Origin: Falciphora oryzae
Lineage: Eukaryota; Ascomycota; Sordariomycetes; Magnaporthales; Magnaporthaceae
NCBI GenBank assembly: GCA_000733355.1
Contig: JNVV01000022.1
Coordinates: 62,001 to 126,000, forward strand
Reading direction: 5' to 3'
Length of the DNA: 64,000 nucleotides
How positions within the stretch are numbered: position 1 is the first letter of the stretch; each line of letters begins with the position of its first letter. A program made the position numbers and the translations under genes. Under the pieces are notes generated by a model. The model was not told where the DNA came from, ran no database searches, and saw nothing but the letters and a program-made list of their open reading frames with translations. Positions 1 through 64,000 of this stretch are shown here, in pieces.

Positions 1-1035
1 GCGGCCAGGGGCAATCAATCAATCAGTCGTCACGGCCTGGCCGTCCCAATCGATCAATTGCCCCGGTGGGTGTTGGCTGTCATCGCGGCAAGTCGCGTGC
101 AGGCAGATGGTGGGCATTCAATGGGCCCGTCTACTGCATTGTGGCCATTTCAAAAGTGTTCTCGTACGTTTTTTGCGTCGCTCGTCGGATTGAGCAGAGA
201 TTGATCTGCTTGGCTCCAAATTTCTCACCGCAGATTGCTGCGACTGAAATCGAGCGAAGTGGCAGCCTAAGGCATTGAGGTTTGATTGACAGGCAGACAG
301 GCGTGTGACAAAATAGTTGCCCGGGTGGTTGCGTTGCCATGGACAGCACTACAGGTTAATTGTGAATTTTCGCTTTGCTTTCCTATACTCCTATTTCGAT
401 CCATCTCTCTTCTGTTCTCTCTTCGTTCTGGTTGTTCATGACAATTTGTCGACGTCGTGATCATTCGTGAATATTGACTTGTAGCCAGCATATATGCACT
501 GGGCTGACTGTCCACCATCACCAGGCTTGAAAAAAATGAGTCCTGCGGACAAGAAAAAGTCCTTGGATTCGGGCCCCCTCTCTCTTCGGTCTCTTTGGTC
601 CGCACAATATGGCGCTTGGCCTGATCCAGCGCGGCTGGCCATGATGGTTGCAATGACCTGAAGTCGTTACCTAACATCGGGCTGATAGCACGCCGAGCCT
701 GAAGTTGGCGCACTCACGACCCACCTCGCCGCCTGTGGGGGCTGCTTTTCGGAGATGTATTGAGCCTTTTCACGTGCTGGGGTCACCACATGCGCCCACC
801 CACCCAACCTCCCAACAGACAGGGCTGCGGTCAAAAAGACCGTAAGGTCGGCAAACTTTTCATCTCAGCTTTCTTTTCCCTCTCCTTGGACAGAAGTCAA
901 TTCGAAAGGGTCGGGTCCCTGCGTCAAAACACTGCCTACATCCTTGTTTCCCGTTCATCACACAAGCTCAAACCCAAGCAGTTAGCGGCCTGAAAAGACT
1001 GGCAGCACGCTCTTCCATTGCTTCACGGTCGAAGT
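1..1035. other. upstream region without a recognised gene
   Basis: No reading frame in this stretch looks like a known protein, and the open frames are short and overlap on both strands. The last few hundred bases should hold the promoter and 5' leader of the permease that starts at 1036. I see no clear TATA box or repeat. Confidence 0.6.
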
Positions 1036-2881
1036 ATGGCCCAGACTGCAGAGGATGCCCTGCCGGCGCTGCAGGCGGGCGATATCAAGTCGCCTCCGAC
1101 CGAGAACATGGACCACGAGTCCTCGGACCTGGGCCGTCGCGAGAATGGCACTTCTGCCGCGGACGACTACGATACGGAGAGGGTTGAGAAGGTCTACCGG
1201 TATGCGCCAAAAGCTTTCTTTGTATCGAGGTATACACATGCAATTTGTGAATTGTGTGGGCTGACTTCCCCAACAGAAAGCTGGACCGCCGTATCATCTC
1301 AGGTATGTGACTAGCCTCATAAGCCGTCTACCATTCGGTCACGCCGGTCAGGAGTACACACTTACACTGAACCGGCGCAGCGTTCTGGATCTTGTACTTC
1401 CTCTGCTCCGCCATCCGCTCCAACATCGGCATCGCCCAGACCATGAACGCGGCACAGGGGCACGACCTGATGACGGTCCTGAAACTCACCCCTCGCGACA
1501 CCTCGACCGCCCTCTCTCTTTTCTACGTGGCATACGTTCTTTTTGACTGCCCTTCGAACCTGATCATGAGCAAGCTCAGCCCGAGTGTCTGGATGGCTCG
1601 CATAGTGATCGCCGTCGGTATTATCGGCGCCTGCTTCGCCGCCGTCCAGGACGCCTGGAGCGTTCAGTAAGCCTGCCACCGTCTCGGTTGTATGAGCAGA
1701 ACTTGCTGACACTGCATAGGCTCTTGCGTTTTCTCCTCGGCGTCGTCATCGCAGGAATGTGGCCCGGCATGGCCTACTACCTCACTCTCTTCTACCCGCC
1801 TTCGAGGACTGGCAAGCGCATTGGCCAGTACTTCACCGCGGCCCAGGTCTCGGCCGCTGTCGTCGGTCTCGTCTCAGCCGGCTTCCAGCAGATGGACGGG
1901 CTGGGCGGCCTTGTCGGATTCCGATGGATGTTCCTTCTCTACGGTCTCACTGCCGTGGTCCTGGGCATCACCCTTCTGTGGTGGCTGCCTGAGCGCCCAC
2001 TTCCTCCGGGCGAGAAGCGTGTCCGCAGCCGCTGGAGCAGCTGGCTGCCTGCGGCTCCTGAGGCCCTGAAGGGCGAGGACGCCGTGGTTCACTACCAGGA
2101 GCTGAAGCGGGTGTACCACGCGCGACCCTGGAATCTCAAGGACCTGGGCTACGTCCTGATTGACTGGCGCCTCTGGCCCCTGGTCATGATGTACTTTGGT
2201 GTCGTTGGCGTCGGCATCGGCACCCAGCTCTACGGCACCGTTATCATCTCGGGCATCAACCCCGCCTTCACAGGCGTGCAGCTCAGCCTGCTGTTTGCTC
2301 CCATCTGGATTATGGACTTGATTGCCATCCTCCTCGTGACGCCCATCTCGGACAGATTCCACCATCTCCGCCCCTTCTTCTTCTCCGCCGCCACATCGAT
2401 CCAGATCGCTGGCCTGCTGGTTGTGACTTTTGCGCCGCTGTCCAACCCCTGGGCTCGGTACGGCGGCCTCCTCCTGGTTGGCTTCGGGCTGGGCCCCACG
2501 GTCCCCATCTGCATGACCTGGACCAACGAGATCTTCCAGCGGCGCCACGGTGAGGTCGGTGTCGCCGCTGCCTCGGCCCTGGTTTCGGGCCTGGGTAATC
2601 TGGGCAGCATCACCACCACCTACGCGCTCTACACAGGCTGGCCCGAAGACGCCACCCCGGGCCCTTACCGTTACCGCAAGAGCAACCTCGTCATGATCGC
2701 TATCCTGGTCATCAGCATTGCCAGCAGCTTCCTGATGAAGCTCCTTCTCCATGTGTTTGGCAACGAGCCGAGCCATAGGATCGCCAACCGCGATGGTGCG
2801 GGCGAGGTCCAGGACGGCGCGGCCAGACGCGAGCTCCAACCGCGCGGCTTCGGGCGCATGTGGTGGAGCAAGCAATCCTAG
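1036..2881 (+). CDS. MFS permease, anion:cation symporter (Dal5/Tna1-like) family
   Basis: Four exons: 1036-1229, 1277-1302, 1381-1666 and 1720-2881, giving 555 residues. The introns have GT donors and AG acceptors and every junction keeps the frame. The start is the ATG at 1036. Residues before the first membrane segment (KLDRRIISAFWILYFLC) match the entry signature of the fungal allantoate/nicotinate/pantothenate permease family. About 12 hydrophobic segments follow, with the RFLLGVVIAGMWPGM helix and the ISDRFHHLRP loop typical of the ACS family. The protein should sit in the plasma membrane and import a small organic anion with protons. The actual substrate cannot be read from sequence. 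The acidic N-terminus and the short basic C-terminus are cytosolic in the usual topology. It is separated from the next gene, which is convergent. Confidence 0.9.
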
Positions 2882-3136
2882 ACATCTCACCGGCGCATTA
2901 ATCACTAGACCCGGGAACATTCAACATGCTGTCCAACCCGACGATATAGACTCTTCGCCTTCTTTTTTCGGAGCAGCTCAACCTGTCGCCCAACCCATTG
3001 CCCATTTGGCCCTGGGCTATCATACTCTTCATCACATTCCTTGCCTATCATCCTTTCTCTCCCTCTTTATTACCGCTACGCTTCAGACATACGACCACCC
3101 CTACTCTCAACCTCGGTGTGCCAATCATCCGAGGAC

Positions 3137-3503
3137 GAGCCATTGCTACGCCCATCAGCGGTCTGGTCCTTCCTGACGGCGACAGTGCCGGTACGCCATC
3201 GCCGGGATTCAGCACGCAAGACCGGGAGACGGCGGCCTCGCAGTCGACAATGCTACCGCGCTATCGTCTCGAGCCGCCTATTGGCCGTGTTTCGTCCTCG
3301 CCATTTTCCATTCTTGATTTTTCATCTTGGTCTCTTTTTCATGTTTTTTGGCTTTATGATACCCCATCCGTGTTTGGATACGCTGTCTTTCGAGGTTTCT
3401 TCGCCCACTCGACAGCGAAAGTGCTCCTACGCCATTGCTGGGACGGCGTGTTTATACCGAGGCCGGCGCCACCGCGCGACAATGCTATTACGCTATCGCC
3501 GGG
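3137..3503 (+). repeat. diverged ~26-bp repeat, five copies
   Basis: A motif close to GACAATGCTATTACGCTATC followed by GCCGGG recurs at 3137-3161, 3181-3206, 3246-3271, 3411-3442 and 3478-3503. The second/third and fourth/fifth copies are spaced 65 and 67 bp apart, as if a ~66-bp block had been duplicated. Origin is unknown. Confidence 0.5.
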
Positions 3504-3576
3504 TCGGCCTCGTGGGAAAACGTCACCCCTTTCAGTCAGCTTTTGGAGAGTGAAGAAACTTTAGTTATATGTAAAT

Positions 3577-3599
3577 CCTCGATGCTATTAGCATCGAGG
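3577..3599. repeat. perfect 23-bp palindrome
   Basis: CCTCGATGCTA is followed by one T and its exact reverse complement TAGCATCGAGG. It shares ATGCTATTA with the repeats just upstream. It could be a hairpin, a protein-binding site or the tip of a decayed element. Confidence 0.6.
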
Positions 3600-3776
3600 G
3601 AGGAGACTTTAAGTGACGGTCAATCTTTCTTTACACACGGCTCCTCCGGTGTGAAATGCTTAAAAAGGGTTTCCGAGACACGAGCGCTGCGGCTAATGTC
3701 CTCCAGGAATCCAATGCAATTCAAGCCCTTTCTCCTCGCTCTGGTCACCCGTGCTTCTTCCCTCATGTTTGACCCT

Positions 3777-4808
3777 CTACCTCTGTTTACTAGATACTAT
3801 TGCTGCCCAGTCCCAAGTCAAGAACACCAGAGCCATCCCCAACATCCAGGGTCCCAACAACTTGCGACTCGCCCGCTCAGCAGCACCCGAAGGCACCATC
3901 CGCGACATCTCGGCCTCGAGGTCCTTCGGGTCCATCGGGTGGAGCAGCATGACGCAGGGGCTGTCGGTGGCGCTCCCCAGGACCACGTACGATCCCGCAG
4001 CCCGGCCGGCCGGGTCGACGTCGTCCACGCGGGGGCAGGTCCCGCTCTCGAGCCCGGACGGGATGACGGGCAGGGTCGGCTCGCCGTCCGGGCCGGCGGG
4101 CCCCGACGAGGAGCCGCCGGGCGCGAAGGCGAAGGCCTGGGTCCAAGCGGCCTCGACGGTGTCGCCGGTGACGCACGAGCCGGGCGTGGGGTCGGGCGGG
4201 GCGCGGGCGAAGCGGACGATGGCGCACTGGTGGTACGAGTGGGTGTCGTTGACGTGCTGGTGGACCTGGACGACCGAGTCGAGGTCGAGCAGCTGCTCGA
4301 GGCCGATGACGCGCGTGACGCAGCACTCGCCCGCGCCCGTCTGGTTGACGAGCGGGGCGATGGCCTGCCAGCCCTCCTTGACGACGTTGATGTCGGACCG
4401 GGGGATGACGCGGAACTCCCACTGGTGAATGTTAGCATGGGGGGGTGATAGCAAAGGAGGTTGTTTTTGTTTTTATATTTTGGGTGTGAGGGTGGGGCAC
4501 AGGTAAGGTGAGAAAACCGTTAAAGATAGGCAGAGACTTACGACGCTGGAGTGTTCGTGTGTGAACAGGGCGACGGGCGAGCCTCTGACAGGCCAGTGGA
4601 ACGGCGCCTGCTGGACAAGGCTCTGGTTGCTCGAGGAGCCGAAGCAAAGAGGCAGCTTGGTGGGATCGAGCAGCGTGGCCGTGTTCTGCTGGGGCTCGTG
4701 GTGGCGGGGCGCAAGAGCGGGCGGCAGAGAAGCGCGGGCCGCTGCCAGAGTGGTGAGCCAGGCTAGGCAGCGCAGCATGGCATATGCCACGGGGAGCTTG
4801 CGGTACAT
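3777..4808 (-). CDS. divergent BIM1-like/X325-family secreted protein, probably GPI-anchored
   Basis: Two exons on the minus strand: 4808-4542 and 4421-3777, with intron 4541-4422 (GTAAGT...CAG), giving 303 residues. A hydrophobic signal peptide occupies about residues 1-28. The middle follows the spacing of the BIM1-like copper-acquisition domain: LCFG, WPVRGSP, HSSVWEFRV, GECCV and YHQCAIVRF. The gene at 7197 has YPVKGYP, FCLP and YQCSVVRF at the matching places. The C-terminus ends in a hydrophobic helix with a short tail, as in GPI-anchored or single-pass proteins. The N-terminal histidine that forms the copper brace in canonical members is not seen after the predicted signal cleavage, so copper binding is doubtful. 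The start MYRKLP was chosen because it gives the signal peptide directly. It is head to head with its likely relative. Family placement is inferred from motif spacing only. Confidence 0.72.
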
Positions 4809-7196
4809 GATGTAGACGATGGAGGGTGGCTGGCAGGGAGCTCTTGCGGTGCCTGGCGAGCGAGGGAGCGGAGGGTTGGGAGGATGATGCGAACGGAAGT
4901 TCAGGACATCGAGGAACGAGGTAGGTTGCTTGGGCGAGGTAGAGCTTCCGGGTATACGGGCGAGGTGAAGCCTGTAGTAGGCCAGGGTGTAGAGCAAAGG
5001 TACCTAAGCTAGAGTATCAAAGTGTCCGGGAAAGGTGTGCTGCATATCATCTGATGACCGCGTAAGGTTGTGGCCTGCCCTGTGGGAAGTCAAGATTGGA
5101 GAGAGCCGCAGGTGAGGATAGGATGACAGCAATGCCATCTAAAGCAGCACCATCGTTATAGGACCGTACCAAAGTGTAAAAGAAAAGATGAACAAATTCG
5201 GTGTACACACCCGGCTCCAATTCTAATGGCTTCTTCCCTGATATCCTAGTCTTACAAAGTCTGACTGATATGGAAGGCCGAATCGGGACAAGGCAGCATA
5301 TTCCCCATATCTAGCAACTTAACCTCCCGATATAGCATAAAGCATAGAGATATTGTATCAGGCGTCGCACATTTTTGCTTACCTGCTTCTCCAAGGAACT
5401 CTACCGTCAAGTATCTCGACCTCTTTCGTTCTTTAGGCTACAATCTGAACGTTGTAAAGGCCAACATAGGCAAGGCTGAGGCGAAACGTCATACAGTGAG
5501 CCAAACGAGGATTGTGCTGTGTTTTGCATGATACCAGCGAGACTGCTCTCAGTCGCCTTGTCGATCCTGGATTACACTTCATGGCACAGGAACCAACTTT
5601 GTTCCAACGACAAGATTACTCCAACACAGACAGAAGATGTTACTCAATCGGGGGTGGGTGATGTCAACCAACCATCAGGGCACCATCCAGGTGCGGCTTT
5701 CGTGCATGGGGTGGTCAGCCCTCCAGCCGCCCTGAGGCCTAGACTGGGCTGTCCGGAAGCAGCGACTTACATAACCGCAAGGTGTTGCCAAGAGCAGCCG
5801 GACAGACATCCCTGCAACCTCGGACGGAGAAAAGCCAGTTGTTTCTCTTTGACGCATGGGGCAGCCAATAATTGAGCAGGGATCGTCGGTATTTGACCGG
5901 GGCAAACGACCAGCATCAGCGATCCGGCTAGAAAACGGGCGATCTAGACTGGCCCAATCTCACCCCTTGTCCCACCGGGCCTGCCGTCCGGGGCTTCCAG
6001 CGCTGAAATGGGGAAGACGTAGAGAGGCTAGAACAGCCAAGCATCTCGCTTATTCTCAGCAAACGCAGCCATCGCGTGCCCGTCGAGACACGCTCGTGCT
6101 GCGTATTCATCTAACCAGGCATTGTGAGCTCGATGCGAGACGGCGGCCTGCCAGTGTGTGTTGTCTGCAGCTGCTGGCAGTGTTGGGTCTGCTAGCTGGG
6201 GTGACTGCAGCCATCAGATGTCGCGTTCGCAAAGGGCCGCTTATGAATCGAGTGCAGTGCAGCACGACAGGCGAAAAGAATTTACGCACCTGGCAACTCG
6301 AAAAAATCACTCTCAAACCAGACCCCCGGGCGGGCTCTTCCACCTCCACACACGGGCCATTGAGTGCCAGCGGCCAGCCGTTCGTTCCAGCCCTGCTGCC
6401 CGCTCTGGTCCCGAGGCTTCCTGTCGCATCGCCGTTGGATCGAAATCCGCCCACGGCGATTTCCCTCCGCACGTCGTCGGTGCCAGGTGCTGCAGACCAC
6501 TCCTTCCCTTTCCTTCCTTTTCTTTGTCTCAATGCGGCTGCCGATATTGAAACCACGCAATTCCCCCTGACTGAACCGCCTCGCTCCTGCCCTCTGCCCC
6601 GTCCGCTCTGCCGCTGCCAGCATACCAGCGGCCACATGGAGCGGAGCGCCTTCCCCTTCCAACAGACTGCCCGGGGACAGCGTCGGCATTCCCAACAAAC
6701 GCCTCGAGTCGAGATTCCCTGACCTCGATCCGACTGGACATGCCTCAATCTGCCTCTCCATCCCACCCCGCCCACAGGCAGTTCGTCGCGAGTGAGAGCT
6801 GCAGTCCGTCGACAAGGCCCAGGCCTCCGCCGCCCCCAGCCAAAGGCACCTCACCTGGACGCTGCGCTTTCAACTCGATTCGGTGCACCTAGGTGTACAT
6901 AGCCAAACCGCGCCGTCATCCACCTCTTCGGCCAGCCGTCAGCCAGCCCTAGGCGAGGTAGCCTCTCCAACCCGTTCCCTTGATTCGGCGCCAGGAACCA
7001 TCGCCAAGCCCGTCATCTTGGGTCTGGTTGTTTCTGATCCAGCCATCCCTCCACCGCCAGCCCTACCTACACCTAGGTACCTACCCGCTTGACCCCACGC
7101 GTTTGGTCATCGCCAACTGCCATCTGCCAATCCGCCTTACCCACCTGTCTACCGACCGAGCGGTATCCACCCGCCCGTGCCCATTGAGCTGGAATA
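4809..7196. promoter_or_regulatory. shared upstream region of two divergent X325-family genes
   Basis: This is 2.4 kb between the starts of two head-to-head genes of the same family, so it must hold both promoters. A 288-codon open frame at 5856-6722 has the composition of chance GC-rich sequence and matches nothing I know. Several CCTAGG/CTACCTA-type short repeats lie at 6950-7085 close to the 7197 start. No TATA box is assigned. Confidence 0.5.
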
Positions 7197-7980
7197 ATGC
7201 TCGTCTCGGCAATCCTCCTCATCACTGCCCTGGCCGCCAGCCTGGGCAGTGCTCACTTCCTGCTGCGCCTGCCCCCTTCTATGGGATACCTTCTTGACAC
7301 TACGGGCGTCGCCCCCTGCGGCGGCTTTACATTCAACGGAAACGTAAGCGGCAACAACTACCCGGTAAAGGGATACCCCTTTGCCGCCACCTCGACGGTT
7401 CACAACGTCACATACACGGTCAAGGTCCGTCTCCTCAAGGAGCCCAAGGATACCTTCCATGAGATCCTGCCGCCTGTGTTCGTCGACCACTACGGCACAT
7501 TCTGCCTCCCTTCGGTTCCCGTCAACCGCTCGTGGATCGGCGAGCCCGCCGAGTATCACGTCATTTCCAACGACGTTACCTCGACCACGTACCAGGTATG
7601 CGTGCTACCTGCCTCCTCCCCGGGCCCCACTTGACGCCGTTCCCGTGTGCAAGATATGGCCACCGCCTCTACAGTGCTGACATGCCCACCTCGCCCCTTT
7701 CCCCTGTATGCAGTGTTCTGTCGTCCGGTTCACCGACCAGGAAGCTTTCAATTCCAGCTCACGTAATGAGTGCAAGAATACGACCAATGTGAATGGAACG
7801 CTTCAGCCCTGGGGCTCTAACGTCACCACCAGCCCAACGGCGAGCACGGCCTCGGCGACCTTAGCTCCCACGCCTACTGATTCCGAGGCCACTGCAAGCC
7901 GCCTCATGGGCGCCAAACTCGACCCTTGGCTGTCCGCTGGTTTCTCCATCGCCCTGGGGGCTCTTCCCTTCCTTCTCTAA
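7197..7980 (+). CDS. BIM1-like/X325-family (LPMO-like) copper-binding protein, GPI-anchored
   Basis: Exons 7197-7595 and 7714-7980, with intron 7596-7713, give 221 residues. A signal peptide of about 19 residues ends in GSA and is followed by HFLLRLPPSMGY. Cleavage there would leave the N-terminal histidine typical of X325/LPMO-fold copper proteins. The domain continues with PCGG, YPVKGYP, FCLP and YQCSVVRF, giving the paired cysteines of the BIM1-like domain. A Ser/Thr/Ala-rich linker and a hydrophobic C-terminal helix ending GALPFLL fit a GPI anchor. Known members bind copper at the cell surface; BIM1 itself works in copper acquisition. They are not active polysaccharide oxidases as far as is known. 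The donor directly follows TYQ and the acceptor precedes the codon for the conserved cysteine. Confidence 0.85.
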
Positions 7981-8654
7981 GGCGTCGGTCCGCCACGGTT
8001 CTTTCAGCATGTTTTTAATGTCCGTTTTGTTTTGGTTTGTTATTGTTATTTGTAGGCGATACCCCCTATTAAAGCTGCGGAGTCACGGCGTGGTTTACTG
8101 TATTGGTGGGAAGACTGTCGGGCGTCAAACGTAATCTGGCAACGGGAAAGATCTTTTTGGACGATGGTCATCGTGATGGGAAACAAATGGACAGACGCAC
8201 AAAGCTGGTAGTTGCTGCTTTGAGTGCGCCGGAAGACCGTGGAGGCTCAACTTGCATCATCATCATTATTATGCGCCATGTGGTAATGGTAGCTACCTAG
8301 ATCGCTCACCTCTCAGAGAGACAACAGTATAACAACTTTTGGTCAGCATGATGTTGCGTTTAGCCCGGAAAACGAATGCGGCCCTTGATAATGCTCGTTT
8401 GCACATAGTCTTCTCTTTTGCAGCTTCAAAATAAAGAGACCGAGCTCGCCGAGACTATGGAACCTAGGACCTCGGCCTATACGCATGCATGCCATCGGTT
8501 ATGTCCTTTCCTGCCCACGTTTTGGATTAATGCTACGGTCGTTCAAAATGTCGTCAACTAAGGGGTATATGCAGTTTTTCTACAGCCAGACAAGATCCAA
8601 CTCGAACATTGCACTCGACGAAACCGTCCGTTCCTCGCACCGAGGACCTGGAGA
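7981..8654. other. convergent intergenic region
   Basis: This holds the 3' ends of the X325 gene (plus) and YTM1 (minus). An AT-richer stretch with TTTTAATG/TGTTATTG just after 8010 could be the plus-strand poly(A) region. No gene is seen. Confidence 0.6.
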
Positions 8655-10205
8655 TCACGACGTCGCTGCTATGATGTCACTCCCCTTATTTACCTGTACC
8701 CTCTTGTCCTCGCCTCCGCTGACGATGCCCCAGGTCTTGTCCCAGGCGACGCCAAAGACCTTGACGCCGTCGCCGGCGACGGGCCTCTTCTTGCCGCCGA
8801 GGGACTCGCGCTCGATGACGTAGACGGCCTCGCCGACGCTGCCGCCGCCGAGTAGGCCGGCCTCGACGTCCTTGGCCGTGGCGGGCCGGACGCTGCGCAG
8901 GTCCCACACGCGGCAGGTGCCGTCGTAGGAGCCCGTCACGAGGGAGTGCGAGTTGTCGGGCGAGGGGCTCAGGCACGACACGACGTTGACGTGGCCGCGC
9001 AGCGTCATGACCGACGTCGTGCGCGCGCCGTTCTCGCGCGGGTCGATGAGGGTCACGTTGCGGGACGACGTGCCGGCCGCGACCAGCGGGGTGGTGGCGG
9101 ACCCGGAGACGGCGGGGAGCAGGCAGGCGGACATGAGGGCGCTCGAGGCCGTGACGGTGCTGACGACGCGGCTCGAGGTCAGGTCGAGTACCTTGAGGGT
9201 GTGGTCCTGCGACGCGCTGTAGGCGGCCGTGGGGTCGTTTGGGTCGAGCAGGGCGGCGCTCACGGGGCGCGAGTGCACGGGCATGAGCGACAGGGCGCCG
9301 CGCTGGGCGGCGGTGGCGGCGCCGGCCGACGACGGTTTCCTCTTCTTGGTCGCGTACGTCTGCGGCAGCAGGGCGGCGGGGGCCTCGGGGGCCAGCTTCT
9401 TGGACGTGGTCCAGAGCCCGACGGAGCCGTCGGCGCAGGCGGTCAGGACGCGGCGGCTGGCGCCGTCGACGTCGAGGGACTCGACGGTGCTGCGGTGGCC
9501 GTACAGCTCCAGGGCCAGCTTCAGCTCGCCCGACAGCCGGTCGGCCGTCTCGGCGTAGTCCCAGATGCGCACCGTCCTGTCCAGCCCGGCCGCGGCGACC
9601 TTGGACGGGGTCAGGAAGCGGGCCGCTTTAAGTCCGCAGAGGGGGCCCCTGTTGACCAGCGGTGAGGTGGCCATGACCTGGCCCGAGCCGTCCCATATCC
9701 TCAGGAGGCCGTCGTACGAGGCTGAAAGTATGCGGTCTTGGCCGGGAACATAGGTGGGGCCGGCCGAGGCGGCACGCGAGGACTCGGAGAGGAGGTCGAC
9801 GGCGCTGACCCAGTCCTCGTGCTCGAAGCTGGCCTGGTACACGGGCGGGACCAGACTCCGGACGTACTGCAGCGTGAGCGTCTTCTCGAACGGCAGGCCG
9901 TTCTCCCGCAGGTAGTCCTCGATGGTGGACCTCATGAACGTGCCGTTGACCAGGAAGTCGAAGGGTATCGGCGTCGACGTGTCGAGCATCGACTCGGAGT
10001 TGATGATTCGGGAGAGGCCATATCTGCGGATATCTGGGGAATGAAAGGCCGGCGTAAGCAGGCTTGGATTCGGAGTTGGAGGGCAGGGGGACTAGTCACC
10101 TGCTGGGACGAGCAGAAGTTGTTTTGACTCTGGGAGCTCAAGGCCCTGCTCTGTGGTGGTGAAGAGGACCTTGACGGTCGTTTCGTCCTGCGCCGGTGCC
10201 TCCAT
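8655..10205 (-). CDS. Ytm1/WDR12, ribosome biogenesis WD-repeat protein
   Basis: Two exons on the minus strand: 10205-10100 and 10033-8655, intron 10099-10034, 494 residues. The N-terminus (MEAPAQDETTVKVLFTT) followed by RRYGLSRIINSE and STPIPFDFLV is the NLE/ubiquitin-like domain that Ytm1 uses to bind the AAA-ATPase Mdn1/Rea1. FLVNGTFMR and SIEDYL-like residues follow, then seven WD repeats (ASYDGLLRIWD, AAGLDRTVRIWD, ACADGSVGLW, SQDHTLKVLD, GSYDGTCRVWD, SGGEDKRVQV). Ytm1 works with Erb1 and Nop7 in the PeBoW complex on pre-60S particles in the nucleolus. A low-complexity insert (KKRKPSSAGAATAA) sits in one blade. It is head to head with POL31, 466 bp apart. Confidence 0.95.
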
Positions 10206-10671
10206 TGTGCCTGGAGCGCTGGCTCCGGCCGCCAATTGGGAAGAGATAAAGGCTGGAAATATCAACTAAACGAGCAGTTCCTCCAGTATGAAAATTAGGT
10301 CCTTTAATTTGGTGTTTTCGCGACAAAAAATCAAGGTGCATGCCATCAGCAAGAATTCTTCGCGGTCTCGATGCTCCAGAAATAATTTTTTTTTTTTTGT
10401 TCCCATCTCAGCCTTGTCGAGCCTTACCCCACGCTCGAAATGCGCGGCCAATGGATAGATGGCGATACGCTGGTCCCCTGTCGTGGCTAGTGGTAGGTGG
10501 GTCTCTACTGTGGGCCACTGTCTCCAGCCACGAAAGTCGCCCCCCCAACCTGCGTGGTCCAAAAGCTCGCGTCTCCAACTTCCCAACGCGTCGTGAGCTC
10601 CAGCCCTCGTTTCTCGGCTCGTCGACCGTGAGAAGGCGTGAGCACCGCTACAGACTCTTTGCTTGCCCGCC
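10206..10671. promoter_or_regulatory. divergent YTM1/POL31 promoter region
   Basis: This is 466 bp between two divergent start codons. It holds a run of about a dozen T at 10387-10399, of the kind often found in nucleosome-poor fungal promoters. No other site is assigned. Confidence 0.5.
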
Positions 10672-12434
10672 ATGGTCAAACTAGAAGATGTAGCCGGCAG
10701 TCTGCTGCAAAAGCCGTCGTAAGCATCCAAACCTCATCTCGACAATTTATGGCCGCCAACGCCCAGCTGACCCACACTTTTAGGGATGAGCCGCCGGCGC
10801 AGCCAGCGCCCGAGAGGCTTCAGTCTGGCTACAAGCCCCTGCACAAGTTCGTCCTGGCCAAGGACAGGCAGTACCAGCAGCAGTATGGAGACATGTACTT
10901 TCTCAGGCTTACCAAGATCAGGCCCGCCGTCGAGCAGGTGGCTTCTGCGGCCTTTGGCGACGTCATCGTTGGGGGTGAGCCCGCCCAAAAGGTCGAGCGT
11001 GTCCTAGACGTGAGGCAGGGAGAGCTCTGCTGGATCACGGGCACCGTTTTTATGGATATGCCGTTGAAGCCCAACATCTTGGAGGACGTGGCCAAAGATG
11101 TGAGTTCTATGCCATCACGTGAAAGGTCACATTCACCTGTAGGTGTGCTCTGCTGACGTTTCTTCTCCTTTCCCCTGCCTAATAGCGCTGGATATCCGCT
11201 TCGTCTTCGACCCGGAAGTACCTCTCCGAGGACGGGCGGGATGCCATCATGCTGGAGGACGACTCTGGTCGGGTGCGACTGGTCGGCGACGCTCTACAGG
11301 GCACTGTCCTTGTTACCGGCTGTATCGTCGCAGTGATGGGCACTGAAAACGCCAACGGGGAATTTGAGGTTATCGACGTGAGATATCCCGATCTCGCACC
11401 CCAGCCTGATCGCTGGGCGCTCTCAAAGCCTCCTGCGACCGACGGTAAATCCAAAGCGAAAAAGAAAGAGGCCGATGGGGACATCGACATGGAGGGCGGC
11501 TCCACGCCCCGTGGAAGCCAGGGGAAGATCGCAATTGTCTCGGGTCTCAACTTCTCGGGCACCGACGTGTCGTATGCGCTGGAGCTGAGCCTCCTGGCAG
11601 AGTACCTCCTTGGCGAGGCGCTCGACCCAGCCGCGCAGGGCGAGCTCTCACACATCAGTCGGCTCATCATTGCGGGAAACTCGGTTGCGCCCGACGACGC
11701 CAGCAAGCCTCTGCCTACCGAGGGCGAGGATAAAAAGACGCACAAGAAGTACGGCTACGACAGCAGCTCGTACAACCCAGTCCCGTCACAGCTGCTAGAC
11801 AGTTACCTGTCGGAGTTGCTGCCTAGCATGCCCATTACCATCTTGCCTGGCCAGCACGACCCGGCGAACACGAGCTTCCCCCAGCAGCCGGTGCACCCGG
11901 CCATGTACCCCAAATCGAGAGCGTTCAGCGCTGCTCCTGGGGCGGCCGACCCGGGCTGGCTGGACTCGGTCACAAACCCATGGGAGGGGGAGGTGGATGG
12001 ATGGAGGTTTCTTGGTACGAGCGGGCAGAACGTCGACGATGCTTTCAAGTACGTGTCGAGCGACGACCGGCTCGGCATGATGGAACTCATGTGTCGCTGG
12101 CGCTGCACAGCTCCGACGGCACCTGACACCCTTTGTAAGTTCATCCCCGCATGCAGCATACATGCAGCGTGTTGTTTAGCCATTCCTATTTCGGCCGCTA
12201 ACCGTTTCCGTAGGGAGTTACCCATTTCAGGACGACGACCCGTTTGTCATGAACCAGTGCCCCCATCTCTACTTTGTTGGGTCGCAGCCAGAGTTCGGGA
12301 CCAAGACTATAACAGGACCAGAAGGCCAATCGGTGCGTCTAGTGACAGTCCCGGTCTTCTCCGAGTCCAGAGAAATTGTGTTGGTGGATACGGAGACGCT
12401 AGATGTCACCCTGGTCAAGATCTCGGCCTCCTGA
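10672..12434 (+). CDS. POL31: DNA polymerase delta small (B) subunit
   Basis: Four exons: 10672-10718, 10784-11099, 11186-12134 and 12214-12434, 510 residues; all junctions keep the frame. The start MVKLEDVAGSLL is the first ATG of the spliced frame. The OB-fold part carries CWITGTVFMDMPLKPNILEDV and LEDDSGRVRLVGD. The inactive phosphoesterase part carries IAIVSGLNF, LIIAGNSV, ITILPGQHDPANTSFPQQP and CPHLYFVGSQPEFGTK, all standard for Pol31/PolD2. A linker at about residues 225-245 is rich in Lys, Asp and Gly. The protein bridges the catalytic subunit and Pol32 in the nucleus during replication and repair. As in eukaryotic homologues, this phosphoesterase fold is structural. Length fits the family (about 470-520). 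Confidence 0.96.
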
Positions 12435-13725
12435 CCCTATTCATGGAAGACACCGATGCCTTTCTCCCCATTGGAGTCCAAGCCCCTTCTGCTGCGATGA
12501 TACCACCATGCCTATACCCTTGATACCATATACCGTGCTACTATTGAGCCTTGCCTGAGGGTGGCACGACCCTGATGAACAACATAGATTCATGAGCAAT
12601 ATTCTGTAATCGACGCGGCCGACGCAGAACAAAATTGAGTCGACGTTGGTTTCCCAACCGTCATGGACCAAGTGCCGAGAAGAACCGGGGACGGACAGGC
12701 TTCCCCACACTGCCCAACACTGGACTCCAGATACAGCTGAGTTCGGGGGTTCGGATACTAGTGCTATGAGGCGCTATACGGCCCGGGGGAAAGCTTGCTT
12801 CCTAACCGCAAGATAACCTCCCGGGAAACGGCAACCCCTGGCATGGATCCAGGGGCACGCGGTGCCTGGATTGGTAGCCATTGGTAGCTTCCCACGGAGC
12901 GCAATCAGCAGTAGCCGCCTTACCGGAGCCGTACCCTACGGAGAAGTCGGGGGACCCACAGGCCCACAGGGCTGGTTTTTAGGTTTTCCGTCGGGCTGCC
13001 AAGGATGACTTTCCCGCCCACACCCACGGGCCACACAACAAAGCCTCCATCCGACAAGGCGGCCCAGCGATAAGCGGAACCTCCAGGGGGCATTCGACTT
13101 TTCCCGCAACTCAGCTCGCGCATTCGTCACTCAGGGCCATCGAGGGGCCAAGGAATCTCGACCTCGCACCCCCGCAGAATTACACGCCCTTTGCGAGACA
13201 CACAGTGGATCGCACGCCCTTTGGAAGCAACGCGCCGCACACAAAATGGACGCCCTTGAGCAGACATGCCGCCGGTTCCCAGATCTCAATAAGACCCCTG
13301 CTCGGGCCTGGACAACTGTGCCTGTCTCTCGCCGAGTTCCCGAAACCCATTTTTTTTCGACGGAGCACCAGCGGCAGCAAACTTGGGGTTTCCCGCGGCC
13401 AGCTCGGTCATGAAAGAAGGTGGGCAACCCCTTAGGTAATTATACGCATCACCGGACCCGACCGACCTTGTTTCTTTTATGAAATGAGAATGTCTCGTCC
13501 GCGTCCGACGGGCTCGGGAACAAAAAGAAGCATCATCTCGCCTACGTACGGCGTGCTCAAGTGAGTTGGCTGAGGAAATGGGGCAAACCAATCTGGGGCC
13601 GCCCAAGTGGGTTTGCGACAAAGCTGCCCAGGTAGTCGGTCAGATATCTCCATCCATGGCGGGATGTTCCAGATATCTTGGCTGGTCGGCTGGTACGTAC
13701 CTGACGGGTCGCTATCTCGCCCGTC

Positions 13726-13763
<38 letters not shown>

Positions 13764-14053
13764 CTCTTGACCGTTGGCCTGGAGCAAGGTTCCAGATAGG
13801 ATAAAGTCCCTGTCCAAGATTGTCCAAGATATATAAACCCCTTGGGCCGGCTGCCACTCATCGATGCTTACGCCGCTTATCAGTCACTTCATTTCAACTC
13901 AGCTACCTGCTCCCTCGACTAGCTCTTGTTGTCTAGCCTTATCAGCCCCCTATCCTTCACACGCTCAGTCACGCCCGGCTCACATAGCAACGGCACTCGT
14001 GCCCCAGCTATCGACCCTCTGTCGGTTCTTGCTGCTATCATCCTATCACAACA
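12435..14053. other. intergenic region with a 34-nt poly(T) run
   Basis: This is 1.6 kb between POL31 and the dehydratase gene. Open frames on both strands overlap and look random. The poly(T) at 13728-13761 lies about 300 bp before the dehydratase start, probably in its promoter region. Nothing else is recognised. Confidence 0.55.
13728..13761. repeat. poly(T) run, 34 nt
   Basis: An uninterrupted run of T lies upstream of the 14054 gene. It is the longest homopolymer in the window. Confidence 0.9.
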
Positions 14054-15187
14054 ATGGGGTCCTACTCTGTTGAGCGCCCGAAGCCCTGGATCGAGACCCC
14101 GTGTCTCTATTCGGGGCCCCTTTCCCGTGCAGCTGGCTGGTTAGTAGCGAACCCCCGCGAATTATATCACTAAATCCTGCCATGCTAACGGACAAACACA
14201 AACAGCAACATCTACCTCAAGCTAGACAACCTCCAGCCGTCAGGCTCTTTCAAGTCCAGGGGCATCGGCTACATGATGCAGCGGGCCGCCGAAGCTTCTC
14301 CCACAGGCAATATTCACTTCTACTGCTCATCCGGCGGCAACGCCGGGCTCGCCTGCGCCACTTCGGCCGCCGCCCTGGGCTGCCGTGCCACCATCGTCGT
14401 GCCCACGCTGGCGCCGGCGCACATGATCGAGAAGCTGCGCGCCCTGGGCGCCACCGTCGTGCAGACGGGCTCCAACTTCACCGAGGCCGACACGTTCCTC
14501 AAGAAGGAGCTGCTGGCCCACGACCCCCTGGGCGCCTACGTCTCGCCCTTTGACCACCCGGACATCTGGGCGGGCGCCGAGACGCTCGCGGACGAGATCT
14601 CGGCCCAGATGAGGCAGGCGGGCCCGGACGGCGGCCCCGTCGAGGTCGACGCCATCGTCTGCAACGTCGGCGGCGGCGGCATGCTCGTCGGCATCCTCGA
14701 CGGCATCGAGCGCGTCTGGCCCCAGGCGCCCGCGCCGAGGCCGCGCGTCCTGGCGGTCGAGACGCAGGGCGCGCACTCGCTCAACGCCAGCGTCGTGGCC
14801 GGCGAGCTGGCCACCCTCCCCGCCATGACCTCCATCGCCGTCTCACTCGGGGCGCCCCGCGTCGCGGCGCGGGCCTACCAGCTCGTGCGCGAGAGGCAGG
14901 AGGCCGCGGCCGCGGCGGGGACCCCGCCCCAGGTGGTGCCGGCGGTGGTGAGCGACGCCGAGGCGGTCATGGGGTCGGCGCGGTTCCTCGACGACGCGCG
15001 CCTGCTAGTCGAGGTGTCGTGCGGCGCCACCGTCTCGGTCGCGTACAACGGCGACCTGCGCAGGCACCTCGGCAAGGGGCTCAGCGACGCCCAGTGGGCC
15101 GCCCGCAACGTCGTGCTCATCGTGTGCGGCGGCTCGCACACGACGCTCGACATGCTGCTCAAGTACAAGGCCCAGTTTGGGGTGTAG
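14054..15187 (+). CDS. PLP-dependent L-serine/L-threonine dehydratase (SDS/Cha1-like)
   Basis: Exons 14054-14139 and 14206-15187, intron 14140-14205, 355 residues. The N-terminus WIETPCLYSGPLS leads to the PLP-binding motif PSGSFKSRG with the Schiff-base lysine at residue 45. SSGGNAGLA binds the substrate carboxylate, and VGGGGMLVGI is the glycine loop that holds the PLP phosphate. The fold is type II (tryptophan synthase beta family). It should deaminate serine (and threonine) to pyruvate (2-oxobutyrate) and ammonia in the cytosol or mitochondrion. Length matches mammalian SDS and yeast Cha1 (about 330-360). The C-terminal part is GC-rich with Ala/Glu-rich loops. Substrate preference between serine and threonine cannot be settled here. 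Confidence 0.9.
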
Positions 15188-15489
15188 CGGTGCACCCAGA
15201 GCTGCTTTTTTTTTTTTTCTTCCCATACCTTTCTCATTTTCACGATCCGAAACTCCTTAGCGATGGAATTTTGACCCGACCGAGCAGCTTTTTTTTTTTT
15301 TGCTTGAGATTTCTGTTTTACTTTTGTTCTTGGTTTTTAGGCACAGCTTTTGGCGTTGGGGCACCTCATTAATATATCTTGCCGAGAAAATCCTCGTTAT
15401 TCTAGTCTAGACATGAAAATAAGATGATACGGACCATATCTATTTGGCCTCATTCCATGCAATCCTTTGATAACTTGCGCAGAATAAAA
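15188..15489. other. convergent 3' region with short poly(T) runs
   Basis: This is 302 bp between two convergent genes. T runs at 15206-15218 and around 15290 lie just after the dehydratase stop. No gene is seen. Confidence 0.7.
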
Positions 15490-16415
15490 TCATGCAGCAG
15501 AATCGGAGCGCCGGCGGTACTCCAGCTCCTGGTAGCCAGGCGGAGGAGGCCCCGCGGCGACGCCGTCGACGTCGCGCAGGACCATCTTGATCTCGCCAAA
15601 GTAGTTGATGGGCCCGTCCTGCTCGAAACCCAGGCGCCTGAACAGCGCGATGCTGGCCTCGTTGTCCGCCTTGATCTTGACCATGAAGAGCTTGAGTGCT
15701 GCTGCTGTAGTAGTAGTAGTAGTAGTTGTTGTATCAGCGCTCGACCCCTGGTGGCGCTCCGCCAAGATGCGGTCCAGGTTCTGCCGGATGTAGCGCAGGA
15801 ACGCCGTCGCGGCCGCCCGGCCGACGCCCTTGCCCCTGTGCGCCTGCGCGGCGACCATGACGTCGACCTCGCCGACGTAGAGCTTCGCCGTGGACGCCTG
15901 GTCCTGTTCCTCGTCCTCATCCTCGTCGTCGTAGGGGCAGAGGAAGAAGTTGATGTCGCCGACCATGCGCTCGGGCGCGTCGACCGCACCCGACTCTACG
16001 TGGGCGGAGGGCGGCGACGACAGCAGCTCGCCGTGGCGCGCGGGCTGGCAGATGATGAAGGTGAGCTTGTCGTGCGAGGCGCGCCACGACTCCTGGTTCT
16101 CATACTCGGCCTCGAGCGTGAGGCGCTCCGAGGCGGTGGCTTCTTGGATTGCCTGTGGGGATCTTGTGTATCAGCTATGGCTACCTGGGGGAATAGTAAT
16201 GGTTTGTATCGATACTATGTAGCGGGAAAAAAAAGACCAACCGGGTCTTCCATCCACTGGTGGTACGTCAAGACATGGTGTCGGTCGTAGGGCACCAACA
16301 GGACTTGGTCCGTCGAAATGACTTCAGTTTGGCTTGTTTGTTAGCAGTGCCAACAGTAGAATATTGAAACAGATACAGACGGCAGCACTTTACCCGTGCT
16401 CTCGTTGAGTCTCAT
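15490..16415 (-). CDS. NAT9-like GNAT N-acetyltransferase
   Basis: Three exons on the minus strand: 16415-16394, 16321-16242 and 16152-15490, 254 residues. The start MRLNEST leads through a tiny first exon into VISTDQVLLVPYDRHHVLTYHQWMEDP. Then come the SERLTLEAEYENQESW region and MVGDINFFL, all diagnostic of the NAT9 branch of GNAT enzymes. The acetyl-CoA loop is AQAHRGKGVGRAA and the last strand/helix is SIALFRRLGFEQDG. A run of nine threonines followed by alanines, coded by a trinucleotide repeat at about 15704-15735, sits between the helix after the CoA loop and beta-5. It looks like a loop expansion. A second acidic insert (DDEDEDEEQDQ) follows the GDINFF strand. The natural substrate of fungal NAT9 is not established. 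Confidence 0.88.
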
Positions 16416-16723
16416 TGTGAGCTGCAGCCTCTGCAGATTCCTCCCGAGTACTGTGCTGCGGGGTCTGGTGTCCTCATAGAGTCAAGGCTAGAAGAGTCAA
16501 TGACAGGAGAGAAATCGCTCACCATTGGCCGAGAAAAATCAAGCTCGAAAGAGCCCAACCCCGAGTTCGTACCACTTGATTCCACATTTGATCGCGGCTT
16601 TCTTACCACCATGCATTTATATTTACACTCGAATTTTTTCTAGTCATAATTGTACACTGGCGTGACTCGTTTCATTCTCCGTCGGACCTTATTCTTACAG
16701 GCCAGCGGTCCGAGAAAGAAATC
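16416..16723. other. intergenic region between two minus-strand genes
   Basis: This is 308 bp between the stop of the Met-tRNA synthetase and the NAT9 start. It should carry the NAT9 promoter and the upstream gene's terminator. Nothing specific is seen. Confidence 0.6.
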
Positions 16724-18663
16724 TCACGTCTCGACTGGCAGCGGCGGAAACAGACCCTCAAAGGCACCCACGCCGGGGTCCCGGAACGAGGCACCGTATT
16801 CCGAGTCGGCCCCGACGTCGGTGTACGCCCACGTCCTCCGGGACTCGTGCACACCTAATATGTCCAGGAGCTCGGCGGCCTTGGTCGGGATGAAGGGCTG
16901 CAGCAGGATTCCCGAGATCCTCAGCGCCTCTGCGCAGTAATAGATCGTTGTCGTCAGTTGCTTCTGCTTGTCCGCGTCGTCCCGGTGCTTGACCAGTTCC
17001 CAGGGGGCCATGTCTGAGATAAATTTGTTGGTCTTTTTTTTATTCATGGAGGGGCATGTTGTTAGCAGGGCAAAGAAGAAAGAAGGGACAAAAGGAGGGG
17101 ATGAAGATATCCCTCTTTCTCACCTGTACGATTACATGGATAATCTCACGCAGTGCCCGCGACGGTTCCGGCTGTTCAAAGTGTTTCTCCACAGTCCCGG
17201 GAAGCATCGTCAAAACCTCGTGTTGCGACGGCATGTGGGAGTCAGCCGGGTGTGCGCTGGCGCGAGCGACTATCTCGGCGACGTTCCAGCGCTTGGACCG
17301 GGTTACGCGGCCGAGCAGGTTCCCCAGCCCGGACTGGAGCTGCTTCTTGTACTTGTCCACGACGAGCTCGTTGCCGTAGTCGGCGTCGTCGCTGATGCTA
17401 GCCGGCGACATCAGGAAGTAGCGGACGGCGTCGACGCCAAATCGGTCGATGGCCAGGAACGGGTTAACCACGTTGCCCACCGACTTGGACATCTTGCGAT
17501 TGCCGAGCGTCCAGTGGCCGTGCGTGAGAACCTTGCGGGGCAGCGGCAGGTCCGCAGCCATGAGCAGCGCGGGCCAGTAGACGCAGTGGAAGCGCACAAT
17601 GTCCTTGCCGACGACGTGGACATCGGCCGGCCAGCCGCCCTCGCTCTCGCGCCCGGGAGCCCAGCCCGGGTAGCCGGCCTTGGTGATGTAGTTGACCAGG
17701 GCGTCGAGCCAGACGTAGATGGTCTGGCTGGGGTCGTCGGGCACGGGGATGCCCCATCTGAGGCGGCTCACGGGCCGCGAGATGGAGAGGTCCTCGAGGT
17801 TGTTACGGACCCAGTCCTCAACCTCGCGCATGCGCACGTGCGGGACGACCCAGTCCGGGTTCTCCTTGTAGAAGTCCAGCAGGCGGTCCCGGAGCGCGGT
17901 CATGCGGAACTGGTAAGTCTTCTCCTCGACCCACTCGACGGCGGCGCCGCTCTCCTTGGAGGCCAAGAACACCTTGCCCGTCACGGGGTCCATGCGCTTC
18001 TCGATCAGGGACTCGGGGTAGAAGGTCTCGTCGCTGACGCAGTACCAGCCAGCGTGCTTGTCCTCATAGATGTAGCCGCGGCGCACGAGCGTGTCCCAGA
18101 AGTGGCGCACGGCGTCCTTGTGGTCCTCGTCGGTGGTGCGGACGAAGAAGTCGTTGTCGATCCGGGAGGCCTGCGCGAGCTCGGCGAAGACGGCCGAGTT
18201 GGCGTCGCAGAGCTGCTTCGGTGCCATGTCGTTCTGAGCGGCCGCGCGCTGGATCTTGGTGCCGTGCTCGTCGGTGCCGGTGCAAAGAAGCGCCCGCTCC
18301 CCTCGGAGCACCCGGTACCTCTTGAGGACGTCGGCGAGGACCATGGTGTACATGTGGCCGATGTGGGGGGCTGCGGGGAGGGCATGACGACGTCAGAGAC
18401 ATGGCATGATGTATCCAGCTGGTCTCGAGGCCTCACGTACAGGCGTTGACGTAGAAGATTGGCGTCGTCACGTAGTAGGGCTTCCGAGAAGTCGCATTTT
18501 CCTGTGTCGCGGGCTGTTGTGGCGTGGTGGTGCTGGCCAAGCGCCGCCAGACGCTCCCGCGGCGCTCACATGCCGCGCAAACCCATTGGGGCGAGAGCGG
18601 AGGCGAAGAGGCAGGAAGCAGGCGCGGGAGCTGCCGTATTCTCAACAGCGATATACGCTGCAT
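16724..18663 (-). CDS. MSM1: mitochondrial methionyl-tRNA synthetase
   Basis: Three exons on the minus strand: 18663-18441, 18370-17124 and 17032-16724, 592 residues. The first ~50 residues are rich in Arg, Leu and Ser with few acids (MQRISLLRIRQLPRLLP), as expected for a mitochondrial targeting peptide. Class I signatures are present: PHIGH at about residues 77-81 and KMSKS at 367-371. FYVNASPHIGHMY, CTGTDEHGTKIQ, FHCVYWPALLMA and DAVRYFLMSP are all MetRS-specific. There is no zinc-knuckle cysteine set, which fits the mitochondrial form. The last exon encodes the anticodon-binding helical part (NKFISDMAPWELVK, LQPFIPTKAAELLDILG). The protein charges mitochondrial initiator and elongator tRNA-Met. 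Confidence 0.95.
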
Positions 18664-19212
18664 TTCGACCTGTGTGCTGGCCGACTCGGCGCAATATGCA
18701 TCGAAATAGAAGCTCAAGACGGGACAGGAGCTATGACGGTAGGAGACCAAAAAAATTATGGGCCGTTGGTGACCGAGGGTCACTGTGCGGATTGGCTTAG
18801 TGGATTACTGTGCAGGCCAGCGAGGTGCCGCCCGCCTCCACTGCCCGAGCTTGTGAGCCGGGCTCCAGGCTGCGTCTCCGTTACATGTAGCAAATAAACG
18901 AACCGTGAATTACTCTTGTTTGAGAAGGCAAGAGGCTCCCACCGAACCGAAATATCCCTCCAAGTCTCTTCTTGTGGCCGTTCCATCTCCGGGCATTTTC
19001 AATCCGAGGAACTCGACCGCCCGTGACGCACTTCACCCTTGCTTGGCGGTAAGGCCACTGTAAGCCTGCCTCGTGCCCTATATAAGATCTCACACTGTCA
19101 CATCTCTGTTACCAAACGACGGTCCTAACAACCACGATAACAGGAGCCAAAGAGGGCGGCACGGAGGACTTCTCGGGAGGAGATCGGAAGGATCAAAAGA
19201 GCAGCCCTCACC
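18664..19212. promoter_or_regulatory. divergent MSM1/MTR2 promoter region
   Basis: This is 549 bp between divergent starts. A TATA-like TATATAAG lies at about 19079-19086, some 130 bp before the MTR2 ATG, in a position that could serve MTR2. No other element is assigned. Confidence 0.45.
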
Positions 19213-19884
19213 ATGGCTGGCGCAGCCGAGGACATCGAGGTCAAGACTTCGGCTGAAGGTAAGCGGCTAACATCCCCCCGGGCACATTACGTTACTTGTG
19301 AGGCGCAAAAAGCAAGAGCAAAACTAGAACCTAAAATAAAACAAATAAAAACAGGCGCGCAGGCCTTCATCGACTGGTACTACGTCAGCGCCAGCGAGCG
19401 CAAGCCGCTGCAGAGCTTCTACGTCAACGGCAGCCCCAGCTACTCGGCCGCCAGCATCGCGGCCGACATCAGCGTCAACGGCTTGGTCGTCAAGGACCCG
19501 GCCGAGCTGGAGCGCCTGCTCGAGACCCAGGCCAACGGCAGCCGCGTCAGGTACGACATCGAGGGGTTCGACGCCCACGTGCTCAACCCGAACTTCCTCG
19601 TCGCCTGCCCGGACGCCCTGATGGCCCAGCAGCAACAGGGCGGCAGGGGGCAGCACCAGCAGCAGAACCGCGGCTCGGCCCGCGACCGCGCCGAGCGCGA
19701 CGCAAAGGTCTCCATCATGGCCATGGTCAACGGCGCCGTCCAGTTCGGGACGGACAAGGACGCGCCCCGGAGGCCCTTCACCGAGGTCTTTGTGCTGGTG
19801 CCTAATTGGGAGTCTATGGGACCCAAGGCCCCGCGCAACGCCAAGCGGTTCCTGGTCCTGAGCCAGAATTATCGCGCTATGTAA
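19213..19884 (+). CDS. MTR2: Mtr2, NTF2-like mRNA export factor
   Basis: Exons 19213-19258 and 19355-19884, intron 19259-19354, 191 residues. The NTF2-like fold is recognisable from FIDWYYVSASERKPLQSFYVNGSPSYS, ISVNGLVVKDPAELERLL, VRYDIEGFDAHVLNPNFLV and FTEVFVLVPNWESM, ending in FLVLSQNYRAM. The pattern fits Sordariomycete Mtr2 closely. A Gln/Gly-rich loop (MAQQQQGGRGQHQQQ) is inserted after the central strand and is probably disordered. Mtr2 pairs with the NTF2-like domain of Mex67 to carry mRNA and pre-ribosomal subunits through nuclear pores. The first exon codes only 15 residues before the intron. Confidence 0.9.
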   Translation: MAGAAEDIEVKTSAEGKRLTSPRAHYVTCEAQKARAKLEPKIKQIKTGAQAFIDWYYVSASERKPLQSFYVNGSPSYSAASIAADISVNGLVVKDPAELERLLETQANGSRVRYDIEGFDAHVLNPNFLVACPDALMAQQQQGGRGQHQQQNRGSARDRAERDAKVSIMAMVNGAVQFGTDKDAPRRPFTEVFVLVPNWESMGPKAPRNAKRFLVLSQNYRAM

Positions 19885-20448
19885 AGAAGAGGGGAGACGC
19901 GGAGGGGACCTTCATTCGGCATATCCGAATCCCTACACCGATTTTGTATATAGGATACGACAAGCGCAAAAAAAAAAAAAAAAAAAAAAAAACCACATCC
20001 GAGCCAAACTGTGCTCGCTCTCCTACCCGATCTAGGTCTAGATGATGAATGAGGCGTCACCCGTTGTTGTAATGCCCCACACGTTTCTGTTCAGGGGTGC
20101 GCCATCTCCTGCCCTCATTATGACATGACAGCTCAGGGGTAATCGCTGCACCTCGCCCGTCACCTTGACACATCGATACCAGGGAGGGGCAAGCCCTCAG
20201 ATTTCACTATCTACCGGACGGATGGTTGGAAAGTCCTTTACTTAACGAAAACGAAGCTTTTTATAAGTGTTTTCTAGACACTTTGACTCGCAACCTCCCC
20301 ATCTAATGTACCTGAATAAGAAGTACAGTATTACCCTCCCGCAACAGGATTCCGGATAACTTGCTGCTTCCAATTAGGACAAGCGACAAAGACTTTCTGC
20401 GATAAAGAAGGTAGGACAGACAACTGCTGTTGCTGACAGGAATCTCCG
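19885..20448. other. convergent intergenic region with poly(A) run
   Basis: This is 564 bp between the 3' ends of MTR2 and RAM2. A pure A run of 25 nt lies at 19968-19992. No gene is seen. Confidence 0.65.
19968..19992. repeat. poly(A) run, 25 nt
   Basis: An uninterrupted A run lies about 85 bp after the MTR2 stop. It is encoded in the genome, beyond the expected mRNA end. Confidence 0.85.
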
Positions 20449-22300
20449 TTATCTGATCGGGATGCTCTCCTTACCCCCCTCCTCGAGCAGCGTCCGTTTC
20501 CTCCAGTCCCAGTACCCCTTGCGGATGCGGTCCCACTTGTCGCCCAGGCGGTCCAGGCAGAGCGCGGCGGCGTCCTTGTCGCCCTTCTCGGCGCAGATCT
20601 CAGCCAGGAGGTCGAGCGCGTGCGTGCTCCTGACCTCTTCCTTCTCCTCGTCTCCCAGGTCCGCCACGAACGTCCGCACGAAATCCTCCATAACCGACAG
20701 GGGGCGGGACCCCTTGACCAGCACGCCCCGGAGGTAGTTCCAGGGGCTCTGGTTCTGCGGCGCGAGCTCGATGCCGGCCCGCGCGTAGGCCACCTCGCGG
20801 TCGATAACGTCGGCGGGGACGGCCGGGTCGGGCTCGGTCGAGTGCGACCCCTCGGTGGACGACTCCGGATCCGAGAAGACGAGGAAGAAGCGGTGGGCCC
20901 AGGCCGAGTTGTTGCGCACGTCGTCCTTGATGAGCCGCTCGACGGCCGCCATCTCTTCTGGGTCGCGCCAGATGCCCAGCAGGCGGACCAGGAACTGGCG
21001 GTAGGACCAGACGTGATAGTTCTTGGTGTCCTCGCGCAGCATGGCCGTGATGAAGGCGCGCTCCGACGCGGCCAGGCGGGCCACCTCGTCGCGGTCCGCC
21101 GCGATGGCCGGGTGGTACGCCTCGATGAGCAGGTTGCGGTGGTGCCAGATCTGGTAGTTCTTGAGATGCTCGAGCGCCACCGTGTTGAGCCACCCGATCT
21201 CGTCCGGGATCGGGATCGCGAGCGCCTGCACGATCGAGAAGCGGTAGAGCCAGACGGTGTAGTGCGCCGGGTTCATGCCGATAACATGCTCTGTCAGCTT
21301 GAGGCACCGCGGCGAGTACTCCTTGTTTGCCATGACCGCCCGCAGGTAGGATACGGCTGCGCACCAGTTCAGCGAGGTTAGCCATCATGCGCAGCAGTAG
21401 TGAAAAGCTCTTGGCATCTGTAACCAACCTTCGGAATAGTCATCTGGGTAGTTGATGGATGCCAGGGCGCCCTCGGGCTCCACGAGCGGGATGGGCACGA
21501 CATCGTCCCACTCCGGGTCGTTTGCGAGCGGCCCCGTCGTCTCCCCGTAAAGCTCCTGCCTCAGCCCAGCCATCTCTCTCCGGCGTTTCCTCTCCTCCTC
21601 GATCTCAGCTTCGGAAAGTGTTGTTAGTGACGGGGCAGCAGCGTCTGCTGTGGTGGTGGCGGCGGCGGCACGTTCTCGCTTGTCCAAGAAGGCGCGGTGC
21701 TCGACCTGCAGCGCCGTCAGGCGGAGGCGGCGGTCGGTGCGGGCGCGGAACTGGTCGGGCGAGAGCTCGCCGACGGCGGACCCCCAGCGGGTCGGCCTCC
21801 GTAGGGCGCGGAGCGGGAGCCCGGACTCGTTGAAGGCGCGCCAGATCTCGCGCTGGGCCTTGTTGCCGAGCTGGCTGCTCTTCCTGCTGCCGCTGCCGTG
21901 GTTGTTGCTGTCGGCGAGCGTGTCGCGCACGTACTTGACGTTGGCCCAGGTCTGCCGCTGCTCCGGCGTGAGGCCGCTGATGCCGACCTTGCGGAGTGTC
22001 TCGTCTAGCGGGTTCGCGGCTTCGTACCGCTGTCTGCTCCGCTCGTTGACCGTGCTCGGCGGGGGCGGGGGCGGTGCTGGTGCTGCTTTCGCTTCTGGTG
22101 GCAGAGGGGTCGTGTTGTCCGGTCAGTCAAAGAGCGAGGATAAGAGCTGCGACGGGTAGAGCGAAGGATAGAGGGGAGGGGCAATGGAAGTTAAGAGTGC
22201 ATGTCCAGAAAAGGGAAGGGCGCAAAGGAAGGGATTCCCTTGAGGAGCAGCACTCACTCTCTGCTTCTTTGGCCTTGGCAGCTGCCTTTTTCGGCGGCAT
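20449..22300 (-). CDS. RAM2: protein farnesyltransferase/geranylgeranyltransferase-I alpha subunit with long N-terminal extension
   Basis: Three exons on the minus strand: 22300-22258, 22094-21429 and 21356-20449, 538 residues. The C-terminal ~310 residues are the prenyltransferase alpha fold: AVSYLRAVMANKEYSPRCL, LNPAHYTVW-like, NYQIWHHRNLLIE, NYHVWSYRQFLV, NSAWAHRFFLVFS and NQSPWNYLRG are successive PPTA helical repeats. The family is normally about 300-380 residues. Here ~230 residues precede it, beginning MPPKKAAAKAKEAEKAKAA, then Pro-rich, then a charged helical stretch with TLRKVGISGLTPEQRQTW and QREIWRAFNESGLPLRALRRP. That extension is a single open exon, so it is very likely translated. 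With Ram1 or Cdc43 as partner, the core attaches farnesyl or geranylgeranyl to CAAX proteins such as Ras, Rho and pheromone in the cytosol. Confidence 0.88.
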
Positions 22301-23150
22301 CGTTTCCCCTTTGCTGCTTCGTCTGATCCAGGTCCGCCCGCCCTCTCTCGATGAGGTCAGGACAGGTCGGGCTGGTGGGGGTGATTTTCCTCAAATGACT
22401 TGCATGCAACGATTAAGGAAGGTGGCCTGGGCCGCACGCGGCAGCGAGGCGTGTGGAGAGCTTCCCGCCCTCACAGCGTGGTGGTTGAGTTGACGGATGC
22501 GGGGCAATTCGACCCACCACCCTTGATCGCCGTCGCCAAGGTATCGCCCGACAATGAAGCTGGCCCCCGAGGCTGAGAACAATACCAAAGACGAGGAGGA
22601 CAATACTAAAGCAACCATCCATGCGTCCATCTTCTTCCAGGCTCACGGCAGTCAATTACTACGTTCAGTAGTGGCACAGTTCGCTGCCGTAAGCATCAAT
22701 TGACCGGAACTGAAGCTTAGGCAAAGAACAAAGTCTTGCTCCCTGCAGCCCCTGAGAAACCCCAGCTGTGACCCGTTGCTAGCTTCCATCCGCTCTCACA
22801 AGAAAAGGTTGCGTAGAGGAATAATAACGATGGTAGTACACAGATTTTACTCCACAAGACGTCCAGGCGCAGTTCCAGCCTCACTACAATTATCTAAGGG
22901 TTGTAAATAGTAGAGTCAAGAACAGAAGGGCGTTTAAGGTTGATGCTGGAAGCCCGTCAAGATCACTCCTGTTCCGCCTTTTTCGCTTCCTTGATTTTTT
23001 TTTTTTTTGGTTTTTTTTGCTTTCCCCCTTTTTAGATCCTTCCCCTCAGTCAACATCAGGTCCGTCCACGCCTGCCCGCCCACTTTCCTGCGTTGTCGCA
23101 TGCCTCGGCCACCGTAAGAGTTAGCATCAGTTTCCTTCCAATAGAAACGC
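22301..23150. other. intergenic region between RAM2 and ERG12
   Basis: This is 850 bp carrying the RAM2 promoter and the ERG12 3' end. T-rich tracts lie at about 22996-23020, just after the ERG12 stop. Short minus-strand open frames here match nothing I recognise. Confidence 0.55.
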
Positions 23151-24715
23151 TCATTGGGTCCCAACCCTCCAAAACTTCCAACCTTCTCGCTCGCCGCCGC
23201 CGCCGTGGACACCGACCAGGCGTTCGACGCCCTCGGTGCCGTCGGCGTTGAGGAACTTCTCCATGTCGATCTCCATGCCGCCATCTTCATCCTCGTCCAT
23301 GCCGTTCCGCAGCACCGCCGGCCAGAGCACGCCGACGCCGTCGCCGCCGAGCGTGGTCCTGAACGCCGCGTAGCCCTCCTCCTCGAGACGCTCCTGAAGC
23401 CGCTCCAGCTTCTCCCTGGGCGCGTCCGGGCGGACCAGCGAGATGGAGCAGCCGCCGCCGCCCGCGCCCGTGAGCTTGGTCCACCCGATTTCCTCATGGT
23501 CGACGAGCTCGCGCACGCGCTCCAGCCGCGGATGCGACACGCCCAGTGACACAAGGAGGCCGTGGTTGATGGTCATGAGCTCGCCCACCTTGTTCAGGCA
23601 CTCAGACTCCCCGCTGTCGAAATCGTCCTCACTTATGAGCGTCAACGCGTCCTGTGTCACGCGGTCCATGGCGTCCAAGATGGTCCCCACCAGCTTGGGA
23701 TGCGCGTCCTTGAGCCTCTTCACCTTGGCCACCTCGTGCGCCGTCGATTTGGCCTGCTTGGTGTCCACTAGAAGCAGCGGCAGCTCCGGGAAGTCCCAAA
23801 GCGCCCTCACAGATGGCGGGCTGTTGTAGTCAGTGCGCTGGAACACGACGGCCTTGCCCTGTGTCGAGACAGTGTTGTCCACGCCCGAGGGGTTGCCGTG
23901 TATACACATCTCGGCGACATAGGCCCATCTGTTGATGCGTTCAATCTGGAGCTGCGCCTCCTCAGACGGCTGATCCGGATGCGGGCCCGATAGCGTCCGC
24001 AGCTGCAGGAGGAGCGCAGTCGCCAGACACACCGCAATGGAGGCACTAGAACCCAGACCGGCGCCAAGGGGTATTGTGGAACGAAGCGTGTAGATGCAGC
24101 CGGGGAACGCCTGGGAGCCCAGGGAGAGGAAGAGGTAGAGGAAGGCGGCGGCCGAGTTAAGGTGCACCTTCCGCTCGGCCTCGGGCTTGTCGGGCGAAAT
24201 CGAAGTCAGGTGCGGCTGTATTGCGGCCACGAGATCGTCGTCGAGTGCCGTGACGAGGCTGTAGTAGGATTTCTTCTTGGACGGGTGCGAAAAGGTCGAC
24301 CATGGCAAGTCGTCGATGCTCCACGTGTGTACCAGGTTGATGTCGGGAAACCTGAGCGTCACCGTCCTCTTCGACTTGGATAGTGAGGTCACCAGTAGAT
24401 ATGACCTCAGGTTTATGGTGGCGGCGATGGCAGCCTGTGGCCCGCGCAGGACAAGTCAGCAGAGCGAACCGAGTCCAAGAGTAATGCAGCAGCTTCCATA
24501 TGTTGCGCCGGGACGGGCGTTACCTTGCCGTGCACAACCGAGTGCTCTCCCCACACAATGACCTTTCCCGGTGCCGAGACCATGAAGGCCGGCTGCATGG
24601 GGCTGGACTGTTTCCTAGCCATCCTGACCCTCAGCGTGCCGTTGGTTCCGTTTGTTCCGTTTCCGTTTATATGGAGGCCATCCACGGCGGCGTGGAGTCC
24701 ATTAGTCCCACTCAT
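23151..24715 (-). CDS. ERG12: mevalonate kinase
   Basis: Two exons on the minus strand: 24715-24524 and 24434-23151, intron 24523-24435, 491 residues. GHMP-kinase motif 1 is SAPGKVIVWGEHSVVHGK. Motif 2, the ATP loop, is IPLGAGLGSSASIAV at about residue 190, and motif 3 is KLTGAGGGGCSISLV. The catalytic Asp lies in EMCIHGNPSGVDNTVS. The enzyme phosphorylates mevalonate to 5-phosphomevalonate, feeding isopentenyl-PP, farnesyl-PP, sterols and prenyl groups. The N-terminus has ~38 extra, Asn/Gly/Thr-rich residues; an internal Met (MARKQSSPM) could also serve as start. The C-terminus is Gly/Glu-rich and longer than in yeast. It lies next to RAM2 on the same strand, and the two act on one metabolic route. 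Confidence 0.95.
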
Positions 24716-25351
24716 CGTCGCTGGTGTTGAGGGCGTCCGGCTGTATGTATATATACTGGATGAGGAACGGGCGGGGAAGTTCGCTTTTGGGCGAGGGAAA
24801 GACAGGTACTGTTTGAGCGGAGACGTCTGGTGTTAGTTGAGCTCGGGACCGGTAATTGGACGAAACAAAGCTCTTAGCGCTGCAACCTTGACGAAGCTTC
24901 GACTAGGCCGAGAGAAGGCCCCTTTATACCGAAAGGTTAGCTACTTACTCAGGCTAGGTTAGGCGGTCGGCACTGGTAGGTAAGGGAACCCAGACAAAGA
25001 GTCGGGCCCCAGAGACGTCGCTGGGATGATGTGACGGACAATTGGGCGAAGTGACCCGGCCGGCCAGAGATTAGAAATGGGCAGCCCAAGCCTATATACA
25101 AGCCCGGGCGCGGGGATCCCTTGTCTCGGATTAAACTGTAACGACGATGCGGAGGATAAACAGAGAAGGTGGAAAAGAATGGCAGCGAGGACAGGCGCCT
25201 GGCTGGGAAAGAAGGGAGGGCGTGGCAAAAGGATCGTCGGTACGCCGCCGGCAGTAAGATGAAGCAGGCCCGGTCGTTGTCTGGTAGTACGTCAGGACTT
25301 TGTTCGGCGGGACCGCAGGCACGGGTGTGACGTGCGTGGGGGGTTTGGATA

Positions 25352-25383
25352 GCAGAAGCAGCAGTAGTAGCAGCAGCAGCAGT
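25352..25383. repeat. CAG/TAG trinucleotide microsatellite
   Basis: Agc-aga-agc-agc-agt-agt-agc type repeats lie about 650 bp upstream of ERG12. On the minus strand they read as a leucine run in a chance frame. Confidence 0.7.
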
Positions 25384-27390
25384 CGGTGGTCGCTGAGGTC
25401 AGTCAAGTCTCGGTCGGTCGCGTATTATCCGAGCTGTTGAGCGTGTAGCTTTGCTGGAGGAGGGAGAAAGAAAAAAAAACACTCGGCGCTATGTTTCTCT
25501 GCCGCTCTCCGCCCCCTTGGTATCACGCGGCGCATTCACCCTCCAGAAAATCTAATTCCAGGAGGACCAAAGACAGGGGCGGAAAGTGCTGCACCAGTTC
25601 TGGAATGACATGACCAGGGGCCCGATCGACTTCGCCCTTGCTAGCGCGAATAGGAGGCTGGCCTTGGGCGCACGCACCCCAATCTGCTCTCGCCAATTAC
25701 CAAGTCCTTCTGTCCCCCCACATTGTGCTGCGTCCACACACGTTCCGCATGACAAAAGACGAGGAAATAGAAGCCTGGGGCGGCGGCCATACCAACGTGC
25801 CGGAAATCCAGGCTGGATCATGGAAACTGGGCGTCGTGGAGCACGGAAGCACGGTGGGTCGATCACCGACCAGCACTGTACATGGGAGCTGCCACACCCA
25901 CCGCACCCATTGGCTGGTCGCCGGCGAAAAAAAAGGGGTCCCGACGCCGGTGTGCGCGGTGCCTTGCAGGGGTCGGTGGGAGTGTGGGAGCCTGTGCTAG
26001 GCCGGACACTGCGGCCGACTTTTGTGGCCGTGACAGCAACGGGCGATGGATCGCTGGGGGTGGCTGCTGCACTGTTGGTCGAGGGGAGCTGAGCCTTCGA
26101 GACCTCGAATCGGCCATCGAGATCGGCGCCGCCTCTTGCACTTTCTTCAGCCAAGCAAGCACGAAAAGATGACAATCGAGATTCCACGCCACTGCTTTTC
26201 TTTTCTTGGAGAGTGAGATTTCCAAGTGACAGGCCCAAAAGAGGCGCTTTGCTGCAACGGAGTTGTGCGACTGCGTACCACGCAAGTGGCTGGGGGCCCC
26301 CTCCGCTTTGATTTCGATGTCAGAGACGGTCATGCCACGCAAGCTGACGAAAGGCCGACGAACACCATTTCCCCAACCTGGAAGGTAACTTCGGTGCACA
26401 ACTGCATCCACATCCCTGCACGCATGGACAGGCTTTGCGAACCCGAGGGGAGCCTTCGGTTCACTTCCCTTTGTCCCCCCGTCTCTCTGCTTTTTCTACC
26501 AACGACACCAACATCCGCCCCGTTCAGAACTTGGACGTGACCAAAGTCAGGGAGGCTCACATCACGTACCTCCAACGCAACCCTCCATGTAACAGAGTGT
26601 TTGTCTCGATGGGGAGCGTTGAAAGAACGAGAAGTGGCAGGCTAGTCAGTCAGCTGAGGATGAGTGGTAGGATGCATTGCATCGAGGGTCGGGAGAGTCC
26701 ATGACTGTAACCTCGAGGTAATGCGCCATTATGGCATCAAAACTACCGGCCAAAAGCCAATCCTCACAAGAGCGAAGGCAGTCCCAGGTCCGGGTTCCCG
26801 GTGAGGACTACCTAGATAATGCTAAAGGCCGATACATGCGCCAGCCTTTTTCCTCCGCTCAAATGCCCGTTCGTGCTGACGTCCACGCGGTCCACGCTGG
26901 GAACCCGAACCACCCGGGCACCTCTTGGACTCCGTCATCGCCTCCCCCACACAACCTCCCGCCGCACGGATATGTCCGTTCCCGCGGCGCAGAGAGGAGC
27001 GGTTGGCGCCACGAGTGGCCCGCCTTGGTAACGACCCGTATGTAAGCGCCGGCGATACCTATGGGGCTGGCGAACGTGAGATATGGATGCAACGGCCGAA
27101 AGAGGCTGAGCTCGCTCTCGTGACTGAGGGCAACCGACGCCACATATCACCTCGCCTTGACGCTCACATCCTTCCATATAGCTCCCCAAGCCTTCTCTGA
27201 GTCCAAGCGTAGACACTCCCGTCCGTCACTGCCATTAGTTTCCGTCTTGGATGCACATGGACTCGGCTAACGATACTAATTGGAACCCCTACTGCCCCAA
27301 TTTTTGACACGATGGAGGATCGAGGAAGAGACAGGCAAAAGGAGAGGAAGAGAAAAAGGAAGGGAGTGGGGATAGGGGAAAACAAAACAG

Positions 27391-27413
27391 AAAAAAAAAA
27401 AAAAAAAAAAAAA
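27391..27413. repeat. poly(A) run, 23 nt
   Basis: A pure A run. A matching T run starts 187 bp to the right, so the pair could form an inverted repeat. Confidence 0.85.
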
Positions 27414-27599
27414 TAGGCGCAGCAAATGACGGTAATCCAACTCCGAGACAAATTGAAGTAGGTAGTGGGGGTCAACCAATACGGTCAAATTCGGCTGTTC
27501 GGTTAGTTATTCGTGATGGCTTCGAATTTCAACCAGCGACTGAACTCCCGAAGGGGATGCAACGGGGCACGGAGGTCTCCCAAGACAGTGAATGGATCG

Positions 27600-27622
27600 T
27601 TTTTTTTTTTTTTTTTTTTTTT
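27600..27622. repeat. poly(T) run, 23 nt
   Basis: A pure T run about 190 bp beyond the RPL38 stop codon, read on the minus strand. Confidence 0.85.
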
Positions 27623-27808
27623 GGTTGTCGCCCACAGGCCTGGATTCCAAGGTATACCTAGACGCCGATCATCAATGAATACCGCCCTGGGTTCCTCCAG
27701 GGCACAATGCGAATCACGAGTCCGCCATCGTCAATCCCATCCCACTAGTCCCAAGTTGCAAAGCCCACAAGCGCAAGAAATCAGTCAAGCCACAAAGAGA
27801 CCCCGCGT

Positions 27809-28374
27809 CTATGAGGACTTGGCCTTCTTCTCCTTCTTGCTAACCTCGGTGACGGTCAGGCCTGGTGGTGAAGGAGGGGGTTGGGTTAGTCTCGAGCTGG
27901 AAGGACGGGCCGTTTTTATGGATGATTCGGCTTCGAGGGGAAGGGTCAATCGTACTGGGAGGCAGGCTCTGCTTGAGCTTCTCGGCCTTCTCGGCGTCCT
28001 TCAGGATCAGGGTGTACAGGTGCGTCTGGCACCGAACCTTGAACTTGACCTGGTTCGACTTCTTGTTCTTCTTGATCCTCGCCGCTGTATCAACCACCGT
28101 GACCTACATGTCAGAAAAAAAAACGTATCCCCCTCAAGCGAGTCTGCGTGGACATTGCGGTCGTTCGCTATTTCGATGGCTCAGGGGCAATTGTCGTTCG
28201 GCGCGAGGCGGACTTACAGGAAGCATCCTTCCTCCGGCAGATCTCGATGAACTGTGATGCCACAAACGTCAGTAACAGAAACACGAAAAAAGATAACCAG
28301 CCGCCACAAATTCGCCGGTGACTGAATGAGCAAAATCAGCATACCTTCTTGATGTCGGCGACTTCCCTAGGCAT
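27809..28374 (-). CDS. RPL38: 60S ribosomal protein eL38
   Basis: Four exons on the minus strand: 28374-28345, 28251-28218, 28084-27956 and 27861-27809, 81 residues. The joined protein starts [20 protein letters not shown] and continues [19 protein letters not shown]. It then reads through [20 protein letters not shown] to a Lys-rich end ([10 protein letters not shown]), which is eL38 throughout. Only the third exon is visible as an open frame; the others are 30, 34 and 53 nt and are found by splice sites and homology. eL38 is a small basic protein of the large subunit. Three introns in an 81-codon gene is dense but not rare for fungal ribosomal protein genes. Confidence 0.95.
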
Positions 28375-29103
28375 CTTGGCGGTGTTTTTTGAGGCTGTTT
28401 GTCGAGGGGAAAGTTCGTCACAGTGATTTTGGCGGTTGCAAGTTGTATTTTCGTGAAGCCGCAGTCAGGTTTGTGGGCAGCAAATTCGGGAATTTGGCTG
28501 CTCCGCTATCGCCACGCCTCGGGGGTATGTGGGGTATTCGTTCAGTTTGCCCCACTGGGGCTGGTGCTTGCGTTGGTGGCAGCTTTGCTTGCCCCTGGAA
28601 ACAGGCGAATCTGCTACTCGTGAGCGGAGATATGGGATACTGGCAGGGTAAAAGCAGTCTCGCTTCTAGATAGAGATAGCTTATCCTCTGATATGCTTAC
28701 CAAGGCATTGTCACTGGGTACTGTTGGGAAGCACTGAGCGGTATGGAATGGCGTGTGATGTCGACCGATCAACCCCGCGATTTCCAAACCAATGCGTGGC
28801 TGACGCGTACGGCAATGTGGCGTCAGCTTCGGGGCGAAGCGACGACGACAGGAATCCGCCCAGCCTCGTGATAGTTGACAAGTGTTCTTGTCTTCTGGCA
28901 CAGTCATACTTGACCTACCTCGTTGTCTATTAATTACCAGTATATTTACCCGTTCTTGTCTTTCTGTGTGTTACCAGACCTTCTGGCCCTGGTATCTATC
29001 CCACGTGCTTCACATGCCGAAGATCTCATCTCAAGCCACAACCTAGCCTTCATTGCCACCCGACACCGACCTCAGATAACCCCTATTTTGCCCCTAAGGA
29101 ACC
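28375..29103. promoter_or_regulatory. divergent region between RPL38 and the small Ish1-like gene
   Basis: This is 729 bp between divergent starts. It must hold the strong RPL38 promoter. CT-rich stretches occur near 28925-29000 on the plus side. No gene is seen. Confidence 0.5.
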
Positions 29104-29599
29104 ATGCCGACTCCGTTGGACAATGCTATGAAATCCAAGGTACGCAAGCAATCTCGCCTTCCTAATCACCAAAAAAAAGACGCCTCTCAAATTGCATATG
29201 CTGACAAGGGCGACACTAGAATGCGGTGTTGGGTAAGCAAGTTATCAAGCCCAGCCAGGACGGCCTTGCCGAGCATGACAATGAGACGTATCTGACGACC
29301 CCAAGCATTCACCGGATTGGTGACTGGTGCGGCCATATGGGCGATCTGGGGAGGAGATATGTTTCCCGCTCAGCCGGATCCTACAGGAGATCCAAACAAT
29401 TGGACCAGGGAAGAGCTGAGGCGTTGGCTTGCGGCGGTAGGTTCTACCCAGATCTCCAAGTGACGGTCTCGCCGGACGGTGCTGATTCTTTACAATGGCG
29501 TTGCATGCTCGGCAGAGGAATCTTCACCCACAATCCTCGGATACCCGAGAGCAGCTTCTGGAAAGGGTGCAGGCAAATATGAGGATTCCTCGAACCTGA
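29104..29599 (+). CDS. small membrane protein with Ish1/SAP-like helical motif
   Basis: Four exons, 29104-29139, 29220-29232 (13 nt), 29306-29436 and 29516-29599, give 87 residues. None is visible as a long open frame. The N-terminus MPTPLDNAMKSK leads into a membrane segment (LAFTGLVTGAAIWAIWGG), then a Pro/Asp linker. The C-terminal helical part NWTREELRRWLAARNLHP...DTREQLLERVQANMR resembles the Ish1/Msc1 or SAP-type helix-loop-helix in its W...L..WL pattern. The introns have GTACGC/GTAAGC/GTAGGT donors and CTGAC/CTGAT branch sites, and the joined frame is open from ATG to TGA. Ish1/Msc1 relatives are nuclear-envelope stress proteins, but a full-length match was not tested. Function unknown. 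Confidence 0.72.
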
Positions 29600-30110
29600 T
29601 TCGGAGTGTGAGGGGTGATCATGTCACCTCCGCAGCCTAGACCTGCCCTCAAGGCCTGGCTGATTCGGGAGTCGGCCGTGGAGAAAGCTTGACGACTTGC
29701 GCGAATAGTGCCAGTTTGCGATTGAAGATACAGGCGGTTCGCTCTTGGAATAACTCGTACCGGTCAATTCTAAAGTCGCCGACCTCATGACCAGGCTCGT
29801 CGTGATTATTCACAGCCACGCCGACAAAAGCCACAATTGCCAACAGCCTGAGCTGGGAGGACAGGTTTCGCATACGTTTCTCCACTCTGCTGCAGGGACC
29901 ACCTCAGCGCATGGGGAAGCCTTGCCATGCAACGCTACTGCGTCTGTTGCGCGTCCAGCCCACGATCAAACACGGTTTCTTCTTCATCTCCTTTGAATTT
30001 CAATTCTCAGTCTTTCCCTTATCACCAAATATTTTCTTTTCTCATATTTTTGTCCAGTATTTCATTCATTCGCCCAGGGTATTGCGCTCACATTGCGCAC
30101 CCATCGCAAG
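29600..30110. promoter_or_regulatory. upstream region of STE24
   Basis: This is 511 bp between a plus-strand stop and the STE24 start. A minus-strand open frame at 29649-29885 matches nothing. A CT/TTTC-rich leader at about 29980-30065 precedes the STE24 ATG. Confidence 0.5.
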
Positions 30111-31680
30111 ATGGATTTCTTGCAGGTACGTCACGGCGCATCCCAGCGCCCGGCCATCCCGGCCTTAGCTCGAGGACCCCTCTCAGTGTTTCTCGAAACT
30201 AACAAAAGGCCCGATGCGCCCACCTACGTCCAGAACCTCGCGCGGTTTCTCGACCGCCCACTCTTCCCCTGGAAGAAGCTGATTATCGGCTTCTCTGTCG
30301 GCCAATACATCCTCGAGGGCCTGTTCTCGCTGCGCCAGTACAAGTACCTTCAGAAGACGAAGCCACCCAAGGTCCTGGAGCGCGAGGTGTCGCAGGATGT
30401 CTTCGACAAGAGCCAGGCCTACGGCCGCGCCAAGGCCAAGTACGATTTCGTGATCAAGCTGTGGGGTCAAATCCAGAACATCGCCTTCATCCAACTCGAC
30501 GTGCTTCCCAAGCTGTGGGCTTGGTCTGGCAACCTGCTCCTCCGCTTCGCCCCGGCCTACTTTACCGGTGAAATCTCGCAGTCCATCGTCTTCGTCCTGT
30601 CCTTCGTCATGATCCAACAGCTGCTGGGTCTGCCCGGCTCCATCTACCACACTTTCGTTCTTGAGGAGGAGTTCGGCTTCAACAAGCAGACGCCCAAGCT
30701 CTTCATCACGGACATGCTCAAGTCGCAGATGCTCACCTTCATCCTGGCCCCGCCCATCCTCGCTGGCTTCCTCAAAATCATCCAGAAGACGGGCAACCAA
30801 TTCTTCTACTACCTGTGGCTCTTTGGTGCCTTCCTGCAGGTCTTCATGATCACTGTCTACCCCATTGCCATCCTGCCCCTGTTCAACAAGCTCTCGCCCC
30901 TGGAGCCCGGACCGCTCAAGACTGGTGTCGAGGACTTGGCCAAGAGGCTCAAGTTCCCGCTCCACGAGCTCTATGTCATCGACGGAAGCAAGCGGTCTGC
31001 CCACAGTAATGCCTACTTCTTCGGTCTGCCCTGGAAGAAGCACATCGTCATCTACGACACTCTGATCGAGAAGAGCGAGACGCAGGAGGTGGTCGCTGTT
31101 CTCGGCCACGAGCTCGGCCACTGGAAGCTGGGCCACACGACCAGACTCTTTGGAATTGCTCAGGTGGGTTCTCGTCGCCATTGTGACCTCGCCTCCTGCG
31201 CTGTGGATTGATCCGTCGGGACGAGGAGATGCTAACAATATGCGGTTTGCGTGCTGTCAGATGCACTTTTTCTACATCTTCACTCTTTTCTCTGTCTTCA
31301 TCAACAACAACTCACTCTACGCTGATTTTGGGTTCACCTCGCACCCAATTATCATCGGCTTCCTGCTCTTCTCGGATGCGCTCGCGCCTATGGATGTGCT
31401 GATCCAGCTGGGCATGAACATTCTGAGCCGCAAGTACGAGTTCCAGGCCGACAAGTTCGCCAAGGACCTTGGCTACCAGTCGGAGCTGGCTCGGTCGCTC
31501 ATCAAGCTGCAGATCCAGAACCTCAGCACTATGGACGCGGACTGGATGTATGCGAGCTACCACTTCTCTCACCCGATCCTGTCGGAGAGGCTGAGGGCTC
31601 TGGAATGGCAGTCTACTGAGAAGGTGGAGACGTCGGATGCAGACAAGGCCACCAAGGCTACCGGCAGGGAGGAGCTTTAG
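30111..31680 (+). CDS. STE24: CAAX prenyl protease Ste24
   Basis: Three exons: 30111-30125 (5 codons), 30234-31163 and 31261-31680, 454 residues. The first intron also reads open, but splicing to the CAG at 30231-30233 gives MDFLQNLARFLDRPLFPWKK, the normal Ste24 start. Zinc-metalloprotease motif HELGHW lies at 297-302, with the third ligand E375 in KYEFQADKFA. Seven or so membrane helices form the hollow barrel. Ste24 sits in the ER and inner nuclear membrane. It trims the last three residues of farnesylated CAAX proteins and, for a-factor, also cuts the N-terminal part. A GCTAAC branch site lies 24 nt before the last acceptor. Length matches yeast Ste24 (453). Confidence 0.97.
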
Positions 31681-32374
31681 AAGGTGGATGCTTAGAAAGA
31701 GTCCGAGGAAACGCCATGTAGTATATATTTTTGGAATCCCGAGACGACATATACTGTCAGGGGCTTGCTGGCCCATCGGTAGGAAGGTCAGGTCTTGGGG
31801 GGATCGAAAAAAAAGGGTCTGTGAGGGGGGGAACGCGGCTCCAGCGGAAGCTGGAGACGACAAGGGTATTTGGGAGGTTCAAGGTTCCAATGTTGCCTCT
31901 TGCCGACCAAGGAGGGGAATATTCGTCGGCTTGGCTGGTGGTCTCGCGACATTTTATGGATCTCTTGCGATCTATTAGATTACATCCAGTTGGCAAAATG
32001 AAGATGGTCTAAACACTCTCGGTCAACATCAGTCGCAGCTAGCTCGCGGGCTGCGTCATCGGTCGCTCGAGCTGGCTGTTGAGCCCTTGAGCTCCCGCAT
32101 GCTGGGGGGACCCACATGGTCCCTCGAGCTATCGGACCCCTGCATGAAGTATGAAGTGCAGCACCTGGCCGGAGAATGCCGTCGCAGAAAAAAAATGGCC
32201 TCAACTGCATGGAAAATCGTGGCCAGCAAAAGCGTCTACAATCGAACGACCAATTGAAGACCGCACTCCTCCACGAGCCATACCCCACCCAAGCCGGCAG
32301 TTAGGGGCGAGGGCGGTCTTTCGGGCGACAAAATTTCTCGCACCCATTCCTGTTTACCTAGCTGATCGGACACT
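31681..32374. other. intergenic region
   Basis: This is 694 bp with the STE24 3' end and the bL34m promoter. Nothing else is recognised. Confidence 0.6.
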
Positions 32375-32894
32375 ATGGCGTCGATCGCCGGGCTGGGTCC
32401 GCGCCTCCGGATGGCGGCGGCCCCTACGCAGAGGATACCAGGCGTGATCGTGCAGAGGCTAGGGGGGTCGCAAAGGTACGGGGGACTCGGAAGCCTCTCT
32501 GCGGCATTCGAATCCGTGAGCGCGCCGCACATCGTGTGTTAACCCGCCAAATAGGCACTTCTCGTCGCTGCCCTCGCTCAGGCCAACGACCTGCCCCCGG
32601 GCAAGCCCGCTCTTCCGCTCGTCGCACTCGCCGCTCCCGTTCACGCCAACCGCCACCGAACAGCCACAAGCAGCCTCGGTCCTGGACCTGGTGCCCAAGA
32701 CGGCCATCACGTCGCACCCGGCGCTCGGCGGCGTCGCGTCCCAGATCAGGTGCGGGCCCCGGCCGACCCTGGCGCGGACCAGCCGGCTCAAGCGGGCGAG
32801 GACGCACGGCTTCCTCAGCCGAAACCGGACGAAGAACGGGCGCAAGCTCCTCGCCAGGAGGCGGGCCAAGGGGAGGCTCCGGCTGGGGGCTTGA
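32375..32894 (+). CDS. mitochondrial large-subunit ribosomal protein bL34m
   Basis: Exons 32375-32475 and 32555-32894, intron 32476-32554 (GTACGG...TAG), 146 residues. The last ~45 residues, [37 protein letters not shown], are bL34; basic residues and the THGF core are as in bacteria. The first ~95 residues are a mitochondrial presequence and extension: Arg/Ala/Ser/Pro-rich with one acidic patch before [17 protein letters not shown]. Joining the exons keeps one frame from [15 protein letters not shown] to the stop. The protein binds 23S-like rRNA in the mitochondrial ribosome. It is longer than bacterial L34 (46) because of the targeting part. Confidence 0.88.
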
Positions 32895-35800
32895 GGAGGG
32901 GGATGGTTTGGCAGGCGGGGGCGACTTGGAGCGGGGGGGATGAAAGAACGGAAAAAGATGGCTACACTAATTGAAGGTGCCCATCGCCCCCCTGAACGAA
33001 GTGTACATCAGGCAGTTGGCTGCCCGGAAAGGCATGAATCCCTTGGATCTGCATGGGCCTGCAACGTCGACTTGTGTGCAGCGCGAGGCGTTTCCTGAAT
33101 GAAACAAGGATTCTCTCTCGGGCGACGGAACCACTCCCCCTCGATCGTTGCTTTATAATGATATATTATATCCCTTGTCGTCGGTGGCCATTTTGTTGCG
33201 TGCTGTGAGCAATGGAGAATTTCAGAACGAACTCCAGCCATAGTTTTTCCTGGCGCATCCTGAAAGGCTTTGCCGTCTCTATCAGTGCGAGAAGCGACGG
33301 CATCCGGATGATCTTCCCTACACTTGGGACACTGCTAAGGGATCTCTCGGGCTAAATCTTCCTGGTAACCTGCTCGAGGGATAGAAGTCCGTCAGAGCAC
33401 CGCATTGGCCTACGCAGCAGCAGATACATCTTAACGGCCAGAATACTTGATTATGCTCAAATCCCCTTCCGATCTCACGTCTGAATTCCTTTGCCTCGTG
33501 CCTCGTTGGAAAAGGGTGAGTCCTCCAGCTTCAACGCCCACATCAATTACCCATGGAAGTCCTTGAAGGTGGACTTCCAGAGTGTTTAGCCTGTACTGTT
33601 CGAGCAGAAAGCTTATGTTGAAGAGCGAAGGTAGATTGGCGGAGTCGGCCATGTGACATGCCGCACACTTGACTTGTTGACTTAGGTGCAGTCGTACTGA
33701 AGCTGCTCGGTCTGAGTCTTGAAGGTGACCTGAAATCCAGGGCTCAGGCATGGATATCATAGAATGGGACCCGGAATGTGTGGGCAAACAAGGACAGCGT
33801 CGTGAACAGATAGCACGTGCTGAAATGCTTGTTCTTTCTTCGCTAGATTGCTTGTCCGGCCAAAGCACACGTGGGATCTGAGATACTCAAACATTTGCCA
33901 CCGCCTAATAACCTAAAAAATCCCAAGCGCTATAGAAGGTGCACAAACGCGTCCAGGACATGGGCAGTAGTGACCCGATGCTGTTTTCCGCTGGACCCAG
34001 TCACAGACGATGGGCATTGACGTCTGGGCACGAAGCGAGGATGGGCGAGTCAGAGACGAAAACGAACGGCAGTTAAGCTTATCAACGAGGCAAATGCTTG
34101 GTCTCGAGAACCCCAATGATCCATGGTAGTTATCGTAGGCGAGATAATGGGGACGTATCCAGGGAGAGAAAAAAAAAAATACCGGATGGGAGCGGAATCG
34201 GGTGTCCACCGAGCCCACCTAGGTGAGTGTACTTCATCCGGCCTGAGAAGCCTGTACACGTAGAAGTGCTACGTAGTACACAGAATGGGGACGGAGAATA
34301 AAAGGCCTCGTTCATGCACACGGCGCAGGCAGCGAGCTCCGATAATACATCCGACATGGCGCGACTCCGGTGCCATTCGGCGCGGGGCGGGGCAACATAT
34401 TTCGTATCTCACGTAGGCGCCGACGTACATAACATGCGTAGTATAGAGCACATAGTAACAGAGCACATTACGTTAGCCAGGCCTTCCCGATTCTCCGTGC
34501 TTCAAGACGGATGCCGTTTCTCCGATGCAGGCCTCGCCGGCCGGCGGGGAGAGAAAGTGGCTCAAGTGAGGGCTTTTGGGCGGCAAATCCGCCGCGACGA
34601 GCCTTGGCGCGGAGACCTAGCGACTCCATCCATCATCCCGCCATCCAGAAATCCAAACGAGTCACCGAGAGCTGTCCCTGTCAAGTGAGGCAGCATTGCA
34701 GACTCCCGCCCGACATTATTCCGGGTGCATCGCATGTGGGGAAAATGGACGGGTGTGTGTTGAGAAGGCGGTAAGAGAAGCCCAAGGTCTCTTCAACAAC
34801 AAGGGTCACTGTCCACGAGACCCGATCAAGGCCAGGCTAGAAAAGAAAAAAGAAGGATGCCAAGACAGCTTGAGAGCACAAAAAGCCAGGCTCGGGCGGC
34901 TCCGAATGGGCGGCACGAGCCATTTGGCCTGTGAGCTACGTGGCTGTCACCGGCCGCTACCAAGGAACAACCTCAACTTTCTTGCCCTGCTGACCATGGA
35001 TGCCCGGCGGCAAAAGACAACGGGACGTCGGCGACGGTTGTCCAAAAGGGAGATTGCGCCGAGCAAAGGGCTTCGACGACGCATGGCCGCTGCTTATTTC
35101 GACTGGCCTCAGCCTGTCTGTGGGGGTGGAGCGCATGGATCAAGGTGTGGCGCCGCTCACGCTCGTATGGCAGGTGAGCATAAGCGCTGGAGGGCGCGCG
35201 GCTGACCTGCTGCTACCCAGGCTCTCTCATTGTCAATGCCTGTCCCCTGATTTCCCTCTGCCACTTCGATTCGCTGCCCAAAAAGAGGTGGCCTGTGCCG
35301 CCGTCAAGGTGGGCTGGGTTGAATGCCCGTTGATCCCCACTGCGCTGGATTTGCAGAAATTGCATGGTTGCGGATGCCTTATCTTCCTGGTTGTATTCTT
35401 TGTTGTTTGTTATTTTGGTTTGTTGTTTTATTCGGTCGCTCACATCTCGAAGCGGCCAGCCGTCGCAAATTACTGGTAGCGCAAACGGGCTGGCAGCTTC
35501 CTCTTTTAGCTGCACAGACGGTGCCATGCATGACATCACGCAGATTGCGGCTCAGCCGTCACAGCAAGAGGTTGATGCGACAACATTCCAAGCCTCCTGC
35601 CCAGCTTCGCTTCGTCCTTCCCCCTTTCCATGTCTTGCCGGCCTTCCGGCATGACACCCTCTTCTCACACCCTCCCGCGTACTCCGTACGTCGGCCACGC
35701 CTCGCCTGCTCAACAGCCGACAGCAAAGCAATGTCCAAGAGGCGCATTCCCCTTTCCAAGAATGGTGACAGATTTGACGCGTCACTCCCGTCGGCTTTGT

Positions 35801-37110
35801 CGTCGTGGGTCAGGACGGCCTCGCCTGTTGCTCGAGTGACTGCCCTGGCCCTCGTTTAAAGCCCTTCAATATCAAAGCCAAGGGCCTACCCACTCTGGCC
35901 TCGAGTCAGGACCCTGGCCGTCCCACGGTGCCGCGTGCCGGTCGTGCGCCATCGAACACTTGGACCGGCCTCCCACGGCCCTGTAGTCAGGACTTACACA
36001 CAAATGATCCATACGAAGAGACGCAGCCGCGTCCGCTCACACCAATGGCGTACGGCGTATATGCACATCGCACATCTGCCGTGCCTGACCTCTCCCAGCC
36101 CTCTGCAGCCCACCCCTTTGGGAAGCCTAGTCCGCTCCTCCTGCAGCCCTCGTGCCCAACTTTTCCGACAGCGTGCACGACTTCCCCGCGTTGGCACCTG
36201 CAAGATCGGTGGTTCTTTTTGAGTCGTCCGGATTTGTCCTAATCGAGCAAAGTGCCCATCCTCTAAACATGGGGCGTTTCCACACTGCCTCCCTTCCCCA
36301 GCAGCCTTACCCTCTAATGATCGCTCAACTTGAGAAACAGGCGGGAGCTAGGGAGCCGATCTTGGCTTTGTTTGCCTGCTCTTGGCGAGATAGGTTATTT
36401 CAGGAGAAAGAGAGCAGGACTCCGCTGGACAGACAGGAGAGGGAACCACGGCAGTCCGATCCGGATGTGCCCTGGAGCCCTGACCCAAGTGGGAAATCAC
36501 CTCGCGCATGGATGACCCTTTCTTGGTGGTGACGGGCGATGGAGCTGGTCGTCCAGGGGCATGGTCTTCTCCCCTGGCCTCCATCCACGCACACACACAT
36601 CCACCCACCCGCCCACCTGTGGCCTTGTTGTCCGCTGTCCCCTGAGAGCAGGGTGCGCGCGTGTACCAACTGGGCTTGGTGCGCTCCACGCAGCCCACCA
36701 TCTCGCCGGCTCACGGGGCTGCTATCGCGCTGCGATTCAGCGTAGCATCGTCTCTTCTGCCCGCCATACCGATGCGGGGAAATGAGACGGTGGGCTTTGT
36801 TGGGCGTAGAGAAGGGAAGCGTCCTGGCGGATGGATCGTCGTGACAGGAATGGTGGGTTCCAGAGGGGTGTAGGGTGGGAAGGGAGGGTCGATACCCGCC
36901 GAGCCTCCATATCACATCCGGCGCTTCCTGTCGATGTGACAGTCCTCAGTGGCGCCGCCATGCGCTCTCACTTATAAAGTAGGCGCGGCCTGCACCTCGT
37001 GGTCGCTTGGGCTTCTGGCTTCTCTCAGCGTGCCTCAGCCTCTCAGCCTCTCGCATCAAAGCTGCTGCTCCTCGCCCTGGTGTCATCGTCATCCTCTCAG
37101 CGCCGTCAAC
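32895..37110. other. 4.2-kb gene-poor stretch
   Basis: I find no reading frame that looks like a protein family and no tRNA or 5S gene. Open frames on both strands are short, overlapping and of random composition. The right end holds the lipase promoter: a TATAAAG lies at about 36974, 137 bp before the lipase ATG. A CT-rich leader follows. There is no sign of strong AT mutation bias. Confidence 0.5.
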
Positions 37111-38218
37111 ATGAGACCTACCAGCCTTCTCTTCCTCGCGGGCTCTGCCGCCGCTCTGCCCCGTGGAGTTGATGTGTCCAAGACCGTCGAGGGCCAAGGT
37201 ATGCGCATGGCTGCTACAAGCCGTCCTGTTCCACAAACCGACCAGCTGACTGACCAATGTTTCTCCTCACTTAGCTGTCGGTGTCACTGCGGCCGACATC
37301 GTCAACTTCTCGTACTTTGGCGAGTATGCTTCGGCAACCTACTGCAACAGCGCCGCCTCACCTGACGCCCTTGTGACGTGCTCGGGAGATGCCTGCCCTA
37401 CCGTCATGGCCAACCGCGCCAGGATCCTGCTCAGCCTGGACGGCAACACCAGCACCAACATCGCCGGCTACATCGCCATCGACGACGTCAAGAAGCTTAT
37501 CGTCGTCGCCTTCCGCGGCTCCGTCTCGGTCAGGAACTGGATGACCAACCTCGCCTTCGCCTTCACCTCGTGCGAGTACGGCCGCGGCTGCAGGATCCAC
37601 ACGGGCTTCGAGCAGGCGTGGCGCCAGGTCCGCGACCAGGTCGTGCCCGCCGTGGCCTCGGCCAAGGAGTCGACGGGCTACCGCGTCGTCGTGACGGGCC
37701 ACAGCCTGGGCGCCGCCGTCGCCACCCTGGCGGGCACCGCCATCCGCAAGGCCGGCATCGAGCCCGCCGCCGACATCTACACGTTCGGCTCCCCGCGCGT
37801 CGGCAACGCCGTCTTCGCCGACTACGTCACGGCCCAGCCCGGGTCCGAGTACCGCCTCACGCACGAGAACGACGCCGTCCCCCGCCTGCCGCCCCTGTTC
37901 CTCGACTACAGGCACACCTCGCCCGAGTACTGGCTCCACGGCGGCGACTCGACCTCGTTCAAGTACGGCGTCGAGAACATCAAGGTCTGCGAGGGCAACG
38001 CCGCCCCGGACTGCATCAACTCGGTCGTCGGCTTCGCCCCCGAGGCCCACGTCTACTACATGGCCAAGATGATCGGCTGCAGGGCCCCGGGCGTCTCCAT
38101 GCGCGACACTGCCGCTTCGGACATCTCGGACGAGGAGCTCAAGTCCCGCCTGGACCTGTGGGCCGCCATGGACCGCGAGTTCCTCGCCACCCTCGCCGCC
38201 AACGAGACCGCTGCATAG
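37111..38218 (+). CDS. secreted class-3 (TLL/feruloyl-esterase type) lipase
   Basis: Exons 37111-37198 and 37275-38218, intron 37199-37274, 343 residues. A short signal peptide (MRPTSLLFLAGSAAALP) is followed by a propeptide-like stretch. The core is the Thermomyces/Rhizomucor lipase fold: ADIVNFSYFGEYASATYC, VAFRGSVSVRNWMTNL and VVVTGHSLGAAVATLAG. IYTFGSPRVGN follows. The triad is Ser173 in GHSLG, Asp229 in HENDAVPRLPP and His288 in EAHVYYM. The cysteines in ATYCNS and TCSGDAC and the pair CRIHTG/C fit the disulfides of secreted members. It should hydrolyse acylglycerols or aryl esters outside the cell. The tail after His288 (~55 residues, acidic) is longer than in TLL. Substrate is not settled. 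Confidence 0.93.
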
Positions 38219-39082
38219 AGGGTGTACGTGCTCGAGGGGGGGCTCTGAGCACGGTTTTCAGTTTGTTTCTTTCGTCCAAGTAGAATTAATAATACCCTAT
38301 ACATATAGACTGTCGCTGTCGTCACCATCGGAGGAGGCGTCGTCATGCGACCGACGATACCCCAAATAAAAGCAAAAACCAATCAAAATACTGAGGCATT
38401 CCCTTCACGTCCTTGTGAACCTCGAGTTTCGTGCAACGGTCGTGTTCGTGGAAGAATGAACGAACGCTCGCACAAGTTAACGTTCATGGTTTTGTCACAC
38501 GAGATTTGTCAAGGGGGATCAAGCACGAGTAATCGTCACTAGCACGTAAAACATGGAGGTCACCATGAAATATTTCAACCTGTCGGATAGGTGAAATGTT
38601 TGACCCAAATTACGAAATGGAAATGGAAGAGGAAGAGGAAGAGGAAGAGGAAGAGGAAGAGGAAGAGGAAGAGGAAGAGGAAGAGGAACACATGTTGCTC
38701 GGGGTAGCCTTACCTCAATATTGCACCTAGTAAATGTACAACGGTTCCTACGCGATTTATCAATGACCCCTTTAGAAACACTACTCCTGGCGATATAGCG
38801 ACTCAGCCTTGGTCACCATCATAGAGGCTCGAAAAAGCATCGCCGTGTATTCAGGTACAATTGCGTAGATAACATTGTGCTCCGAGGCACACCTCTCAAG
38901 CCAGCCAAGTCTAGTCCGTCCTTAAAACAACGCCTCCAAGGCGCCCCTGATCCGTACCGAAATGAAAGACATGAACAGGTAGCTAGCTCACTTGGTGCCA
39001 TTGGCCGGTACTCTATTGACCAACACATCATTACATCGATCGTGCGGTATGAAATGCTCCAACTTCTTTTGCCACTGTCGTT
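38219..39082. other. convergent intergenic region with hexamer microsatellite
   Basis: This is 864 bp between the lipase and RAD7 3' ends. It contains the GGAAGA repeat at 38624-38688. No gene is seen. Confidence 0.6.
38624..38688 (+). repeat. (GGAAGA)n microsatellite
   Basis: About eleven uninterrupted copies of the hexamer GGAAGA, preceded by two GGAAAT-like imperfect units. Confidence 0.9.
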
Positions 39083-41201
39083 TCAATGATGGCCCTCAAT
39101 CTGCATACCGACAGCGTTGGGCACGCCGATAAGGATCTTGCCGCGTGGGACAAGGACGTTCTTGACATTCATGCAGCCAAAGACCTTGACCCATTTGATA
39201 GCTGGGCAGCTGCGGAAGATGCTGCCGATAATGAAGTCGTTGACGTTGAAGCAGAAACTGACCTCGAGCGTCTCGAGCTGCGGGTACGTCTTGTCCTCCG
39301 AGAAGACCTTGATGAAGGCCTCGGTAGAGATGTGTCGGCATGATTCGACGTTGAGGTGCTCAATCTTGCGACCCGAGTGCTCCATGAGCGCAATGAAGCC
39401 CGCGTCGCACAGTCCGATGCCGTCTTCGTTCTCACTGCCCGGCTTCATTTGGACGAGTCGGCATCTCGACAAGTCGACAAAGCGGAGAGCTCCATTCGCC
39501 CAGCCAGTGAACATCCTCGCGAACGCGTCGTCGGTAAGGTGTTCGGATTCGGTGATGCGGAGCTTGGACAGCGACCTGCAGTTGCGTCCGATGGCCTGGA
39601 GAACCGTGTCGTTGAGATTTTCAACTCCCGTCAGAGAGAGCGTCTGTAGACCCGAGCCTACGCTGTCGAGGAGGGAGACGAAGACAGGGTTGGGGATGGT
39701 ATCCTTGATTTTGAGGCTCAGGTGTTCCAGCTCTTTCAGTTGTCCTATCGGCTCGATCGCCTGGGCGCTAAGACTGATGTTGTCGATCAGCTTCAGGCGC
39801 TTGAGTTTTGGACAGTGCTCGACGAGCTTCCCAACGGTCTCGTTTGTGAAGTAGCGGTCGTTGCAGTAGGTCTGGAAGGCCTTCAGGTCTCCGCCCATCT
39901 CCTTGAAGATTCTCTCCCACATGTCGCTGGTGATGAGATTGCATCCTTTGAGCGACAGTGACTCGAGCCTGATGAACTTGTCCAACATGTGCTCGACAAC
40001 TTCGTTCTTGAACTGAATGCCATGGCGGATCTTCAGCGACTTGAGGCCCCGGACTGCCTGGAAGATGCCCACAAAATCCTCGGAACCCAGCAGTCCAGCG
40101 TCGTAAATCCTTAGCGTCCGGGTGTCAGGCTGCAAAAACAGGGAGAGCGTCTTCGAATTCAGCTGACGACGCTTGGATAGGATGCGTGCAATACGATCCA
40201 CGACATGCTCGGGAAGGTACCCCAGGTCTTCAGCGAGATCGATATTCCTGGACAGGTGCTCGATGCACAGCGTGACGAGGCTCTTCACTCCAATGGGGGC
40301 TTTGCCATCAAGCACACTACTCTGTTGCTTCCTGCGTTTGCCGACTTGTCCGCCAGAAATCTTCTGCTTCTTCTTCTTGGGACCGTCGCCGGCATCGACA
40401 TCCTTGCCACATGGCGTGCAGAGAAGGCCGCCGCTTGGACTCGCTACTGTGTAGTTGGTGACGGTGAACCTCTTTCCGCACTCGGCGCAGTTCTCGAACT
40501 GGCCGACGGCTTTTTGCGCAGCAAAGTAGAACATGCGCGCGAGGGTGTCGTCATCCTCGACATCTCCTGCGTAGTGATCCTTGGCCTGTATGAACTCGGG
40601 CGTTGTCTTGTAGTGCTCGATGGCCTTGTGCTCGACTTTGGTCAGCTTCTTCTTGAGAAGGCTGCCATGGACCTTGTCCGCGAGAGCGGCGACGGATGAC
40701 GCATTCTCTAGACCGCGCGCGAGGCCACTGGATCTGGAAGAGGAAGCTACTGCCGTGGTCGAGGTAGCCCGGTTGCTGGCGCGGGTAGAGCTCTCTGCAA
40801 CCACAGCCTGAGTGAGGGCGGCCTGCTGACGCCTCTGGTGGTTGCGGGCGATCTCTGCCGCCGAGATGTTGTTGGCCTGAGGTTGTCCAGACTGTCAGTG
40901 GGACTCTCGTTTATGATGCAGATGGATGTGGGGCGCAGGAGTGTCTCGTACTGCTAAATAATCCGTCAGAGCCGATGTCCTATAAGACACACGCGATCAC
41001 ATCAGCACCGTCTTTCAACCAGGGTTCGATGTATGCAGCTGGGCGGTGCGTACGGTCCAGCGATTCCTCGTGGGCGGCGAGGCTCGTCTGATGGCGCATT
41101 GCCTGCGCTTTGTCTGGCTCTCGATCGACTCCTAGACTGGGTGTTAGCGGCGAGAATAAATCCAAAATCTCTCTAAGCCTGTGCATTGGGAGCACTCACA
41201 T
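39083..41201 (-). CDS. RAD7: Rad7, global-genome nucleotide excision repair protein
   Basis: Five parts on the minus strand: 41201-41200 (AT of the start codon), 41131-41054, 40979-40952 and 40876-39083, 633 residues. The start ATG is divided by an intron: AT at 41201-41200 joins G at 41131, giving MSRSRARQSAGNAPSDEPRRP. The junction sequence RPRGIAGPTSALTDYLAANNISAAEI is the conserved Rad7 N-terminus. A zinc site with CAECGKRF and LLCTPCG lies at about residues 165-195. It is followed by a Lys-rich NLS-like stretch and about 12 leucine-rich repeats (LKSLKIRHG, LESLSLKGC, LKRLKLIDNISL, LQTLSLTGVENL). Rad7 acts with Rad16 (and Abf1, Elc1/Cul3 in yeast) to find lesions in non-transcribed DNA in the nucleus. 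The partner gene RAD16 starts 1,385 bp away in the opposite direction. Confidence 0.93.
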
Positions 41202-42586
41202 TTTGCGCAGTCTGTAGGCTGGATATGGAGTTGATATGGTGTGGCCGAAATGGGTGGTGGTCTGCGACTTTTGAGGTTGCTGCCCATGAATTGTGGTCGG
41301 GCGCAAAGGCGCATGCAGAGCTGCACCGTGAGGTGAGGGAGTGAGAACCAGTGAAAGTTGTGTGAACAGCGGCGAGGCAAAATTTGTGGAGAGCTGACTG
41401 TGGAAATACGTGCGGAACACCTCCGTGAATGCCCGAGAGAACAAATCAAAGAAAAGTGCAGCACAAGAGTAGGGCGGGAGTGACAGAACGAGAAGGCAGG
41501 CTCCAGACAAGCCCGCAGCTGAACGTGGTGACCTAACGCGGAGGCTTCTCGAATCAGTTACGTCGTTCACGCGCGGTCACGTGTCTCGGTGTTCCGGCTC
41601 AGCTCGGTCGTAAGCCCCTGAATTGCTTCAGCTTTCTGGGGCGCTGGGCTCCCAGGCAGCCTGGGGTCGCTTGCATGGGTGCCTGCAGAGGCTAAAGTGC
41701 TTGCGTCATGTGACGCAGTCTCTGTCCAGGAATCCAAACACGACTATTTGGCGCGTCGCATCCCTTTGTCGCCACACTGTAGGATCAGCATGGAAGCCTT
41801 GAGACAGAAGCTCAGCTCCCCGTGCTAGCTTGGTTTGTCTGTGGGTTGGTGGTGCTTGCCGTTTCTGCACCGGTTTGCCACTCGATCCAATCTCGGATTT
41901 CTCTGCCAGCCAGCCAGCTACGTCCGAACGGGACAAACACGGCGGCAAGTTCTGCAAGGTCCAGTCTTGTGTTTCTATTGTTGTCTGTTTTTTTTTTCTT
42001 TAGTCTCTCTTTTAATTGCTCTTTTGTGCTCGCAGTCTTGAAGAGTCGATTCTCCTTTCTGCCTGGGGCCAGGCTCCCTGACTTTCTGAGCACGACACTT
42101 CGATTCTTTCGGAACCGGCCACCCCTCTCGGCCTCCCAACCTTGTCCATCGCCTGGTTCTTTCGTTTAGATTTGCATTGCCATTCCGCCCACCCCAAGGT
42201 TCTCCCAGATGACTTGTCTCTGAGATTCGCACTCTCTTCACAGTCGAGAGCAGCTTTGATTCGCCCACAATAGCGCGGGCGATCCGCAAGATCTCAGCCC
42301 CTGCCCACTTCCCTGGCGATCGTACATATAAGGTGGCGGATCCAGCGGACAGCGCCGACTGCATACGTTGCCCGGCGAAGAACACCAGCATCTTCACACC
42401 AGCCCGCAACCGACGTGTTCCTCTTGTTATCTTGTTCAGCGGTACCAATTGAGCCTTCACTGGCAATTTACTGTCGCCCTTCCCCGGCCGGGCACTTTCC
42501 CCATTCTCATGTGCCCCGATCCTTCGTCATCCGGTACCCGAGTTTAGTCCGGCAGCCGACCCTGCTGCGGTTGCACTACCGTCGCT
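41202..42586. promoter_or_regulatory. shared upstream region of divergent RAD7 and RAD16
   Basis: This is 1,385 bp between the start codons of two genes whose products form one complex. A minus-strand open frame (41196-41570) ends inside the RAD7 start region and would be an upstream or unspliced reading. A TTTTTTTTTC tract lies at about 41991. The part nearest RAD16 is CT-rich (42410-42580). A common control element is expected but not identified. Confidence 0.55.
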
Positions 42587-45500
42587 ATGGTTCGGACACG
42601 GCGTTCCGCTGGCTTGGCTCAGCGAGATGAGTCCGACGTCGAGGCCAAGCCCACCCCATCAACAGGTGAGTCTGTCCCCGTGCGCCATTGGAAAGATGAC
42701 CTAATTCCTTCGAGAATAATCATCACTCACGCTCCAATCTGCAGCTACAGCTGGTGTCTTGTCCCTGGGAAAGCCCAAGCGAGGAAGACCCTCCTCTTCC
42801 GCCAGCAGGATCTCAAGCAGAGACTCGGTCACCTCGGCACCGACTGCGAGCTCTTCTGCCAGTGGATATTCCACTCCCCTGACGAGCAACGTCACAACAC
42901 CAGCCCCAGCTGCCCTGGGCCCCTCCCGTGTCACGGGGGAGAGGTTGGAGATTAACATTCCCATCCTGTCCCTTCCCCTGGATAGCGTTCCCGCCGACAG
43001 CAAGAAGGCCCTCAGCAAAAGTATATATGACATCCACGGGTCGAACAAGCGTAAGTGGGATGAAGTTGACGATAGCGACGACGACTTGTCATACCCTTCC
43101 GCGGACCTGATGGTGGCTCGACAGCTGCAAGAAGAAGAACTTCGGCAGTCCCAGATAGGCCGCGCTGTGCCGATGATTGCGGCCCGCCCAGCCCCAGCTG
43201 GTTCTCGCCTGACCAAACGTGCGTCGACGGCTTCGTCTGTCAAGGGCAAAGGACCCGCGCCACGGCGGTCGACTAGGATGTCGACTGCTTCGAAGCCGGG
43301 ACCTACCCAAGCTGCTGCGGCTGTGGACTCCTTGGATGAAGATGAAGATGAGGAAGTCGCGATCGAGGATCCCGACGAGGAAATGGCTGTCGGAGACTTT
43401 GTTCCTGATTCCGAAGCAGATTCGGACGCCGACTTATCGCCTCCGCCAGATGATTCAGGCGACGAGTCTATGGACTCGACCTACTCGGCTTCTGAAATCA
43501 CCAAGCGACCTGCTTCTGGTTCCTCCAAGAAGCAGAAGCAAAGCGGCTCCATTCAGACTGGCAAAGCCGCTCGGAAGCCAGCCGCCTCCCGGGTTACCAC
43601 CAAGCGCCGCACAACGACACTCGCCGATAGTGCAGGCGAGGAATCGGAATCGGAAGCTGAAGTTCCTTCCATCCACTCCGATTCGGATGATTCGGAGTCG
43701 GAGGACGACTCTCCTCCTGCGATGAATACAGCAGCGGGCGCACGAGGCCGCCGCGTGCGTGTCGGCCTCGGTCGAGGTCGAGGCGGCAACAATCGCGAAG
43801 AGAAAAACAGGCAGAAACTCGAGAGCAATCACCCCTACATGAAAACTCTGTGGGAGGATTTCGAGCGCATCGCGACCGTGGCGCCACCCATGGCCGAGCA
43901 GCCCAAGACCATCTCTCGACGCCTCAAACCATTCCAGCTGCAAGGCCTTGCTTGGATGAAAGCCATGGAGCAGACCGATTGGAAGGGCGGCCTTCTCGGC
44001 GACGAGATGGGTCTGGGCAAAACCATCCAGGCCGTGTCACTTGTCATGTCTGATTGGCCTGCGAAACTGCCCTCGCTAGTGCTGGCGCCTCCTGTCGCCT
44101 TGATGCAATGGATGAGCGAGATTGAGTCCTATACCGACGGAACCCTCAAGACCATGGTGTACCATGGCTCCAACACGCAGGTCAAGCACATGACCATCAA
44201 CGAGCTCAAGAAGCTAGATGTCATCATCATGTCGTACAACAGCCTCGAGTCTCTCTACAGGAAGCAGGAGAAGGGATTCAACCGGAAGGATGGCATCTAC
44301 AAGGAAAAGAGTCTGATTCACCAGATCAAGTTCCACCGCGTCATTCTTGATGAGGCCCACTACATCAAGGTAAGTCACATGCGCCAATGTTGCAAAGGTG
44401 AACTTAGATTTGAAACTAATCAGTTTCCCCCGTCGTCATGCAGAGCCGGGTGACGATGACCTCCAGGGCCTGCTTCGCGCTCAAGACAACCTATCGGTGG
44501 TGTTTGACAGGCACTCCTCTTCAGAACCGCATTGGGGAGTTCTTCTCTCTTGTCCGCTTCCTCAAGATTGAGCCCTTTGCCAACTACCTCTGCCGGAACT
44601 GCTCTTGCTCCCAGCTCGAGTGGACAATGGACGATAACCACCTATGTACCGAGTGCAAGCACGGGGGTTTGAGCCATGTGTCTGTCTTCAACCAGGAGCT
44701 TCTCAATCCCATTCAGAAATACGGCAAAAGCTACCTTGGCGCTGAAGCCTTCAAGAAGCTTCGCCTCTTGACTTCCAAGATCATGCTTCGCCGTCAGAAG
44801 AAGGATCATATGGACGCGATGGAGCTTCCCACCAAAGAGATCATTATCGACCGCCAGTTCTTTGGCGAAGTGGAGAAAGATTTTGCCAACAGCATCATGC
44901 ACAACAACCAACGTCGCTTCGACACGTATGTCGCTCAGGGCGTCGTCCTCAACAACTACGCCAACATCTTCGGCCTTCTGTCTCAGATGCGCCAGGTGGC
45001 TGATCACCCGGATCTGATTCTCAGGAAGGAGAACGCAGAAGGCAGAAACATCATGGTCTGTTGTATCTGCGACGATACGGCCGAAGACGCTATTCGATCG
45101 CAGTGCAAGCACGAATTCTGCCGCGCCTGTGTTTCCAGCTACGTCAACTCGACCGAGAATCCGACGTGCCCGCGATGCCACATTCAGCTTTCGATCGATC
45201 TGGAGCAGCCCGAAGTAGAGCAGGACCAGGAGCTGGTCAAGAAGAACTCCATCATTAACCGGATTAAAATGGAGCAGTGGACGTCCTCGACCAAGATGGA
45301 GATGCTTGTCCACTCGCTACAGAAGCTGCGCTCAGACAACTCCTCGCACAAGTCCATCGTGTTCTCTCAGTTCACGGGTATGCTGCAGCTGATCGAGTGG
45401 CGGCTGCGCCGGGCTGGAATCACAACGGTTATGCTGGACGGAAGCATGACCCCCGCCCAGCGCGCCGCGTCGATCAACCACTTCATGACAAATGTCGACG

Positions 45501-45931
45501 TCGAGTGCTTCCTAGTCTCTTTGAAAGCGGGAGGCGTTGCCCTCAATCTGACCGAGGCATCGCGTGTGTTTATTGTCGATCCGTAAGTGCATATTTCGAC
45601 AGCATTTCTCTTCTCGCTACCCGCCCATTTTTACTGTCCCTTCTGCTCTCCACACCACTCTGGTATACTTGTAACTCTAGGCTAACTTAGCTACCTTTCA
45701 AGCTGGTGGAACCCTGCTGCCGAGTGGCAAAGCGCGGACCGAGTTCACCGAATCGGACAGACTCGACCGGTTGTCATCACTCGCCTCTGCATAGAGGACT
45801 CGATCGAGAGTCGTGTTGTACTGCTTCAGGAGAAGAAGACAAAGATGATCAACTCAACTGTCAATTCGGACGATATGGCATTGGACTCGTTAGAGCCAGA
45901 GGACCTCCAGTTCTTGTTCCGCGGAACTTGA
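42587..45931 (+). CDS. RAD16: Rad16, SWI/SNF-family ATPase with RING finger for nucleotide excision repair
   Basis: Four exons: 42587-42665, 42745-44369, 44444-45582 and 45703-45931, 1,023 residues. Residues 1-400 are acidic and Ser-rich with basic patches ([28 protein letters not shown]), probably disordered. The ATPase starts at about 425: Walker [10 protein letters not shown] with K452 and DEAH box DEAHYIK at 562-565. As in Rad5/Rad16/HLTF proteins, the helicase is split by an insert with a cysteine set ([20 protein letters not shown]). Then comes a C3HC4 [20 protein letters not shown] onward, at 774-812. The C-terminal lobe has [14 protein letters not shown] and ends QFLFRGT, like yeast Rad16. 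It supplies DNA-dependent ATPase and ubiquitin-ligase activity in global-genome repair with Rad7. Confidence 0.97.
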
Positions 45932-46899
45932 ACGCAATGAAGTACTGAGGGGTGGAAGACGATGAGTGGCAATGATATCTATGTCTTGCCTACAATATTC
46001 TTCACCTTTGAGAGACGGTCACCCTTTTTACTGGCCGCATGACACACCCTTGCCCCCATTTCCCCCCGTTGTCTTCCCTCATCTGCTTCCTATCATCGTT
46101 TTCACGAATATGCGCTGGGATTGTCGGACGGGGAGGCTAGAGTAGTCTGGTGCTGCCTTGCTTGGGAGACACCCGACATAGGAGGGGAAAGGGGAATTTT
46201 GCTTTTTGTTCTCGGTACATGACCCATAGATCTCCATCACGTTGAGCAAGGCACACTTTTTTATGGCGTATGGCCTTTGTATTTTGTACGATTATCACAC
46301 GACAAAGGGGATGAGAAAGAAGAGAAGGAACGTGAGACTGACGGGGCATGACGTGTCGAGAAAAGAAAACGGCCCAGGCCAAACTTGCTTGTTCCAGACG
46401 GCAATAGATTGATTACCTGATGGAGGTAAGGAAGATAGGTCCATACCTAGCTGCCAGGTTTGTTCGCTAGGGAGCTTGGTATTAGACCAAGATTTTCCTG
46501 GTTGCTTGCTGAACAACACTGTCATACGTGCGGCGTTTGCTCTTGATGTGAGTTAGGCGTGAGATTGGTTTTATGCCCCCCTCATCCTATAATTGAAGCC
46601 GTTGCGTCCCGAAATCATAGCGTCCTGATATCCAGAGCAACGTTTGTTGGTCTGCCTACGATTCTCCATTGCCCTCTTTCGCTCGCTCCTTCTCTTTCGG
46701 AATCCTAGCAATTCGCCGCTCTTCGTCACAAATACCGTGTGGTCCCTGCCCACCCACCTGGGCACCCGCCCACAAATTGGCTGAACGTGTTTTCCTTTTC
46801 AGCTAGCCACTCTGCGTTGCTTCTCTTCGTCAGACCGATACTGCTGTCACAGACCAGCACCTGACCGGCTTTATCGGACCTCGCGTCCTGCCAAGCAAG
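45932..46899. other. intergenic region
   Basis: This is 968 bp between RAD16 and the C2H2 gene, both plus strand. It should hold a terminator and a promoter. No gene or repeat is seen. Confidence 0.6.
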
Positions 46900-48357
46900 A
46901 TGGACCGGTCTCTTGATGCGGACTCGCGCGCCCTTGTGCGTCTCAATGACCAGCGTATCCCCTGCCCGGAGTGCAATGTCGTCCTACCCTCCCCCAGGGC
47001 TCTTTTTGAGCACAAGGAGGAGATGATGAAGACGAGGCGCGACCACATGAACTGCGTCAAGTGTAAAATCGCGTTCCATACCCCCCAGGCATACCGTCTC
47101 CATTATCGTCTGGTAAGACCACCCCATAATGCGACCCTGACGTCCTTGCTATTTATCAAGCAGACGAGGGAAAGAAAGAAAAACTGACAAGGTTTCCTGT
47201 TATAGTCTCACATCGCCGAGCAGAAGCTTGAGTGCCCGGCATGCAAGGCCACATTTGGTCACGGGTCCGCTCTCTTGCGTCACCTCGAGAGCGGAGGATG
47301 TGAGCGGCTCGGGGACGCGGCCAAGGCGTACACAAACGTCAAGCGCGAACAGACCATCAACTTTATCCGCGCGCTCCGGGACAGGGACGTTGCGGCCGAC
47401 GCCGGCTACCAGATAGGCCCCGGCAAGCCCGAGGATGACTACGGAGGGTACATCGGCAAGGAGAAGAAAGACTACCAGCTCACGGAGGACGAGGTCGTCC
47501 GCCTCGGCCTCCTCCGCCTCAACGAGGAGTACAGTGACAACAAGGGCGCGTCGTTCAACCGCGAGATCGATTTTCCTCGGCCGGGCACCCGGGGCTACCA
47601 CCATGGCGACTCGAAGCAGCCCGACCTGCTGAGTGAGGAGAACCTGGTCGTTCACAACAGGCCGGACAAGGGCGCCTGGGCCGAGGGCAGCAAGCAGCTG
47701 TTCCCCAACGCGCCGCCGGCCGCCAAGCCGACGCCGGAGGAGCTCTTCAGGCTCTTGGAGCAGGTCGACAAGCGGATGCTGTGCGGGGAGCACGACCCGG
47801 AGGCGCCGGGCTTCAACGTGGCCCGCTACTGGGTCGAGGTCCTGGGCAAGTTCAAGTGCCCGCACCCGCGCTGCGGCAAGTCGTTCAAGGCGGCAACGGG
47901 CCTCCTGGGACACCTCCGGTCGGACGCGCACAAGAGCGCCCCGTTCATCTGCCCGCAGTGCATGCGCAAGTTCGGGTCCATCACGGCGCTGGCGCAGCAC
48001 GCCGAGGCCGAGGGCATCCACTGCACGGTCCAGAAGTCGGAGTCGTACCGCATGTTCCTAATGCAGCTGACGGGCGGCGTCCTCGACGTCAAGGGCAGCA
48101 ACGACGACAGGTCGCTCAAGTACGTCGTCACCGAGCAGGCCAAGCGCGACCTGAGCGGCGGCGTGGAGGGTGTGCTGAGGGTGCTCACGGCGTCCAAGGA
48201 TACGCAGCAGGCGCCGCAGCGGACTATGGCGGCGGCGGCTGCTCCCAAGCTGCTGACGGCTAGGGATCACCACCAGAAGTTCTGCGAGGACTTCAGGAAG
48301 GAGATGACGGAGAAGCACGGGGCGCATGCGGAACAGGCCACGGCCAGCCCATGGTAG
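46900..48357 (+). CDS. C2H2 zinc-finger protein, five fingers
   Basis: Exons 46900-47112 and 47206-48357, intron 47113-47205, 454 residues. Fingers lie at about residues 22 (CPECNVVLPSPRALFEH), 50 (CVKCKIAFHTPQAYRLH), 79 (CPACKATFGHGSALLRH), 288 (CPHPRCGKSFKAATGLLGH) and 319 (CPQCMRKFGSITALAQH). The first three are close together with an intron between fingers two and three; the last two follow a ~190-residue linker with EDDYGGYIGKEKKDYQLTEDE. The finger layout is that of a fungal-specific C2H2 family of unknown role; RNA or DNA binding is possible. The C-terminal ~100 residues (VVTEQAKRDLSGGVEGVLRVL) are probably helical. Confidence 0.85.
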
Positions 48358-48761
48358 TATGTACCCAGGTAGACACGTTCAGCGGGGAGCATGTGTGGTA
48401 CCAGACTCGTGGCATTGGCTGTAGATAAGGATAGCGACCCCAGGAGAAGACGGGCCTGATTCCCTCCACAATGGTCTTCTCAGGCGTTCTGTCCCCAAAG
48501 GCGGCGATACAGATAGGAAAACAGAAAATGAACAGCTAACGCATACTGGAAATCTCGGACTTGACGAGGGACTGTTGTGGTCCTTGAATACTATCCGTAT
48601 GGGGATGCAGGCTGTCGCCTCTCCTCCCGTCGATGGTCATTATTGAATCGCACTCGGGAGAAGGTTGCATAGCTTCAATCACGATGCAAGGGTCCCATTT
48701 GCCTCGTCCATCGGGACTGTGCAGAGGCTGGGAACGCAGCATGGCGTCTATCAAGGCCATC
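48358..48761. other. 3' region of the C2H2 gene, up to the transposon
   Basis: This is 404 bp with no recognised gene. A minus-strand open frame at 48536-48760 has no family match and ends exactly at the transposon edge by chance. Confidence 0.6.
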
Positions 48762-48763
48762 TA

Positions 48764-48786
48764 GGCACGCTGACCTAAAACAATGC
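48764..48786 (+). repeat. left terminal inverted repeat of the mariner element
   Basis: Begins directly after TA. It pairs with 50131-50154, with one inserted G and two mismatches over the first 20 positions. Confidence 0.8.
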
Positions 48787-50106
48787 CTGCACACCATTCC
48801 ACACCCAAACGGATGCGCGTCAAAGCCGTCTGCGATTTTCTAAGCGAAAACGATACGTCCTACCACAAATCCGATGTTTTTCGACGGGCGGGCGTATCTC
48901 ACACGTCGGGTTGGTTTTTATTCCAATCATAAAGAAACCCGCGGTCGCAAACGCCTTTTTTCCGACACCGATATCGAGAAAATGGAACGCGCGATAGTTG
49001 ATAACGGCCGGGACGGCCGGCACCTCCGTTGCGAGGAACTCCCAGCCACCGCCGGCCTCGATATCCAGGCCTCCCGCGAAACGATCCGTACCACGATGAA
49101 AAGAGCCGTATTTCGGCAATGTCTTTCCTGCTCAAGGTCCTACCTTTCTCCTGCTACGAAAGAAATGCGAAAAGAATACGCCCGCGCCGTGCTCGAACGA
49201 TACCCTATCCCCTTGAGTGCTGTTAGCCTACCGACTACCGTATAAGGAAATCTTTTATGGATCAAGTCATAGTGTGTTGTTGTGACCCGAAGGTGCTGAT
49301 CTGCAGAAGAAAACACGGGTTGGCTGCAAGGTTTGTGACGTACCTCGCTGGTCCAAGAACTTTGGTCGATACCTGAACGCCGGGCCAAATTTGGTGGACA
49401 CGCAAGTACCTTAAAAATTCACGAGCTGATTAGCTGAAAAGAGTGCGATCAGCAGTCGGTAGGTCAACAGCACTCAAGGGGATGCCCAAAACTGCACAAG
49501 GCTGGGGGTCCGAAGGTCGCGCCCGGTCCTGGGGAAGGGATTGCCCCGATTGGTTCAAAAAAAAAAAAAAAAAGAAAAAAAGAGAACCCCCTGCCAAAAA
49601 CCTTGAACGAGTGCATTGTTGGGCCGCTGTTGGGCACGGCTTCAAAAGCCCTTTGGTTTGGTACGACGTCCCCGGCGATTCTAACGAGCCTCAAAGTATA
49701 CAGGGACACGATCCTGGAACCTATAGTAGGTTCTTGGCTGCGAGACGGCTGGGATTTCGTCCTGGAGGAAAATAACGGTTCTGGGCATGGCACAGGCAAA
49801 AAGAATATCGTAAGGACCTGGAAAAAAACAGGCCAATTTAACCTATTTTTTTTTTTTTCTCCTCCTTTTTTTTTTTTTTTAACTGTAGTTTTAGCCCAGA
49901 TTTTTTTTTCCCTTATCGGAAAGGTCTGGCAGGCCCCCAAAGAAGCCGTGCGACGGCAGTCGGTTTGGACCGACGAAGAACTTAAAACATTTGCAGAGGA
50001 GGGCTGGCATCGACTTTCACAAGCTCGGATCAATAGTTGGGTTGATTCTATACCGGATCTGTTGGAAAAATGCATCGAGGGGGAGGGAAGGATGGCAGCG
50101 CATTGA
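48783..50106 (+). pseudogene. broken Tc1/mariner transposase
   Basis: The start MPAHHSTPKRMRVKAVCDFL and the helix-turn-helix part (GVSHTSGW) are in one frame that hits a stop after about 48 codons. The rest, GRKRLFSDTDIEKMERAI to KEYARAVLERYP, continues in another frame. The TIR element then interrupts. Beyond it [12 protein letters not shown] and [20 protein letters not shown] are in a further frame, and a shift near 49690 leads to [20 protein letters not shown] with [15 protein letters not shown]. The latter matches the second catalytic region of the family. The end is CIEGEGRM. The stretch with the first catalytic Asp is missing at the insertion. Runs of about 16 A at 49557 and long T runs at 49850-49885 break it further. 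It cannot make an active enzyme. Confidence 0.85.
49208..49482. mobile_element. 275-bp TIR element (MITE-like) inserted in the transposase
   Basis: The left end TCCCCTTGAGTGCTGTTAGC and the reverse complement of the right end TCCCCTTGAGTGCTGTTGAC agree for 17 bases. Both then continue CTACCGACT. Flanks are TA on the left (49206-49207) and TG on the right (49483-49484), compatible with a mutated TA duplication. The interior has no gene. Its size, TIRs and lack of coding fit a non-autonomous Tc1/mariner- or MITE-type element. It must be younger than the host transposon. Confidence 0.8.
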
Positions 50107-50130
50107 AATTTACTCTTTTGGTTTGGTGTA

Positions 50131-50154
50131 TCGTTTTGTTTTAGGTGAACGTGC
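50131..50154 (-). repeat. right terminal inverted repeat of the mariner element
   Basis: Its reverse complement matches the left end through CACCTAAAACAA. It is followed by TA and then host sequence. Confidence 0.8.
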
Positions 50155-50924
50155 TAGGTAACTAGACGAGCGTAGAGTGAGGCTGTCGGTTCTAGCACAC
50201 ATGAACAATACGAGCTTCCATGCATCTGTATCCGTACTACCAAGCAAACACGCTGCCGCTTCTTCCGTTTGATCTCGGGTGCCGGCAAGGAGTTTACCAA
50301 AACAGAATATCAGGCTGCAGGCTGCCGACAGTGTTTGCTTTGGTGGGCCTCCCACCGTCCCTCGCCGCCACCTTTTGTTTGCTTTCTCGCTCGAGTACCT
50401 GCCCCTCTGCCTTGTGCCATGACCATCTCCCTCCCATACACCACAGGATACGGGAGGTCATTAAGCTCTAGAAAGGATCACACCTCAATACCTCGGGCGT
50501 TTCATCATCCTCGTCTCAGTCTGCTCTGAGGAGTACCTAGACCTAGTCCTGATATCAGTGTAGGTTCTGCGTCTGTCGCCATTTGCAATCTGCCCAGCGT
50601 CTACCTACAAGAGTCTGGTCGTCAACCTGCCCGAACAGTCCACCAGCCGGTGGACATCGAGACGCCAGCACCCAGAGATCACCGATCGCAACTTCCGTCT
50701 CGGTCACAACTGGGTCCGTCATATCTGCCCCTCCCATTTTCGGCTCTTACTTCGTTTCTACACTAAGAGGCACATGGCTGCCTGCCCGGTAATTTTCTTT
50801 CTTTTTTCTTTCCTCCTTTGCTAACCCAACCCATAGGATTAGAATCCCCCCCCTTCGCACTCTCCGCCTGGAAGAAAAGCCAAAACCCCTCGACGCCGAC
50901 TTGACCCACGCGTATCTGGGCATC
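50155..50924. promoter_or_regulatory. upstream region of the ZNFX1-like gene
   Basis: This is 770 bp between the mariner element and the helicase start. The last 120 bases are CT-rich (ttttctttctttttt). No gene is seen. Confidence 0.5.
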
Positions 50925-53900
50925 ATGGCTTACCCGGAAAAACGCCAGGGGCGAGGCGGGCGAGGCGGGCGAGGTGGGCGAGGCGGGCGAGGTGGGCGAG
51001 GCGGGCGAGGCGGACAATGTGACCAAGGCTGGGGTGACAAGAATGCCGGACGCGGAGGCCGGGGCAAAGGATCCAAACGCCCGCCAGTGTCCCCGGAAGA
51101 AGAAGATACTCAATCGAAGCACTCCGACTGGAAAGCTCTCCTCCACCGCGCGCCGTCAAAGGGCATAACCAAGAGTAGCGCTGACCTGGAGCGCTTTTGG
51201 GTCATGGCTCGAGAGATCCTGGACAGTCCTGGCCGCAACTGGCACCAATTCCTTGCCCAGGATCTCGTTGCTGATGAGGACAGTCAAGGTCGCCGTCTCC
51301 TTGGGCTCAACTATGTCAAGTCAACGCTCGAGATAGTCTCTGAGGACAGCCCCAGGTACATCCAGGTCATGCGGCCGTTCCTCCAGGTCATCACTCACCG
51401 CAGCCTGTTGGATTCACTCTCCATCGATACATATGTTGGCACGCTGTACAACTTCATCAGTGGTGCTAACGGTGACCGAGGAATTGCTTTCCTGATCAAC
51501 ATCTGCCACGAACTAACCAAGCTATGCGGCCACCGCGCGACGGCGCCGACAGACAGCAACGACCTGCTACGCCTGATTGTCGAGGCACTCCACCAGCTTC
51601 TTCTCAGGGAGCTGCGATGCAGGTTGAACCAAGACCTGCCGCAACTGTGCGACAAGCTGGACTACCTCGTCGGCGTCAATCAGCCGGCAGACCATGGGAT
51701 CAACTCGCGAATTCAAACCTCGCGCGGGCTGATGAGCCGGGCGGCAAGGCTCGCCGAGAAAACCAGCAATCAAAGCGACACTGGCGGCAAAGCTAACATC
51801 CAATCCACCTTCCCTTTGGACATGGTCCTTCCAGGTGGGCGACACGACAACGACCACTCGGACATTGCCAAGGTGCAGATCTTCCCGACCACAGGCGAGG
51901 TCATGAGCAACAGTCCCGGGTTTCTTCCATCCACGAATTGGCTTGAGCCGCACTTTCTCAACGACCCAGTCCAACGGCACCTGGACACACATTTTCGGCT
52001 CGTGCGTCATGATATCTTCGGGCCCCTCAGTCGATTCCTCCATGACCTGATCTCGCAGAATTGTTCGCTCTCCTGGCTCCGCGCCCAGAGAGATATGCGT
52101 GCTCACGGATATGGTCAAGCCCGGATCCAGCGTCGCCTGTCTGTCGACAAAGACCATGGCCTCGAGGCTGCGGTATCGTTTCTCCCACCACCAGAGGTGC
52201 GCAAGAAGTCCAAGGCGCAGCAGAGGCTTTGGTGGTCCGCCTCATCGCGTCTGGAAGATGGATGTCTCGCGTGCTTTGTCACATCACAGGGAGCTGAGCA
52301 CTCCATTCTGTTTCTCAACGTTATAGCGAAGACGAAAGAAGGCGACAACAGAGGCAAACAAGATGTTGCCTCCAACCTGACTCCAGACACTGGTATTTCC
52401 AGTATCAAGATAAGACTCGCAACAAAGGCGCCAGCGGATGTAGCTTCGCTAGTCCACGCCTCCATCAGCCAGGCCGAGGGCGTTCTCGTGGAGTTTCCCG
52501 GACTTATCTCAGGAACCTTCACGCCTGTTCTCATGAGCCTTCAGAGGATGATACAGGAGGCTGAAATTCCCTTCTCGCAATGGATCCTGCCTCACGTTTC
52601 GGGTGCAAATGAATCCACCCCGATCCCACCACCTGCGTATGCCCGTCGGCCAGGTTTTCGCTTCAAGCTGGACTGCATCGCCAAGACTGGCCGGCTCCTC
52701 GAGCTTGATCCCGTCACAGCAGGCGATAACCCCGCGTTCCTCGAGACGCTCGAAGCGCGAACCGGGCTTGACGCTGGCCAATGTCAGGGCCTCATCGGAG
52801 CTCTTACCCGAGAGTTCTCCATGCTTCAGGGACCTCCTGGAACTGGCAAGTCGTATGTTGGTGTCCAGCTGACGAGAGTGCTTCTGGGGTGCAAGTCGGC
52901 GGCCAACCCGATTGGACCCATCATCGTCATATGCTACACCAACCACGCGTTGGATCAGTTCCTCAAGCACCTCCTGGACGTTGGCATCGAGAAGATTATC
53001 CGAATCGGCGGCCGATGCCGCTTGCCTGAGCTGGAGGGAAAGAACCTGCGCCTTGTTAGCCGGAACATAGACAAGACAAGAGCCGAGACGAGAGAGGTGG
53101 CACAGGCATATAGCGCTCTGGAAGTCTGCGAGGGGGAGATCATGCGTACACTCGGATATCTGCGCGCGCTGCACGGCTCTCAGGGACAGCCCACGTGGGC
53201 GTCGCTGCAGCCATTCCTGCGTCGGCGATACCGAGCCATCGCCGAACAGCTGCAGACCCTGGAGTCGGGAGACTCAGAGGGGTTCATCATGGTCGGCAAA
53301 GATCCCCTCAGTTCCTGGCTAAACGGCCCCGAGAAGGGAGAGCTGGCCGTAGCCGCACGAGAGCGCGGGAATGCGGGAGTCTTGATCCAAGCGGCACAGA
53401 ATGACATCTGGTCCTTGTCCAAGAAGGAGCGGCAGAGAGCTGTCGATCACATCGTGGATGAAGCCCGCCGTCGCTACACTGACGTTATCTGCGAAAAGGT
53501 TGCGCAAGCGGCTTCTACCCGGCAAAAGCAGATTAACGTGTATCGAGATGTCGACCGACGCGCCCTCAGCCAGGCCGACATCATTGGCGTGACAACAACA
53601 GGCCTGGCTCGGGAAATTGACATGCTCCGGCGCCTTGGCTCTAAGATCGTCATCTGCGAGGAGGCAGCTGAGGTCCTAGAGGCCCATTCGATCTCTGCCT
53701 TAGTGCCTGGAGTCGAACATTTTATCCAGATTGGCGATCATCTTCAGCTCAGACCTCAGATTGCAAGCTACGACTTAAGCGTGGAGTCTACGAGGGGGTC
53801 CCGGTACCAGCTCAATCGAAGCCAGTTCGAGCGACGGGCTCTCGGAGAGCCCGGGCTTAAGGCCATCACATTCGCGCAGCTCAACATTCAGCGACGCGCG

Positions 53901-56900
53901 CGTCCGGAGATCTCGAGTCTCATCAGCAGCACATTGTACCCAGGGCTGCGCGACCACGACAGCGTCACTCGCTATCCGGATGTCGTTGGGATGCGCGACA
54001 ACCTCTTCTGGCTTGACCACGGGCACTCTGAAGATGACCGAGCCGGAGACGTCGGGGCCACATCGCGGAGCAACCTCTGGGAGGTGGGCTGGGTTGTCAG
54101 TTTGGTGCGGCATCTGGTGCGCCAGGGCGCATACAGCCCAACTGACATTGCCGTCATCACGCCGTATGTCAGTCAACTGCGGAATCTTCGCAAGGCACTC
54201 GGAGCCGAGCTCGAAGTCTTTGTGAGCGATCGAGATGAGGAGGCGCTCGCTCTAGATGGTCATGGCAATGAGCAGGGGCCCGCTGTCGCCATGGTGGATG
54301 GCAAACCCCTGATGCGCAAGTCACTCGGCGAAGCGATCCGGCTGGCGACGGTGGACAACTTCCAGGGAGAAGAAGCGAAGGTCATCATAATCTCCTTGGT
54401 TCGCGGGAATCCTGAAAACAAAGTTGGATTCCTGCGGACGTCTAACCGCATCAACGTGCTCCTTAGCCGAGCGCAGCACGGCATGTACCTCATCGGCAAC
54501 AGCAAGACATACGTCGGCTCCAACGTTCCCATGTGGACCCAGGTCCATAGCCAGCTGAAGGATGCAAGCCGAGTCGGGCAGGCGCTCAGACTGTGCTGCC
54601 CGCGCCACCCGGGCACCATCATCCAGTGCTCGGGTCCCGAGGACTTTCTTCTCAAGAGCCCAGAGGGCGGTTGCTCGCTGACCTGCGACCGGCGTCTCGA
54701 CCGGTGTGGCCACCGCTGCATGGCAAAGTGCCACTCGGAAAACATGCACAGCGCCTGGCCCTGCCCGCGCGAGTGCGAGCGCATCCGCACCACCTGCGAC
54801 CACGCGTGCCCAAAGCCCTGCGGTTCTAACTGCGGACCTTGCATGGCCTCGATCGACGGGATCAAACTCGCCTGTGGTCACGTCAAAAACGGTGTCCCCT
54901 GCCACGAGACTTTGCACCCGGCCGGCCTGAAATGCTTCGTCAGGGTCAAGAAGACCGTTCCGGGCTGCGGCCACAAGGTTGAGGAGTTTTGCTCCACGGA
55001 TGTGGCGAGCGCGTCCTTCTTCTGCCCAACCAAGTGCAAAGACCTGCTGAGCTGCGGCCACCCTTGCGTTGGAACGTGCCATCGGTGCCGGAAGCAGGGC
55101 GACGACGGCGCGGTTCTATATGAGCATGTGCGCTGCTCGAAGCCTTGTGGCCGGCCGTACACTGTCTGCAACCACGTCTGCAGGAATGTGTGCCATGACG
55201 GTAGCGAGTGTGCGCCTTGCAAGGCAAAGTGCGAGGTATGGTTGAGAAACATTTCCTTCCTATTTCTTCTTTTAGTTCCTTTTCTATCGGGTTTTCTTTG
55301 ATATTATATCCCCCTACCCATTCCAGCAGAGTGGATGATATCTCTTCAGCGTCGCACTGCAAATATGGCAGGAGAAGAGCTCTATGGGAACAGGGTGTAG
55401 AACTAACACAAAGACCTTGCAGGTTCGCTGTCCGCATTCCCGGTGCGGCAAAGGTTGCAAGGAGCCATGCGCTCCCTGCATTGAGCCCTGCACCTGGCGC
55501 TGCGAGCACCAGGGGGCCTGCACGATGCCATGTGCCGCCCCATGTGACCGCCTCCCATGCGACAAGAGATGCGCCAAGAACCTCAGCTGCAGACATCAGT
55601 GCCCTGGTGTCTGTGGGGAGGCTTGCGCCGAGGGATTTTGCCATGAGTGTGGCAGTAAACAGGATGCCATCGTCGACTATCTCGAGTTCAAGAAGTACGC
55701 CGACATCAACCCGGACGAGACCCCTATAGTGGTTCTTGCTTGTGGCCACTTCCTGACAGCGGAGTCACTTGACGGCCTTGTCGGCATGGGTGACGTCTAC
55801 CTGGCGGATGAGAATGGCAAATACACCGGTCTTCGAGACATTTCTTCAGATATGGCCAAGTCAGTCCCCGGCTGTCCTGAGTGCCGCCGGCCTATTCAAC
55901 AGTTTGCGACCAGGCGGTACAACAGGGTCGTGAACCGGGCGGTGATGGATGAGACATCCAAGCGGCTTCTGATCAAAGGGCGCGTCGAACTGCAAGTTCT
56001 CGAGGGAAAGGCTCAGGGTGTCGAGAAGGAGCTCGCTGATACACGCACCTCCTTTTCTCCAGAGTCCTCGAGCAGCATTAGTTCCAGACTCGAGACCCGC
56101 TACAAAGGGGCCAATGAAGTCGTGGCGCTCTCCAGGTCGCTTAAATCCCAGATGAGGGTGGAACACCAACCAGCGAAAAAGCTGCGCGATGCGATCGTCA
56201 AGTCCAAGGGCAAGGACACACCTCAAAGCTACACTCTTTCTGTCGATAGAGACATTTACTTTGGCTCGTTGGTGGTGGAGTTCAGGGGACAGGACATGAT
56301 CATGAGAGACAAGGTCTATCAACACGGAAGGATCAAGAGCGCAGCTGGAACGAGCGAGCAGCAGCGCGACCAGGTGACCAAGGATGGAGTGAACCTCTTG
56401 GTCGGCTGCCAGCGGCTGGCCAGGCAGAGCCGTGCAGAAGACTTCCCCAAGGTTGCCGTCCAGCTCACGCTATGTCATGGCCGCATGGCCAAAGCCCTTC
56501 AGTCGCACTGTCACACCGCGCAAGCCGTGTTAGACCAGGTCGAGAACGCACGGGGTCTGCTCGGCGAGGCGCTCGAGGCGTGCTCCAACCTGCAATTCGG
56601 CGGCGCCGACCAGCTGAAGGCCGAGGTCGAGGAGACGCTTCGGCTGTACAAGGATCACTACGAGGTCGTGACGGCTGAGGAGATGGCATCTATCAAGACG
56701 GCCATGGTCACCGGCGCGAGGGGCATCGCGTCGCATTCGGGGCATTGGTACAAGTGTCAAAAGGGTCATCCTGTGAGTAATACACAAGCAAGCCTGACAG
56801 CCACCGACTTTCTCAAAAGGCTGTGTGCCTTTCTTGGCAAAGCTAACTCGGAATTTCTTCTCCGCGCATATAGTTCGCCATTGGAGAGTGTGGCATGCCC

Positions 56901-56996
56901 ATGGAGCTGGCTCGCTGTCCAGAGTGCGGATCTCGAATCGGTGGACAGAACCACGAATTCGTTAACGGAATCTCGCGAGCGACGGAGATGGAGTAA
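50925..56996 (+). CDS. ZNFX1/Hrr1-like RNA helicase with NF-X1 and RZ zinc fingers
   Basis: Three exons: 50925-55235, 55423-56772 and 56874-56996, 1,927 residues. After MAYPEKRQG, six or more RGG repeats (about residues 9-31) are coded by a GGGCGAGGC minisatellite. A helical region leads to an SF1 helicase. Walker A LQGPPGTGKS lies at about 634-643, and the acidic box is ICEEAAEV at about 909-917. GDHLQLRPQ, VDNFQGEEAKVIIISL and NVLLSRAQHG follow. Next are about eight NF-X1-type cysteine-rich repeats (CGHRCMAKCH, CGHPCVGTCH, CRHQCPGVCG). The last exon completes an RZ finger: HWYKCQKGHPFAIGECGMP, CPECGSRIGG and H. Fission-yeast Hrr1 and animal ZNFX1 of this layout work in RNA-directed heterochromatin and small-RNA pathways. 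The same role here is inferred. Confidence 0.92.
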
Positions 56997-58516
56997 GATA
57001 GTTTGCCTTGGACTGTCGGCAGGAGTAGTTCATTTCCGTCGCAAATGTTGTCGGGATATTTTACTGGTCCTGGGGGGCTTGGACGCGTAATGTATGGAGA
57101 AAGGAAGGTGAGTCTGTTTTGTCGAGACGGATCTGCGTTGGTACTCTGAGTACCGAGGCGGTACCGCTTGTCCTATCTATTGGGTAGGGGCCATAAGTCG
57201 AGCAATGGGTTGCATCGAGGTGGGACCGGTGAGCGGCTCAGCGAGTGTCCTCCCCGCTTGCAACTCTGCAGCAGGGTGTGTAGCTCTGACATAGGGGGGT
57301 GCCATCCAGCTTTGTGGAATGGGGAGAAGAAGAGAAGGGAAATGTGGGATTTGACGGAGAGGAGACTCGAGACACGGGATAATTGTCCTTGGTTGCATCG
57401 AGCAGCACCAGATCTGCCGATTGCGACTCTTGTATGCAGTGGCATTCGGAGATGGATGGACGGAAGACCTTGTCCTGATATATGCAAGATAGCCAGAGCT
57501 TATTTCGACAACAAAATCTGACTGAGATGCTGGTGTCCGTCCGATGCGTTGCACTTTCAAGTACTTGCACCACGCCGTATCCATATTGATAGATACAAGT
57601 GAGACTTAAAAGGGAAAAAAAAAAAAAAAAAGACGTGCAGGCTTTCATCTAGGTTCTAAGCTGATCTCGGGTTCCAGAAATGGCTGGCCATATAAGTTCC
57701 CGATAGATATTTTGTTTTTGTCAAAGTCGAACGAAAGCCCCTTGAGGTCTACTCACCCATGGTGCTACTTTTGCTCGAGCCTGCCCGGCTCAAGACGCAT
57801 GGTTTGTTGACAGCAGCATTGGAACCCGAACGTGAACTGGCTCGTGCTGATCGTAGAAAGAAAATTCGATCGGCATTCCAGGGGTGATCGAGTTGCAAAT
57901 ACATGTTTCTTCTCCCCTGCCTTGGTCCCTCTCCATGTTGAGTCTTGGTTCTCTGTCCGTGGTACGAGAGCCATCGCTCCGCTGGCCGGACAAGAAAGGC
58001 GCGCCCAAAATTTTGGCAGCGCGTTCCACGAGAGGAAGCTACATGGAAAGCAGGCGGGTCCTATCGTGTCCCTCAGGTGGACTCAGATTCCCTACGTCGT
58101 GACCTACTTCTAATCCTGAGCTTCTCTTCTTTCCCCTTATGTCTTTCTCGCCTCCAACCGAACGTCAGCGTACGCATGTCCATCTAGCGAGCACCCCTTT
58201 CCTTCTCTTCTCCATGCGCCTTCTCTAGAACGTGAAGAGAATGGGTCGGTTCATTTATGCTCGGTCCTTCGCGCTAACTCGATTACTCCAAAAGCCACGG
58301 CCTCCAAACCACACACACGGATACGCATACATCTGGCCAAGCTCAGTAGGATTATCCACTGCGACACTGATTCTGAACTACCTCACTCCAATATAGGCTA
58401 ACAAGTCTCGCGAAGCCGTATGTGCTAGGTCCCGACATAGATGGGCCGTTGCCCTGATCTTTTCTCCACCTCTTAGTCCTCGGCATTGACAACACAGTCA
58501 GCCTGGCCCGCCGAAG
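56997..58516. other. intergenic region between the helicase and the micro-exon gene
   Basis: This is 1.5 kb. An A run lies at about 57617-57632. The right half is CT-rich and may be the promoter and leader of the 58517 gene. The minus-strand open frames at 57173-57648 and 57765-58029 match nothing. Confidence 0.5.
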
Positions 58517-60353
58517 ATGGCCGACAGGGTTAGTACTGCCGCCACGCTCTCCTTGCACCCGCTTTTCTGTTTTTCCTTTGCCTTATGATGGAAATGAAGT
58601 ACCGCTGACACAATGCGCAGAACTACAATCAAGGCCACGGGGGCGGCCCTAGCGGCGGAAAAGTACAACAATCTCCACCACACTGGCGCCCCGTCCATTC
58701 TATCGTTCGGGTGGTGATAATGAGACTCTCGACTACTGTGCTGACACTTTGGCTCTGTAGAAACGCGACTACCTTACGGTAAAGAGACACTTCCCAAGGG
58801 CACCTCCTGCTGCACCTCTTGGCTATCAAATTGACACAGTGACTACCAGATGTCGAGCGCAGGAACCCCATCCGGTAAGAAGCATCATGTTGTAGCAGCG
58901 TGGAGGGAATGCGAGGGGTTGCGCGATTTGTTCGTTGCCAACACAACTATTCAGAGCCCCATGGGCCTCGTCCCGGGGCTCTAGTCGGCCATGTGAGTCC
59001 CTCTTTCCATGGTTCTTGTGATGCGGTCTGTTTGGTTGCTAACTGCATATGTTTTTTTGGGCTGCGCAGAAGCCCTCGATAAAGGATGTGGGTGGACCTT
59101 CTAGGTTTTCAACCCATCTTTTCGCTTTTATGAGGTACCCAGGCTGACTAGGAGCATTCGGTCTCCTTTAGGATGGAACCATTGAGGTACAGATCAACGG
59201 ATGTGCCCAAAAATGGTTTACAGGTGTTGACACTCTGTTGCCCCGGTAGTGGACGGAGGGAGAGTTTGCCGTAAGTGCTGCGCCTTCTAGCCTACCTTGG
59301 ACGTTCATTATAAGTGGAAAGGCTGACATTTTCCTTCTCCCAGCACTTCGCGGCTTTATACAAGGTGAGATACAACATCCTACTAATCTCCTAGCTTGTT
59401 CTCCTCTTCCTTTTTTGGTGTATAATAGAAGGCTAACAGACTTTTGCAGAGCCGCACCGACATGCTCCATGTGAGTACACGATCCACATAGCTACCAGCT
59501 TTGCTCCTACCAACGGCCCTCGTCTGGCGTTACGAATAGGAGATTACGGTAAGCCCTCATACGACCCACGCTTTCGGGTTCTCGTCTCGCTGGGTTATAA
59601 TAGAACGCTAACACGCTTCGCAGAACCTCAATCGAATGACGCAGGTAAGAACGCGTTCAATCCAGCTGCTAGCTTTACTACTAACCTCACCACCTGTTTA
59701 GCGAGAGCAACAGAGGGCGGCCGTAAGTTGAACTCCATAAACTTCAATGGTTGCTGAAAGGATGTGCATGCTAATTGCTTGAGCACTTTTAAACTTGTAT
59801 AGGAATGCAGAAGGCTCCTCGGTGGATGTATTTTGCTCGAGTGATACGGCGATGTCGCCGGCTGCTAACGGATGATTAGGAGTACGCGGACAGGATGGCT
59901 GTACGTTCATTCTCCTCCCACCTAAGGGGCTTCGGTCGATGCTGGTTCCAGCGTGCCTGTAGCGGCTGCAGAAAGACATGGAGGTAAGGTTTCGGCACGC
60001 AATCGGAGCTTGGTAGAGCTGGAGCTAACAAATATGCAGAACCGTCAGGACCAGAAGAAGAAGCCAGCGCCGCTGGAGAGCTCCATGGAGGTAGGTTCTG
60101 CTCAGGATGCTTCTATCGGGATTTGTGACATCAACTGACCGAATCATGCATAATAGGTCCATATCGCGTTCGTAAGTTAATAATAAACGTCGTGAATTTT
60201 GTTCTTCTTGACGCCAACGAGGAATAGAAACGCGCCGAGCAGGAGACGGCGGCAGCGGCGAGGGCCGTGAAGAAGGCGGCTGAAGAAGAGGCGGCGGTGG
60301 CGGCAGCGATCAAGAAGGAGCCGCAGGCGGGGGTGGGACAAGAGCACGAGTGA
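58517..60353 (+). CDS. micro-exon gene encoding a short coiled-coil protein, unnamed
   Basis: Exons proposed: 58517-58528, 58621-58662, 58761-58778, 58850-58874, 58955-58992, 59070-59087, 59172-59186, 59250-59270, 59344-59364, 59450-59470, 59540-59548, 59624-59644, 59702-59722, an uncertain one near 59811-59840, 59880-59900, 59963-59983, 60040-60090, 60157-60171 and 60228-60353. Without the uncertain exon the protein has 171 residues and is open throughout. Seven exons besides the uncertain one are exactly 21 nt: WTEGEFA, HFAALYK, SRTDMLH, NLNRMTQ, REQQRAA, EYADRMA and RLQKDME. Nearly all exons begin and end in phase 0. Most introns have GTAAG or GTGAG donors and a CTAAC or CTGAC branch site 10-25 nt before the acceptor. 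The middle reads as a coiled coil, the N-terminus is Gly-rich and the C-terminus is Lys/Ala/Glu-rich. No family is recognised. The exon at 59811 and the donors at 58663 and 59088 are the weak points. Confidence 0.6.
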
Positions 60354-61194
60354 GCACACCTCGATTTTGTCTTTGATCGGCCTTTGGCAACGCTGTCTCA
60401 TACCGACTACACCGTTCACACTAGCTAAAGCACGGAGCACTGGCGGGCTGCTGCCCTCTTTTACTTTCCTCGAAAAGAATGAGAATGCTGTCGGGAGGGG
60501 GCCTGTCGAGAAGGCGGAGAATGGAAATAAACAGTTATTAGTCTCATGATATATCGAGACTGGTGACGTTATGCGACGCGACGATTAACTACACTGCGCT
60601 GCTACGTGCTAACTGGTCTATTTCGAGCGGAGTCCAGGGGGCGGGAGGAGTGGGCGCAGTGGTAGACGGCAGTATAAGATTTTTGTCTCGTCACCTAGAG
60701 CTGTCATCGATTGCTAGATTTTTCCGTGGGCAGAGCCCTCTATCGGCAGCCAGAAAGGTAGGAGATTGACGGTCAGGCTCTGATGGAGAGGATGTTTGTC
60801 GATGCAAAAGTACACCCCCTTTCTCCACCCAACGGTGGACGTTGACTGGCGGTGGGGCAAGCAAGGGGAAAGGTGGGTCAGGCAATGCTTGTCGGTTGGA
60901 CGGCATGTGCCGCACTGCCACAACTGACGTGCTCCACATCAGCCTCGCCCGAGCCTCCCGCAGCTGAGCGCACTCGCCCTGGCCCTTCCAACTTCGCCTG
61001 TCCCTCCAAGGAAAAAAGGGGCCAGCCTCAGCCAGCCTCACAACGCTCGACAACGCTTGACAGCGCCACGGACCAGTCGAGCTGCTCGTCGAGGGACATG
61101 CCGTCGATACACGGGCCTTTTCCGTCTGCTCCGGAGAGCTGACACTTGTGCTTTTTCTGTTCCTTGCTTCGTGTTTGATCCGGCCGGCCTTCTC
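60354..61194. other. intergenic region upstream of PFA3
   Basis: This is 841 bp with no recognised gene. It carries the PFA3 promoter. The minus-strand open frame 60691-61464 overlaps the PFA3 start and looks like chance. Confidence 0.55.
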
Positions 61195-63096
61195 ATGGAT
61201 GTGCGCTCTCGCTCGCCGTCCCCAGCACCTCCAGCAACCATGTCGCGCCGCCTCGCCAGGCGGATCGAGCGCTGCTGCTGTGCCTGCGTCGGCCTGTCCC
61301 CGCTCGCTTTCGTCTATGGCATCACCACCTGGGCCGTGTGGGCTGTCGTCAGCATAGGCAGCACCAAGACCAAGTCGACCTGGCTGGGTAAGTCTGCCAT
61401 TCTGCCGTTCCTCCGTGTCTGCATGCGCGGGCATAACCCGGGCTGACCCTCGCCATGCGCTCACCCTTCAGGCCCCTCGTCCTCCCTCGTCGGCATCCTG
61501 CTCTACCTCATGCTCAACTGGTCCTACACGGTCGCCGTCTTCACGCCCCCCGGCAGCACGACCGACGCGCAGGGCTACAGCGCTCTCCCTACCCACGGCG
61601 CGCCCGCCGCCACGTCCTTCACGGTCAAGTCCAACGGCGAGCTGCGCTTCTGCAAAAAGTGCCAGGCCCGCAAGCCCGACCGCGCGCACCACTGCTCGAC
61701 CTGCCGCCGATGCGTCCTCAAGATGGACCACCACTGCCCCTGGCTGGCCACGTGCGTCGGCCTGCGCAACCACAAGGCCTTCCTGCTCTTCCTCATCTAC
61801 ACCACCCTCTTTAGCCTCTACAGCTTCGCCGTCGCCGGCGACTGGGTCTACAACGAGATCCTCAACAACACCACCTACGTCGAGGACCTGATGCCCGTCA
61901 ACTTTATCATGCTGTGCATCGTCGCCGGGATCATTGGTCTCGTCGTCGGCGCCTTCACCATCTGGCACCTGGTCCTCGTCGGCCGCGGCCAGACCACCAT
62001 CGAGTGCCTCGAGAAGACCCGCTACCTGTCGCCCCTGCGCCAGACCCTGCGCAACGCCTACGACGCCCAGCACGGAGGCCACGGCGTCTCCCTGCCCCGC
62101 TACGGCCAGCAGCTCCTCGAGCTGCACGAGAACGTCCTGCCGGGCATCACGCGGCCGGAGGAGGGCGAGGACCGCCGCCCGGCCCCCGCCGCCGGCCCCA
62201 ACGGCTCCACGTACAGCGACGTGCCGGGCCCCGAGGGCCAGATGGGCCGGCGCATGACGTACGACGAGCTCGAGCGCCACCGCGCCCGCAAGCGCTACGA
62301 CGAGTACCTCGACGAGCAGGACAGCGCCAGGCTCCCCAACGCCTTCGACCTCGGCGTCCGCCGCAACTACCTGCACCTGTTCGGCCACAACCCGTGGCTG
62401 TGGCCCTTCCCCATCTGCACCACCACGGGCGACGGCTGGTCATGGGAGCCGAGCCCGAGGTGGCTGCAGGCGCGCGACGACCTCGCCCGCGAGCGGGAGC
62501 GCCAGCGCGAGCGCGAGCGCGCTGCCGGCTGGGGCCAGCCCGACGACGACGACGAGCCCGCGCCGTGGAACCAGACCATCGCGCCGCCGCCGCCCGGGGG
62601 AGTCGGGTCGGCAGGAGGGGCGGGGAGGCATTACGTGCAACAGCAGCAGCAGCAGCAGCGATACCAGCAGCACCACCACCAGCAGCCAGCGAGCCCGGGG
62701 CTGCGGGCGCCGTCCAAGGCGGACCGCGTCCTGGGCCGGGACCCGAACATGTACGACGACATTCCGCCGCCGACGTCGGTGTCGATGCGCCGCCTGCGCC
62801 CGTCGGGCGGGTACGACGACCTCATGAACGATGACGACTTGATGGACGACGACGACGAGGACAAGGCCGTGCTCGAGGAGGACTTTGCAGCTCCCGCCGC
62901 CGCCGCCGCCGCTGCCGCCACTTCCTCCTCCTCTTCCAGGGGGCAGCCGCAAGCCAAGAGGTCGCCTGGCCTGCGGTCAGACCCGTCGTGGGGCCGGAGC
63001 GGGGCCAGCGGCCTGCTCAGGGGCGGCGGACGGGGCTTGAAGAGCCCCGGCGCCTTGGGCAGGGCAAGGGGCGATTCGGACGCCGGTGTTGATTAG
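61195..63096 (+). CDS. PFA3: DHHC palmitoyltransferase Pfa3
   Basis: Exons 61195-61387 and 61472-63096, intron 61388-61471, 605 residues. An internal Met (MSRRLARRIERCCC, residue 16) is an equally plausible start. The first membrane pair is LSPLAFVYGITTWAVW and LVGILLYLMLNWSYTV. The cysteine-rich domain FCKKCQARKPDRAHHCSTC runs into the catalytic DHHC at 150-153 (C153). TTLFSLYSFAVAGDW and FIMLCIVAGIIGLVVG are the second pair. A TTxE-like motif (QTTIECLE) and the NxxxNPWLWPFPI region (HNPWLWPF) follow. Residues ~330-605 are low complexity with Arg/Glu, Gln, Asp and Ala runs. Yeast Pfa3 palmitoylates Vac8 at the vacuole and helps membrane fusion. The same role is likely here. Confidence 0.9.
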
Positions 63097-63120
63097 ATGA
63101 GTCTCGGATCTTTTCTCATG

Positions 63121-63142
63121 TTTTTTTTTTTTTTTTTTTTTT
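63121..63142. repeat. poly(T) run, 22 nt
   Basis: A pure T run about 25 bp after the PFA3 stop. Confidence 0.85.
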
Positions 63143-63175
63143 ATGGCGAGGAATGCTGCCCATTTGAGCGTTTTG

Positions 63176-63193
63176 AAAAAAAAAAAAAAAAAA
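63176..63193. repeat. poly(A) run, 18 nt
   Basis: A pure A run 33 bp after the T run, in the orientation that would allow a T:A hairpin. Confidence 0.85.
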
Positions 63194-64000
63194 CTTGCAA
63201 AGAGATGTCCCGTTGGCAAGGAAGCAAGCGAGCCTCTTGTGTCTTCTTATCACTGTTCTGATCTTGTTTTACCTTTTTCCCACCCATATGTTTCTTCTTT
63301 TGTGTTTGCGGTGGCAGCCCGTCGTCCATTTTCGTCTTCTCAACTACAGGGAACGCATGGCGGTGACTTTGCTGTCCCTTTCCCGGGCACCTATATCATG
63401 CACATTTCTTATTATTTCCAGTCCATGCATATGGCGCAACATGGCGGACATTTGTCAAGATTAATGACCTTATAGAGTTGAAACTTGGATCAGCCCTAGA
63501 ATCATATCCAGTATTCTGGGTAGAAAGCCGTACTTGATTCCGTTCTATCGACGTCTAGTTCGATCCGATCTTGGTACGGCCTTCTGTGCCCGACCTCCGC
63601 CGGATCAACGACCTGTGAAGTTCGGGGGGGACAGGGATAAAAAAAAAAGAAGATGGGAAACAAGAAGCACACCCCCAAAGGCAAACGCCATCGGAGTCCT
63701 GAAGAATCCCTGACCCCCAAGACACTGACAAAGACTATCTGGCCTGGGATTGAGCTTCTTGGCCTGGCGGTTGGCCTTCTCGCTCAGCCTCTCCCGCCGA
63801 GAGGTCCTTCGCGTAGTCGCCGTGCTCCGACGTCCCGACCGGAGTCGGGAAGAGGAAGAGGAGACGATGTCTGGTGACTTTGGTGTGCGCTCTCGACGAG
63901 CGGCTTGGTAGTTTGTCAATGTGCAAGACTGGGGGGTTTGGTTTGGCTGTTGGTGTCGGCGCTGGAGGCAGATCGAATTGGCACAGCCTGGGGGCTGACC

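Follow-up and report, generated by a model that had tools for sequence, protein, structure and literature searches.

Flatworms and aphids are known to possess micro-exon genes, which there belong to families coding for secreted proteins. The Schistosoma micro-exon genes (MEGs), as described in one report (PMC10526429), each encode a small protein from 10-20 exons that are very short and usually divisible by three in length, and they are hard to annotate automatically; their introns range from 0.1 to 5 kb, the family comprises at least 35 genes and the N-terminal signal peptide is kept. Aphid bicycle genes, according to a second report (PMC9168663), average about 17 exons, of which many are small and nearly all share one phase, and their homology is hard to see from sequence. 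Internal exons of these genes begin at codon position 2, a large number of members carry signal sequences and CYC motifs, and 121 putative genes are given for the pea aphid. Closer to the organism studied here, a paper on Trichoderma virens Xlr2 (PMC11121469) describes a switch in which a single micro-exon of this zinc-cluster transcription factor is regulated, and micro-exons are mentioned in the text of basidiomycete papers (e.g. PMC1184071, PMC9142197).

Here, we analyzed a window of 64,000 nt (G000:C22:62001-126000) from the 50.2-Mb genome of Falciphora oryzae, assembled in 123 contigs, and describe a locus at positions 58517-60353 of this window that is predicted to encode one small protein in 16-18 exons. 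Among the matches listed in the open-licence literature, none was recognizable by its title and the start of its abstract as describing a fungal micro-exon or short-exon gene of this kind. Set against these accounts, the locus resembles Schistosoma MEGs in its number of predicted exons, the internal ones being multiples of three except for exons 4 and 5, but it differs in its introns of 47-162 nt, its non-hydrophobic start (by a crude test) and the absence of a near-identical second copy in genome searches. With bicycle genes it shares many small exons, nearly all in one phase, and homology that is hard to see; unlike them, it uses phase 0 (16 of 17 introns), encodes no cysteine and thus no CYC motif, and was found in one copy. 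Like Xlr2, it places micro-exons in a filamentous ascomycete, but at least 13 of its predicted internal exons measure no more than 51 nt, and it would encode an orphan protein. The likeness to schistosome and aphid genes drawn in a preliminary description of the sequence therefore extends to the form of the gene but not to its intron length, phase, start, cysteine content or copy number.

Predicted structure of the micro-exon locus

Donors and branch-point/acceptor pairs were scored with matrices for filamentous ascomycetes that were not trained on this genome. When chains were first scored by a flat bonus for each coding base, several places came out as longer exons read in another frame; with codon scores instead of the bonus, the phase-0 chain was favoured. 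Joining the listed sites from the ATG at 58517 to the TGA ending at 60353 gave one open frame of 18 exons and 168 amino acids. Since this chain had been chosen with the frame in mind, we sampled gene models between the same start and stop from splice and codon scores under three intron penalties, leaving the phase free. The commonest model had 15 introns between 58529 and 60227 under all three penalties. Its frequency was 0.20, 0.27 and 0.22, respectively, so the exact whole model is uncertain; among the 15 introns of highest posterior, 12, 12 and 10 reached 0.9, and the less certain ones lie mainly near exons 11, 13, 14 and 16. Fourteen of these 15 best-supported introns are phase 0.

The 15-intron model departs from the phase-0 chain in three respects. 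Its exon 2 extends to 93 nt, and two pieces with weak borders, exon 7 at 59172 (15 nt) and exon 15 at 59972 (12 nt), fall within introns of 162 and 139 nt, respectively. Because these introns and a third one of 157 nt each approximate two normal introns plus a micro-exon, the pieces were kept as possible exons. With the long exon 2 and all pieces included, the gene would have 18 exons, 17 introns (16 of them phase 0) and 185 codons. Sixteen of the 17 introns in this model measure 47-92 nt, and across models the range is 47-162 nt, with most below 100 nt. Even in the 15-intron model, 13 internal exons do not exceed 51 nt, and in a coding sequence of about 500-560 nt there is one intron per 30-35 coding bases.

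All exons lie on the forward strand. Exon 1 (58517-58528, 12 nt) holds the start codon and encodes MADR; it is followed by the donor GTTAGT, and intron 1 has a posterior of 0.97-1.0. Exon 2, which like exons 7 and 15 has at least one weak border, runs over 93 nt (58621-58713) to the donor GTGATA (posterior 0.85-0.99) or over 42 nt to 58662 and the weak donor GTACAA. Exon 3 (58761-58778, 18 nt, KRDYLT) lies between introns with posteriors of 0.82-0.99. Exons 4 (58850-58874, 25 nt, donor GTAAGA) and 5 (58955-58992, 38 nt, donor GTGAGT) are the two non-symmetric exons and together amount to 63 nt. Exon 6 (59070-59087, 18 nt, KPSIKD) is supported by its splice sites and by the phase-free model, and possible exon 7 (59172-59186, DGTIE) ends at the weak donor GTACAG. 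Exons 8 (59250-59270, WTEGEFA, donor GTAAGT), 9 (59344-59364, HFAALYK, placed by splice sites and the phase-free model) and 10 (59450-59470, SRTDMLH) are each 21 nt long. They are followed by exon 11 (59540-59548, 9 nt, EIT; flanking intron posterior 0.71-0.98) and by two further 21-nt exons, 12 (59624-59644, NLNRMTQ) and 13 (59702-59722, REQQRAA). Exon 13 has a posterior of 0.67-0.70, and an alternative in-frame acceptor that would start it at 59714 and shorten the protein by 4 residues reaches 0.28-0.29.

Intron 13 (59723-59879, 157 nt; posterior 0.51-0.94) encloses a possible decayed 21-nt exon at 59803-59823, which has a good acceptor but no GT after it. Readings of 19 or 25 nt at 59803-59827, checked by hand, do have GT donors but lead to a stop, and this candidate may be a decayed or poison exon. 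Downstream lie exon 14 (59880-59900, 21 nt, EYADRMA), possible exon 15 (59972-59983, KDME), in which a good donor GTAAGG is combined with a weak acceptor side, and exon 16 (60040-60090, 51 nt; posterior 0.60-0.64). For exon 16, an alternative in-frame acceptor that would move its start to 60049 has a posterior of 0.31-0.33 and would remove 3 residues. Exon 17 (60157-60171, 15 nt, VHIAF) ends at the donor GTAAGT, and exon 18 (60228-60353, 126 nt) encodes an Ala/Glu/Lys-rich C terminus and the stop. A weak candidate poly(A) signal, AATAAA at 60526-60531 on the same strand, starts 173 nt past the last base of the stop codon; the hexamer occurs 15 times in the window against 9.3 expected, and another copy lies within intron 17 at 60182. 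A bacterial-type promoter scan upstream of the locus was uninformative, the host being a fungus.

Several claims of the preliminary description can be judged against this structure. The short blocks bounded by donors and by branch-point/acceptor pairs, which form a single open frame from 58517 to 60353, were borne out, and so was the prevalence of phase 0. As to the proposed number of about 18 micro-exons, the best-supported model has 16 exons, and adding the weak-border pieces gives up to 18. Instead of seven 21-nt blocks there are six with GT-AG borders (starting at 59250, 59344, 59450, 59624, 59702 and 59880), as the candidate in intron 13 lacks a following GT. The joined protein is open as stated, but it has 168 or 185 residues rather than about 171, depending on the exon 2 donor.

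Chance expectation, NSA2 control and coding signal

To score whole chains, we used an additive score in two settings. In the narrow setting (exons of 6-66 nt, introns of 45-110 nt), the micro-exon locus scored 41.3 with 11 micro-exons, while the maximum over 500 dinucleotide shuffles of the locus was 8.8; the best chain reached 16.5 across 200 kb sampled at 20 places in this genome and 6.8 in the rest of the window. In the wide setting (maxima of 120 nt for exons and 170 nt for introns), applied to these 200 kb plus the window (264 kb), the locus scored 54.1 with 13 micro-exons, and the next chains scored 27.1 and 12.0. This additive score replaced a chain counter with strict thresholds, whose longest runs were 2-4 exons at the locus and 1-2 in the remainder of the window. 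Blocks of exactly 21 nt between strong sites numbered six at the locus and seven in the rest of the 264 kb, both strands counted, and outside the locus 21 nt was not a favoured block length (mean 6.3 blocks per length there).

The chains scoring 16.5 and 27.1 belong to one real gene, NSA2, a conserved ribosome-biogenesis gene (L012:4508-6027, minus strand) with at least 10 introns and several exons of 28-38 nt. Its protein, joined by the same script with longer exons allowed, matches a solved NSA2 chain with an E value of 7.1e-122 over all 252 residues given, with three single-residue gaps. NSA2 thus serves to validate the splice model as a positive control and demonstrates that the genome has short exons in other genes as well; the earlier suggestion that an intron-rich gene is unexpected here needs softening. 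The script also called one false donor in NSA2, cutting the last exon to 16 nt although the frame runs on to a stop, so single predicted borders can be wrong. NSA2 and the micro-exon locus are alike in being intron-rich, with short exons and the same kind of splice signals. They differ in exon symmetry: among the ten exons called before the last in NSA2, only that of 261 nt has a length divisible by three, and none measures 21 nt.

Coding potential was assessed with a table of 6970 codons from the window's stop-free frames of at least 400 codons, which are not verified genes. Exons 1-17 scored +0.41 bits per codon in the proposed frame versus -0.25 and -0.24 in the other two, and contained no stop in 127 codons in frame versus 3 and 6 in 126 codons each. 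Their GC content by codon position was 0.59/0.45/0.72, and that of the introns was 0.48. None of 5000 pseudo-chains drawn from intron interiors matched the score of exons 8-17; stops counted against a pseudo-chain, and 5.6% were stop-free. Codon use and the open frame support coding, and do so in the proposed frame only; a frame-specific coding signal across predicted junctions, one feature of a spliced protein-coding gene, is present. Judged from the sequence, the locus is likely to be a real gene with at least about 15 introns, and splice signals, codon use and frame lend good support to the proposal of a fungal gene composed of many symmetric micro-exons.

Block duplication, predicted protein and genomic setting

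Local alignment revealed a duplicated block on the forward strand. Copy 1 (59398-59509) covers the end of intron 9, exon 10 and the start of intron 10; copy 2 (59578-59683) covers the end of intron 11, exon 12, the duplicate partner of exon 10, and the start of intron 12. The two copies align with a score of 72.5, compared with a maximum of 43.5 in 1000 shuffles, and among 136 non-overlapping pairs of exon surroundings the exon 10/12 pair stands out with a z score of 21.5, the next being 6.1. Most likely, at least one exon arose by tandem duplication of an intron-exon-intron block. The copies agree at 65 of 85 aligned bases in the intron parts and at 13 of 20 in the exon part, so there is no extra conservation of the exon. 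Further duplications involving the surroundings of exons 2/12 and 6/12 (equalled in 0 and 1 of 200 shuffles, respectively) were dismissed as too weak with 136 pairs tested.

DNA searches of the same genome with the whole locus, and with a 185-base stretch of introns 9 and 10, returned no second place. These searches missed the known block about 76% alike lying 180 bases away within the locus, so they exclude only closer copies, and older paralogues or a diverged introner family may exist. As far as near-identical DNA goes, the locus is single-copy by these searches.

The 185-residue form of the predicted protein has a mass of 20.4 kDa, a pI of 8.0, a mean hydropathy of -0.96 and no cysteine. 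By a simple hydropathy count it has no hydrophobic start and no membrane span; in a crude signal-peptide test, 11-residue windows beginning within the first 20 residues reached a mean hydropathy of -0.7 at best. Being small and hydrophilic, with neither cysteine nor a hydrophobic start, the protein is probably intracellular. A Pfam/NCBIfam search of the joined protein gave sub-threshold matches only. A word search of the protein database yielded 658 candidates, none at an E value of 1 or better, and a search with residues 24-127 of the 168-residue form over a wider length range yielded 12, none at 10 or better. Matches to PDB sequences had E values no better than 0.018. A coiled coil with one heptad per 21-nt exon was not supported: over the central 44 residues, the best-register hydrophobicity at a and d positions was equalled or exceeded in 1735 of 20,000 permutations.

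The right-hand neighbour bears on how these negative searches are read. Its main open frame (61510-63096) encodes a PFA3-like DHHC palmitoyltransferase (Pfam PF01529, E value 1.6e-38) with 1676 relatives in the protein database. Every organism named among the best 120 of the 1676 is a fungus, and the best named relatives among the matches listed are Pyricularia proteins with 68-69% identity, in keeping with the genome of a Sordariomycete near the Magnaporthales. Fungal proteins were therefore within reach of the search. The absence of relatives may possibly reflect missed annotation, micro-exon genes being hard to predict, or else real absence or fast change. A closer public relative of the palmitoyltransferase, with 89% identity, is encoded on a 2282-base contig (P0001). 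For the left-hand neighbour (55384-57090), the sole match was a sub-threshold one to an RZ-type zinc finger (E value 0.022). Elsewhere in the window there are two tandem arrays, one a perfect repeat of GGAAGA at 38625-38688 (10.7 copies) and the other of GGGCGAGGC at 50949-51013 (7.2 copies).

Proposed splicing of the array and alternative explanations

Taken together, we consider it fairly probable that the locus is a genuine coding gene of mostly symmetric phase-0 micro-exons with 15-17 introns, spliced intron by intron and for the most part constitutively. Introns this short are expected to be recognized one by one (intron definition), and splicing variation in fungi consists mostly of intron retention. 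Each short intron of the array would carry its own donor, branch point and acceptor, so that splice sites could be paired across the intron and the size of the exons would be immaterial. Part of the array would have grown by tandem intron-exon-intron duplication, which could add or copy an exon without damage to the frame, and most mRNA would be expected to contain all exons. In the 18-exon model, retention of any single intron breaks the protein (17 of 17 cases): retained intron 14 shifts the frame, which then ends in the last exon, and each of the others brings an early stop. Levels of the full-length protein should therefore depend steeply on splicing efficiency.

The claim that symmetric exons permit skipping without a frameshift held on the 18-exon model, in which skipping one internal exon at a time preserves the frame for 14 of 16, exons 4 and 5 being those that break it. 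Such exons could be skipped in combinations to give many variants, as proposed for schistosome MEGs, and the phase-0 class of 16 of the 17 introns, together with the alternative in-frame acceptors of exons 13 and 16 (posterior about 0.3), would fit a generator of isoforms. However, introns of 47-92 nt are expected to follow intron definition, and skipping is thus disfavoured; predicted introns of about 50-100 nt and the fungal habit of retaining introns both argue for intron-by-intron recognition, the protein has no hydrophobic start for secretion, and block duplication with phase-0 introns alone could yield symmetric exons. We regard combinatorial skipping as unlikely. The origin of the introns raises another alternative, namely repeated insertion of introner-like mobile elements into one gene, and intron pairs 9/11, 9/10, 10/12 and 6/12 are indeed more alike than in all 100 shuffles. 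Against this, the strongest likeness does not stop at the intron border but extends across exon 10/12 and into the following intron, as expected of a segment duplication, and no second genomic place was found for the locus or introns 9-10 by a search that finds only copies closer than about 76%; as regards near-identical introns in many genes, the introner feature, introns 9 and 10 were the only single introns searched apart. Mobile introns seem to us quite improbable as the source of the array.

Two further alternatives concern the protein itself. The locus might be a decaying or recently born orphan gene, with splice signals that are real or recently so and a protein under weak or no selection. 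An open frame throughout, codon use like that of the window's long open frames and strong donors at most introns speak against this, whereas the failure of two protein searches to detect a relative, an exon part of the duplicated block that is no better preserved than its intron part and the likely decayed exon at 59803-59823 speak for it; we consider it a lesser possibility and on balance rather unlikely. Many short introns, tiny exons and a lack of protein relatives would also suit a non-coding host gene, in which small RNAs would be carried by the introns and the exons would be of no consequence, as in snoRNA host genes. The frame-specific codon signal and the absence of a stop in 168 codons run counter to such a host gene. 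Moreover, no Rfam match reached the gathering score in the window, the two sub-threshold ones both lying on the other strand, and an exact C box (RTGATGA) occurs in none of the 17 introns, with one-mismatch forms in 5; an unknown small RNA may have escaped these searches. We consider a small-RNA host gene highly improbable.

The reading as a mostly constitutively spliced coding gene can be carried one step further. Somewhat speculatively, and with considerable doubt, the locus may represent a micro-exon gene in a new, fungal lineage, with seven residues per 21-nt phase-0 exon, expansion by block duplication and an output that measures splicing capacity. If true, such a compact fungal case would provide a test bed for how the spliceosome handles exons of 9-21 nt. 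With a duplication still visible, the array would show how arrays of this type arise, and it would hint at genes that automatic annotation has missed. The locus could also act as a natural reporter of splicing efficiency.
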